NCBI RefSeq assembly: GCF_025698545.1
Contig: NC_068567.1
Location: 53,883,371-53,947,370 of the forward strand
Direction: 5' to 3'
Source: Gossypium raimondii
Lineage: Eukaryota > Streptophyta > Magnoliopsida > Malvales > Malvaceae
Length of the DNA stretch: 64,000 nt
Below are positions 1-64,000 of the stretch, one piece after another. Under the pieces are notes generated by a model. It saw only the letters and a list, made by a program, of their open reading frames with translations. It did not search any database and was not told the DNA's origin. The position numbers and the translations under genes are program-made. Each line of letters opens with the position of its first letter. Positions within the stretch are counted from its first letter, which is position 1.

Positions 1-1
1 C

Positions 2-43
2 GGCACCAATGGTGCCAAAGAGATTGGCAGCACCAATGGTGCC
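2..43. repeat. Two short hairpin units at the window edge
   Basis: Two near-identical units each form a GC-rich mini-hairpin with loop AAT: GGCACC/GGTGCC at 2-16 and GCACC/GGTGC at 30-42. They are about 27 bp apart. The form resembles the hairpin arrays in the LTRs near 56.6 and 63.7 kb, so this may be the tail of an LTR cut by the window edge. That link is inference. Confidence 0.45.
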
Positions 44-586
44 AAAGGACTAAAATGTAACTTTCTGCAGTTTTAAGGACCTGACATGTAAAATTACCAT
101 TTTGAATTTTAAAAGTGAATTGCTGTTGCGTACTAAAATGTGACTAATTGCCTTTTAAGTCATCCTTATTTATTATTTTCTTTTTATTCCCTTTAACTCA
201 CTTTTTATTTAATAAACAAGTCCTCAACCTATTTTGTAATTAAATAAGCTCTTAATCTATGATTTATACTTGTAAAAGCCCTTTATTTTATTATTAAAGT
301 AAATATATTTTACCTAAAGTAAAACTATTTTAAAAGTATAAACTAATTCACATTTTATGTATTATTTTGGTAATTTGATGAGAATAGTTTATTTAAAAAT
401 TTACTAAATTTGATGAGAATAGTTTATAATTATAATTTATTTTTTCTATTTGGGTTACATTTATTGGTGATCAGTTTTATTATTACTTCGGTTTTCAATA
501 AGGCATGCACAGTATTCTATTAATTTTTTAATTAAATCTAATATTAGTTAAGTGATAATTAAAATGCTTAGAATTCTAATTAAGTA

Positions 587-868
587 ATAACTCTATTTTA
601 ATTTAATAAACTATTCTCATTTAATAACTCTATTTTAATTTTAAAAAATTAAATTAAAATAGTTTACTTAAATTTTTAAATTAAAATAGAGTTATTAAAT
701 GAGAATAGTTTATTAAATTAAAATAGAGTTATTAAATGAGAGAATTCTAATTAAGTAATAACTCTATTAAATTAAAATAGAGTTATTAAATTAAAATAGT
801 TTACTTAATTTTTAAATTAAAATAGAGTTATTAAATGAGAATAGTTTATTAAATTAAAATAGAGTTAT
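587..868. repeat. AT-rich direct and inverted repeat cluster
   Basis: A block of about 25-60 bp words built from AAATTAAAATAGAGTTATTA and AATGAGAATAGTTTATTA recurs four to five times. It is preceded at 587-650 by the inverted form, so the region can fold back on itself. It lies just upstream of the TNL gene. The rest of 1-1059 is AT-rich, and I see no gene in it. No convincing TATA box can be singled out because the whole stretch is A/T. Confidence 0.7.
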
Positions 869-1059
869 TACGTGTTCCTCACATTTAGCCCCGTATTCCG
901 AGTGTCAGTGTCACCAGTAAAGGGAGCGAATGTAATACTTTTCTTCTCATGGCTGCTTCAAATGAATCTGACCACCTTCTTTTTGCACGCACCGACATAG
1001 GTAATTAATGCTAATTAAGTGGGATCGAAAAGGTAAAGAGGAGAGAGAGAAGAAATAAA

Positions 1060-1544
1060 ATGGAGAGCTCCGGTGTAGTGTCAACCACAACTCCGACGTC
1101 TTTCAGGCTCCGATGGGACGTGTTCCTCAGTTTCAGAGGCGAAGATACTCGTCACGGTATCACCAACACCCTGTATTGCTCGCTTGTGGGAGAAGGCTTG
1201 CGAGTCTTTCGAGATGATGACGCTTTGAGACGTGGAGACGAGATCGCACCGAGTTTGGTGGAAGCCATCGAAGACTCGGCTGCTTTCGTTGTCATTCTCT
1301 CTGAAAATTACGCTACCTCCCATTGGTGCCTTGAAGAATTGGCGAGGATCTGCGAGTTGCATAGCCGGAGCCGGAGACTGGTTCTGCCTGTGTTCTATGG
1401 GGTTGACCCCTCTCATGTTCGAAAACAGAGGGGACCTTTTAAGGAAGCCTTCTTTAGCCACGAAAACAGATTCGGAGAAAAACAGGCCAACAGATGGAGG
1501 GAAGCCATGGCCAAAGTTGGCTCCCTTGTTGGTTTTGTTAAAAG
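1060..1544 (+). CDS. TNL exon 1: TIR domain
   Basis: The exon encodes about 162 residues. The TIR domain starts near residue 19 (WDVFLSFRGEDTR) and includes the WCLEEL helix whose Glu (about residue 93) corresponds to the catalytic NADase glutamate of plant TIRs. VLPVFYGVDPSHVRKQRG and the closing FKEAF and WREAM motifs are also present. The donor is AAAAG|GTAAGC. Reading through it meets TAA at once (1546-1548), so a transcript that retains intron 1 would encode a TIR-only protein of 162 residues. Start choice: this ATG is the only Met upstream of the domain. Confidence 0.93.
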
Positions 1545-3348
1545 GTAAGCTTTTCCCTTTCTACTAATTACCTCAAATCTCTCGTGTTTCTGCAATTATT
1601 TTAATTAAATATTTAAGTAGATTAATTTTAAGAAATTAAAATCACACTACCATGCGAGTGAGGAAAGAATCTTAATTTTAAAAAAATTAAGATAAAATTA
1701 TAAATAACTTAGGTTTTAAATAATTTTATTGAGATTTAAGAAGTTTCAAAGATGAATTTAAATTTAGTGTTAATGATTGTTTTAGGTTTTTATTTAGTTA
1801 ACAATCTATATTTCAAATTAATTCGCTTAACTGCCTTTCATACACACAAATTGAAATTAATTGCAAATTTTAGCTTATAATTTAAAAAAAATTAGAAATT
1901 TGTGTTTATTATTAAGTAATTTATTGCATGATTATAAAAAGAATTTGGTTGGATTCAGGCATGGTATTAACTATTAATATCATGTATAGTTGCTTAAGTC
2001 TAACACTCAAAAAAATTGAAATGATTGAAGTTTTTCAATTTGGAATTGTCTTAGGTCTAATTTCTATCACTTTGGCTGAATTATTCGTAACCGCATATTT
2101 ACAATACAAACAAGGTAATCAGTTGGACCTTTGGTTAATTAACTTACCTTATTTTTTTTGACTGACCCTTTAATTGTATAATTTTAATTTAATCCAAGGA
2201 GGTCAAATTCGAATTGTTGTTTAATTTTTTTTTCAATTTGGTGTAATTTTCGACCTAACAAGAGCGACATCACGCTCTGTAGGATTTGAACCTATGACAT
2301 TGGGTTTTGGTCCTGAACTATGAACATTAAATTTTGTTCAAAACCATTTATATTTATAAACGACTAACTAAATTCATTTAAGCTTATCTATATATTTTTT
2401 ATTATATAAAATATAATTATTTTTATTTAATATTTAATAATTATATATTTTTTGTCATCTTTTACTATTAATATTTTTTTTCCTTTTATTAAATCTAAAC
2501 ATATACAATTAAAAATTTTTAACATTTACATTATACTATAATATATTTAATTTTTATATGATATATAAATTACTTAATATACTCATGACCAGTGTTTACC
2601 CCTTTAATAAGCCTACAAAATGTGGGTGATTTATAACTGGACTCGCTTCAGTAGATATCTTAGAAAATCAAAAGAATATTTCATTTAATACATAAACTAA
2701 ACTAAAATAAATAACATATCATTATCATAAACTTGAAAATGGTGAGTCAAGTTGAGTTAGACTCTAGCTTTGAATATTAGAGCTTGAGTTTGACCTATAT
2801 TTTAAACTAATTTAATTTTTTTGCTTAAGCTCATTTTCAAGTTTAATATTTTTGTCCCAACCCTTTTCAATTTTCGAGTCCACCTTCAAGCTTAGGTAGG
2901 TAGCTTGACCTTCAAATAGGTCTACTTAACGGTTTTAAAAGTTATTATCAATGATAATTATATTTTACTTTTGTTTTGTTTTTACTTTCTATTTCTTTTT
3001 AATTACTTTTAAAACTTAAATTTAATTTAATTATATATTAACATTGAAATTAATTTTTATTTTAGTTAATTTCTTTTCCATTAAAATTTTCTAAATAAAT
3101 ATAACTAAATTAAATTTACATGAAAATTTAATAAATTAATATATAACTTATTTAAATATAAATTTAAAATATTTAATTTTAAAATCAAATATATCTTAAT
3201 GCCATTAATTTTTCATTATTTTATAATTAAAAATAGACAGAAAAAAATAGAACAAAACTAAATAATAAAAAGAATATAATCATTTTTTTTTATTTTAAAC
3301 TTAAAGAGGGATAAGTGGGTGTTCTTTACACTAAATTCAAGAGGATAA
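1545..3348. other. TNL intron 1, 5' part: AT-rich, no gene
   Basis: This is intron sequence with no coding potential that I can recognise. At 2590-2940 there is a degenerate stretch with repeated GAGCTTGAG/AAGCTCA words, similar to the decayed hAT-like sequence near 20.8-21.4 kb. The rest is featureless A/T. Confidence 0.6.
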
Positions 3349-4731
3349 GAGTGAGTTTGGATGGGCGGTGCGTTTACTTGCGGTTAGTGTAAAAATAACG
3401 GTGGCTAGGGGTGAGCAAAACTCGATTCGACTCGAAAAAATCGAAAAAAATTCGAATTTCGAGTTAAACGAATCGAGTTATTCGAGTTAATCGAGTTATT
3501 TGAATCAACTCGAATTTTTTTTCGAATTTTGAGTTCGAATCGAGTCGAGTTTTCGAATTCGAATAATTCGAATATTAAACTATAATATTTTATATTTTTA
3601 CCCAAAACTCCCAAACCTTTTTATTTTTCCCTCAAAACTTTTACTCATTCCCACTTTTCCCCCAAAACTTTTACTCCCCTCCCCTTCCAACCCCCCAATC
3701 TACCCAAAATTCATTTCCCACCAAAATTTTACTCTCCCATTTATTTTTTCTCAAAATTTTACTCCCAAAAATTCTCAAAACCTTTTATTTTCTCCCACAA
3801 TTTTTACTTCCTCCCACTTTTCTCCTAAAACTTTTATTCCTTTCCCATCCCACCTCCCATCTACCCCAAACCCTCCCCCCTCCAAATTTTTTTTAATATT
3901 TTTCCTCCAAAATTTTACTCCCCCTATTTACTTTTCCTCAAATTTTTATTCCCCAAAATTTTTTATTTTTCCCCCTAAACTTTTACTTCTCACCCTTTAC
4001 TCTCAAATAAAAAATTAAAATTATCAAAAAAAATCACTAAACATAAATAGTAATAATTTTATTTATATCTACTATTTATATTATTAAATTAAATTTTACA
4101 TTTTATATTATTTATATTATTGAATTGTTTAGTTATATTGAATATTTATATTAAAATTGAATTATTAATTATGCCATAAAATATTCGTATTAAAATTTTA
4201 TATTAGCATCAATTTCACATTTTATTTTAAAATAACTTTTATTAAAAAATCATATTTTTACATTTAATATATTATTTAATTTCAAAATACATAGTGACAA
4301 GAATCTGAAGAAAATTGAAACAACTAAGCAAGCAAAGAAGCTAACCAGTATATAAAAAATTAATAATAAATTATGAGGTGATGAAAGTTAATAAAAATTT
4401 TGATTAAGGTGGACAAATTTTATTACGATGAGTGACAATGGTTGCAAGGACTCAAAATTGTTTTTTAAAATTTAACTCGAACAAATATATTCGATTCGAT
4501 TCGAATTCCATCTCACTCAACTCGATTCGAGAAAACTTCAAATAAAGTTAGGATGATAAAATGAGATTCGAAAACTCGATTAACTCGAAAATTTTCGATT
4601 CGATTCGATTCGATGCGATCGAATGCTCACCTCTAGCGGTGGCGGTGAGATTAGATACTGTAGCGATACTGTAGCGTGAGACAAAAAGTAAGCTAAATAC
4701 ACTGCACCCAATCGTCCATCTAAACCCATCC
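3349..4731. mobile_element. Tourist-like MITE, split by a nested hAT element
   Basis: The ends are diverged inverted repeats: GTTTGGATGGGCGG on the left matches the complement of CCGTCCATC-type sequence on the right (TCGTCCATCTAAACCC). They are flanked by TAA on both sides (3346-3348 and 4732-4734), the TWA target type of PIF/Harbinger elements. Without the nested insert at 3406-4635 and its target duplication, the element would be only about 145 bp, a normal MITE size. Family assignment rests on the TSD and terminal style. Confidence 0.6.
3406..4635. mobile_element. Non-autonomous hAT element (1,230 bp)
   Basis: The left end is TAGGGGTGAGCAAAACTCGA and the right end is its imperfect complement (ending GCTCACCTCTA). 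An 8-bp target duplication flanks it: ACGGTGGC at 3398-3405 and GCGGTGGC at 4636-4643, differing by one base. The subterminal regions are rich in TCGAATTCGAA-like palindromes. The interior (about 3600-4000) is a pyrimidine-rich CCCAAAACTTTTACTCCC stretch with no transposase ORF. Its insertion in the Tourist-like element makes it the younger of the two. Confidence 0.85.
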
Positions 4732-4734
4732 TAA

Positions 4735-6406
4735 GTGTCATTTACCTATTTATTTAAAAAATAAATAACAATGTTATATGTGTATTTATTACATTGTGGC
4801 TTCAATTTGATGGGTTTTTTTATAAATTTATTAATTGAGATGATGAGAGTATAAATATTATATGAAAAGGGCAACAAAACTTAAGTTGTTAGCTGATAGG
4901 TTGTTGAGACCTACAAAATAAAATCTACTTAAATAAATGAAATTTTGTAGTTAATTGTGAGTTGAATTCACGAAGATCAATAATAATTTTATTTATTTAA
5001 GAAACAAGTAAAATAAAAATTAAATAAAGATATTTGAAATTAAAACTAAAATTAAAACAAAGTAAAAAGAAATCGTAAAATAAAATATAAGACAATCTCC
5101 GTTTCATTCAAGGGTTTGATCATTGATACAAAAATGATTTCAATGCTTTTTAATAAATTGGTTATAGTTGTTGATGATTGTCGAGCAACTTAATCTCTTT
5201 TTACCTTCTTGATAACCAAGACAATCATCATTAATTACTTTCCTTATTGACAAATAATCCTATAACAATCATTTAGGATTTAATCTATCAATAGCATTAA
5301 GAACAAAAAAAAATCCAATTCTGACCAACAAACATACAATCAAGGTTCATTTAAGTTAGATCGCACGCTCACACTACACGAACAAAGATGTAGTTCGTGA
5401 CAAATATTAGAAATCAATCAATTGATTAAATACTTAATTGATAAGGCAATCATTTTAAGCTATCAAATACTGGTAATATATTTAACAAACTTGAACTATT
5501 GTAATTAAACTAGAAGATATGCAAATACCAAAGAACAAGGAAAAGATTAAGAATAACTCGAACTCACAAACTTTATAGAATCAAACTTCAAATAATTCTT
5601 TGACTAAAACGGAAAGTTTAGCAACCCATGAAGACAATAAAACACAAAATCAAAATAAAATTAAGGGTGGTTATGCTTCCGTCTCCCAAACAAAAGTGCC
5701 ATTGAATACATAAATCAAAATTTTTATAGATTTTTTGATAATTTTCACGTCAAACTTTCAGACCGTTTTTTGCACCTTCCTGATTTTTTAGTCTCTTCGA
5801 ATTATTATGGATCCAAAACAGAAGTTTATAACTCAAGTTATGACTAAAATACTGAAACTACATTGTATTGAAAGTCCAAATCGCAAAAACTTGTCAAAAT
5901 TATACTTTAAACTCATTTTTCTCTAGATATTCTCTAAATTTATAATAAATAAAATATATTTATAAATAATATAATTAAAAACATAATTAGAGAAAAATAT
6001 AACAAATAATTTAGAAATTACGCATTTTGTCATTAACATTGATTTAATATTTTTTCTAAACTTCTCATTCTTAAATGTTTATGCACACTCAAATTCTCGT
6101 TGAATAGCAATCAAGTTAAAAGTCTATCAGCTAAACTCAATTAATATTTTAATTGTGATCTTTAAACCAATAACATTATCCAAGAGAATGCCTTTACTTT
6201 ATCTTGAATGCAGATAGTGGTTGGCAATTAGTATACCTATAAAGCTGTAAATTATATTAGAGTAGAAATCGAAACCCCAGATTTAAAAAAAAAGAAAGGC
6301 AGGCTCGACACATTTATCTGAGATGTTCCAAGTTTTCATTGCTGCAATTGTTTGATGCAACTCTTCTTTACCAAGTAGGTTCTTCTAACTTTTACAGTGC
6401 ATTCAG
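4735..6406. other. TNL intron 1, 3' part: AT-rich, probable old LTR debris
   Basis: No gene is seen. The stretch from about 5080 to 5900 has the low-complexity style of retrotransposon LTR tails but lacks recognisable termini or a target duplication. The intron ends in a weak pyrimidine tract with acceptor CATTCAG|GTTGG at 6406/6407. An alternative AG at 6395-6396 would break the reading frame. Confidence 0.5.
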
Positions 6407-7553
6407 GTTGGTTGGCAGTGATGAAAGGGAATTGATTCGGGTTCTGCTGAGAGAAGTTCTGCAACAAGTGAATAATACTCCTGTGGAAGTAGCAACCTAC
6501 GCAGTTGGACTGGATACGCGGGTGACAGAGCTAATAAATCTCTTAGACGTGAAGTCCAGTGGCATTAAAGTTGTGGGGCTTCATGGGATTGGCGGGATTG
6601 GGAAGACAACCCTTGCCAAGGCTGTCTTTAACAAGATACTCGTACACTTTGACCACCGCAGCTTTATCTCAAATGTCAGAGAACTTTCAAAACAAGGAGA
6701 CGGTTTAGTATCTCTCCAGAAAAAACTCATTGGTGATCTCTTCGGTTCCACTGGTAATTTTCATCTTCCTGCGGATGAATTCGATGCTAATGCCTCGAGA
6801 ATCAGAAAGATTATTAATGAAAATATTAATGAAAAAAGGGTTCTAATTGTCCTGGATGATGTCGACCAAGAAAACCAACTGAATGCACTAGGACTAGGTG
6901 CAAGAGTCAAATGGCAAAATGATGGCAGTATTCGGATCATTATTACAACAAGAAATAAAGGAGTTTTAAATGAATGTTATGTAAATCGGACTTACGAGGT
7001 CAGGGAATTGCATTTTGATCAAGCACTAGAACTTTTCAGCTATCATGCGCTCAGAAGAGAGAAACCAACAAAAGAGTTTGAGAAATTGTCCAAGCAACTT
7101 GTAGCTCTCACTGGAAATTTACCTTTGGCTTTGGAAGTGTTCGGTTCGTTTTTGTTGGACAAGAGGAAGGTAACAGAATGGGAAGATGCTTTGAACAAGT
7201 TGAGAGATGTTCGTCCACACGAGCTTCAAGATGTGCTGAAGATAAGCTTCGATGCGCTAGACAGAGAAAATCAATGCATATTCCTAGATGTAGCCTGCTG
7301 TTTTCTCGATTTGCATACCAAGAGAGAGGACATAATTGATGTATTGAGAGGATGTGGTTTCAAAGCTGAAATAGGGTTAAGAGTTCTTGAGGAAAAATCA
7401 CTGATTAAGTTCACTGAGGGCGATGCTCTTTGGATGCATGATCAACTTAGGGACATGGGAAAAGAGATTGTGCAAAATGAAAATGACGATCCTGGAATGC
7501 GCAGCAGGCTCTGGGATCGAAACCAAATCATGACTGTCCTGCAAAATCACAAG
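6407..7553 (+). CDS. TNL exon 2: NB-ARC domain
   Basis: This exon encodes the nucleotide-binding switch, about residues 163-544. Motifs appear in the usual order: P-loop GIGGIGKTT (about 222-230), RNBS-A-like FISNVREL, kinase 2 RVLIVLDDVD, RNBS-B IRIIITTRN, GLPLA-like GNLPLALEVFGSFL, RNBS-D-like CIFLDVACCFL, and MHD in LWMHDQLRDMG. The DDVD form of kinase 2 fits the TIR class. All motifs are intact, and the exon ends at NHK|GTATAT in phase 0. Confidence 0.95.
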
Positions 7554-7627
7554 GTATATTATATATAAGAAATGTCTTGCATATTTGATACTGTTGATAC
7601 ATTACTTCGTTATACTATTGACAATAG

Positions 7628-9586
7628 GGAACAAGAAGCATTGAGGGTATTGTAATGGACATGAAGAAAGTCGAGAATGGGAATCAGGTGGTAGTCCATA
7701 CAAAACCATTTAAATCAATGGTTAATCTAAGATTGCTTCAGGTGAATCATGTGAAACTGGAAGGAAAGTTTAAATTTGTTCCTCATGAACTCAAGTGGCT
7801 TCAATGGCAAGGATGTGCATTGAAAACTCTTCCTTCTGATTTTTGTCCTCAAAAGCTTGCTGTCCTTGATCTCTCAGAAAGCAAAATCGAAAAGCTATGG
7901 AGCTCTTACTCTAACAATGTAATGACATATCGTTTTAGATATACGCACTGTCTACTTTCTTCTGCTTGTAACTAGCTAGTTTGTGGAAATATATAAGCAA
8001 TATTTGTTTGTTTCAGGTTGCTGAAAACTTGATGGTCATAAACCTGCGTGGTTGCCCTCATTTGGCTTCTCTTCCTGATTTATCAGGACAAAAAACCTGC
8101 AAAAGATTGTTCTCGCGTATTGTGTAAAACTGATAAACATTGACAAGTCAGTTGGTACTTTAATTTCCTTGCACCACTTGGATATGACAGGCTGTTTAAA
8201 CCTTGTTGAATTTCCAAGTGATGTCTCAGGGATGAAAAACCTTCAAACCCTTGTCCTCACCGATTGCTCCAATTTGAAGGAATTACCCGAGGACATAGGC
8301 AGCATGAGGTCACTCAAAGAACTATATGTTAATCGAACTGGCATTGAGAAGCTGCCAGACTCTATTTACCGTCTCGAGAAACTTGAAAAACTGAGCCTAA
8401 ATCGTTGCATACATATCAAACAGTTGCCAAGATGTGTAGGAAAGCTAGCTTCTCTCAAGGAACTTCATCTTGATGGATCTGGATTACAAGAATTGCCTGA
8501 TTCTGTTGGATATTTGGAGAACCTGGAGAAATTAAGTTTAATATCTTGCGAATCATTGACTGCAATTCCTGATACTGTTGGCAATCTCAACTTATTGAAA
8601 GAGTTGTTCATAAAGGGTAGAGCAATCACAGAGTTGCCAAATTCTATCTGTTCTTTATCATATCTCAAGTGCTTGTATGTTGGAGGCATACAGATGCGGA
8701 AATTGCCAGACTCAATTCGAGGACTGGTTTCTTCAGTGGAACTTGAAATAGAAGGCACATCAATTACGTGTCTCCCAAGTCAGATTGGTGATTTGAGATT
8801 ACTTAAGAAGCTTGTGATATTTAATTGCACTTCACTTGAATCTCTGCCAGATTCAACTGGGGCTTGTTTGCTCTCACTTCTATCAACATATGCAACGCCA
8901 GTATTACTGAGTTGCCAGAGTCTTTTGGGATGTTGGAAAATCTCATCACGTTAAGATTGAACAAGTGTAGAAAGCTTCATAAACTTCCATCCTCAATGGG
9001 AAATTTGAAGTCATTGCATCATTTGTATATGAAGGAAACTGCTGTGACAGAATTACCAGAAAGCTTTGGCATGCTCACATGTTTGATGGTGCTGAACATG
9101 AGAAAGGATCCCAACAAGCAAGAGCAACCAAATTCATCATTTGTAGCGTTGCCAGCATCTTTCACAAATCTCTTATCGCTGCAAGAACTTGATGCTCGGG
9201 CCTGGAGAATATGTGGTGAAATCCCAGATGATTTTGAGAAGCTGGCAGCAATAGAGAGTCTGGATTTGGGTAGCAATGATTTCTATAAACTACCATCAAG
9301 TCTAAGGGGACTGTCACTTCTAAGAGATCTCAAGCTGCCCAAATGTGAAAAGCTTCAGTCCCTGCCTCCACTTCCCTCTAGTTTGGAGAAGTTGAATCTT
9401 GCAAACTGTATATCATTGGCGACATTATCTGATCTTTCCAATATAAAGGGCTTACAAGAATTAAACCTTACAAACTGTGAGAAATTGGTAGATTTGCCAG
9501 GCCTTGAGTCCTTAACGTCCTTGAGAGAATTGTATATGAGTAACTGCAGTACCTGCGCTTCAGCAGCAAAGAAAAGACTCTCCAAG
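7628..9586 (+). pseudogene. TNL exons 3-4: LRR region with three 1-nt deletions
   Basis: Exon 3 (7628-7918) starts GTRSIEGIVMDM and leads into the LRRs (LKWLQWQGCALKTLPSDF). Exon 4 (8018-9586) encodes about twenty LRRs of the LPxSIGxLxxLxxLxLxxC type. Homologous reading moves from frame 8018 (VAENLMVI) to frame 8041 (NLRGCPHLASLPDL), then to frame 8094 (NLQKIVLAYCVKL), then to frame 8864 (LFALTSINIC). Each step is one missing base. After the third, the phase equals that of the exon start. The donor at 9586 (TCCAAG|GTTAGT) is in phase 0. Confidence 0.88.
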
Positions 9587-9900
9587 GTTAGTTTTCTTTC
9601 TTTTAGAAAGTTTATATTTAATGCACCTTCAGTTTATAAAGCTTGGTATATTTATAATGACAAAACATCTTTTTATAATCTTTCCATGTAGTATATTTTA
9701 TCATCTCACCTTAATGTTTAGATTCAAGTTTCAAGATAAAAACACACTAAGTAATATTTTTCCAATTTTGTGAAGAACTTAAATATGGTATAAATAGATA
9801 TTATATATAATATTTTTTATTGAGTTTATTCAAACAATAAATAGCAAATAAATCACGTTTGGGATGGAGCTTTTGAATATTGATGCAACTAATTTTGCAG

Positions 9901-10548
9901 GTTTATCTCAAGAATCTGAGAAATCTAAGCATGCCTGGAAGTAGAATTCCAGATTGGTTTACACAAGAGATGGTTACCTTTTCAAGCCACAAAACCCGTG
10001 ATCTCACTGGGGTGATAATCGCAGTTGTTGTTTCCATTAACCATCATATTCCAGATGAACTGAGATACCAACTGCCTGCCGTGCTGGACATTCAAGCACA
10101 GATCTTCAATGGCGAGGAGGCAATAATGACCACTGCATTGAACTTAATTGGGGTACCTAGAACCAACCAAGGCAATGTTCACTTGTGTCGATATCCCGCA
10201 TATCGTCCCTTGGTTTCCATGTTGAAGGATGGTTTTAAGATTAAAGTGACCAGGCGAAACCCGCCCTACGTACAGGGCGTAGAGCTGAAGAAAGCTGGGA
10301 TTTTTCTAGTTTATGAAAACGATGATGATTATGGTGGCGATGAAGATTCACTGGATGAGAACCAGCAGTCTGTATCAGAAAAATTAGCCAAGTTTTTCAG
10401 CTCTCTTGAAGAAAATGATGGAATTGATCACCAATCCAACTGCAGCCATGAAATAAAAGAAGAGCTTCAACTCCAAAGTAAGAAACAAAAACGTCGCCCA
10501 ATCAAGTCGTGCTGCAGTTGGTGCGGGAGGTTAAGCGTAAAATCATGA
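9901..10548 (+). CDS. TNL exon 5: post-LRR C-terminal jelly-roll/Ig-like domain
   Basis: The exon starts after TTTTGCAG with VYLKNLRNLSMPGSRIPDWF, the signature opening of the C-JID domain that follows the LRRs in many TNLs. It ends in an acidic segment and a lysine-rich tail (KKQKRRPIKSC). It is open to TGA at 10548 with no lesion. It can be translated only if the exon 4 deletions are absent or bypassed. Confidence 0.85.
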   Translation, partial: VYLKNLRNLSMPGSRIPDWFTQEMVTFSSHKTRDLTGVIIAVVVSINHHIPDELRYQLPAVLDIQAQIFNGEEAIMTTALNLIGVPRTNQGNVHLCRYPAYRPLVSMLKDGFKIKVTRRNPPYVQGVELKKAGIFLVYENDDDYGGDEDSLDENQQSVSEKLAKFFSSLEENDGIDHQSNCSHEIKEELQLQSKKQKRRPIKSCCSWCGRLSVKS

Positions 10549-11149
10549 GAGATTTCAAGGCGCGTATGCCTATTTCTGTTATTTCACTTCACTCAAGTTG
10601 AACGCAGTATACATTCTTAGGATCCATTTGGATGGATAATGAAATAGATTTTAGTGAGTTTAAAGACGAGGGTGACAATAAAATTAGTTATGGGCATATT
10701 CAAGCCCTAAAATAGCAACTTTAATCTTATAACATAATCTAATTGTTTTTAACTCGAACTATTCGATATATTTAATCTGTTAGCAAATTTACGATCTAAA
10801 AAAACTCCACTTTAACTAGTGGACTCAATTGAGTGGTTGTTTATATTAGAGTATTCACCCCATAACATAACTTAATTGTTTTTTCACTCGAACTATATTA
10901 ACTTGTTCTTGTGATTAGAATATAAGGACAATTACGAATCAATCTATCTTTATTAACTATGTATTAATTTAAATATTAGATAAGGGCCTTCTTGAATCAA
11001 AATAAAAAATAATATTTAATAGACTATGTTCTCCTATCTCATAAATCAAGAATAAATAAATAACAAAACATGAAAATTAAAACACAAACTTGAATCTTAT
11101 AATCTCTGATTAATTTCTTAGCTATTCATAACAAAAGATTGATTAAGGA
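10549..11149. other. Intergenic, TNL 3' flank, no gene
   Basis: AT-rich sequence. GGATCCATTTGGATGGATAA at about 10,620 resembles the end of the Tourist-like MITE at 3349, but I could not find a matching partner end. Nothing else is supported. Confidence 0.5.
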
Positions 11150-11158
11150 AATAATAAA

Positions 11159-11826
11159 GGCTTTATTCACAATTTAACCCTTGAGCTATACTTGTTTTTC
11201 CACATTGATACTTAAATATTTTTTATATCAATTTGATATTTGAGTTTTGCATCATACTCGTTTTAGTACTTAAAAGTTAATAATATATAAAAAAATGCCA
11301 ATCAAAATGTGTCACATCATTGATGACATGGCACATTGATCAAGTTGACTTGGTATTGACAAACATTGACCTCAGTTATTGACCCACTTTTAGTTTCCAT
11401 GGTGATAATATTTAAAATTTTAATGAAATATTTTTGCAAACACGTTGGTCTATGTTGACCAATCTTTTAAAGAATGTTTACAAAATTAATAACTTTTAAA
11501 GAATGTTTACAAAATTTATAATTTTTACTAGTCAAACATTTGTTAACACCAGGTCAATGCAAGTCAACATTGGTCAACACCAAGTCAACTTGCCGCATCA
11601 CCAATTAACTTGCCATATCATTGATCAATGTGTCATGTCACTAGTTAACCTACCATGTCATCGATGACATGACATGTTTTGATTGGCCATCTTTTTTAAC
11701 ATCGTTAGTTTTTAAATACCAAAACGAGTAACGGTGCAAAGTTCAAGTATCAAAATGGGATAAAAAAATTTAGGTACTAATGTGGAAAAACAAATATAAT
11801 TCAAAGACTAATTTGTGAATAAAGCC
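11159..11826. mobile_element. Mutator-like non-autonomous element (668 bp)
   Basis: Long terminal inverted repeats start GGCTTTATTCACAA on each side and extend well over 100 bp (TTTTTCCACATT, then TACTCGTTTT...). A perfect 9-bp target duplication AATAATAAA flanks it at 11150-11158 and 11827-11835. A 9-bp TSD with long TIRs is the Mutator (MULE) signature. The interior holds TGTCATCGATGACATG-like palindromes and repeated GGTCAACATTGAC words, with no transposase ORF. Confidence 0.88.
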
Positions 11827-11835
11827 AATAATAAA

Positions 11836-13200
11836 AGAAATTTTTATCGAAACTAAAACACGAAAGCAAGTTAAAAGGAGAGTGAGTCTCTCTCGCCAAA
11901 AAAAGTTTCAGGATTAAGGGTCAGTTATCAATTGCTATTAGAGTTAATAAATGTTGTGGAAAAGTGCAGTTTGTTAAAGCATTTTGTATTGCGGTAAAAA
12001 TTGGGATGGGGAGTTAAAATGTTTATTTTAGACATGATATGAAAAAGTAAAAAATAATTAATTTAAATTATATTTAAATAATTTAATATACCTATACATG
12101 GAATATAAATTTTATATATTTTAAGTAATTAATATAAATTAGTTGTAAAATTAATGATGCATAAAATATTACAAAAATTTAAATATAATGATAAATAATA
12201 TTTAAATAGTTTAATCTAATGATACATAAAATATAAATTAATCTAAAGTTTTAAATACATTTTAAATAACTAATATAAATAAGGATATTTTGATAATTTT
12301 ACTTCAAAACACAAAAATCATAAGTAACTAAATTTCAAATTTTAAGCTTGAATAGAAAATCATTTTTCAATCATAGTTTTAACCTCAAAAGTTAGGTGTT
12401 CTTCGTTACTTCTAATGTTAAAAAGTTCTTTTAGAATTCCAAACACAATCAACAACAAATCTAAAACTTTGTGTGTCTCGTTTAAGTGCCTCACTTCCTC
12501 CTATATATAAGAGGAATTATGATCCAACTAATCTTCTAAGCAATAAAAATAATGGTAAACTTCATTCATAGTTGATTTACATTTTGGTCACTTAACTTCA
12601 AAATAGCTACTGAACTATTCGAAAAATTTTATTTAAATCACTGGGCTATTAAATCTTTTTTAAGCTCAGTCAGAGAGCTCCAAGCGACGATTCGATGATC
12701 GATATGGTGGATCAGTACCCATCAACAAGTAGAACATACCTTAGGTTCAAGTCGATCTAGCGGTCGGTGTTGAAGATTGGGGAACAAAACTGTTTGGATT
12801 TTGATTCATAGATTCGTGATGTTCAAACTATCATTTTAATTATATTTAATTTGGTAAAATATTTTTATTACGTTATTAAAAGTTATTTATTAATTTGTGT
12901 AAATATATATAGATGGTTAGAACATCATTGGATTCAAATCTTGTTTTATAATCAATAAATTTGAAATCGGATACCCAAATCTGCATCCTTGGTTGCAGGA
13001 AGTAAAAGGTTTCAGTCATTTGAATGTGCCGCCTTTTCCTCTTGGAAAATGTAAATATGACAATCATACTAGTTTTCCCTTAAACCAATACCCATCAATA
13101 GTATGAAGTAGGAAAAAAATACTGAGAAGAATGCAGAAACTCATCATGTAATTTGTTGTTTAGGATTATAACTGTTACTAGCTCAGGGAAAATAAAAGAT
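11836..13200. other. Intergenic AT-rich sequence, no gene
   Basis: No coding potential is recognised. Around 12,575-12,800, a TTTTGGTCACTTAACTTCAA-like segment resembles the end of other Mutator-type MITEs, but the second end was not found. Confidence 0.5.
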
Positions 13201-13212
13201 AACAGTAAACTG

Positions 13213-13224
13213 GCTTTATTTATT
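13213..13224 (-). terminator. Candidate polyadenylation signal of bHLH79
   Basis: On the minus strand this reads AATAAATAAA, about 385 nt downstream of the bHLH79 stop codon. It is the nearest canonical AATAAA in the 3' flank. Plant poly(A) signals are loose, so this is only a candidate. Confidence 0.3.
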
Positions 13225-13606
13225 TATCACAATTTCAACTTTTTAACTAACAAGACACTAAAACAAAGTTGATTCAACATGTCAGCATCAGACAGTAATT
13301 CTGAACAAGCAACTTTCTTGTACACCCAACGATAAATCATTCTAGGAGATTCTGTTCAGGTATTAGTACAGACAAGGCTGACCTTTCATATATGAAGAAA
13401 AAGAACACATTCTCCCAAACACAACAATCAAGATGTTCAGGTACTGACTTTAGCATTCTTTTAGAGCTCAATGCCTCATGTTGAGAATGAAAATAGAGTG
13501 TCTCTGGTTTTACCAGGATGCAATATGCTTCTTTGGGTATGACTGAAGGAGAGGATTCATTGGGAAATTAATGTTCTTATTGCTGATTGACAATGAACTG
13601 TAGAGA

Positions 13607-15492
13607 TTATGTTGTTCTTTCGAAACCACCATGAATATGCAACCACTCTGGTGATGCACCGCGACTGTATTCCCTCGTTGCTTGTGGACCAAATGCCATT
13701 CCAGTAGCATCAAACGTTTGTTGGCCATACTGAAATGACAAAGCAATTGTTATAGCAGATGTAAGTCTGGGGAAAAAGAAAAGAATCTCTTCGATGAAAC
13801 ATTCCAAAGTTTTCCCCTAACAAGGTCAATGCTGCTGTTGAATAGAATTGTTTCATTCAACACAAAGCAGTCAGGGACTACCTAAGCAAGTTCGAGATGA
13901 CTTGCGAGCATCTAACTTTAGACAACTGAAACTTCAACATAGAAAGCATGTGTATATGCTAGCAACTAGAAAATATAAATTGAAGTAATTAAATAAAACA
14001 ACAAAGTCAACAACAGATTAAATACTAACATCTTTAAGAGGAAATACTTCAATGGTAGGATTCATTCTTGAATTAACTGCTTCAAGCTTCATTGACAAGA
14101 ACTGCAACAGCAGCAATAATATTTCAGAATAAAAGTTCGAGATTACTGGGGCAAAATGTAAAATAAATACAATGATAGATAAGCAGAAGGAAACACACAC
14201 CTCAACCTGACGCTGTAGTGACTGAATGTAATTGATTATCTCATCAAGAACAAGAGCCTTGCCAATGACCTGAGTCCAATAAACGACTTAGTATGCGGCG
14301 TAAATATGCCATGCTCAGGCAAACTGAAGAGAAATTTGATATGGTTTCGGTCATCGACCATGTCACCACATAAGTTATCAATTTACCAATAAGCGGAGAC
14401 AGATACAGCAAACCAGGGACTAGTTTTTCTTATGCACAAAACATTGAATAAACAAACATAGAGTTGGTAGCAAGACACAGTTTACAAAATTTCCATTGCT
14501 ATATACCTTATTGCAACCAGGGACCAGTTTTTCTTATACACAAAACATTGAATAAACAAATATAGAGTTGGTAGCAAGGCAGTTCACAAAATTTTCATTG
14601 CTATATACCTTATTGCAACCAGGGACCAGATCCTGAAGAATTTTCATTCTTTCACTAATCTTTTCTCTCCTCGCCTGTCCATCAAATGATTCGGATCAGT
14701 GAAACATATTCAAATCTCCATGTACGTCAGATTCTATGAATTTTGTTCAACCAAAACGCCAAAAACTGCATAATGATGGTAAAAAATAGTAGGCGATGAT
14801 AAAATATTAAAAGGGTTAGATATATAAGTTTCACAATCAAAGACATGTCCTTTGTATCAAATTTCGGTTTTTATACATTGCAAGGATTTCAAACTATCAT
14901 AAAGCAAGTTACCCTTTCTGCTAAACTGTGACTATCAGTAGCTTGACCCCTTCTAGCTCGCACATGGATGTAGTCTTGTTTAGGTGGCTCTGGTGGTTTA
15001 GCTTTTTGTTCCACTGGCTTGCCTGAACTGGGTTCTGCTGCTTCAACTTTAGAATCGTCATTCTCCTCTCTACATCCTGATGCTTTAAGTCTCTTTCCAT
15101 CACCAAAACTCTGCCCAAATTATTAAAAAAACTGCCCTATTAATTCCAATCATTTCCTTTCAATACTTGAAAGATAAATGTCAAGCAAAATAAAAAGGTG
15201 CCCATCTGAAATAGTACAAGTGAGGATCACAAAATCCAATTAATGAAAGAAGTAAAGTGAAAATGAATACCACGCCATTGCCACTACTGGTGGAGACAAC
15301 CTTAGCTGCCTCATCTTCTCCATCACGCCTTCTCCTCACACCACCCGATACCTCTGGATTGGGGTGGTCGTAATGAGGCGGCGGCACATTCCCAAACTGA
15401 CCCCTCCTTAACCCAGATTCATTCACGGGATACTGCCAGATCTCCGCTAGATTGTACCCCCCATCGCTCATCATAGCTGGTGGATCCATCAC
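13607..15492 (-). CDS. bHLH79: bHLH transcription factor, bHLH79-like
   Basis: Six exons join in phase on the minus strand: 15271-15492, 14913-15110, 14609-14674, 14201-14269, 14030-14101 and 13607-13729. The product is about 249 residues. The N-terminus [19 protein letters not shown] matches the start of the bHLH79 type. A proline- and lysine-rich linker precedes the basic helix [20 protein letters not shown], with the His-Glu-Arg triad (H135, E139, R143) of E-box/G-box binders. Helix-loop-helix residues span about 141-185 ([21 protein letters not shown]), followed by [10 protein letters not shown]. The C-terminus [15 protein letters not shown] is also typical of bHLH79. It acts as a dimeric nuclear DNA-binding regulator. 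Exon borders within the bHLH (after AER, CNK and QVE) match this subfamily. A tandem duplication in the intron after exon 3 copies that exon's 3' end and donor. Confidence 0.93.
14411..14616. repeat. Tandem duplication copying exon 3 end and splice donor of bHLH79
   Basis: There are two direct units, 14411-14514 (104 bp) and 14515-14616 (102 bp). They run from AACCAGGGAC to TATATACCTTATTGC, and the next 14 bases continue into exon 3 itself. In gene sense, the second unit therefore ends with a copy of the exon 3 terminus CCTGGTTGCAATAAG|GTATATAG. Differences are a few substitutions and a 2-bp indel. Confidence 0.9.
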
Positions 15493-16272
15493 CCAGCAAA
15501 AAGGTAAAGTTTGGTTAAATTATTAGCGAAGAAAGATGATGGGGTTTATTGCTTGTTGTCTCTAATGTGTTTGATCTCATTACCGAACTGTGTATCTATG
15601 ATGGCTTAGAAAGAGACCTCGAGAGTTGCGAACTTAAGTAACTTCCAGTGAGGTTTACTGGGAGGATTCTTTTTTATGCTTCCAAAACCCGGATCACTCT
15701 CTCCTTCGCTTCTCCACCATCCGATTCCACTTTTAAACCCACCGTATCACTTGATTAGTACCTAATTGGGAAATTAAGCTGATGTGATTAATGATTAGAA
15801 AAACAATGATTAAGTGTCAATTTGTTAGAAAGTTTTTGGGAATCTTTAGCTATTTATTTTCTTCTCATTGCCGGGTTTACCTACTTATCGCCATTTCCCT
15901 TCCAATTTTCTTTCTTTTTTCATTTAATGAAGAAATCAAATCTGTATTTTAAATGTTAAAAACTATTACTGCTTGTGTTTTGAAATGATTTTAAATCATT
16001 CAAATAAATATGTTAAATTGTTTATATTTCAAATTTTAATACAAATAAATAGATTATCCTAGTGCGATGCATGGATTGACCATGTATATTTATTTGTTAG
16101 CATGATTAAAATTTTATAATACAAAAGAGGTAAGAATTATTGTCAATTTTCAATTTTTCAATTTTTAAGTTTTGTGTAAAATTACATGAATGTTTATATT
16201 ATGAGCTATATTATGTTATTTTTATTTTTAAAATTTTACACTTATGTTGATAGCGATTATTTTACACTTAAA
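15493..16272. other. bHLH79 upstream region, no gene
   Basis: This holds the 5' leader and promoter of bHLH79 on the minus strand, followed by AT-rich sequence. No individual site is strong enough to call. Confidence 0.4.
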
Positions 16273-16281
16273 TTAATTTTA

Positions 16282-17005
16282 GGGTAAACTATTAAAATAC
16301 CCACTTTTATTTATGTTTTAGTCACTTAGCCGTTAATTGCCTTTAACGGTATAACGGTAAGCTGATGTGGCACGTTAAATCATCATTTCAAACGAAAATT
16401 TTAGGTTAAATTCTATAATTGGTCCCTATATTTTTTTTTCTTTTATGTTCTTTTAACTTTCTTTTTTTTCCCTTTATTTTTCATTCTATTCTGCTTCTCC
16501 CTCTGTTTTCCTCCTTCCTTCATTTCTTTTAACGTAGTTTTTTATATTTTCCATTTGTTAAAACTAGTCCACAAGCTCGCATTGCTCGAAAAAAATTAAA
16601 TTGTTCAAAAAAAAGAGTATAGCAATTAGTTTTAACAAATGGAAAACATAGAAAATTTACATTAAAATAAATGGGAAAGGGAGGAAAACAGAGGGAGAAG
16701 CAAAAGAGAATGGAAAATAAAGAAAAAAAAAAGGGAAAGTTAAAAGAACATAAAAGAAAAAAATTAAATTGCTTAAAACAAAAAAATATATGTACCGATT
16801 GTATAAATTAACCTAATTTTTTTGTTTTAAATAATGATTTAACGTGCCACATCAACTTATTGTTACATCGTTAATGGCAATTAATGGCTCAGTGACTAAA
16901 ATGTTACAACGTGGTAACGTAAGTAGCTAAAACGTAACATTTCAAACATAAGTGACTAAAATGTAACATGAGATAAACAAAAGTGATTATTTTGATAGTT
17001 TACCC
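16282..17005. mobile_element. Fold-back Mutator-like element (724 bp)
   Basis: Almost the whole element is an inverted repeat. GGGTAAACTATTAAAATA and the TGATGTGGCACGTTAAATCA block on the left pair with their complements on the right. Even the pyrimidine stretch CTTCTCCCTCTGTTTTCCTC at about 16,500 pairs with GAGGAAAACAGAGGGAGAAG at 16,682. A perfect 9-bp target duplication TTAATTTTA lies at 16273-16281 and 17006-17014. There is no ORF. Transcription would give a hairpin of about 340 bp. Confidence 0.88.
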
Positions 17006-17828
17006 TTAATTTTAATAAGTACATTATCAATTAAGTATCATATATTTATAATTGTGTATTATTGTGTTATGAATTAAACAATAATTTAATAATTATGATA
17101 TGTAAATAAATTCAATATAATTAAATTATTATTTAAATATTTTATATTTATGATATTTATAATATTTTATAATAAATAAGTTAATTATATATTTTCAACA
17201 CGCCTATGTGACCCTACTCCAATGTACAATTTGCCCCAACTCGCTTGTAAAAGAACACACACATTTCACTAGGAGACCGATCAGCGTTCCTCACACTTGA
17301 TTTTGATCCGATTCACCTAAATCAAGTCATTCAAACGACATTTATACATGAGTTAACGATTGATTCCAAGATTTATCAAAATTATTAAAAGATTTGTTAA
17401 GAACTGGAAAAAGTCGAGTAATTGAAATGAAAGATTAACGTGGATCAATGCTATTGCGGAGTTTACAAGTTCTATTTATCGAAACGAATACACTTACCGA
17501 ACTTTGATGAAAATATGGATGCTATCGACAATGAATTCAACAACCGGTAGAAAATGATTTAATCAAGGATTGATTTGATACGAAAAAGAAAACTATTCAA
17601 CAGCAAAAAAGATGAAAAATATAATGTAAAGGAAGGGGAAGAAAATAAAAAGAGAATAAATAGAAAGATGAAGAAAATTCTATTAGGATTTGAAAAGGGG
17701 TAATATGAAAATCTAATTGGGAAAATAAGAGAAAAAGATTATGGAATTCTAATTCTATTGAAATTTTGAGAAGGAGCAAGTTGTGATTTCTAATCATGAA
17801 AGAATTGGTTAAATTCTAGGGTTTGTAA

Positions 17829-18262
17829 TTTTCCCAAGATTTTGCCGAACTTTGAAATTAAAATAAAAGGGAGAAAGGAGGTAGAGACTCGAATTCGGGT
17901 TCATAAAGGGAAACTAACATTTAACCATTGGGTTGTTACCCATTTATTATTTATTTTTTACACTTAATTATATAGATATGTTTTTGGGGGTGTTTTTGGT
18001 GAACTTATGAAATAAAAAGGAGACTTGAACCTTGATTTCTAAAGAAGAGGCACTAATGCCTAACCATTAAATTTATGTCTTATTCCTTGTTTATTTTAGA
18101 CACTTAATCGTACATATTGCTTTCTTTTTTGAGACTTGCCGAATTCCCAAAATAAAAAGAAAAGGAAGGATTTGAACCTAGGATCATAAAGGAGGGAAGC
18201 TAACCTTTAACCATTAGGCTTGAACCTATTTTTTACTTGATTTTATTTATTAACAAAATGGG
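17829..18262 (-). repeat. Three tandem units (about 141-150 bp) with tRNA-like A/B boxes
   Basis: Units start at about 17,829, 17,980 and 18,121 and share a TTGCCGAA/TTGGTGAA head, an A-rich AAAATAAAAAGGAG stretch, and a core with box-like words. On the minus strand, unit 3 has TAGCCTAATGGTTA about 40 nt before GATCCTAGGTTCAAATCC, close to pol III box A (TRGYNNARYGG) and box B (GGTTCRANTCC). Units 1 and 2 are more decayed (ACCCAATGGTTA...GAATTCGAGTC; AATGGTTAGG...AAGGTTCAAGTC). It could be an array of tRNA-derived SINE heads. I do not call a functional tRNA because no cloverleaf closes. Confidence 0.55.
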
Positions 18263-20837
18263 AGGAAGGGCTACTACTCGCGTATTCTTTATTACTTTAC
18301 ACATTTATCACATATAATACCATAACTTTAACACTTCTTCACTTAAGCCCTCTTTCCACTTTATAAAATGTCATGACATACTTTATTAACTTTACCATTT
18401 AATTTTTTTCCACTGTTATTGTAAATTACCATAATTTCATGACTTAAACTAAAATTTGTATCATCAACACTACTTTCCTTTGATAATACTATACATAGCA
18501 TTATTAAAATAGTAAATAAGTTACTTAATTTGCATAATTTCTAATTAACATGACTTAAACATAATTAAATTCTTGACGTACTTACTTTCAGAACTTAAGA
18601 TGTGGGTTTAGGTTAGGAGAGAGAAAAAGAAGACGGTGGAAATTCCTAGTGGAAGACTAATTTCCCAAAAATTGAGCAATTTTCCCTTTTGGTCACTCCA
18701 TGTTTCTCCCCTTTTCCAATTAGGTCTTGACACACTATTTTTAAATTAAACCTCGTAATCAAGTTTCGTTTTAGATCAATTAATAAAATAAAACCTAGTT
18801 ATATTATTTTAATACTTTAATTAATTATCTAAAGCAAAGTTTAAAGACTAAATCATAATTTTAGTAAAACCTTTTTGTAAAATTGAGAGTAAAATTATGG
18901 AATTATCCAAATAAGACTTAATCATGCAAAATTTTAGGTCATTTCATAGAACTTAGAGACTCCAATTGCATAGCATAAAAATCGAACTCAATTGCAAAGA
19001 TAACAAAACATGTCCAACCTATATATGACACATTGACACCTATACATACTATTTCATGTTTTTATGTCAAATTTTCTATTCTAGCATATTGTATATCATA
19101 CATAGATCATACAAATCATGCCTAGTTACACTAAAACATACATTAACACACTCTAATAATCATGTGTATTCAAACTCAAATCCAATCAATCAATCAACCA
19201 CAAACCCAAATCTTCTGAACCGATTTTTAGAATGTGACACAAATAGTAGCATATAAACTATGCACAATATATGATAAAAGTGTAAATACCGGTGACCAAA
19301 ACTTGTTTAAATTAAAATTTTATTCTTCTATTGGAAGGTCATAGTCTTGTGTAGGTGGAAATTTAAAAATAATTATAAGGTAAAACTGTAGATGTCTGAT
19401 CGAGGAGGAATCTTGACACCATGGTGTCCATAATGTTGATGAATCCACTTCACCCCTCACTCTCAACTGCTGATAATAAAATTAGCAATGTCCTTTTTCC
19501 TGCTTGTTTGCTACCAACTTCATTTTACTTGTGGGTTGAAAGTGTAAATTTTGTTTATTTTAAAATTGAAAATATGAAAAATTACAATAGTTTAAATAAA
19601 GCTCCATAAAATGATATCTAAATAAGTAATTATTTTAAAAAGAAATCCCAATATTATCATTCCAATATCATTGAAGCCAAAAAGAAAAATGAAAAAAGAG
19701 GAAGTTAAAAGCAATTGATTTGGATGTACAGAATGCTGTAAACCCAAAAGTAGTAAATCCACGTGCCAAAAAAAGAATGAGCTGTAATACAATAGCTGTA
19801 TTGAAATTGAAATTGAAAGAATTCTCTTCGCCTATCATTATAGCTTCATCATATAAATATTCAATATTGAAACAACGCTAAGATTTTCTTGCAAGTTGAG
19901 AAGTTTTCCTTTTTCAACAAATATAATGAACAAGAGCACGTGATGGAATAATTGAAAATTTTCAAATTTTTGGAGCTAAGATATTAATCACGTGCAGTGT
20001 TAGTGACTTGCCAAAGAAAATGGGAAAGATAAGGGCTTCTGCCAAACTTCCCATTTTCATGTATAACTTAGTTAGGCATGCATAATCACCAGAAAAGATA
20101 AGTTGCTTCCTTAGCTTAAAATGGATTTTGTGGCCCAATTTTATTTCACCACGTTTAGGATTACGCTCTACCTATGCCTTTATTCCTGGATAAAAAGAAG
20201 TGAGATGCAACTTTCACATTTATCCTCAAATTTGTATGTCCCATCCAATGTCCAAGATAGCCAAGGAGAAGTGTAGGTAAAAGGCGTGCGCTTTGCTCCA
20301 AGCTCCCATATCGGGGGAGCTCTCGCCTTCATTCTCAGCCATGTGGAGAGAGTTGCACCTCATTTGCATTTCCCCACCTTTCGTTATAATCCGCATGTGA
20401 AACATACATCTCCTATGCCCATTTTCCACTCCCTTTATTTCTTTCATTAAAAAAACTTAATGTCACGTGCTCAATTACTCCATCTGGTAATATGCCCACT
20501 CTTTTCCTCCGCAAGCATGTTCGGTTTGCTATACTTGCAGTTAGGGAGGATAGAGTAAAATATCCGTTATTCCCCTGTAGAGTCATTATTAAAATTATGT
20601 GAATTTATTTAAGTTTGTACTTTCTTTTAGATTGAGTTTAATTTTAATTGGCATCAATATTATCGTAAATGTAAGATGACATTAATCTGACTACACTCAA
20701 ACACATTTTATCTTCCATTTAAAGATTATGGGTAATACTGAATATTATGCGTACTCGAATTGATATGAATTTAAATTAATTCAAATTCGAAATAGTATTA
20801 GATATATTATAAACGTACAATAAAAGTAAGTCACAAC
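18263..20837. other. Intergenic, no gene recognised
   Basis: AT-rich sequence with scattered short open frames that lack family resemblance and exon context. The segment 20,220-20,450 is less AT-rich and open on the minus strand for 73 codons, but I do not recognise the peptide. Confidence 0.5.
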
Positions 20838-21480
20838 TAGAGGTGTTCATGAGTTGGGCCGAGCGAGCCTAAGTATGATATTAGTATACTTTATGCTTGT
20901 CTAAGCTTGGCCCCAAATATGGACCTAAAATTTTATCTAAGCTTGTCTATATTTACAAAAGACTAACCCAAGCTCATTTTAGGTATGTCGATATTATTTT
21001 TAAAAAAATATTTATATTATATTAATTTAATATTTATATTATATTATATTATATTTTTTATATAATCATCTTAACATTATTGTAATATTTATATTAAAAT
21101 AATATTATATATTTAGTATAGGTTTTACTTTTTTTAATGTGTTATAAATTGTATCATATATAAAAATAACATAATATAAAATATTATGAACTTAAAAAGA
21201 TCAGGCGAACTCAAACTTGAACATTTAAAAGTTCAAGCCTAGTCTATATTTTAAATAAGCCTAATTTTTTTTGTCTAAATTTATATTTGAATTTAATAAT
21301 ATTACCTAAAGTTTCTTAAATTTTGAACGGGCCTTCAAATTTGGACGAATAATTTTGACCATAAACAGTTGTAACCCAACCCAGACAAACTTAGGTTAAG
21401 GGCCTAAAAGAGCATGTGTCCCGCAAGGCCAATATTCATGCTTCTATCTCTTGAGCTTTAGTTCGGATCCAGCCTTAGAT
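20838..21480. mobile_element. Decayed hAT-like sequence
   Basis: It begins TAGAGGTGTTCATGAGTTGG, the same terminus as the hAT MITEs at 35,439 and 43,612. Repeated GCTTGTCTAAGCTTGG and AAGCTCA words follow. I could not fix a right end or target duplication, so the end is approximate. Confidence 0.4.
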
Positions 21481-22506
21481 ATATATTTTTTCAGATAATA
21501 TATTTTGACTTTTAATTTTTTTTAAGAAAAAAAACAAGAACTTGTTGAATGAAGTGAACTTACTGCTAGCTTAATTCACAACAATTCTTTTAGTAAATAT
21601 TGACATTGTTTTTATGGCAGCAATTTAGATATTATTTTTTAAAAGTATTTTGAACAAAAGTTAAAATTTTTGATTCTGTTTTAATAAAAATATTACTTTT
21701 GAAAGTAATGTTTTTATCTCAAAAGTATTTTTTGTTTTAAATGGGAAAGAAATTATGATTTAATAAATGTATAAAATAAATTATAAGATGGAACACCTAT
21801 GAAAGGCCAAATCTCATGAATTGATTCATACAAAAAGGGCTTGTGATTGAAATTTAATTTAAGAAATATATATATATATATATTCCAGCATCCAGCTCTG
21901 TAGGGGGCCTGCATTGCAGCCCATTCAAAACTAAAAAATAAAGGAAAAACTTAGACTGGACTCAAGATATGTATATATTTTTAGAACAATAAAATTTTGG
22001 GGTAAACTCTTGAGCTCGAGTTCCTATTTCCAAAAAAAAAAAAAAAAACCCAAGTAGAAATTTACATAATACAGGAATCAGGGCAATAATGTGGGCTTCA
22101 ATCAGAGGACCTGGTTTAAGATTAATATAATAAACCCGATTCGACATTGATGTTAAATAATAACGTAAAATAAAATTTAATTGAAATAGAATGGGGGAAA
22201 GTGTCTTTAAATGGTTTTAGATCTTAAGTAACGTAGCAGCATTGACTATGTGAATTACCATCAAGTCCAGAGCCCTCTGCTCTTATTCCTAGTTTAGGCC
22301 CAAAGGCATGGGGACAGATGGCAACAAGGCTTTAGAAATGATTATTGTGGGTAATCATATTCATGCATTGATGTTCATAACTTTGCTTTTTTTTATCTTC
22401 ATACTGAAACACAATGTGAAATGAAATCCATTGACTGTAGCATCAGTATTCACAGATGAGAAGCATGCCAAGATACTAAATGTTGGTAAATAATACAGCA
22501 ATTTTG
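21481..22506. other. Intergenic, 3' of the secreted LRR gene
   Basis: AT-rich, with a short (TA)n run near 21,870-21,885. No gene is seen. Confidence 0.5.
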
Positions 22507-22542
22507 TTTTTTTTTTTTTTTTGGGGGGGGGGGGGGGTGGGG
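22507..22542. repeat. Homopolymer junction T16-G15 next to the LRR gene stop
   Basis: Sixteen T are followed directly by fifteen G, then T and GGGG. On the gene strand this reads C4, A, C15, A16 and starts a few bases after the stop codon. It is a slippage-prone tract. The A-run just after an intronless coding region could also be the relic of a retroposed poly(A) tail. Confidence 0.85.
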
Positions 22543-22555
22543 AATTCCAAGTAAT

Positions 22556-24499
22556 TCAAGATTTGCAGGGAGAAAGAGGTTTCCCACATAAACCTGTGTT
22601 GCCAGTGAAACAACTCTGGGGAAAGTCACTAAGAGGTCTGCCAGCAGGGATTTCCCCCACTAAAAGATTGTCTGATAAATCCAAGTCCTTGAGGTTTTTT
22701 AGGTTCAAAAACTCAGCAGGTATTCTACCAGTAAATTGGTTTCTCTGCAGCTTCAGTGTCTCCAAATGGCTTAGATTTGCCAACGCCTCTACCAAGCCGA
22801 AACCAAATTTGTTATAGCTCAAATCCAAACTCTGCAATGCCTTCAATTTCTCCATTGATGTTGGCAATTTACCCTTTTGTAAGTTATGTGATAAATTAAG
22901 ATACACAACTCTCTCCAGCGTTCCTACACTAATTTGTTGGATTCCACTTGTGAAGCTGTTATCAGATAGGTCAACATATGTGAGTGAACCACCTGGGAAA
23001 CTGGTTCCTATCTTGAAAACATGTTCCATTGAGGCTGTTATGTTGTTTGAGTGAAGGTCCAGCACTCCCAATTCCTGGAAATCTGCAACTGAAGCTGGAA
23101 TACTTGAACTGAGATGGTTCCTTGAAAGATTCAAGGAGTAGAGTTGAGTGAGGCTTCCCATCCATGCTGGTATCCCACCAGTGAGATCATTGGCTGATAA
23201 GTCCAGTTCCTGTATTGGACTTGGAGTTGATTTCAGCATGTCTGGTATTTGTCCTTTGATTCCACATCCTGCCAAATAGATTCGGGAAAGAGATGGCAAT
23301 TTTGCTACCCACCTTGGAATGGAGTTTAGAGTTAAACTGTTGAATGAAAGATCCAGTGTTTGCAAATTTTGGAGAGCAGACATTTCATTAGGCAATGGTC
23401 CTTGAATTGAGTTATGAGAAAGGGTCAAGAGTATGAGATGTGAGAGTTGACCAATTGACTTTGGTATAACTCCAGATAGCTTGTTGCCGTTGAGATACAA
23501 CTCTGTCAAAGCTTCTAGATTACCTAAACTAGAAGGAATTGCTCCTTCAAGCTTGTTGTTTTCAAGTGAAACCCTTTGGAGGGAGACCAGATATCCCAAA
23601 TTGGGTGGTATTTTCCCGCCTAGTTGGTTGTTTTGCAGCCTTAAAAATCCAAGCAGAGGCATCTGACCATAATTTGATGGAAATGGTATCTCTCCTTCTA
23701 GATGATTAGCATCTAAATACATGACTGAAATGGATGTTAGATTGTTTACTGAAGCTGGAATTTCCCCATTCAAAAGATTATCTGAAAGATCAAGCTCTTT
23801 CAAGAGCTGCAAGTCTCCAATATTTTGTGGTATATGACCAGTGATGGAATTGGCATGAAGGTCTAAATGCATGAGATTTGTCAAGTTGGAGAATGAAGCA
23901 GGAATACTACCAGTGAATCTATTTGAATGAAGAAGCAAAGCATTGAGATTTTTAAGACAACCAAGGGTAGGAGGAAGAAACCCAGATAATCTATTCTCAT
24001 GCAGGTGAAGTTCCTCAAGTTTTAAAAGCTTACCAATGCTTTCTGGCACGGGCCCTCTCAGCTTGTTTCCATAAAGATAAAGCTTTCTAAGGTTCTTAAG
24101 ACGACCAATGGATGTGGGAATTCTTCCAGAAAGGCCTGCGAGTCCTCCAAGGTCGAGAACTTCAAGCGAGGTGAGGAGTGTGATTGATGGGGAAAACCAG
24201 CCTTCCATCTGAGACTGAAAGACGAAATCAACGGAGGAAATGAATCCAGGTAGATGAACTTCAGTGACCCTACCAGTTTCATTGTTGCAGGAAATACCTT
24301 GCCATCTGCAACAACGACGACCGACCCACTTCGCTAGCCGACCTGAAGTGTCCATATGGATTCCGCCCCTAAAACTGGCGAGACCTTTGAGGTCACCAGG
24401 GTCACATTCTTCAACAATGCTTCCTCCTGTGGAGACTGTCGCCATCATCAGAGTCAATGCTAGAGGAAGCCATAACATTTGACAACCCATTTTTGTCAT
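22556..24499 (-). CDS. Secreted leucine-rich repeat protein (no kinase, no membrane anchor)
   Basis: A single-exon protein of 647 residues. It has a hydrophobic signal peptide at about 5-26 (MLWLPLALTLMMATVSTGG), then an N-terminal LRR cap at about 32-75 with CDPGDLKGLASFRGGI and the paired Cys of RRCCRWQGISCN. About twenty plant extracellular LRRs follow (LxxLxLxxNxLxGxIPxxL). A C-terminal cap (CFTGNTGLCGKPLSPCKS) lies directly before the stop. There is no transmembrane helix, kinase or basic tail, so it should be released to the apoplast or cell wall. Close family members are the LRR proteins annotated as DRT100-like or receptor-like proteins. A truncated receptor kinase is the alternative, but the cap at the extreme C-terminus argues for a complete secreted protein. 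The partner or ligand cannot be read from sequence. Several NxT/NxS glycosylation sites lie on the LRRs. Confidence 0.88.
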   Translation of the reverse strand: MTKMGCQMLWLPLALTLMMATVSTGGSIVEECDPGDLKGLASFRGGIHMDTSGRLAKWVGRRCCRWQGISCNNETGRVTEVHLPGFISSVDFVFQSQMEGWFSPSITLLTSLEVLDLGGLAGLSGRIPTSIGRLKNLRKLYLYGNKLRGPVPESIGKLLKLEELHLHENRLSGFLPPTLGCLKNLNALLLHSNRFTGSIPASFSNLTNLMHLDLHANSITGHIPQNIGDLQLLKELDLSDNLLNGEIPASVNNLTSISVMYLDANHLEGEIPFPSNYGQMPLLGFLRLQNNQLGGKIPPNLGYLVSLQRVSLENNKLEGAIPSSLGNLEALTELYLNGNKLSGVIPKSIGQLSHLILLTLSHNSIQGPLPNEMSALQNLQTLDLSFNSLTLNSIPRWVAKLPSLSRIYLAGCGIKGQIPDMLKSTPSPIQELDLSANDLTGGIPAWMGSLTQLYSLNLSRNHLSSSIPASVADFQELGVLDLHSNNITASMEHVFKIGTSFPGGSLTYVDLSDNSFTSGIQQISVGTLERVVYLNLSHNLQKGKLPTSMEKLKALQSLDLSYNKFGFGLVEALANLSHLETLKLQRNQFTGRIPAEFLNLKNLKDLDLSDNLLVGEIPAGRPLSDFPQSCFTGNTGLCGKPLSPCKS

Positions 24500-27400
24500 G
24501 GACAGCTGATTCTCTTACTCTTAAGCTACAATATGGATAACGTTCTCACTATTATCAGTGTGATTGAATAGGAAAAGCAGGAAAGTGAAATTGGGTGCGA
24601 GTTAAAGAAGAGAGAATGGGGGCAGTAATTTGGCTCAGCTGATGAACCCTCAAATTAAGAGACATTGATTTTGCCTTTTTCTTTTGTCCTCGGTCTTTTC
24701 CGGACAGTTTGGTTATGCTAAAAAAGCAGGAGTGTAGATCATGATCTCCTTTTTAGAAAGGGAGTCAATTTAGGCGAAAGATTTCTTAATAAAACGACAA
24801 GAAACATAATTCTCAATTGGTTTTAACAAAAACCCTATCAAAAAGATATTTGTTAAGTCTGAACTGTGGTTGAGGGTGCTGCAAACCAGAATATCTACTT
24901 ATTCCGCGCCCAGGATTAGATCTACTGACATCCAGTTCACCAATTACTTGATGCAAAACCTCATCACATGCTGAAATGATTCTTTTCCGTAACCCTCACA
25001 TTTTTCTTTCTTTCCTCGTATTCACCCCAATTGATGCCAATGCCCCTTTTCTTATGACCAAATAAAAAGAAGAGCTATTTTTTAAGTGGTAGGCCCTCGG
25101 GAGGCTGGATGGCGTTGGTTTCACATTTTTTTTCCTCTTTGCTCCTTACGAGCTTCTATTGGCTGCCAAGAATGAACGCATGTTAACATTATGACACAAT
25201 TTTATTTTTTGATAATATAATGATGATACCAAATTTTATAATAAATTATGGGAAATGAATATAATTACCATGATTACAATTAGAGCTGGCAAACCGACTC
25301 GAATCAAAGTTTTTCAAGTTTGGATATTTTTCGGGTTTGATCTCTTTTGAATTTAGATTTTTTTAGATTTGGATTTGGATCGAGTCGGGCAGGCTTTGAT
25401 GAATCCAGATAATTTTAAATTTTATAAGTTATAAATATTTTAATTTTGAATGTAATAATACATCTTATTTTTATACGATGACATCCCAAATTTGAATTTC
25501 CCTTATAAAAACATAATATTAAATTTTTAATAATATTTTATGCATGTTAGTTATAATTATAGACATGTATTTTAATATACTAAATTACACATAACTATTG
25601 ATGCAAGATTTTTATTATAATCTATAATATAATAACAGTTATTATATTAATAATTATAAAATATATTATTTCATTATATAATACTATATTACATACTATA
25701 ATAGTAGAGTAAAACATAATATATTAATTATTATCATATATTATTATTTGTTATTATAATGGTTGAAATATACTCTAAGTCCCTATATTTTTGTACATCT
25801 GAAAGCAAACCCTCCTACTATATTATATAATGCTATATCATATCATATAGTATATAATATATTAATGGTTTACATATATGCACCGATAATTAAAAATTAT
25901 AATATTATATCTTTTATTATAATAATAGTTATATATGTATTAATATTTTAAGTAATAGTTATATTAAGTTAAATTTTATAGATTTTAATAATGATTAATT
26001 TTATATATTTATTATGCATATAATATATAATTATAGTATTTAAAATATCTTAAAAATATTTCACTTTATAAATTAACATAAAATGTTATTAATTACTTTT
26101 CCTATTAATAAAATATTAATATAAATATGCAATACTTATGAATACATTTAAAAAAAAAGAATCATCATTTATTTATATTTTAATTAATATCGTAACATTA
26201 TATTAATTATTAAGGTCTATTATGGCTGCTCAGTTATAAAGTCGGGTTTTTTTAGGCTTTGAGTCGGATTTATCTCGGACTCAGACTTTCTCAAACTCGA
26301 ATTTTTCAGACTTAGATCTATTACGGACTCAGACTTCCTTGAACTCAGATCGTCACAAGTTGACTTTCGGGTTAATTACAATAATCACAATATCATTCTT
26401 GTAATTTACTAAAATTGAAAAGATGTGTAATTTAAATACAAGACACCTCCCCTTCCCTCCTAGTGACATTATTCTCCATTGGAAGCATGCAGGTTTTGGG
26501 CATGTTGTTAAGATAACGGGTGGTCCAGGCTTACAAATATTGTGATAATGAAGTATAAGAAAAACTTCCATGGGGGAGGCATCAAAGGTTCCTTTACTTG
26601 TTGATGCACTCGCATGAAAGCCTGCCGTCTGCAGTTGTTGTTTTCGAGATTGGAATTTCAAGAAGGATCTTAAGCCAATGGGTAAAGACTTTAAAGCTGC
26701 TGTAAAGCAATTAAGCAGTTGGAAGGGTTGGAAAATAATGTTCCCAGCTCAAGAACAAACCTTTTTTATTTTATTAATTACAAGATTCGACTACACCAAG
26801 TTCAAACAGGCTTAGCCTTGTATTATATCATATAACAATAATAATATTTGATATGCAATCACAATTAAATTTTATTTAATACAACTCTCATCTGCCTACT
26901 TATGTATTAACATAAAAAGAAAATGTTTTAGAGTTGATTAAATCTTAAAAAATTATATGATTAAGAGATTATTAATATATCAAACTTTATATAAACTAAA
27001 AATGTAATAGTTGATGAGTAGTCGGTGTGTACAGAGACTTTTAATGGAGAGAAAGAAAGTGAATGTATAGGGAATGATAAAGAGGGATATTTAAGATAAC
27101 ATTGAGCATAATGATAAGTGAAGATTTGTAATGGGGAGAAACATCATTAATTTATTATTATTTAAAAAAAAAAGATCTTTTGGGATATGTATAAAAATGA
27201 AACACCCTTATATAAGATATACAAGTGTGGATACGATGCATGCTCCTTCGGGTATAGCAAAATTGCATAGAATATCAACAAGAGAGGGATGGGGATTGGG
27301 GATTGGGGATCGAGTTCATATCCATCACCCACTGGATGGGGATATATTTTTTTATAATTTTGTTATTGTTCCATGTTGTTGTTCAAAGGTGATAATGTTA

Positions 27401-27689
27401 CGGACTGAGAATGGACCCTCAAAAGGGAATAGTACAGAGCAGGAAAGCAAGGAGACTACACAGATTGGGACGAGCGAAAGGACAATGTAGTATTGTCTTC
27501 TCCACACTCATACTTGGATTTCCTGGACTATGCTATTTACAGATGATGTTTCAATAACTTTTATTTTTTTTTTTGGTGGAAAAAGTAAACTAGTGTAAAG
27601 GAAAAATAAAATCTAAACCGTTATCTTTACTCGACAGCTACTCTTGAATCTTACTCGATTTCTTCGTTTAATTCTTGAGATGGATCCCT
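24500..27689. other. Intergenic: LRR gene promoter side, hAT remnant, AT-rich DNA
   Basis: The first few hundred bases are the 5' flank of the secreted LRR gene. At 25,283 TAGAGCTGGCAAACCGACTCG begins what looks like a hAT-type 5' terminus, with matching CTCGGACTCAGACTT words to about 26,360, but no matching right end. The rest, with ATATTA-rich DNA at 25,550-26,220, shows no gene. Confidence 0.45.
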
Positions 27690-28348
27690 CACATATGTTT
27701 CAGAGTATTTTCTTTTTGTACATATGTCCAGGCAATCCTGGTAGTCGTATCCAAGCCATGACCATATTCGGGGTATGGCTGCGAAGGGTTAAATTCAATG
27801 CTCCAGTGTTGAACAGTTAGATATTGCTCATAAACTATCCAAGGTCCTTGACTTAAGACTCTCTCAAAATCTCTGAAGTTTTGAAACTTAGCCAGGTAGT
27901 AACTGTTTTCGATATCCATTAATCGGAATGGTTGACTCGGTTGTCATAAGGAATGTATCTTGTTTTGTAGCGTTACGTATCCAATGTTCCTTCCTAAGAG
28001 TTTGATTACTACCGTATGTTCCATATCTTTTATGAGTAGTTGATTAACCCGATTAGAGAATTCTATTGCCGGTATGCCGTTAACCGATGTTCTCACAATA
28101 TCATCTTCACGTAAATCTAAGTCATCGTCATCTTCATCTCTAGTTGACGTTTCTGTTTTATCGTTGATTTGCAAGCCTGTACCCATGAGACAATCTTTCC
28201 ATGACCTAGGCTTGTTTGGTGCCAAATTAGTTTCCATAACAACATTTGCATCTCGTTCTTGAATGTTGACCACTCCTTTTGATTGTCGATTATCGCTCCG
28301 TCTAAGCTTGAAATCTTTTGATTTCAAAAACATCTTTATATACTTCAT
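27690..28348 (-). pseudogene. DUF4283 retroelement-type protein fragment
   Basis: The minus strand encodes the N-terminal part of the DUF4283 family, which is linked to plant non-LTR retroelements. Segments in order are SWKDCLMGTG, an acidic run DEDDDDLDLREDD, IPAIEFSNRVNQLLIKDMEHT, VVIKLLGRNIGYVTLQNKI, then MDIENSYYLAKFQN and LSQGPWIVYEQYLTVQHW. An in-frame TGA at about 27,942 sits where the family has Trp (SLW). A frameshift near 27,770 moves the continuation (MAWIRLPGLPGHMY) to another frame. The gene is dead. No ends or target duplication were found. Confidence 0.8.
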
Positions 28349-30028
28349 TTATTTATTTTTAATTTCTTTAAAATATTAATCATTTGGATATTAAATATCG
28401 TAATTGAGTGAAACACCACTTTAATCTCAATATGATATTCATTCAATTTGACTCGTTCTCAAATTAAATATCCAAAAACTGATGGATAAGAATAAATGGT
28501 GTCATATTTTCCATAATTTAGAAAAGAACCCCAAGAATTGCATGCTAGTTTTGTCGATGCATGATGAAATTCGACATTTTCCTCTCAACTGTCATCCCCC
28601 AAAGTGAGATGATTTTTTTGGGGACTTAGGCATCAATGATTCTTTAGATAATTCAAAAACATCCCATGGCTTATAGAAGACTTCAGGAAATGAAATGATA
28701 AAAAAGAAAAATGGGGGAATTTATGGGTTCACAGAGCCTTTCAATATTATTATTCTTATTCATAATAATATTTAAAGGTATGATATATAGTATAAATAAA
28801 TCATTATAAATTAATACATAAATATTATGTTTATAGGATATTCTAAAAAAAAATCAATAATTGTAACATTGGAATTATTCAAAAACAAATAAAAATGTAT
28901 TAACTTGATCAAATTGTTGAAATTTGCATCCTAGCCTCACTGTCATCAAATCAACAGGATGAACACCGATCAACACAAAAAAAAAAACCGTCAAAAGACT
29001 CACCATACCAGTAATGCACAAAAGGCTAAGTCTCGGTTGGTCTATTCTCCTTCTCATCATCTCAAAGCTTTTTGAGAACAGCTTCTAATAGATTTGCCTA
29101 CACTCTTATATTGGCAAATCTCATATATATTCTGGAACATGATTAAAATTTAAAATAAAATCACATAAGCTTTAAAAATAATAAATTGGACAAATCAAAG
29201 CTTAGAAAAGGAAAATGTGGACAAAATAAAACCATAAAATAGTGTGGATTAAAATTAAAAAATAAAAAAAAATGTTGAAGAAATCACGGTCAAGAACCTG
29301 CCCAAAAACCAACACAACAGCCAGCAAAGCAAAAATTTAATTTTAAAAATAAAGAGTCTACTTATAAGAAGAGTTAAAATAGAAAACCTAAATCTAATAT
29401 TATATATAAGGAACATTATCTGATCTTAATCCATTTTAGAATTAAATCCTCCTAATTCGCCTTAAACCCGACTTAAAAAGTTCGTGAAGTTTATAATTAT
29501 TTTTGCCATCTCTGCATCAAACAATCATCTAAATGAATAATATACCTTCTATTCAAACTAAAATTTAAATGATTGGAAAAATGAATATCCAAATTTATAT
29601 CGCTTTGAATTTTTATTTAAATACTCAATTCAATATCTGAATCTGTAAAAGCAGTCAAAATATTTTTTTATTTTGATATAATTTCAAACTACATATGTAT
29701 TTATAGTCATAGACATGAAACTATTTTATATTATCGTAAAACCAAAGAGTTTGTAGTTTTAAAATTTATCACATCTATTTTAAGTAAACATTTGAAGGAC
29801 CCAACACTAAAACTAGAAAATGTGTTGGAGAATAAGCTCATTAGGCCTGTTAAACAATCTATGGAAAGCTCTGCATTCCTACATAGTATATATGCTGTTG
29901 AAAGTTAATACCATGATCTAGAAACCTGTATTTTATTCAACGCCAGTGCATGCATGAGGGATAAATGATCAATGATAGCATGTTTGCTTTGTGACTGTGA
30001 CTGTGACATGCATAACTGAAAGGAACGC
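28349..30028. other. Intergenic, no gene; 3' flank of EXO84
   Basis: AT-rich. The last part contains the EXO84 3' region. TTTATT at 29,932-29,937 (AATAAA on the gene strand) is a possible poly(A) signal about 95 nt past the stop. Confidence 0.45.
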
Positions 30029-33000
30029 CTACAGACCTTGGTTACTTCCTTGAGATACGACTGGAGCTGCAGATGCCGCTGCTGTAGGGCTTAGTACATC
30101 TCCCTCCATACTACTATAGTTGCCTTTACCCGTTAACATCTTGATTGCTATTTGAGCAACTTCGGCAAACCAGTCATCCTCCGGCAACACGCTGCCAAAA
30201 CACGAAAAAGGCTTCATCAGCTTGAGGTCAAAACAAAAATGTTCCTATGATGATATGGATCGTGTGTCATGTACCTGTATGGATCTATTCCAGTTGCGGC
30301 CACTGCATCGATTGCTCTCTCTATTATGTTTTTGATAACTTGTTGCAGATTTCGAGACAGATACCGGCCTTCAGAAGCGAAAATTATAACAAATTCCATA
30401 TCCAGATAAAGCTGCATTGAAATGAAAAGGAAGATATAATATGATGATGTTAATTACTAGCACAGTGCATTGTACATGAATTTGCTTTTTCCCTGTTGTG
30501 TGTGATTATGAGTATACCTGTTGAAGACCGAGAGGACCTAAAGGAGTTGGACCCTGCTCGATCTCTTCCCAAAAGCTCTGGTCATCAGAAAGCCAAAGGA
30601 TCACTGTCTCAGTTTGTCTCATTAATAGAAGTGTGGCAAACCTTTCCCTTCCCACAAACATATCAGTTGCAATTGTTGCCATCGTTGTCAGTTTTTCAAA
30701 CAGTTCCTGGAACAACATAAAACCACTATACTAGTGAGAGAGAAGATAAAACATTTCATTTTTGTGATGATTAAAGACTAGCATTTATGTTGTTTTACAC
30801 AGAAACTGATACAGATTTATATTATGCTCCTTTTAAGATTATAGTTTGCCTTTCTACACATACTGAACGTTATGACAAGAACATGAACAGAACCTATTAA
30901 CAATCAAACCCAAAATATAGGTGGTTTTATGACTAATACATATACATAAAATGATGGCTTTTAATTAGTCCATAAACATGGTTTCCATGTGTCTATTTAA
31001 TGAAAAGCAAGGAAATTAACATTGAATTATAAATTTAACATACTTGGTTCAACAAAGATGTAGCAGTAAGAGAAGAATATCTTATGGTTATGTTGTCATA
31101 TCCACAATTCTGTTATACCTGAGAACTGCTGTGTATCAAAGAACAAAATGCATATATAAAGAAAGTGTAGTGATGGACAGCACAATTATGTATATATACT
31201 ACAGAGCACCGTTTGAGCTCCATTCATCAGGCTTGAATGTATCAGATGGCATATCTTCTTTTCAGGTTGCATGCTTATGTCAGGAATAAGGAAAACAAAA
31301 TATATATATATATATAAATCTCACAATAAATTTGCAAATATATTACCTGGAAAATGGGTGATGGAAACCATTCTGGTTCCTCAGTTTGGCCATCCATACT
31401 TAAGTATATCTCTGCATTGAGACGGATGTCCCCATCGACTGTAAAGATAAGATCAAGGGCATGTTGTCTACAAAAGCTATCTCGCAAGCGTTCAACAGAA
31501 CGTTGTAGTTTCCTCTTCCATTCCCTTTGTTCTGGAACACGGCTTTGTCTATCTGAAGTGCCTTTAGGGGTGGCATCCACTCTGTTAGCCTGGCTCAATG
31601 GCAAAAGCTTCAATGCAGCCCGTGGAAGCAATTCATCAGCTAGCAACGATGCATTGGCGAGTAAAGCCAACTGTTGGGATTCACTCTCCGCCATATTAAG
31701 AATTTTACTCCCAGAACCATCTAAATGTTCTTCATTTTCCATTGAATTAGGCAAAGCACTTATCAACAGATTAACATAGGAATTGAATATTTGTAAAACA
31801 CCTTCTAATGCTGGACCATCCAATTGAAGGTCCTCAAGGGGGCCAACATCCTCCATAAATGCCTACAACCAGAGATAATGCACAATTAGGATTAGGAACA
31901 CTAAAGATTCTGAAACTTGTAAAACAAGAATTAAAAGGACATTTTAGTATTTTACTTGTGTTTTATCACGACATTAATCAAATTTAACATTCTTCACTTC
32001 AACATGGGACTGGTAAAACTAGGTGTCCGAAGACAAGCCAAAATAAAATTTTGCCATATCCGACAGGTCTTACACAAGCTATGGCGATTTTGAGAAAGAA
32101 GCAAATAAATTTGAAAAGAAAATAAAAGTAAAAGAAAGATGGAATGAACCCATAAATACTGTTAGGATCAATTGAGAAGGAGTAAAATAATTACCTTAAC
32201 CATTGAATTCAATTTGTGAGCACTGCTTGAAAGCTTTGCCTGTGACATACTCGCGCTGCTAAGAGATGAAGTAGAAGAGATAGAACGTGCATCAGCTGGT
32301 GCATAAGAAAGCTCCCAATCATCTGCAGCAGCTAATGCAGCAGTGCTATGTTCAATTCTTTTTAAGGTGGCACTGAATGCTAATTCGACACACGGCCTAA
32401 AATGCCTCATTAAGATAGGGGAAAGGGCCAATCCACGAGATTCTAACAAAGCACAATGGCCGAGGCATATCTGAACACATTCTGTGGCAACTCTTAGACC
32501 CCCAGCAGCTGCTGATGAAGCAAGAACATGTCTCTTTAAGAGAAGTGCAAATGCCTCAGTTTGCTTGACAGCCCAAGTTACAAGTTCAGACGAATAGGCA
32601 GGCTCCTCGCCAAAAACTGCTAAGGAATCACTAGCTGCTTGTGCAATGGTTGAAAATACAAGCTGCGAAAGAGATGAAGTAGTTGCTCCTCCGTAAGAAT
32701 TGGTTGAAGGACGAAGAACCTGCAGACCCCGCTGCAGCCTCTGCTGGTGAGAGTTGAGTAGCAATGTATGAGCACGAGGACCATCCCCAAGATTTTTAAT
32801 GGATGAAACAGCTGAACGGAGCTCAGCCCCTCGTGTGAAAGGCTGGCAAGTTGTCTCTGCAAGCTGATCAACTAGTTTTTGTCTCAGCAAAGTGAGGGCA
32901 TTCTTCAATCTTAGGAGTGCATCTGGACTTAAGCTCTGTTTAGTCTTATCTTCTTGTGCTACTTGTTCCCCTTCGTCCAATGCAGCCATAGCTTCATCCA

Positions 33001-34182
33001 CTCTCTTTTCCGCCAATAGAACTTCAAGGTTTTCCTCAAATTTGATAAACCACTTCTCAGTTTTATTAAGCTTTGTACTTTTAACACCAGATACTTTCTC
33101 CTCTTCCAATTCGTAAGCACCAGTTGTCAAGGAATCAAGGATGGTAACTTCAGCTAAACCATGAACTAAAGCTGCCTGAGTAGAAAGATGATTCCTCATT
33201 GAAAGCAGCTCCCCCTCTAGAATTGTAATCTCCTTGGATGTACTTCAAACGCAAACAATGCTATGACTTGAGATGCAAAGTCAAGTTACATCCTGAGTAG
33301 TTCTAAGCTTCTGCTATTCATTTTCTTACAAACAGCCAACATAGGGGCCTCCTCTAATCTATCTACTGTCGCCCAACTACTGATCACCGGGAAATATCAT
33401 TATGTTGCTTCTTTTTCAATCATTCAAAATTCATTAAAGCTTAGACAACTTCCCAGTAACCTTAGACGGTAACAATGAAATGGAAGGGCTGAAAATATAC
33501 AATAACATGTTGACAACTGAGAAACCCGAAACACAATAAACATTTTAAAAGCTGCTTTGATTATTTTATTCCCCTTTAAACATAAAAAATTAAATGTTAG
33601 ACACATATAGATATCCGACGCTCATACTTAAGGATGCTTAGAGAGAGAATAACAAAAACCTTAATATATAGAATGAAAGGAAAAGATCAAGGAATTACCG
33701 TATAAAGGCAGTGTAATTAGCGTAAACACTTTTACGCATTTCCTCTGCAGACGCCTTCCGTAATTCTAACAAGTTTGAGCAAGCATGCTTTATCTCCTGC
33801 GATAAAAAAAACAATCTACCAAATTCAATGTCTCCACCATTACCAATATTATGAAATTAATTTATACCGTCTTGTTATAATAACAGAGCAAATCATTTTT
33901 CCCCATTTGATCGCACAAATCATTATGACTGACATATATAGTCGTTGTTATCTATGTATAAGATGATTTGACAATTGACATATATGTGATGTGCATTGAT
34001 GAATGATAGGAAGCGGTAAAGGGCTAAAGAGAATAGAAAACAAAGGAAGAGACCTTCTCGGTCATGTTGTTGCATTTGGATTGGAGATAAGCCTCGGGGT
34101 TGAACTGCGATGATTTGAACTGCTTCAAGCGATCGCTGAGAGTGAGGTTACTCTCAAGCTCCGATACATCACCTATGCTCAT
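30029..34182 (-). CDS. EXO84: Exocyst complex subunit EXO84
   Basis: Seven exons join in phase: 34054-34182, 33699-33796, 32195-33242, 31347-31862, 30518-30706, 30275-30411 and 30029-30191. The product is about 759 residues with no lesion. The protein is a subunit of the octameric exocyst, which tethers secretory vesicles to the plasma membrane. Family marks: LTLSDRLKQFKSSQFNPEAY at the N-terminus, MRKSVYANYTAFIRTSKEI with EGELLSMRN (coiled coil), LAEKRVDEAMAALDEGE, GDGPRAHTLLLNSHQQRLQ, SQLVFSTIAQAASDSLAVFG, SELVTWAVKQTEAFALLLKR, then the C-terminal FVGRERFATLLLMRQTETVI and DDQSFWEEIEQGPTPLGPLG. The tail DDWFAEVAQIAIKMLTGKGN matches the plant EXO84A/B type. I cannot decide between A and B without alignment. 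Exon 3 is exceptionally long (1,048 nt). Divergent orientation with GALT6 leaves 2.9 kb between the two genes. Confidence 0.93.
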
Positions 34183-35430
34183 TTTTGTTTCGTATAATCT
34201 GAACCCAAATGTTACAAGCGGAAACCCAAAATCACCATTAAGCGATCATAAGATATAAAATCAAATTAAAAAAAAAAAAAAAAGGGAAGAGGCTTAGATG
34301 AACAAAGAGCTTAAATTGGGAGGCAGAGTCGGGCATGTTTTGCTCTTATTGGATTACAACGAAGAACTCGCTTTGTTAGTTTCAGATTTATTTTAGCCGT
34401 TATTTCTTTACTTTATTTATTTATGTATTTCGTCTTGAGCTTTACTTAAAATTCTTCCGTTGATCTTTTCATTTTTTATCATTTAATTTTACCATTTTAA
34501 TTAAAATCATATTTTTATACATTTAAATTTAAATTCTTTAAAAAATTAAGTTTCTCATATGATAACTTTTTAACTATGTTAATTAGATTTAATTAATGTA
34601 TATGACACCAACTCAATCACAAATATAAATATCAATATATATTAGAGGAAAAGAAGATAATAAAATTTAAACTTATGCTAAAAAATAATTTTGGCATAAA
34701 TTTATAAATTTTAGCATTGAGTAATCTTTGCATGTTAACAATATTATTATAACTACAAAAGTAACAAAACATACGCATTGAAATTAGATATATTTAGTGG
34801 CGGAGTTCACTCCAAATAATTACTCTATAAAAATAATATAAATAGTAAATTGAGTTATTAACCCACAAAATTTAAAATTATTAAATATCTATTTTTTTCC
34901 TTATTTTTCTTTAAAAGAGGTTTTAAATACATATACTCTAAAATTTATGCAGTGCACCTTGAAATTTAGTCACGTTTTCTATAAAGTTTATTGAATGAAA
35001 TTACAAAATTTTAAATTGAATTAGATCGATAAAATGAATTTTGACAACTTTGATTAACTTAAAAGTTTTGGGTCAATTAAATCGATCCCTCATGGTTATA
35101 TTTAAATTAAATGCATACTTGTTTAAATTTTTAAAAGATTCAAAAAACAATCAAGGATGGATTCGTAACAACTGCATTTATCTTTTGTTGTAATTTCCAC
35201 TATATTATAACTTTTACAAATAGGTTCAATAATCAGTGAACAATTATCTTTCCTTTTTTCCCCGCTGTTTAATAGTATCAAGATTAAATTACTTCTAACA
35301 CAATATTGCAAGGACCAGTTGAGTATTTAATCCATTACTTTTTAATTATTTTAAAAAATAATTTGAGAGGATGAGAAAAACGGCAAGGTTTTGGCCACAA
35401 ATCTTTCCTTTCTGTCTTTGTTCCACTAAG
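34183..35430. other. EXO84 promoter side and AT-rich DNA
   Basis: Upstream region of EXO84 with a poly(A) run at 34,266-34,282. No further feature is supported. Confidence 0.4.
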
Positions 35431-35438
35431 ATGCCAAC

Positions 35439-35723
35439 TAGAGCTGATCATGGGCCGGGCGGCCCGCCCGAAATATGAGAGAGTTTGGGTAAAAATTTAG
35501 ACCCAAAATATGGGCTTGGGAAAAAAACGAGGCCCGATTAAAAAACCGGTCGGGCCTCGGGCACCACTTTTTTGGCCCGGGCCGGGTCGGGCTTATGAAT
35601 TTTTCCCAGGCCGGGCCTGGACAAAATTCTAGGCTCATATTTCAGGCCGAGCCCGGGCCTAGAACTCAGGCAGAAATTTTTTCTGAGCCTGATCCGGCCC
35701 GGCCCAGCCCATGAACACCTCAA
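35439..35723. mobile_element. GC-rich hAT MITE (285 bp)
   Basis: It starts TAGAGCTGATCATGGGCCGG and ends in the complement CAGCCCATGAACACCTCAA. A perfect 8-bp target duplication ATGCCAAC flanks it at 35431-35438 and 35724-35731. The interior is a near-palindrome of GGGCCGGGC/GCCCGGCCC blocks, very unlike the A/T surroundings. Confidence 0.9.
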
Positions 35724-35731
35724 ATGCCAAC

Positions 35732-37041
35732 CACGCACTTGCAACACCCCTTTCTCCTTTTTATTAGTGGTTGTTGAATGAAAATTTAAATTTCAAAAAA
35801 GAAAAAAAAGGACAAAAAGACATTTCCAACGATTATAAACTCCACCTACCAAACCCAAGTGCCAAAAGCTCCCTCTCCTCTCCATTTCTAATTATTAATG
35901 GCTTTTAGCTATACTACTTCACATTCAGTTTTATGGGTTTTCTCTCTTTTATACAACTCATGTTTTAAAGAACCAATTCCCAAAATGCTAAGAATTACAG
36001 ATTTTATTGGATTTAAATCCTATTTTTGAATGCTGAAAACACCTATCCCACTCCTACAACATGGAATCAACCACTCCTTTGCTATATTATTTTTAATTTT
36101 TACCATTTTTTTTCATGATTCATGATGATATATAATTTCATACAATTTGTGTCACTACAATTAATTAATTACCAAAAACTTTTTTATAAAATAATAAATA
36201 AAATTATTTTTATCATTTTAAATCATATAAAATCTAAAACATGTATTTACTGCCATTCAATTCCAACATACCATAATTTACAATCTTTTCATTTAATTAT
36301 TTAACTTATTGTTTTATAAATTTATTTGAAAGAATTTTAAATGGTATTGAGTTGTTTTTTATGTATTCCCTCATATAAGTTAATTACTGTGTATTTATAT
36401 GATATGATTGTTGTTTATAGATATGACATATTAGGTATGCTTTCATGTATGCATTATACACGCACGAACTCATATAGAGTGCGAGTCAAGACCCGACGGA
36501 CTAGCGGATCAGTACATGTCATCATCTAGAGCTCATCTATATGCAAGCCTTATGTATATGTAAATCCATACAAAATACGAGTCAAGACTCAATGGACTAA
36601 CAGATCAATGCGTTGATAATAGTTACTATCATTACATATTCATAAAAAAATAAAAGAATTTTTTTAAAAAATGGAGCTAGTTTGTACTTGGTAACTAACG
36701 AGAAGTAAAGTTAAACGGGAGAAAGGACATTAAAATATAATAATAATTTTGCTTATTTTTTTGGCGTAAAATTTGAACGTTTTGTCTCGAAAAAAGAGTG
36801 GAATTTAAAATAAAATGACTTGAATTAAAAGCTCTTTCCTTTTTCCATTCTATGAAGCTCTCTCAGTCTTTCGCTTTCATTCTGTTTTTGAAGAGCTGCT
36901 TATGCATTCTCTGGATGCTTTCAGCTTAACTAAAACAAGCCAAACCGTTTTCTCCTTTCCCTGCAAATCAAATCGAGGGTTTGAGCTCTTTACCTATTTC
37001 CATAAACCCAAGCCAACGCTTTTGAGTTTTTCAAGTAAAGG
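35732..37041. other. Intergenic and GALT6 5' flank
   Basis: AT-rich to about 36,830. Then comes a C/T-rich leader (CTCTCAGTCTTTCGCTTTC) typical of a plant 5' UTR, running to the GALT6 ATG at 37,042. Imperfect direct repeats near 36,480 and 36,570 (GAGTCAAGACCCGACGGACTA and GAGTCAAGACTCAATGGACTA) are the only other structure seen. Confidence 0.45.
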
Positions 37042-40000
37042 ATGAAGCTAGCAAAATTTGACTCGTTAGTGTCGCTGAGTCGACTTAGGCTGGTTCAGTT
37101 CTTGATGGGGGTTTTGTTTCTTTACCTTCTCTTCATAAGCTTCGAAATCCCGCTGGTTTTCAAAACCACTTCGGCGGGCTTTTACACGGACGCATTGCCG
37201 AGACCTTTGTTTCTAGAGAGCGAAGAGGACTTCACCGACAAATCGGCGCCTGCTCGCCCGACCGATGACCCGGAACTTGTCCGTCTAGCCGGAAGCAGGA
37301 CGCCGCCGCGGAGAATGTGGGAGTACAAGGAAGTATCGGGTCTTCTTTTCAACGAAAGTTCTTTCGACAGCAACGATTCTAAAGACGAGTTCTCGGTGCT
37401 CCACAAAACCGCACGACACGCCTTCGTTCTCGGCAAGAAACTCTGGGACGACCTACAATCGCCTCAAAACAAGTCCGATTCAGAACCCGAACGGCAAAAT
37501 CAAAAGCAAAATCGAACCGGATCGTGCCCGGAATCAATTTCCTTGTCCGGGTCGGAGTTCGTGAACCGGAGTCGGGTCTTGGTCATCCCCTGTGGGTTAA
37601 CATTAGGGTCCCACATTACGGTGATTGGGATGCCGCATTGGGCGCATGCAGAGTATGACCCAAAAATTGCAATCTTAAAAGAAGGGGATGAGTCAGTGAT
37701 GGTAACGCAGTTTATGATGGAGCTGCAAGGGTTGAAGACGGTTGAAGGCGAGGATCCGCCGCGGATTCTTCATTTCAATCCAAGGTTGAAAGGAGATTGG
37801 AGCGGGAAGCCCGTGATCGAGCAGAATACTTGCTACCGGATGCAGTGGGGAACAGCGTTGAGGTGCGAAGGGTGGAAGTCAAGAGCTGCTGAGGAAACAG
37901 GTCAAATTCTTTTTAATGATTTTCATTTATTATTTTCAGTCCAATTGTTTGCATGCTGACCAAGTAAATGGAGACTGTAGGTTGGAAAAAGTCTATGAAT
38001 TTGCTAGTAATTGTCGGTGGTTAGTTGTTTTGAAGTTGGTTGTGGTGTTGCTTTTATGATCTTGCTAGGGAGGGTGTAGTTTACAAGTTACTCATATTAC
38101 CCATTCTATATATTTGCTAATTGTTGCGTCTTTTTTGGGGGTAGTTGATGGACAAGTTAAATGTGAGAAATGGATTCGAGATGATGACAATGGCTCTGAA
38201 GAATCAAAGGCTACATGGTGGTTGAAAAGATTGATAGGAAGAAAGAATAAGGTGGCACTTGATTGGCCATACCCTTTTGCAGAGGGAAGGTTATTTGTTC
38301 TCACATTGAGTGCTGGATTGGAGGGTTACCATGTCAATGTTGATGGGCGCCATGTTACCTCATTTCCGTATCGAACTGTAAGTAATCCTCTTGTTATTGG
38401 CTCATCGATTCAATGAATAACATAAAGTCTTCAAATTTCTGATGACATTTACAGGGATTTGTGCTTGAGGATGCTACTGGGTTATCTCTAAAGGGTGACC
38501 TTGATGTTCACTCTGTATTTGCTGCTGCTTTGCCCACTTCACATCCAAGTTTTGCTCCACAAAAGCATCTTGAGAGGTTGAGTAAATGGAAGGCGCCACC
38601 ACTTCCTGAAGGGAACGTAGAGCTTTTTATTGGCGTCCTTTCTGCTGGCAATCATTTTGCAGAGAGGATGGCTGTGAGGAAGTCCTGGGTGCAACATAAG
38701 TTAATAAAGTCTTCAAAAGTAGTTGCTCGTTTTTTCGTAGCGCTGGTAAGGACAGACAAAACAGGCACAAGTTCTTTTCTTTGGAAAATCCATTTGCCTG
38801 ATATATTTACCATTGTTTCTTTTTAGAATGGAAGAAAGGATATAAATGTGGAACTAAAGAAGGAAGCAGAGTATTTTGGTGATATTGTTATAGTTCCTTA
38901 CATGGATAACTATGACCTGGTTGTACTTAAAACAGTTGCCATCTGTGAATATGGGGTGAGTGAATGATCGCCTGATCTGACATTGCCTACTTTTTCCCTT
39001 GCTGAAATTTTGTCATAGATGTACAAGTAAAATTCGATATTGTTCTTTAGTTGTTAAAAGATCTACCCTTTATATTGTATCTTATTGTTCACAGATCCGT
39101 ACAGTGGCTGCAAAATACATTATGAAGTGTGATGATGATACATTTGTCCGGGTAGACCCTGTGATTAAGGAAGCAAAGAAGCTTGGAGGTAGAAGCCTGT
39201 ATATAGGAAATATGAATTACTACCACAAACCTCTGCGAAACGGTAAATGGGCAGTAACGTATGAGGTGTGTACTTCCTCTTGAACACAAATCTTGAGGCT
39301 TTATTTACTTGTCATCCCCACCTTCTTTACTTTCCTTGTTCAACACCTAAAGTTCAGTGGAATTTGATATGAATAACTTATTCCTTTACATTTGCTTTCT
39401 TATATTTATCACTGCATCTTAACCATTATTTGCATTTTGATATGCTTCGTCATACCTATTCTCATTTCTGTTATAAATTAATTCCCCTTTTAGATGAGAA
39501 ATTTATTTCTCATTTTTGACTGATGCTACATGGAACATGAGTATGAATATTGTAATTAGTAAGTATTTTAGGCACAACTAACGTTTACCTGTTTGATTAC
39601 TTTGGTTCTCAAACTTCAAATTTTAGTCAAGTTGCATTTTTCAGATAGAAAAGCTTATTGAACTATTAAATTTTTTTAGCAATACTGATGTGACAGCTCA
39701 TGTGGCAGTCCGCATTACTTCATGAAAATTTTAAAAAATAATAAAAATTATTTTAAAATTTAACAATTTTTAAAAAATATATATCCAAGCCAACATTGAA
39801 GTACAGGTAGACTGCTATGTGAGCTGCCACATCATTGTCACTAAAATTTTAATAGTTCAGTCAGCTTCTCCGTAATAAAAAATGCAATTTAACCAAAATT
39901 TGGAAGTTGAGGGCCAAAGTGATGAAAAAAATAGGGCCGAAGTGACAAAATAGATCAACATTAAGGGATAAATTAGTTATTATGGCAATATATTATTGAT

Positions 40001-40870
40001 AGTTTTGAACTTGCTCTGAGTTGGTGGCATGCAAAACTGAAAATGTTTTCTTATGATCAATCTAAACTGGTTTGCCTTGTAAAAAAATGTAAACTGGTTT
40101 AAAGTTGAGTTTAGTTGTATATAGTACGAAACGTGCCTTACCTTTCTGTAATTCACTGTGACTACCTACACATTCTTCTGAGTGGAGAACAATCCACAAA
40201 TATAGTTTCCTTGCATGATTAAAATCATCAATTCTTAACATCTGCTGTTCTTTAGCTCTGCAGAATTTAGGATTCTTATCTCTTGTTCCAACTGACTCTA
40301 GTGATTATCTCTTTAATTAGCACCTTGACAATAACTATTACTGCATTTTTTTCCTTACGTGCAGGGCAACATCATTTGTTCATATCAGTCTGTTACTTAA
40401 TAACATAATTTCTACTTGGTGATTTTCAGGAATGGCCAGAGGAAGAATATCCTCCCTATGCGAATGGTCCGGGGTACATAGTTTCATCTGATATTGCGCA
40501 ATTTATTGTGGATGAGTTTGAGAATCACAAGTTGCGAGTAAGTCACCTATTTATTTTAATTCTCAGTCCTTGCTCTTTGTATATGTGTGTGCATGGTCGT
40601 TAACGAACAAACATCGGATTCAATTTTAGTTTAGTAAAACCATTAAGCTACATGTTGCAGCTATTCAAGATGGAAGATGTGAGCATGGGAATGTGGGTGG
40701 AAAAATTCAATAGTTCAAAAGCAGTGGAGTACCAACACAGCTTGAAGTTTTGCCAGTTCGGATGCATCGAGGATTATTACACTGCGCATTACCAATCTCC
40801 GAGACAAATGTTATGCATGTGGGATAAATTACAAAAACAAGGAAAGCCCCAATGCTGCAACATGAGATGA
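37042..40870 (+). CDS. GALT6: Hydroxyproline O-galactosyltransferase, GALT6-like (GT31)
   Basis: Seven exons join in phase: 37042-37900, 38145-38377, 38455-38745, 38827-38955, 39095-39265, 40430-40537 and 40661-40870. The product is 666 residues. It is a Golgi type II membrane enzyme that adds the first galactose to hydroxyproline of arabinogalactan proteins. A short cytosolic tail and one transmembrane anchor span about 18-40 ([20 protein letters not shown]). A stem region, then a galectin-like lectin domain at about 185-385 ([10 protein letters not shown]-type [40 protein letters not shown]) follow. The GT31 domain spans about 420-640, with [20 protein letters not shown], the metal/UDP-binding DDD (517-519, in KCDDDTFV) and [11 protein letters not shown]. 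The end GKPQCCNMR is conserved in GALT5/6. Intron 5 (1.16 kb) holds an inverted-repeat element. GALT5 is the closest alternative name. Confidence 0.92.
39594..39930. repeat. Fold-back MITE-like repeat in GALT6 intron 5
   Basis: Left arm ACTTTGGTTCTCAAACTTCA, then TGTGACAGCTCATGTGGCAG, pairs with right arm GTGAGCTGCCACATCATTGTC, then GGAAGTTGAGGGCCAAAGT. The arms are about 130 bp and pair imperfectly. I did not find a clean target duplication. The style matches Mutator-like MITEs, as at 11,159 and 16,282. Confidence 0.65.
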
Positions 40871-41381
40871 CCCATTAAACAGAAGAAAATCAATAGACAA
40901 TTTTCACTTACAATGTGGGTAAATTTGAGAAAGGAAAACAGAGACACAAATTTTGCGGTCATGGTAAAAATCTCTGTATATATATGGGGAGAATTGCTTA
41001 CCCCACTTTTGAAAAGAAATCAATTAATCAGTTTGGCCATTTTGTCTAACCTTCCAAAGAGGATAAAGGAATCTTATATGTGAAGCACACCAACTTTGTA
41101 ATTGAGATGACGCGTGTATTTAAAGGAAGATAACCCAAATCCAGTCCCACTAGTTCATGGGATGACATGTAGGCGTTTGCTTTCAATAAGTTACTGAATT
41201 TGACCACATTCAAACCAAAGCGCTGACCTCTATCTCGAGCCAATAGAAGTTCACTTGGAAGGACTTTTAGTTAGGGTTATATCGAGATCTATGGGAAGGA
41301 TCATGGACATTGACAACAAAACATCAATTTACAGTTCTTTGTTTTCAGGTTGTTTGTAATTAACTAGGGTTTTCTAAAGAT
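40871..41381. other. GALT6 3' flank
   Basis: Contains the 3' UTR of GALT6 and short A/T-rich DNA. No other feature was found. Confidence 0.4.
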
Positions 41382-42230
41382 TAACAGCGTGTTTGGTTCG
41401 TTGTAATGGGTATGCGGTTACTCATCTATTCCGTGCGCCACACTTAATCCCGTGTTTGGTTCGCTGTAATGTCTATTACGAGCGTATTACATTACCGACC
41501 TATTCTCCAAAATCTTTGCTTTTGTATTCCCTTCCCAAAACGACGATTAGCCTATTACGGATGTCCTCCCAAAACAGTCTCTGTTTTACCCTCCCTCCCT
41601 ACCCGAAATTGACCTCCACCCTCTCCCTCCCAACATCAACAGAAGCTGCCAGCAAAGTCACGTCCACCGATTCTCCCACGTTTCCCTTCTAGAGGTAATT
41701 TCCCTTTACCTTCCATCTATTTCTGCTTCTTTTTTTTATCTGTGATTCATTTATTCTCGTTTGTTTGTTAAATCGATTTTTGTTCGCTTCTTCTTCTTCT
41801 CGTTCGTTTACTTTTGCTCAAATCTGCGATATTGATTCTTTTCTTATGATTTCCATTGGGCTTTGATTTTACTGTTTGTATTGCATGTTTGATTTTCTTG
41901 TTTGATTTCCTTGTTAACCCCTTGGCTGATAAAAAAAGATCAGATTTCTTTGTAAAATGGGCTATGCGTATCATTTCAATTCTCTTCATTTTCCAGGTAC
42001 ACTTCTACTACCGATGGCAGTCATATTGGTTTATATGCAACCTAGGCTACAAGTTTTCACTTCTTTATGCAAATCCTTGAATAGCTCTAATTTGTGGCAT
42101 TTCTTAGATGAAAGAAATAGTCTTGTTCTCTGAGTGCTATGTAAATTAATATTTAAGGACGAATGACTTGTCTACTGCTGATTCTGACTGTCATGGTGCT
42201 GTGGCTGCTGAGGTTTTCTCTCCTCTTTTG

Positions 42231-42506
42231 TGTTAGAAGCTCAAAAATCAAGTAGAATTTTTAAGAAGAAGAAGAGAGAGCAGAGAGGAAGGGAATAAGA
42301 TAAGAAGAAGTCTGTTTTTTCAGGCCATGAAATTCCATAACCGACTCCCCACACTTTTCAGCTTAAAAGGAAAGAAAATAACAAGAAACTGACGTGACAA
42401 AACAATTAATAAAACTCATCATTTTAGTAACCTGCAACGCCCCATTTTACCAATTATTCCCCCAGTCCAAAACGTATCGTTTAACTAACTTTTCTAGCTT
42501 ACATCA
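42231..42506 (-). repeat. 3' LTR of the chromovirus
   Basis: 276 bp, TG...CA on the element strand (starts TGATGTAAGC, ends GAGCTTCTAACA). Next to it on the inner side is a purine-rich GAGCGGGTGG that can serve as polypurine tract. Confidence 0.92.
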
Positions 42507-42574
42507 ATACCACCCGCTCGGAAACAAAATCCTTGTCCTCAAGGATGAAAATGAGGAAACTTAGCCTGTAGCTC

Positions 42575-43600
42575 AGTCAAGGGCTCCCAAGTTGCATCTT
42601 CTGGAAAAGAGTCAATCCACTCGACAAGAACTTCAGTTATGGCTTGATTTCTTTTTTCACAATTCGCCTCTCAATGATTCTGACCGGTTCCTTCGGTAAA
42701 GCACCATGAATATCCACCAAAGGTAAGTGAGATTGTGAAGAAGCAGACCCTATGTGTTTCTTCAGTTGGAAGACATAGAAGGTTGGATGAATACGAGACC
42801 CTGAGGGTAGTTGCAAGGTGTACGCTACTTCACCAACTTTCTTAAGCACTAGAAAAAGACCATAGTACTTAAGGGACAACTTTTGATTAACGACTTTCCT
42901 GACAATGTGTTGTATATATGGCTGCAACTTCAAGTAGACCCAATCCTCAACCTGAAAACTCCTCTCACTCCTATGTTTGTCTGCAAATTGTTTCATGCAC
43001 CCTTGAGCTCTTTTTAAATGGAAATGTACTAATTTTCTTGCAGCCTTACGAGCTTGCAGACTCCTATCAATGATAGCTACCGAGGAAACCCTAACGAGGT
43101 ACGACATGTGTGAAGGTGGGGGCTGCCCATAAAGAGCTTCATAGGGAGTGAGTTGGATAGAAAAATGGAAAGAAGAGTTATACCACTATTCAGTTAGTGG
43201 TAACCAATGGAACCACTTTGTGGGAGTCTCTCCAGTTATGCACCGTAAGTAACTTTTGAGACAACGATTTAACACCTCAGTCTGACCATCCGTTTGTGGG
43301 TGGTAAGTTGTGGACAACAACAACTTAGTTCCCAATGAAATAACTCCTGCCAAAAATTGCTTACAAAGATTTTATCTTTGTCTGAAATAATTGAATCTGG
43401 CATGCCATGGAGTTTGTAAACATGGGTCATATACTCCTGTGCCACCTCTTGAGCTGTATAAGGATGCGACAAACCCAGGAAGTGACCGTACTTTGTTAAA
43501 TGGTCGACTACTACCAAAATGAAAATTTTCTTGCTCGACTTAGGTAAACCTTCAATAAAGTCTAAGCTGATGACTGACCAAGCTCGGTTAGGTATCGGCA
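42575..43600 (-). pseudogene. Chromovirus pol 3' part: integrase core end and chromodomain
   Basis: On the minus strand: integrase core with DFIEGLPKS (first catalytic Asp) and ISDKDKIFVSNFW (second Asp), then in another frame HPQTDGQTEVLNR (catalytic Glu). It continues through YEALYGQPPPSH and KHRSERSFQVEDWVYLKLQP to LPSGSRIHPTFYV. A chromodomain piece VEWIDSFPEDATWEP lies at about 42,590-42,650 after another frame change in an A-run near 42,655. A stop replaces one Trp of the WWYN motif near 43,187. The protein is broken in at least three places. Confidence 0.85.
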
Positions 43601-43611
43601 AAGGTTGGAGC

Positions 43612-44088
43612 TAGAGGTGTTCATGGGCCGGGCCGGGTTCGGGCCGAGCCCAGAAAAAAATTTCGGCCCGGCCCGAAATATGGGCCTAGAATTTTGCCCA
43701 GGCCCGGCTCGAGAAAAAATTCATAAGCCCGGGATCGGCCCGGCCCGTTTTCTAAATAAATACCAAAAATTTATTTTAAAAATTAAAATAAAAATTAAAA
43801 AAAGTATTTTAAAAATATTTTAAAATTAAAAAAATTAAAAAAAGTATTTTAAAAAATTTTAAAATTAAAAAAATTAAAAAAAAGTATTTTAAAAGTATTT
43901 TAAAGTTAAAAAAATAAAAAATAAAAAATAAAAATAAAAATATTTTAATCGGGCCTGGCCCGTTTTTTAATCGGGCCTCATTTTTTTGCCCAAGCCCATA
44001 TTTCGGGCCTATATTTTTACCCAAACCCTCACATATTTCGGGCGGGCCGTCGGGCCGGGCTGGGCCGCCCGACCCATGAACACCTCTA
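43612..44088. mobile_element. hAT MITE inserted in the integrase coding region (477 bp)
   Basis: It starts TAGAGGTGTTCATGGGCCGG and ends in the exact complement (CCCATGAACACCTCTA). A perfect 8-bp target duplication GTTGGAGC lies at 43604-43611 and 44089-44096. GC-rich palindromic arms flank an A/T-rich core of repeated AAAAAGTATTTTAAAA units (about 43,760-43,950). It belongs to the same family as the 285-bp copy at 35,439. It inserted after the chromovirus. Confidence 0.95.
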
Positions 44089-44096
44089 GTTGGAGC

Positions 44097-46400
44097 AGCC
44101 CTGGAGAAGCCACTGTTTCGCTCTTGCATTTTTGACAAACCAAGCACTTGCGAATCCACCGTTTCACATCAGTAGTTAACCCCTTCCAAAATAACAGACT
44201 CGTCAATCTTTTCTTAGTCACCAGTACCCCCGAATGGCCACCTACTGCATTAGCATGAAAATGAGAAAATAATTCACGTCTCAGCCGCATGTTTTTACCA
44301 ACCATGATTTTTCCTTTTCGATGCAAGAAACAGCCATCACATGAGTATTTGTCACTTTGAACATTGGCCTGTTATAAGTCTTGAATGATTTTTTTCAACT
44401 TCTCATCGAGCGTATACTCTTGTTGTACCTGTTGCAACAACTCAGATATAGTTGAACTAGCTGATAACGTAAAAAACTGACCCTGTCCCAGATGGGGTTG
44501 TCGAGATAATGCATCAGCAACCTTATTATTAATGCCTTTCCTGTATGATATCTCGAAATCATACCCGAACATCTTCGCAACCCAGCGCTGTTGAAATAGA
44601 GTGATTGCTGCCTGATTGGACAGGAACTGTAAGCTTTGATAGTCAGTCCGTATTTTGAAGTGTCGCCCCGCTAGATACGTATGCCACTTTCGGACTGCTA
44701 ACAGGGCTGCTAACATTTCTTTTTCATAAATTGACAAGGCCTGATGTATGATTCCCAAGGCTTTGCTAAAGAAAGCCACCGGTCTCCCTTGTTGTTGTAA
44801 CACTGCACCCACTCCAATACCACTAGCGTCAGTATCCACAACAAATTCCATTTGAAAATTTGGTAAAACCAACACAGGTGCAGCACATAGGGCTGCTTTT
44901 AATGCTTGAAAAGCTGCTGTAGCTTGGTTCGACCAGCCTCAACCATTTTTCTTCAACAACTGCGTAAGTGGTCTGGCTAACACCCCGTAACCCCGAATGA
45001 ACCTCCGATAATATCCAGAAAGACCAATGAAACTTCTCAATTCCTTCACTGACTATGGAATCGGCCAAGCTAAGATGCATTGAAGCTTCAAATGATCCAT
45101 AGAAACTGTACCCTCAGATAGTACATGACCAAAATATTCGACTTTAGCTGTTCCAAAATAACATTTACTCTTTTTAGCGAACAACTGTTGTTCCCTTAAA
45201 ACCAGGAGAACCGATTTCAAATGCTCCAAATGTTCAGCCCATGACTTTGAATATACGAGTATATCATCAAAGAAAACGAGCACAAATTTCTGTAACCATG
45301 GTTTAAAAACACTGTTCATGAGAGCCTGGAAGCTTGATGGGGCATTGGTGAGGCCGAAAGACATAACGAGGAACTCATAATGCCTCTCGTGTGTTCTGAA
45401 AGCAATCTTAGGAATATCAGGTTTCCACATGTGTATTTGATGGTATCCGGACCTTAGGTCCAACTTGGAAAACACGCGAGCTTCTCCCAACTCATCCAGC
45501 AACTCCTCAATTATAGGGATGGGGAACTTATCTTTAATGGTATGCTGATTCAATTGTTTATAATCTACACAAAGTCTCCAGCTATCATCTTTTTTCTTAA
45601 CCATCACTATAGGAGAAGCAAATGAGCTATTGCTGTCTCTGATGATGCCAGCATAAAGTATTTCTTGGATCAACTTCTCAATTTTTCCCTTTTGAATAGC
45701 CGGATATCGATAGGGCCATATCTTTACTACCATACCCTCGTCTTTCAAGGGAATCCTATGATCATGTAAGCGAGAAGGAGGTAGGCCGTTAGGTAACTGG
45801 AAAATATTCGCAAATTCTCCCAAAAGCTCTTGAAGCTCATTTTTCAAGTCATCCCCCATAAGAGCTGAAAGTATTATTTGACTTGAAGAGCTCAACACCA
45901 TGGCATAGGGACCCCAAGAGTGCCCAGTAGCCGAAAAACACCTTGAGCTAGAGTTCAGACTTTCGACTGTAAATGAACCAGGAACAATTCCCTGTATGAT
46001 GCAAACTTCCTCCTTGAACTTAAACTATATGGTTAAGGAACTAAAATTCCAAATTATGTCACCTAAAGAAAGTAGCCATTGAACCCCAAGTACCATATCG
46101 CATCCTTTTAATGGTAAAATCATAAAATCCGTCTCAAACATGTAATTTTGGACTTCCCACGATACCCCTTTGCACACTCCTTTAGTAAACAGCGATTCAC
46201 CATTAGCCACCGACACTTTTAATTGCTCCTGATGCATTACAGGTAAAGATAAGCGGCTAACCAATCTAGTATCGATAAAGTTATGTGTGCTCCCTGAGTC
46301 AACAAGAATAATGGCTAAAAGAGAACCTACCCGAGTAGCACCTCTCATGGTGTTATGACCTTGCATACCTGTAAGGGCATGTAATGAAATTACAGGTCAC
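44097..46400 (-). pseudogene. Chromovirus pol 5' part: protease, RT, RNase H, integrase zinc finger
   Basis: Minus strand, N to C: aspartic protease with ILVDSGSTHNFID (46,290-46,330), and reverse transcriptase with SFGLTNAPSSFQALMN and the active-site VFFDDILVYS. RNase H has VVDTDASGIGVGAVL and FKIRTDYQSLQFL, and the integrase HHCC finger has HANAVGGHSG and CLVCQKCK. In-frame stops lie at 46,025, 45,053 and about 44,370, with another near 44,940. Domain order and motifs are typical of Ty3/gypsy. The catalytic residues survive but the frame does not. Confidence 0.88.
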
Positions 46401-47596
46401 TTAGGTGGTTCATCCTCTGTATTACCCTCTTCCAAACGATCCGAACACTCTTGGAACTCCTCTGCTTCACTGTCAGAAACAGGTTCCATCAGTAGCTGAT
46501 ATAATTGGGATTTAACATATTTATGCCCTACTTGGTACTTGGCTCCACACCAAAAACATAAACCCTTCTATTTTCGTTCCGCCATTAGCGCCGGAGAAAT
46601 GGAACGAGCTGTTGATTTGCTAACAGGGGTGTTGTTGCCTGATTGATAAACTGAACTTGCTCTTGTTGGAGTTGAAGAGTAACCCTACGCCATAGAAGAA
46701 TTAAACAAGGATCGCGAAGAAATCTGCAAAGGAACAGAAGGTTTCTTAATAGTGCCCGAAAGCAGTACCTCTATCTTCCTTGCAAGCTGGAAAGTTTCCA
46801 CCAATGTAGAAGGTTCGAATAAATCCAAATAATGCCCAAATTCAGTCTTCAAGTTGCTGATGAAAATACTTAGGGCATAGGATTCGGGAAGGTGTAATTG
46901 ATTCAATAATCCCACAAAGGAATCCTGGAACTGCTCAACAGTGCCCTGCTGCTTAAGATTGACCAAGGCCTTTATAGGATCTCCAAATTGGTTGAAACCA
47001 AAACGGTGTTGCAAACTCTCCAAGTAAGCCGACCATGCTAGCATATGAAGACCTCCATTCCGTCGCGAGTAAAAATGGTGCCATTCCAAAGCTCGGCCCT
47101 CCAGATGCAACATTACGACGCAAATTCTGTCAGCATCCAACGTTCCTTCAGCCTCGAAGTATTATTCCAGCTTAGTTAACCACCCACGAAAATTCGAACC
47201 ATCAAAACGGGGACACTCGAGATGACGACTAACTCTTTTCGACTTATCCAGTAAGTGAGAAGCAGTTCTTCGGTGAAAGCTAACCCTATCTGCTAGATTC
47301 GATCCACCGCCCAACTCTTTAATAGGAAACCCAGGGGGTGCCCCCAACACTCATTTCCCTTTTTCCTCATTCACCGACACCGTCGGTCCAAGCTTGAGTT
47401 GGCCGAGATATTATTCCAAAAGAGCCTGCAAATCAATACGAATTTCGTTGCGAAACTCCTGAAACTTTGCGTCCATTTGAGTTTCCATCTTAACCTCTAA
47501 ACGACCCAGTTCTGCTTGCAACTTGGACACGTCCTGTTGAACGCTAACAATCTCTTTCTGCAGCCTCGTAGAAACTCCGTCACTAGCCATTAGCAA
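46401..47596 (-). pseudogene. Chromovirus gag, with several nonsense codons
   Basis: It starts at MASDGVSTRLQKE (Met at 47,590 or 47,596) with a coiled-coil N-terminus. Then come HLECPRFDGSNFRGWLTKLE, the capsid-like LEGRALEWHHFYSRRNGG and VEQFQDSFVGLLNQLHLPE, and a zinc knuckle GLCFWCGAKYQVGHKY. The last Cys of the CCHC knuckle is changed to Tyr. Stops interrupt it near 47,411, 47,340, 47,162, 46,685, 46,569 and 46,400. Confidence 0.85.
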
Positions 47597-47606
47597 GATC
47601 GTAAAA

Positions 47607-47617
47607 GCTCTGATACC
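47607..47617 (-). other. Primer binding site for initiator tRNA-Met
   Basis: On the minus strand, two bases after the LTR, the sequence reads GGTATCAGAGC. This matches the standard plant iMet primer site TGGTATCAGAGC except for the first base (A here). Confidence 0.88.
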
Positions 47618-47619
47618 TT

Positions 47620-47895
47620 TGTTAGAAGCTCAAAAATCAAGTAGAATTTTTAAGAAGAAGAAGAGAGAGCAGAGAGGAAGGGAATAGAATAAGAAGAAGT
47701 CTATTTTTTCAGTCCATGAAATTCCATAACCGACTCCCCACACTTTTTAGCTTAAAAGGAAAGAAAATAACAAGAAACTAACGTGGCAAAACAATTAATA
47801 AAACTCATCGTTTTAGTAACCTGCAATGCCCTGTTTTACCAATTATTCCCCCAGTCTAAAACGTATCGTTTAACTAACTTTTCTAGCTCACATCA
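47620..47895 (-). repeat. 5' LTR of the chromovirus
   Basis: 276 bp, collinear with 42231-42506. Differences are almost all transitions (for example CTG/CTA, CATCA/CATCG, AACGCCCCA/AATGCCCTG). Confidence 0.92.
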
Positions 47896-47900
47896 TTTTG

Positions 47901-49085
47901 GTCTTTCTTTATGGTGTCTGAATTGTCTTTTTCTGATGATAGTATTGTTATTTTTCTAGAATATTTTTCTAATGATTTATGTACCGAAAGAAAATTTATT
48001 GTCCTATTTGTAGAGTCTTCATTGCAAATTGTGATTACACTTTTGACAGAGTTGATCAATAGCCATAATTGATGATGAGATTATTGATTCCTCAAGTTTA
48101 CAAATAGATTAGCATTTGATCTTTCAGAGTCATCTTGGTAATTAATGAGTTTTCTTCTTGTAAATTATGTATGTGACAACAGTTTACTTAATAGCAGTGT
48201 AATTTAATGTGCTTGGATGTTACATGCTTGTTTTGTCTTCCTTACGAATCACACTTTCAATAATGCTTGCCCTTGAGAATATCAAGTCCTTGGTAAATGT
48301 TCTTGGTGAATGTTTTTGTGTAGGGCTCATCTGTTGGACTTCTCAACGAATCCAGCCAGCATGCAGCAATGGGGCATCTACTGATTCTGTGATGAGCAAT
48401 AAAACCAAGAGAGTAGCTATGTAAATTAAATTGGGAAATTTGAGCTTCAATGTTTCATGCTAAAAGTTGATGCTTGCTGATTGTTATTCTATATTCTTTA
48501 TGTTTAGCTATTCTGTTTAAAGTACTTCATCTTCTATGTGAATAAGTACGCCTACTTGTTCCCTCCTTTGGCCACCACCAGTTGCATAGAATTGAGCTTC
48601 AAATGTTTGTAATGCATGAAAATTTTGGTTTAGTAATTCGTATAAATCTGTATGCATTGCTTTTGATGAGAAAATTTAACCATATTTTTTACAGGAGGAA
48701 AGAAGAACACAACAACCAACTAAGGTATATAGCTTTGGCAGCCTCTATTTATGTAATTATCTACATGCATCTTTTAATCATCTTGTTCCTAGTATATCAT
48801 ATAGGCACATTTTTAGATTGTCTATAAAGTAGAAAATTTATTGGTATTACAAATTGCCTTGCTGTTACTTATTTTCAAATTATCTATGAAAAGAGTGAAA
48901 CAACCTGCACAAATATGAAAAGAATGAAACCAACTTCAAACAAAAATGTTTTTCGGTGAATATTTTTTGTCCTTATTTCACCCTTTTCTTTTTCCTGTTA
49001 TCTTTCTTTGCTCCATGATGTGAAAGGGGAGTTTTGAATTTGCTCAACTGTTTAGTTTTAATATTTGAGCTGCTTCTTACTTCAG
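47901..49085. other. Interior of the TIR element, right of the chromovirus
   Basis: Intron-like A/T-rich DNA. TTTTACAG|GAGGAAAG...CTAAG|GTATAT at about 48,694-48,724 looks like a small exon that I could not place. A 71-codon open frame at 48,209-48,424 has no recognised homology. Confidence 0.4.
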
Positions 49086-49438
49086 CTTTGTTAAGCAGTG
49101 TTTCTTGCTGCAACTTATAAGTTCAGGACAAGTTGAAAAATCAACGAGCTTCAGCTCTTCCATAATGAGAATTTCTTTTATGCAATAGATATTGAGGGTT
49201 CTATATCTCACGATTGGTGTCATGATGTATTTATGTCTGTTTCTACAGAGATAAAGAAGCTCCAAGATTAACTGAGAGTGGTTTCCAATTCTTGGTGTGT
49301 ATCATGAAACTCATGTACCTTTTGCATCTTTTCTGGTTGTCTATACCTAAAATTACTTCTCATCTATGTAATTTACAGTTTATGGATACAAATGCTCAGC
49401 TTTCGAATATTATCAGAGAGTATATCTCCAATTCAAAG
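49086..49438 (+). pseudogene. TFB2: Captured exons of TFIIH subunit TFB2 (p52)
   Basis: Three exon pieces with preserved splice sites. First, 49086-49216 (CFLLQLISSGQVEK, STSFSSSIM), preceded by TTCAG, with the family's WE of KQWECF missing and the second half scrambled by a small insertion. Second, 49249-49294 (DKEAPRLTESGFQFL), bounded by CTACAG and GTGTGT. Third, 49379-49438 (MDTNAQLSNIIREYISNS), bounded by TTTACAG and GTATAT. Together they match the middle of plant TFB2, the p52 subunit of the TFIIH core used in transcription and nucleotide excision repair (consensus LTESGFQFLLMDTNAQLW). The introns are kept, so this is a copied genomic segment, not a retrocopy. The downstream exons of TFB2 are absent. 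Confidence 0.85.
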
Positions 49439-50921
49439 GTATATTTGATGAGATAATTATTGTGTTCTGCTTGGAACTTGTTTGTTAGAGCTATTGTGTT
49501 TTACTGTTGTTAAGTTCTTGAAGGGGAAATTGGCATGAATTTATTGTAAATTTTTATTTGGCATCATGGATGATATATGAAATCATTTTTTATTATTAAT
49601 AGTTAAAACAGAAAAAGCATAAACTGTTTTAAATACTTACCACATGTCGATTAATGGTCAAATCTTCATGTATGATTTACTTTTTAATTAGTGAGCCTCA
49701 TGATTATTTGTTGAGTTGTTTTAGTTCAGAAATCAGATTTGAACACTAAATATGTTGTAGTCAATTTGATATGATTTAAGTCCGATCAGCAGTTTTAGCC
49801 TAATCAGAAGTATAGAAGAAGCATAGCAGGAATTTCGAGATCCATTACTTATTATCATTTAAAAGTCATAACAGAAATTACGAGATGCATTTTCAAGTTT
49901 GTGGTTTGGTATTGTGCATCCTTGATCCCAACCCACTGCATGAAAAAGTTTCAGATTTGAAGCTTAGAGATTTCTATTTTGTACTTTATATAATTGCTTT
50001 TTGATTTGTTGTCTTGCATGAAGTGATCTACTACACTTTCAATGGAGAGGATATTTGCTTTTTGATTAAATTGTAAAGTTTGGATATTGACTAATTTTAA
50101 TTTACCAAATTATATCATAACCTGCTTTCCTTTTTCGTTTTAAAAGAAGCACAGTTTATTAAGTTGAACTTATGGAATTTAATAAAATAAGTTTGTTTTA
50201 TTTTATTATTAAAACATGTTATTTTTATAAGATTTAAGCTTAAATTTAATCAAAATGATATAGAAGAATGATATAAGATTGATATAAAATTAATATTCCA
50301 AAAGAATATAGGAGATAAAATGTTAAGTTAGTTGAAATATAAAATTAAAATAACTTTACTCGGATGTAAATGAAAACTCTCATTACATAAATATATATAT
50401 TGATGTATTTTATGACTAAAGAAAATCAGTACCTTGATTAGTCAAACAATTAATTGCTTTCAGTATCGGGAATTATATATTTTTATTAAATTATATTTAA
50501 TAATAATTATTTTAAATTATATTTTATAGTATTATATATTATGATTTTAGTAAATTCATATAAGAATATTTAATACTAAGAATTTTATTAAATTATATAT
50601 TTTTGTTAAATTATATTTTATATTATTATATATTATGATTTTAGTAAATTCATATATTTTATTAAATTATATATTATTATTATTAAATTATATTTAATAA
50701 TAATTATGTTAAAATATGATTAAATTATTTATTATTTATATTAATAATCTTATTAAAATTTAATAACAATAACAATAACCATCTACCTAAAAAAAATTCT
50801 TCTAAGAGTATTCTAGTTATTTTAGTTTTTTTCCTTATGCTATTACAACATCATTCCATTCAACCAAACAAAAGGATTACCTATTACGCCTCTATTCCAT
50901 TACAGCGAACCAAACGTGTCC
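49439..50921. other. Interior and right end of the TIR element
   Basis: AT-rich, with TTAAATTATATTTTATA-like repeats at 50,460-50,740. The right terminal repeat is at about 50,870-50,921. No further exon is recognised. Confidence 0.5.
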
Positions 50922-50924
50922 TAA

Positions 50925-51682
50925 GTATTGTTTTCTGCATGACCTAATGATACGTGGTGGCTCCCCTCCTTGTTCAGCTTAGGTCTCTTCTAGGCTTAAA
51001 ATTCATTGTATGGGCTTAGGCTTATGGTCTTTTCATAATTGGTGCTATATAAATTTTGCATATTCATTTATTTCTTGTGTTATTCATCCAAAATCTTCAA
51101 TTTGTGGGTTGGTATTAAGTGTATATAAATGAAGGAGAGAATAAAAGCGGAGGCATCCTTTTATCACTCACTTTTTTCTAGGGTTCGCCATGGAAACCAT
51201 TACTATAAAAAATAAAGAGACAGCCTTTACAGTGAAAGCGGTTCTGTTTCAGTGGATAACAAGGGATCTGATTCCATTTACCCCCTTTATTTTTTCTTGT
51301 CTTTTAGCTACACCTTCCTTCAACTTGTAATTTTAATCACGTTTTACATATCAAATGCAACTTACTTCATCACCAAGGTAATCCCCTTTGTGTACAATAA
51401 GAAAGGTAACTGTCATTTTGCACATTTTTTGTGTTCACTAAAAACCATGTCTTTAATTAAAAAAGCAACTAAATAATAATATTTAAGGCACTGGTTAAGA
51501 AAAGCAAATCCTTCTTCCTTTTTATGTCTTGAAAGCAAATAATAACATGTAATAAAAGCAATTTTGACAAGTTGAGTTTTTGGTATCTCACATTGCAAAA
51601 GTTAACAAAAGCAACGTAAAACTTGCAGCACTAAATTTAACTCATTTTGGAAGTTGGAATCTTGCCCTTCTTTGATTGGTGC
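50925..51682. other. Intergenic, 3' flank of the GUB_WAK gene
   Basis: No gene recognised. The last 100-150 bases hold the 3' UTR of the minus-strand gene that follows. Confidence 0.4.
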
Positions 51683-52708
51683 CTATAGCAGGACCATAGC
51701 CAGTATCCATGCCAGTGGATAGACCAACAAAGTTCCTGCAACCATTTAAAGATCACAAAACCAAAGATGTCATGTGCTCGGCTTTTAGTTCCAGTGATCG
51801 TTATTAAACACTGAAAGAAAAATAAAGATGTAAATTATGGAATAAATACCCGTCTGCGATGGGAGTAGCCTCAGCCCATTATTAAACGATGATACAAAGA
51901 AACAAGTAGAGGTGGTGTTTATGCCATTAGGACAGTTGCAAATAAATGAATTGTAGCTTCCGGTGTATCCACAGGCACCGCTGCTTTTCTCACAATCCGC
52001 ACATGCGTTCGGGTAGTCATTATACACGTTGAACTTATATTTAAGCGATATTCCGTACTTCCAGTTATCAGGGTTTGATTCTTGGCCACTGAAGCTATAG
52101 AACGCGGAATACGAAGAGCATTGCAGCTTCGGCAAATTGAATTCGAACGAGGGGCCGAGATCTACCGGTGTGTATATGCAACATGTGGATATTGGGAGAT
52201 TGAGCATGCTAATTGCCCTGCAAGAGTACAAGTAACTACAAATGGGGGCACCTTGTTTGTCACATAGAGGAACAGCACTACTGTTATCAACATTATAGCT
52301 GTTGGATCTGAAAATGGGTGACGAAGTGGTGGAGCAGTCAAGGAGAGTGAATACGTTGTCGTCCGTGAAAGAAAAGGGTGCATCCCAATCAAGGCCGAAG
52401 CCTTTGCTCGGTTGAGAGCAACCGCAAGTTGACATCGAAGGATCCGAGATGTATATAACTTGGTTGCTGTAGTCTATGTTGGTTATGGGATAGTTTCCGG
52501 TGTGTGTTGTCAAGGTGAGTTTTTGTTGGTCGCAAGTTACATACTGTTGAAAGCGCGGATCACCGCAGCCAGGGCCGGTTCCAAAGGGGAACTTGATGGG
52601 GAGATTGCCACAGGTTCTCTGGCAGGCCTGAGATGAGACCAAGGAGGGAAGAAAGATCAAAGAGAGCAAGGGGAGGAGAGTGATGGAAGAGTGATGTTTT
52701 AGCTTCAT
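51683..52708 (-). CDS. GUB_WAK-type extracellular protein, probably GPI-anchored
   Basis: Two exons, 51850-52708 and 51683-51735, joined at ACG G|GT...AG|GA, give 303 residues. The start is Met at 52,708 (MKLKHHSSITLLPLLSLIFL), because it places a signal peptide at 1-28 before SQACQRTCG. A Met 31 codons upstream (52,801) is the alternative but would bury the signal peptide. The galacturonan-binding WAK-type domain spans about 30-130 (CGNLPIKFPFGTGPGCGDPRF), with paired Cys such as TCGCSQPS. A Cys-rich WAK-associated C-terminal region ends in GACGYTGSYNSFICNCPNG. Exon 2 adds a hydrophobic tail, TLLVYPLAWILAMVLL, immediately before the stop, with small residues (SSFNNG) upstream. That fits a GPI-anchor signal better than a kinase-bearing WAK. 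It is likely a cell-wall or plasma-membrane protein of unknown ligand. Confidence 0.82.
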
Positions 52709-54859
52709 TGTTTCGGCTAAGCTTAGAGAATTGGAGAGGGAAACTAGAGATGCTTTATGTTGGAGTGGGATTGGTATATATTGTAATGAGCATGCATCCA
52801 CGAAATGAATGAGAAGGTGGTTTTAAAGAGCGGTTTTTTCTCGAAAATTTATAATTTGATCATCTTTTATCCCGACACCTTTAACATAAATTTTATGAAT
52901 TCGACCAAAGTTTCTATGAATGGATGGATGGATGGGTAGAAGGAAGCATCTTGTGCTTTATGTTTTAAGGGATTGGTTTGATGACTTTCGGTGTGAGGCT
53001 GGCTAGCTTTTAGGACCATTCACTTTTCCCTGTAGATGCCTTGTTATTCTCAAGTATTGCTCCCGTTGCTGTGTAATGATGACTTGGTTTTCTATGCACT
53101 TTTAAAACTTCTATTTGTCGATTCAATATTTTTTTTTCTTTCGAAAAAAAAAAAGAGAAAGTAAAGAAGTTGATTAAAAGATTAATTAACGTATGGCAAC
53201 ATATTTCCATATTATCAGTTGATTAAAAACAAGGAAATTGAGTGTGTTTGTACGTGTTGGTGTACATGGGTAACTAAGGACCCTGGTTGTCAAGAGGTTG
53301 ATCTGGCATTTTATTGTAGGGGGATACGTTGACCCTGGACTTTGTTTATTCTGGGCATCTCATGTGCACAATACGATGTTATTCATTCCAGTTTAATTTT
53401 CTTTTATATATATGTAGTTTGATGCATTGATCCATATTCATAGGAAAGATGACAGAAATTTCATATATATATGAAACATAAACAAATAAATAAATCAAGT
53501 ACAGAATCTCTCTTACAACACTGTCTAGAAAAGGTTTAGGCTTAATCAACACTACACTACACTTAACAAGGAGAATATTAAGAGTAAATTTTTTTATATA
53601 TATTCCATTTCATTACGGGCATCTTTTCCAAAACAAGGACAGCTAAATCGATAAAGTCAAGCATTTGTATTTAGTGTTGAAATATATGGCTAGTTATCGA
53701 AAGCTATTTTGCCTTGGGGATGTCTTGTCGATGCCATGATGTATAAATTTCAGACAAACGATTAATAGATCTGCAAGGGTTCCTTTGATTGTATTGCTCC
53801 TACCTAACCCTCCACCCAGAAAAGAAGGGTAGCCATTGAACACGGTTAATAAAGTTGCTGCATGATTTTCAGCACTTATATTGTCTTTCTCATAAAAATA
53901 ACAGAAGCAGAATCATATACATATAATCAAATCCTAGAAACCACTAAAAAGTCGAAGCTTGTTAACATAGATGAAGAAGGGAATCTTTCTTTTCCACTCT
54001 TTAATTGAGATTTGGAATCGCCATATTCCATCACATGGGGCCTACCAGAAATAGTTAAGATTGATCATCAAAGTTTGGTCCACTGAAACCAAAATACAAC
54101 TATAAGGCATCTGCATTAGTATGTTAGCAGAAAAAAAAAGAGAGATATATTAATAGTTTAAAAGTAGAGAGTGGAGACAATCTTTTGCTTTAACAACAGC
54201 ATTAATGGGTGTTGTGTGGTGGAGTAGGGCAGATCCGAGTGGGTCGATCTTATTAATTAGCATCAATATATTCTTACTTTGTATTGAGCAATGCATGTGT
54301 GTTGCTGCTGATGAAATAGTGACAGACTTTAATGTTTAGTGTTGATCAGTTCCTAGAGACATATTACTTAAAAGTGATATTAAAAAGAAAAAAAGGACCT
54401 GCAATTAATAAGTTATTTAAAGCAAAAAATTATGTATTCAACGTAAAATTATCATTAATTAATCTTCAATCAATGTTTATATGTTTAGCAATCAAGTACG
54501 AGGAAATACTCTTATCGGTTCTTGATCATTTTAATTTTCATTGGTAGAATTATATGTATTTCTAAGTTGTAAAGGATTTGGTATTGAGCTCCAAATTAAG
54601 AGTTCTAACATCGAAAAATTGATTAATAAATGATATGTGTCATTCTTGTAAAAAAGAAAGTTAGATTGAAGATTTGAATGTTGCATGTTCTATCCATGCT
54701 CATTGCAAACTTTTTTTGCTCGTTTAGAAATTCTCTTGGTGCCTAATAGGGTTTGAAAGATTTATTGTGTTTCTCTTTTGTTTTTGGTGGATTCTTTTCA
54801 GTACTCTTAATTGTTTTCAATTTTGTTATTGATTTCTTTTACTGTTTTCATTCTTTGGA
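52709..54859. other. GUB_WAK promoter side and AT-rich intergenic DNA
   Basis: No gene recognised. The short open frame at 54,332-54,547 has no family resemblance. Confidence 0.45.
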
Positions 54860-56565
54860 TTTGCAATGACAGTGACAAAAGAAGTTTTGATGACAAAGGG
54901 GGGATTGCAACCCTCCATAGACTAGAAGCTGTTTAGCGCTGATCAGTCTCTCCAATTCTTTCCACAAGTCTCAAATGGCGTGGTTACTGTTGAACCTCAT
55001 ATGAGGTTTTTGATGATGTTGGCAACATTCATTGGTGGTGCAATTTTTGGATGAAACACCAAATTTTAGTTATCTTCAAAAGACTTTGAATCTACTTCAG
55101 AGAAAATCTGGTGATAAGTTCTAAAAGTAAACATATTTTAATCTCATTCTTAATGCGTTTTTGGATGACTAATTATATAAATTAGTGAATTTGATGCTCC
55201 TAATCCTTTAAATTCATGTTTCTATACTTAGGAGAGCATTTGGGAACAAAAGGAGCGAAAAACAAGCCAAAATTGGACAAATAGAGCTATTTCTAGAATC
55301 CACACGGGCTGGCCACACACTCGTGTGAGCCACACGAGCTGGCCACATGTCCATGTGCCAACTTGTGTCGATATCGCACCCTACTTCCCAAATAGGCAGA
55401 AAAACTCAATTTTTGGACTTTCTGAACATTCTAAAGTCTATAAATACCAATTAGAAGAAGACCTAAGGGGGCACTCAGAGAAGATCGAAGAAAGCACTAG
55501 AAGAACGCCATCGAAATCAACTCGGAAGCAGATCTTCCTCAAGATCGAAGATATCCATTTAATTTCTTTCGAATTTTATTGAGTTTCTTTATGTCTTTTT
55601 GGTTATTCTGACTTTGAGATGTTTTTATTCAGGATTATGAACTAAATTCCCAATATACCTAGGGAAGATGTGTAACACCCCCTAACCCCAAACTGTCGCC
55701 GGAACAGGGTTACGAGGCATTACCGGACATACCAAGCAATTTAAAAATAATTCTTAAATAAATAACCAACCTATTAAAATAATTCATAAATTGTTATAAA
55801 TTTTACTAATTGATTTCATTCATTTTTAGAAAAATTTCGGCAGCATTTCTACTTATTTTTACATCAAACCCCCTGCAATTTAAAACCATATCATTTTCAA
55901 ATATAACCAATCAACCAATTCATTTCACATTCTCATTTTCTATTCTAAATACTTCTAATCAAACTCAATCTACATGATATTAATTTAAATTTAACAAAAC
56001 AATAAATAAATCAAATTAGGTAAACTTCATTCATTATAAATCTTGAACTTATAATACTAACATTTTTAACCATTTATATTAAACATAATAATCTTTATAC
56101 ACATCCTATGTACATGCCACATTATCCAAAAGGAAATATACATCACCAAAGTTGTACTGAAGTCGGGATTGATTTGGGTGCTGAACCAGAATTTTTGACT
56201 TCTACCAACCCGCGCACAGAAACAACCGTACGCTGAGTATTTTATACTCAGTGGTATTACCATAATTCAAATTATAACAATAATAAACATGTAATGCATA
56301 ATTCGTATATACAATTTAAATTCAATATCTCAACAATAGCAATTCATCAACCAATATCATATATCCACAATTTGAGTTTGAACAAATCATGAACCTTAGG
56401 TTCATTTCTCAATCTCATTTCACATTTCAATTCACAATTTAACTTTTTTCATATCATTTCAATAGCTTGTTTGACCAACTCATTCGGTTTATCATTTCAT
56501 CATTTACCCTATTAACAAAACTCGGACTTTGGCGGATACACGGATCCAACCAAACACACTAGAAT

Positions 56566-56714
56566 GGCACCTAGTGCCTCATCGGATAGTTCGAAGCAAT
56601 AGTTGACACCCAGTGTCTCATCGGCCAAGCCGAAGTAAGTTGGTACCCAGTACCTCGTTGAAACTATCCGAAGAAATATAGTGACACCCAGTGTCTCATC
56701 GACTCGAGGTCGAA
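56566..56714. repeat. Array of mini-hairpins with covarying stems in LTR B
   Basis: Successive units of about 5-bp stem and 3-nt loop: GGCAC-CTA-GTGCC (56566-56578), TCGGA-TAG-TTCGA, GACAC-CCA-GTGTC (56605-56617), TCGGC-CAA-GCCGA (56621-56633), GGTAC-CCA-GTACC (56642-56654), GACAC-CCA-GTGTC (56683-56695), and TCGAC-TCGAG-GTCGA. Stem bases change on both sides together while the loop stays CNA. Confidence 0.85.
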
Positions 56715-57011
56715 GTATCCCTGAACTCTTCCAAACCTATGGCATGCCAACTATATCCGACTCAGCCCGACTAGTTAATAGGGTATTTAAATCACATATA
56801 ACCTCAATTCAATCACAATTTCTCACATTTTCAATTCAATCATTTTCCCACCTTTCAATCAATAATTAATCCACAATTTCATACTTTTCACAACTCAATA
56901 CATTTCCATACAATTTAATACCATTCACAATTCGATTCAAATTCATTTCCCAATTTCAATCAACAAACAATTCAAATATTTATTCATATCGACTATTCAA
57001 TTTAATTCCCA

Positions 57012-57012
57012 C

Positions 57013-57048
<36 letters not shown>
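57012..57048. repeat. (TAA)n microsatellite
   Basis: About twelve perfect TAA/ATA units inside LTR B. Confidence 0.95.
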
Positions 57049-57051
<3 letters not shown>

Positions 57052-57925
57052 CCTCACATTTCATTTACTAAACACATAATTTAAAATTTAACATTTAATA
57101 ATAAATAACTTGAATTATAGTAATACAAACCATGATTTTCTCGAGTTTACTCCTCGATAATCTTCTCATTTCCCTTTGATGCTGATGCCTCGGGTTCTTT
57201 GTTAGCTACGAAAATAATAATAATTTATACTATTAATTTCAGCACTAATTATGATAAATAATTGGATTTCTATTCAATTTCTTCCTTATTCTCAATTTAA
57301 TCCTAACTAAATTCACTTACTTTCCTAACTCAATTCACACTCTATTTCTATTCAAATTCCATCCAAACTCAAATTTAACTATCAAAATTTCAGCATATTT
57401 TCTTAATTTCGAATTTCCCTCAATTTTAGCCCTAAAACATAAAATTTATAGTTTCTTTTACAATTTAATCCTCTTATCAATTCCAATCAAAATTTCTATC
57501 AAATAAACCCTCAATTCCATCATTTATTCAACATAAACCCTATTCAAAAATCTATTAACTTTCTAAATATCAATTTAATTCCATCAAAACTTTGTTTTAA
57601 AACTTCTAAAACATTAGAATTAAGAGAAAAGGGCTAAATTGACTTACCAAATTAAATTTCAATCCTCAAAACCCTATTTTCCTATTTTCTTCTTTCTTTC
57701 TTTCTCCCTGTTTCTTCTCTGTTTCGTCACTTCTATTCTGTTTCTTTCTTTTCTTTTCTTTGTTTTTATTTCCTTTTATTTCATTTACTTTATATTATAT
57801 TAATATCTATTTAATATCAATATTCATTTTACATTTGGTCACACTTATATTTTTACATTTGTGCCAATAGTTTTATTACAATTGTCATTATTTAATTTGT
57901 TTACCAAATAAAAATCTCATGATAT

Positions 57926-57956
57926 AATTAATTAATTAATTAATTAATTAATTAAT
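57926..57956. repeat. (TTAA)n microsatellite
   Basis: Seven to eight units of AATT/TTAA inside LTR B. Self-complementary. Confidence 0.95.
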
Positions 57957-60173
57957 ATCTTTTACTTAAATTTTAAGTAAATAATAATTATAATACAAGT
58001 GTATATATATATGTTATTACACTTGTACCATCCTATCACCAAACATTTGTCTTAATTTTAACTTATTCCATAATAAAATAATATAATTAATATAAATTAC
58101 CATTTAAATAAATAATTATAATAATTATAATAATTATATACATATAACATTTATATATATCTTAATTAAAATCTTAGATTTTAAGAGTTTATGCCGCCTC
58201 ATTTCATATAAATGGCTTAATTGCCATTTTAGCCCTTTTCACTTTCTTTTAATCTATAATTAGACTTTCACTCTTTATTCAATTTAATCCTTTTTACTAA
58301 TTACTCATAATTAAACTAAATTCACCTATCCAAAACCTACTTAAACACACAACTAGCCTCGTAAATATTTCTAATAATTATTTCTGAACTCAAATTACTA
58401 AGACGGAGGCCCGATATTATACTTTTTCGATGCCCGCGAATTTTGGGTCATTACAAGATGAAACCTATGATGAATCTTATTATTTGATTTCTGATTTATG
58501 CGATAAATACTTGATTCTTGTTCTCAATTATGTATGCTTATTTCTTGTTTTAATATTTCTGAGATATTAATTCAAGTTTAATGTGCTTATTTCAGTGGAG
58601 CAAAAGTCCATGTTTAAGAGTAGATTTAGCATAATTGAATGGAGTTGCATGCAATCCTAGAAATAGGACGACATAAATCTACCGAATTAGAGTCAAATCT
58701 AATAGGGGAATCTATAGATTGAGTTAATGTGACAATATGAGTTTTAATTAGAAAAAGATTTCAATTAATCAACCTAGAGTCAGTTGCTCTTACTCTCAAA
58801 AGAGCTATTAACATAATTTAGGGATTTCTACGGATCAAGACACAAGTGAATAAATCGTTTAATTTAGATTTATAATAATAGGTGAAATCTAGGTGGATTC
58901 TTTCCTGAGTATTGTCTATCTCATTGGTTATCTTCGATTATTTCCTATTTCATTCTCTGTTGCATTCTTAGTTAGAGTAGTTTAGTAATTTTAGATTAAA
59001 AACAATCACTCCAATTTGTCGACTAAATAATAGAAAAACGGTAATTACTAGTACTTTTAGTCCTCGTGGATACGATATTCCCTACTCACCATAACTATAC
59101 TATTGTTCAATAGGTGCGCTTGCCTTAGTCGTATTTATAGTTAATTTAGTGACCATCATCTGGTGAAGTTGATATCAAGCTTGTAGGCCCTAATCTTTAT
59201 GTGGTGCAATTTACCAGTGATGCAACTAGGTATTGGGTTTTAAACCAAAGACCTTGGTACATCTATAATAAACCTTTTATTGTAAAAAAGAAAGAACCAA
59301 GCATGAAGAGATTTGATTTTGATATGTGTAAATTACATATTTGGGTTTATCTCTGTTATGTTCCATTAGAGCTTTATATGAAACTAGGACTGAGTTATAT
59401 TGCAAGTGCTCTTGGTTTGCTTCTTTATATGGATAGTATCATGACTTATTCCTACTTCTATTGATGCCAAATTAAAGGATGGTTCTACTTGTGATGTTCT
59501 AGATGATGTATCTTAGATGCCCCAAAGATGGTTTAGATTCTCAACTTTTGGACATGAGGATAAATATTATTTGTAAAGAAATGGGTTTCTAAGAATGGAA
59601 AAGAAGTAAATGTGTTAACTTCTAATGGGAAGCATAATGATGCTATAGTTATTGAGCCTAGTAGTGTGAGAGGTAAGGCTTGTTCCCCTTAGAAATCAAA
59701 TGATTCAACAAGAAATAAGAAAAAGAAAGGTTTATTTGCGGGTTCATCAAACAAGTTTTCTTTATTAGTATAAGTGGAAATTACTCACACAGTATCTGAG
59801 ATGGAAGAAAACTCAATGGGTGTTTTAATGAATCTGAATCTCTCAAGAATTCTAGGGCTGTTGCTGTAAAAGTTGCTAATGTAACAACCCGTTTCTGAGT
59901 CTGATCGGAACAGTGGTTTCGGGACCACTTAACTGAGTCAAAATATTTATTTTATTATTTTAATAAGTTTTACAGCATGAAAGAAATATCGTGTGAAAAT
60001 TCCGTAAAGAAATTTTACCGATTAAATGGTTAATTCGGTAAAAAGGACTAAATCGCATAACGCATAAAATATGAGTTCTATTAGTAGTAAAATGGTTTAA
60101 ATGATTATGGAATTAATTATATAAGTCCTTGCATGGTAAATATACCATTAGTTGCATGGGTGGACAAATATGG

Positions 60174-62294
60174 TGTGATAGCCCAAAATAGGGCCTAATC
60201 GGAATAGTGGTTTCGTAACCACAAATCCAAAGTGAAATAGTTTAATTTTATAAAGTTTTATTAATTTTAGATTGATTGAAATATTGTGTGAAAATATGGA
60301 TAGGAAAATTTAATGATTTAGTGCCTAATTGAATTTTTAGGACTAAATTGAGAAAAATACAAAGTGTGTCTAATTAGTGACTAAATGACTTAATTGAATT
60401 ATTGCATGAAATTGGAAGTGTTTATGTGGAAATTAGACCATAAATTATTGATATGGACACAAAAGGGTAATTCTAGAAAAAATATCTAAGTAATGGGCCA
60501 AGGACATTTTTGTCCAAATTGAGAAAAAGACAAAATAAAGTGAAAATAAGTGTCCATCTTCTTCAAAATCAGACGTTTGCTGTCAAAAAAATTCATGTCA
60601 CCATAGCTAGGGTTCTTGATTTTTCTAAGCTCAATTATCAAGAAAGAAGAAATAGTGGAAGTGATCGAGGAAAAGAGAAGGTTATCGACTAATTTACAAA
60701 AATAGTCGTTTTGCATCCGAGGTAAGTTATGTGTAAATAATAGTTATATTTTTATAAATTGTGAATTATATTTGATATGTGAATTAATATTGAATGTGGA
60801 AGAAAATTGTTCATGAATTATTCAAGTGATAAAGTGTTGAAATAAAGTGTTAAGTGTAAATCCCCGGTTGAACTTAGGAATAGAAGTGGAAACAAGTGAC
60901 ATGTCACTAGAGATCAGTGTTACAGTGTTACAATGAGTCCCGGGTGCTGGGTGATCTAGCATGTGTTGCAGACACCTGACAGCTTGTGTGAGCAGGCCCG
61001 TGGACATTTCCAGTGTTATTGATCAGTGGTAGCTTCAGCTACATTTCAGTGGTAGCTTCGGCTACATATCAGTGTGGCACTTATGTGCTAACTCTCTACG
61101 TATCTGTGTATATTCCGAGTGTTCAACGGGATTAATAATGAGTTAAAGTGAATATGAAATGAAGTGTGCATGCAGGTACAATTGAAAGAATTGAGCATAT
61201 GTGATAAATGTTAAGTGTGAAAATGTATATGCAAGTGAATTGGTAAGATTGTGCATGTGTAAGTGATTAAAATTGCTAAGAAATGTTTTGATTAGTTATA
61301 TGTTAAAAGTGTTAATTATTAAATGAGTAATTATTGTTTACATGTAACTTACTAAGCTATTTGTAGCTTACACATTTTCTCATTTCCTTTGTTTTTTAGT
61401 GATTTAAGCTTGCTCGAATTTGGGATCGTCGGAGCTTGTATCACACTATCATAACCATCTCGGTATTATGTGTTTTTCAGAATGTTTAAAACTATGGCAT
61501 GTATAGAGTCTTAATCATTTTGAGTATGTTCATATGATATGGCTAAGATTAGCTATTGAAATGGTTAGTAAAGATTATGTTTTGGTGTTATATATGCGTA
61601 AATGGTCGTTAATACAAAGAAGCAGTTTCTTTGACAGCAGCAGTGACGTGAATGTGAAAAATCACCATAAATAATAGAAATGGAATTAGAGAGTGAATGG
61701 TATATAGAATTAAATCTTATCAAGTCTATTTTTACATGAAAGAAACGGTATAGGCAAAGGAATTTTATATTCTGAGATATTTGAACTTTAGTGTGACAGG
61801 GTCAGAATGGTTTTTGAAGTCCCCTGTTCTAACTTTAGAAAATCATTATAAATTTCACAGAAATAATTATAGGTCATAATTTATATGTCTAGATTCCTTA
61901 GTGAGTCTATTTTCAAAAGAAATAAATGATAACCTTATATGAATTCTGTACAATGAGATAATTGATTTTTAGTGCCAAGAGGTTAGAACTGTCAAGTAGT
62001 GAAACATGGGATACTTTAATGAATAAACTGTAGTAATTGGATAAACCAAAAATTCTAAAAATTTTATGGTAAGAAGGTATATGTGTCTAGTTTCAGGGGA
62101 AATTTACGGATTTAAATTTTGAGTTTCGTAACTCAAGATATAATTAAATTAGTAACAGTCGCGCACGTGGACAGTTTTGTTGTGAACAATGAATTTAATT
62201 TTAAAAGCAAATTTTTATGCTCCGAATTGGTAAGTTAAGTTGGATAACATCTCGTACTCAATTCCAGCGATGGTCTCGGATAAGGGGTGTTACA
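60174..62294 (+). mobile_element. Solo LTR D (2,121 bp), nested in LTR C
   Basis: Starts TGTGATAGCCCAAAATAGGG and ends AAGGGGTGTTACA, with a perfect 5-bp target duplication TATGG at 60169-60173 and 62295-62299. Its AATCGGAATAGTGGTTTCG block matches the start of LTR C (GATCGGAACAGTGGTTTCGG), so C and D are relatives. No ORF. Confidence 0.87.
60895..61090. repeat. Palindrome and mini-hairpin array in LTR D
   Basis: A perfect palindrome AGTGACATGTCACT at 60895-60908 is followed by hairpins GTAGC-TTCA-GCTAC (61029-61042), GTAGC-TTCG-GCTAC (61052-61065) and TGGCAC-TTAT-GTGCTA (about 61075-61090). LTR C has the same palindrome and then its own array. Confidence 0.8.
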
Positions 62295-63094
62295 TATGGG
62301 CTTAGTGGAAATTATTTTTATGGTTTATAATAAAGGTTAATTTGGTAAAATGGTTATTAATATTAGAATTAAAGTAAAAACAAAACAAGATTTGGAGTGT
62401 TCATCTTTACTCCATCGATATTTTGAAGCTTAGAAAGCGAAAGTTAGGGCTTTTACATTCAACCAAGATTAGATCCTCAATTAAGGTACAATTTTTATTC
62501 CGTTTTTAATGGTTTTTACGTTTTTGAGCTCGTTGCAGCTCAATCTAGCTAGCCCATGCTTTAATTTCTGAAATTATTGATGATTTTGAGTTAAGCCATT
62601 GTTGAATGCTTGGTTGTTTAGATGTTTAATGGTAAAATATTGATGGTTGTTAATAGATATACAAGTTTTATAAAGTGATTTTTGACAAAAATGTAAAAAA
62701 AAAAGGGATTAATTTGTAAAAGATAGAAATATGGTGGTTTGAAATGTGAATAAAATGAAAATATGGGCTGCTATGAGGTTAAGTGAAATTCTGCTGTAAC
62801 GGGTTTTGGTTTAATTGTGTAAAAGTACCATTTTATGTGAAAAGGACTAAATTGCATAGTAGTTAAAAGTATAGGGGCAAATGTGTAATTTACCAAATAT
62901 TTGTGAATTGGGCTAAATTGAATTGAATAATTACTGAAAATATTGAATTGATATTATATAGATCAGGATAAGCAAATATCGGAACTTGATCAGTGGAAAC
63001 AAAAGTTAGACAGGTAGACGAAAGTATCTAAGCAAATACGAGGTAAGTCCGTATAGCTAGAATCGAACTATTAAACAATTGCAATAGTATTTAA

Positions 63095-63472
63095 ATGTAT
63101 GTATTTAATTGAATTGATTATATGTATGTGATTTGAGAAAGTATGCGAATTGAGTAATTAAATGTATGTATTTAATTAAATCGATTATATGTATGTGATT
63201 TGAGAAAGTATGTGAATTGAATAATTAAATGTATGTATTTAATTGAATTGATTATATGTATATGATTTGAGAAAGTATGCGAATTGAGTAATTAAATGTA
63301 TGTAGTTAATTGAATTGATTATATGTATATGATTTGAGAAAGTATGCGAATTGAGTATTTAAATGTTTAAATCGATTATATATATGTGATTTGAGAAGGT
63401 ATGCGAATTAAGTATTTAAATGTATGTACTTAATTGAATAGATTATATATATGTGATTTGAGAAATTGAATT
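63095..63472 (+). repeat. 67-bp tandem repeat, about 5.5 copies, in LTR C
   Basis: Unit ATGTATGTATTTAATTGAAT...GAATTGAGTAATTAA repeated with few changes. Copies 5 and 6 are shortened. Units also contain GATTATATGTATGTGATTTG. Confidence 0.93.
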
Positions 63473-63550
63473 ATTGATCATTGAATGCTTAAATGATGAA
63501 TTTGAATAGTTACCGAGTCTCGTTTGGACTGTAGGAAGTTGTTAGATACG

Positions 63551-63795
63551 AGTGACATGTCACTAGGTTACCGATTTGGTCGAGCTCCTACATTTGTTGA
63601 GGACTCACTACAGCTCATATGAGCTTACCGATATTTTAGCTCGTAAGAGCCTACTGTTTTCAGTTCATTAGAGCTTACCATTTTAGCTCGTATGAGCTTA
63701 CTATTCAGCTCATCAAAGCTTACCGTTTCAGCTCAATAGAGCCTACTATTTATCAGCTCAGGAGGAGTTTATCGTTCATGGCTCGAAAGAGCGAA
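63551..63795 (+). repeat. Palindrome plus array of eight GCTC/GAGC mini-hairpins in LTR C
   Basis: The perfect palindrome AGTGACATGTCACT (63551-63564) precedes about eight units at 26-30 bp spacing, each a GCTC-N4-GAGC stem: AGCTCATATGAGCT, AGCTCGTAAGAGC, AGCTCGTATGAGCT, GCTCAATAGAGC, GGCTCGAAAGAGC and weaker ones. Units are separated by TTACCG/CTACTG words. Confidence 0.85.
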
Positions 63796-64000
63796 AAGGA
63801 TAATGTATTGACAGATTACCGATAAATACACTTAGTGTGTATCACCCGAGTATCTATCAATATTCTACGAAGTTCAACGGGCATAATTACTGTTAATGAT
63901 CATATGAATAAGATATGTGTTTATATGGATGAATTATTATTTATAATGATCTACTGGTTATATGAATGAATTACAGTTTATACGAATAGAAATGAATTGC

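Follow-up and report, generated by a model that had tools for sequence, protein, structure and literature searches.

Arrays of small hairpins with family-specific stems in LTRs of Gossypium raimondii: a possible leader fold under selection

Retroviral leaders contain packaging and dimerisation structures, and plant LTR retrotransposons, e.g. Retand, bear tandem repeats in their non-coding parts. The arrays described here are likewise made of non-coding, fast-changing units; unlike those tandem repeats, however, the units are hairpins in families B, C, D, E and F, and probably in G and H, and they occupy comparable sites. To our knowledge, little is known of the signals that serve packaging or lie in the leader of plant LTR retrotransposons. 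According to the part of PMC3601003 available to us, residual conservation in the long R regions of retroviruses is tied to stem-loops. The present arrays resemble those regions, as portrayed there, in being a structured stretch within the LTR conserved as stem-loops, but they differ from them in that very small hairpins, lettered differently in each family, are arranged in tandem. For BARE, the available part of PMC3735527 shows distinct RNA pools and places an intron in gag. As in retroviral packaging leaders and BARE, a structure located 3' of a donor could mark the unspliced RNA; in contrast with BARE as described there, the putative intron would lie within the LTR. Finally, the available part of PMC8794818 describes template-switch hairpins in ribosomal RNA genes and reports that loops of 4 nt are over-represented in them. 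Our arrays share with these the paired stem changes about a kept turn and the 4-nt loops, whereas family C departs from that description with held stems and variable loops. Within one literature collection, no title dealing with arrays of hairpins in the LTRs of cotton or Malvaceae was found; the terms hairpin, palindrom, inverted repeat, secondary structure and tandem are all absent from the main text of PMC12557855.

The window, to whose positions all coordinates refer, is the whole stretch of 64,000 nt of Gossypium raimondii DNA that was analysed (NC_068567.1, 53,883,371 to 53,947,370). Its LTRs B, C and D are solo LTRs, with TG...CA ends, 5-bp target duplications and no internal part (Table 1). 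All three belong to multicopy families, copies of which were fetched from the genome: 30 relatives of D (L001-L030, L001 being the window copy), 30 of B (L061-L090), and 14 young and 16 old C copies, the latter including the intermediate L045. In these 90 loci with 1500-nt flanks, a PBS-like TGGTATCAGAGC follows the LTR end in three D, two C and two B copies (L069 and L087 for B); we take it to be a primer site of the tRNA-Met type. We infer that the array-bearing families are Ty3/Gypsy elements (chromovirus, Tekay-like). No Rfam family matched the window above its gathering score, and searches of viral contigs gave 0, 2 and 0 stretches, with L092 and L093 taken as chance.

Table 1. Positions of the LTRs and of the features of their arrays in the window.
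Feature	Position	Strand	Description
Solo LTR B	55671..58455	-	start TGTAATGACCC, end GGGGGTGTTACA; AGATG on both sides (plus-strand letters)
B acceptor-like TTGCAG/G	55869-55878	-	putative acceptor, judged by eye
B longer hairpin	56233..56251	-	CTGAGTAT-AAA-ATACTCAG, upstream of the acceptor-like TTGCAG/G
B array	56566..56713	-	four units of 38-39 nt, each made up of CTTCG..CGATGAG and a G[R][Y]AC-TGG-GT[R][Y]C hairpin
B hairpin GGCAC/GTGCC	56566-56578	-	last unit
B hairpins GACAC/GTGTC	56605-56617, 56683-56695	-	
B hairpin TCGGC/GCCGA	56621-56633	-	
B hairpin GGTAC/GTACC	56642-56654	-	
B splice-donor consensus	57047..57057	-	GTGAGGTAAGT; array lies 3' of it in the sense direction
LTR C, 5' part	59880..60173	+	GCTAA duplication 59875-59879; interrupted by D
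Solo LTR D, nested in C	60174..62294	+	TATGG duplications 60169-60173, 62295-62299
D splice-donor consensus	60717..60727	+	CCGAGGTAAGT
D head hairpin	60895..60908	+	AGTGA-CATG-TCACT
D array	61029..61065	+	two GTAGC-TTCR-GCTAC units; hairpins 61029-61042, 61052-61065
D terminal hairpin	61075..61090	+	TGGCAC-TTAT-GTGCTA
D longer hairpin	61353..61370	+	TAAGCTA-TTTG-TAGCTTA; precedes acceptor-like run TTTTTTAG (acceptor judged by eye)
LTR C, 3' part	62300..64000	+	extends past the window, to window-equivalent 64724
C TATA motif	62955..62964	+	TATATAGATC; ~85 nt before donor
C splice-donor consensus	63038..63048	+	ACGAGGTAAGT
C head hairpin	63551..63564	+	AGTGA-CATG-TCACT
C array	63612..63792	+	AGCTC-N4-GAGCT units, ~23 nt period; last unit GGCTC-GAAA-GAGCG
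C terminal hairpin	63826..63842	+	ATACAC-TTAGT-GTGTAT

We propose that the arrays form a module shared within a set of related families of LTR retrotransposons. In the sense direction, the C and D modules comprise a TATA motif, a short putative exon, the GAGGTAAGT donor, the head hairpin, the small-hairpin array and a single terminal hairpin, followed by a TTCAACGGG tract, a putative acceptor and the LTR end. B carries the donor, the array and the shared 3' part of the LTR, and its array presumably belongs to the same module. Exact matches to the donor were counted in 12/14 young C, 15/16 old C, 22/30 D (24 with at most one mismatch) and 25/30 B copies (all 30 with at most one mismatch); the donor also occurs in one F copy. 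A TATA motif lies 60-120 nt upstream of the donor in 21/30 D copies, L001 being among those devoid of it, and in 0/30 B copies. Towards the 3' side, TTGCAGG is found at locus positions 2000-2700 in 19/30 B and 11/16 old C copies, and the TTTTTAGTGATT motif in 1/30 D copies. As the C and D arrays are downstream of the TATA motif and the donor, they are probably within the transcribed leader, and the module region is likely to be both transcribed and spliced.

All the hairpins that the first-pass annotation had named in B, C and D were located. The identical palindrome that it had placed ahead of the C and D arrays is also there: AGTGACATGTCACT, a perfect 14-mer common to both, forms the head hairpin, whose loop is CTTG in 15/16 old C copies. 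Some of its descriptions needed amendment. The GRYAC hairpins of B do have a CCA loop, but the supposedly fixed 'CNA loop' mixed two hairpin classes of a single 38-39 nt unit, and the CTA loop of the window copy is absent from the other 29 B copies. Both TTCA and TTCG loops occur in D, but TTCA is a minority state and TTCG the usual loop. The roughly eight GCTC/GAGC repeats with 4-nt loops are present in C, but the units are not all perfect. Stable tetraloops recur in the arrays, namely TTCG (D, E), TACG (old C), GAAA (C, E) and GTAA (young C), which is suggestive, the cases being too few for more.

We compared each window array with 1000 first-order Markov shuffles, allowing loops of 3-5 nt. 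Stems of length at least 4 numbered 6 in B, 7 in C and 6 in D, versus shuffle means of 1.95 (p 0.005), 2.44 (p 0.002) and 2.6 (p 0.025), and those of length at least 5 numbered 6, 3 and 3, versus 0.55 (p 0.000), 0.69 (p 0.033) and 0.83 (p 0.036), respectively. Per copy, there were 5.57 hairpins in B (1.41 in shuffles), 6.5 in old C (2.49), 4.07 in young C (2.0), 4.3 in D (1.79) and 7.5 in E (2.83); short-loop hairpins were not enriched in family F (2.5 versus 2.6). Arrays with at least four hairpins per 200 nt were present in only 50/90 copies, and in 3/30 for D. The mean folding z at the array, sense/antisense, was -4.9/-3.5 in young C, -4.0/-3.2 in old C and -3.6/-5.7 in B, and in each case it was the minimum of the family's scan. 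Structure is weak in D (z -0.84 and -0.06 in one copy), and there are many similar D copies nonetheless; the D scan gave z -1.7 at the array and an equal value 480 nt further. Both strands fold, the antisense strand better in B, E and F (one copy each, two of F).

That the fold is kept while the letters turn over, as had been claimed, holds for the B hairpin and the terminal hairpin. The B hairpin pattern has 2093 matches genome-wide and none for the backward control. Among 100 listed matches of these 2093, both variable pairs are Watson-Crick in 87, whereas 10000 permutations gave 38.6 on average and never more than 56. The combinations are AC/GT (48), GC/GC (29), GT/AC (8) and AT/AT (2); since they represent few inherited unit types, the independent paired events number at least 3, not 87. 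For the terminal hairpin, we aligned 11 rows, hand-picked and typed by the analyst, four of which are B unit types; the last B unit is taken to occupy the terminal-hairpin position. In these rows, 90.9% of cells are paired, compared with 7-71% in slid versions, no change is one-sided, and 14 cells have changed on both sides versus 6.3 in shuffles. The number of pairs with changes on both sides (4 versus 3.1; 140/500 shuffles) and that of further pair types (6 versus 6.8; 448/500) do not exceed shuffles, so that covariation is above shuffles on three of five measures, with few independent lineages. Covariation among copies of one family was also considered, but it resembles post-insertion decay and is uninformative. 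The non-Watson-Crick stem cells are 11 GT and 8 AC in B, 13 GT and 30 AC in C, and 32 GT and 6 AC in D, with 29 of the 32 GT cells of D in one hairpin; given composition skew and few lineages, there is no clear wobble excess on the sense strand in these cells.

Inside C, the picture of changing stems with paired turnover breaks down: the stems are constant and the loops vary. Over 54 distinct C units, cut out without using the stem, the ten stem columns gave 0.13-0.91 bits and the four loop columns 1.33-1.61 bits.

Our best reading, to which we assign a probability of roughly 0.4, is a leader fold maintained by selection, with variants supplied by slippage and template switching. The strongest competitor does away with selection: palindromic units would slip and multiply, and template switching would rewrite an arm to complement its partner. 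The available part of PMC8794818 documents that template switching can yield several compensatory changes at once and that the loop can be retained. Both B and F retain a core between differing arms, TGG in B (by the search pattern) and TAGCCYGGAC in F. By eye, two units of the F copy L095 are alike over ~30 nt, yet the distal arms with which they pair are not the same. The variable number of C units from copy to copy, the folding of both strands and the lack of a clear wobble bias also fit. However, held stems with diverging loops in C are the reverse of arm rewriting, and the terminal hairpin varies in pairs although C, D, E and F each have it only once. Moreover, a hairpin of at least 5 bp is present in 94/148 tandem arrays overlapping the module versus only 4/171 elsewhere in the same loci, two of these four being probable arrays of other LTRs. 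Hairpins are thus rare in other tandem arrays, which makes slippage alone insufficient; simple slippage from one palindromic unit, the alternative raised in the first-pass annotation, falls short. We consider that mutation only is a possible explanation, if a somewhat doubtful one.

Alternatively, the arrays might be dyad half-sites bound at the DNA level by a dimeric protein and acting, for instance, as an enhancer or a boundary of the element, 3' of the start site. The strand symmetry of folding, the palindromic 14-mer of C and D, and the AGCTC/GAGCT half-sites of C, held around a spacer that varies but mostly measures 4 nt, would be in line with this. Nevertheless, a fixed protein site would predict constant letters rather than paired change, and neither half-sites nor spacing are constant: the former differ among families and among B units, and the spacer ranges from 3 to 5 nt or more. 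We find such sites distinctly unlikely.

Array-bearing LTRs of the additional families E and F were met in the flanks of fetched copies, and G and H are probably further such families. AGCTC-type units are common to C, E and probable G, with traces in D and F, which indicates that this array type is old; B, D, F and H have other hairpin types. Profile searches matched neither the array of B nor its upstream part to C or D; 3' of the array, C and D matched each other, but weakly (E-values 0.05-0.9). The sharing of AGCTC-type units could mean that a single old palindromic minisatellite was simply inherited, with neither function nor special mutation process, but neutral decay would strike stems and loops equally, unlike what is seen in C, and the other hairpin types speak against it, so that we disfavour this explanation as very improbable.

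In the selected-fold reading, hairpin units would multiply through slippage and be swapped for other hairpins, possibly template-switching products, and non-pairing units would be lost from transposing lineages. Selection would act on the RNA of the array. The most likely use would be that the unspliced leader RNA carries the structure, which would mark it for Gag packaging or tune intron retention. In a more specific version, which we regard as unlikely, selection would see only a 'row of small hairpins', with the letters free and template switching refreshing the fold; behind the LTR donor, this row would be present only in unspliced genomic RNA, packaged or untranslated. If true, several families of a single genome would share a structure-only element, written in different letters in each. 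The large number of natural compensatory variants, with 2093 matches for one B hairpin pattern, would make it testable, and the arrays may serve as a test bed to separate selection on a fold from template-switch mutation.

All of the hairpins that the first-pass annotation had named in the LTRs B (minus strand), C and D are present in the window (G000:C3:53883371-53947370 of the genome searched, 750.8 Mb in 281 contigs). All three are solo LTRs flanked by target duplications of 5 bp, and D is nested within C. The sense strand was fixed by TGGTATCAGAGC, found directly after the LTR end in 7 of 90 loci elsewhere (motif scan of 1500-nt flanks only). Upstream of the array, an exact GAGGTAAGT donor consensus occurs in 22/30 D, 12/14 young C, 15/16 old C (counting the intermediate copy L045) and 25/30 B copies. 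A TATA motif lies 60-120 nt 5' of this donor in 21/30 D, 12/14 young C and 14/16 old C copies, in none of the 30 B copies and not in the D copy of the window itself. When eight copies drawn from D, C, L045 and the further family F were aligned, they showed a conserved pre-donor stretch between divergent flanks; the F copy has no TATA. Further downstream, acceptor-like motifs picked by eye gave patchy counts: TTGCAGG in 19/30 B and 11/16 old C copies, a TATAG type in 7/14 young C copies and TTTTTAGTGATT in 1/30 D copies. Together, the donor, TATA and acceptor-like sites suggest that the array probably lies in a putative leader intron within the LTR. Copies of C differ in the distance between donor and array.

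Coordinates of features in the window and in LTR copies fetched elsewhere in the genome
Feature	Position	Strand	Description
LTR C, 3' end	64724 (window-equivalent)		beyond the window
Tandem repeat of LTR C	63086-63465		67-bp unit, between donor and array
Direct repeats	42231-42506 and 47620-47895		276 bp, 95% alike, 5.4 kb apart; look like LTRs of another element
Inverted and direct repeats	584-871		AT-rich, arms 62-63 nt, 98% complementary
Inverted repeats	16316-16901		large, imperfect, arms 127 and 113 nt; possibly a MITE-like element
Second kind of hairpin array	window ~55.2 kb	minus	many CACACGGGCGTGTG-type palindromes
Second kind of hairpin array	L045:2950-3350		many CACACGGGCGTGTG-type palindromes
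B-E junction	L072 ~2655-2670		B-family LTR end, then immediately GATACAGG, which is the head hairpin of an array of family E and into which B seems to have inserted

The first look yielded 768 candidates for D, 892 for C, 2951 for B, 1989 for family E and 942 for F, of which 40 per family were scored. In profile searches, C and D are homologous upstream of the array and match only weakly downstream of it (E-values 0.05-0.9). B and old C have the 3' part of the LTR in common; profiles of the B array and of its upstream part found no match to C or D, and it is from order and place that we infer the same module in B. Family E, detected next to a copy of B (L072) and read from L094, has ATACAGG-ATTT-CCTGTAT near the position of AGTGA-CATG-TCACT in C and D, and a terminal hairpin GTACACT-TTG-AGTGTAC. 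The F units (L018, L095) combine a fixed core, TAGCCYGGAC, with complementary arms that differ, and fold with z of -3.7 to -6.5; short-loop hairpins in F are not above shuffles (2.5 vs 2.6 per copy). Two probable further array families, each represented by one copy, are G, in the flank of L017 (AGCTC-TCAC-GAGCT, sense as assigned here), and H, in the flank of L016 (AGCAC-GTTA-GTGCT).

B, C and D contain more hairpins than Markov shuffles, D least clearly. Scanning for at least four hairpins per 200 nt flagged the arrays of 29/30 B, 13/16 old C, 5/14 young C and 3/30 D copies and a single place outside arrays, in L045; the scan missed the arrays of E, F, G and H and is thus insensitive. Across 17 copies (100 shuffles each), C and B have their lowest folding z at the array; in D, z falls to -1.7 at this position and again 480 nt on. 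When whole arrays were folded (a single copy of each family, and two of F), both strands of C folded about equally, the antisense strand folded better in B, E and F, and D was not significant (z -0.84 and -0.06). As a control, we considered tandem arrays of period 18-80, a hairpin being at least 5 bp with at least two G/C. Such hairpins occur in 94 of 148 module-overlapping calls (33 of 63 distinct) and in 4 of 171 arrays elsewhere in the same loci and the window (4 of 141 distinct), counts that include non-independent copies of one family; two of these four correspond to the arrays of the probable families G and H.

The pattern CGATGAGNNACTGGGTNNC of the B hairpin has 2093 matches genome-wide and none in a backward control. 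Among the 100 matches listed, from one contig, the outer pair is Watson-Crick in 94, the inner in 92 and both in 87, against a mean of 38.6 and a maximum of 56 after shuffling of right arms; the copies and units are related, so that 87 is not a number of events, and the core is constant by definition of the pattern. All four combinations of the two variable pairs were found, and hence at least three paired changes have happened. The stem turnover proposed in the first-pass annotation does not extend to the inside of C, where arms are held and loops are free: among the 86 units (54 of them distinct) taken from 30 copies, values are 0.13-0.91 bits for stem columns against 1.33-1.61 for loop columns. 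These units, 20-29 nt long, were cut at the spacer TAYYG and not at the stem, which makes the spacer uninformative. Values are likewise low in two columns immediately outside the stem (0.23 and 0.76), and the stem is therefore not the sole part held.

The single terminal hairpin was compared over 11 rows; the H row was placed by eye, and the aligner shifted its outer part by one column. Fourteen cells changed on both sides (6.3 in shuffles), the covariation score was 0.509 (0.222 in shuffles) and one-sided changes were absent; the outermost pair has five unpaired cells, and the pair beside it has one. Neither the number of pairs with changes in both arms (4 vs 3.1) nor that of pair types (6 vs 6.8) exceeds shuffles. 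One row, the further terminal hairpin GTACAC-TTCAG-GTGTAC, is the sole sequence listed for a flank pattern that has 1040 matches. A sense RNA is expected to tolerate G-U more than A-C. Stem cells gave GT 11 vs AC 8 in B, 13 vs 30 in C (22 of the 30 in two units) and 32 vs 6 in D (29 of the 32 from the terminal hairpin). A strand-neutral search, in which shuffles already give GT:AC of ~1.3-2.1 to 1, yielded per-copy GT/AC of 4.5/1.5 in E, 1.4/0.27 in D, 1.5/0 in F, 0.07/0 in B, 1.07/0.07 in young C and 0.81/0.81 in old C. Neither set of counts shows a clear excess of wobble on the sense strand.

The most likely explanation, with a probability of roughly 0.4, is selection on the fold combined with mutational supply. 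Slippage would multiply the hairpin units, which fits their variable number, and template switching would supply new arms around kept cores, which fits the fixed cores with different arms, a configuration described in PMC8794818. Selection would then keep the fold, as the held stems with free loops and the paired changes of the terminal hairpin suggest. Slippage and template switching might also give paired stem changes without selection, a somewhat less probable reading that the variable unit number and the fixed cores with different arms favour as well. The B array without profile match and the two terminal-hairpin measures not above shuffles slightly reduce the weight of selection on the fold and slightly increase that of mutation alone and of plain inheritance of one old palindromic minisatellite, which is nevertheless improbable.

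Stem-loops in long R regions of LTRs are already known (PMC3601003). We recognised no hairpin arrays of this kind in the limited collection of literature searched. In BARE, according to PMC3735527, the RNA pools for translation and packaging are separate. The place of the array behind a putative donor resembles that of retroviral-type leader structures marking unspliced RNA, and by analogy an array so placed would mark unspliced RNA.
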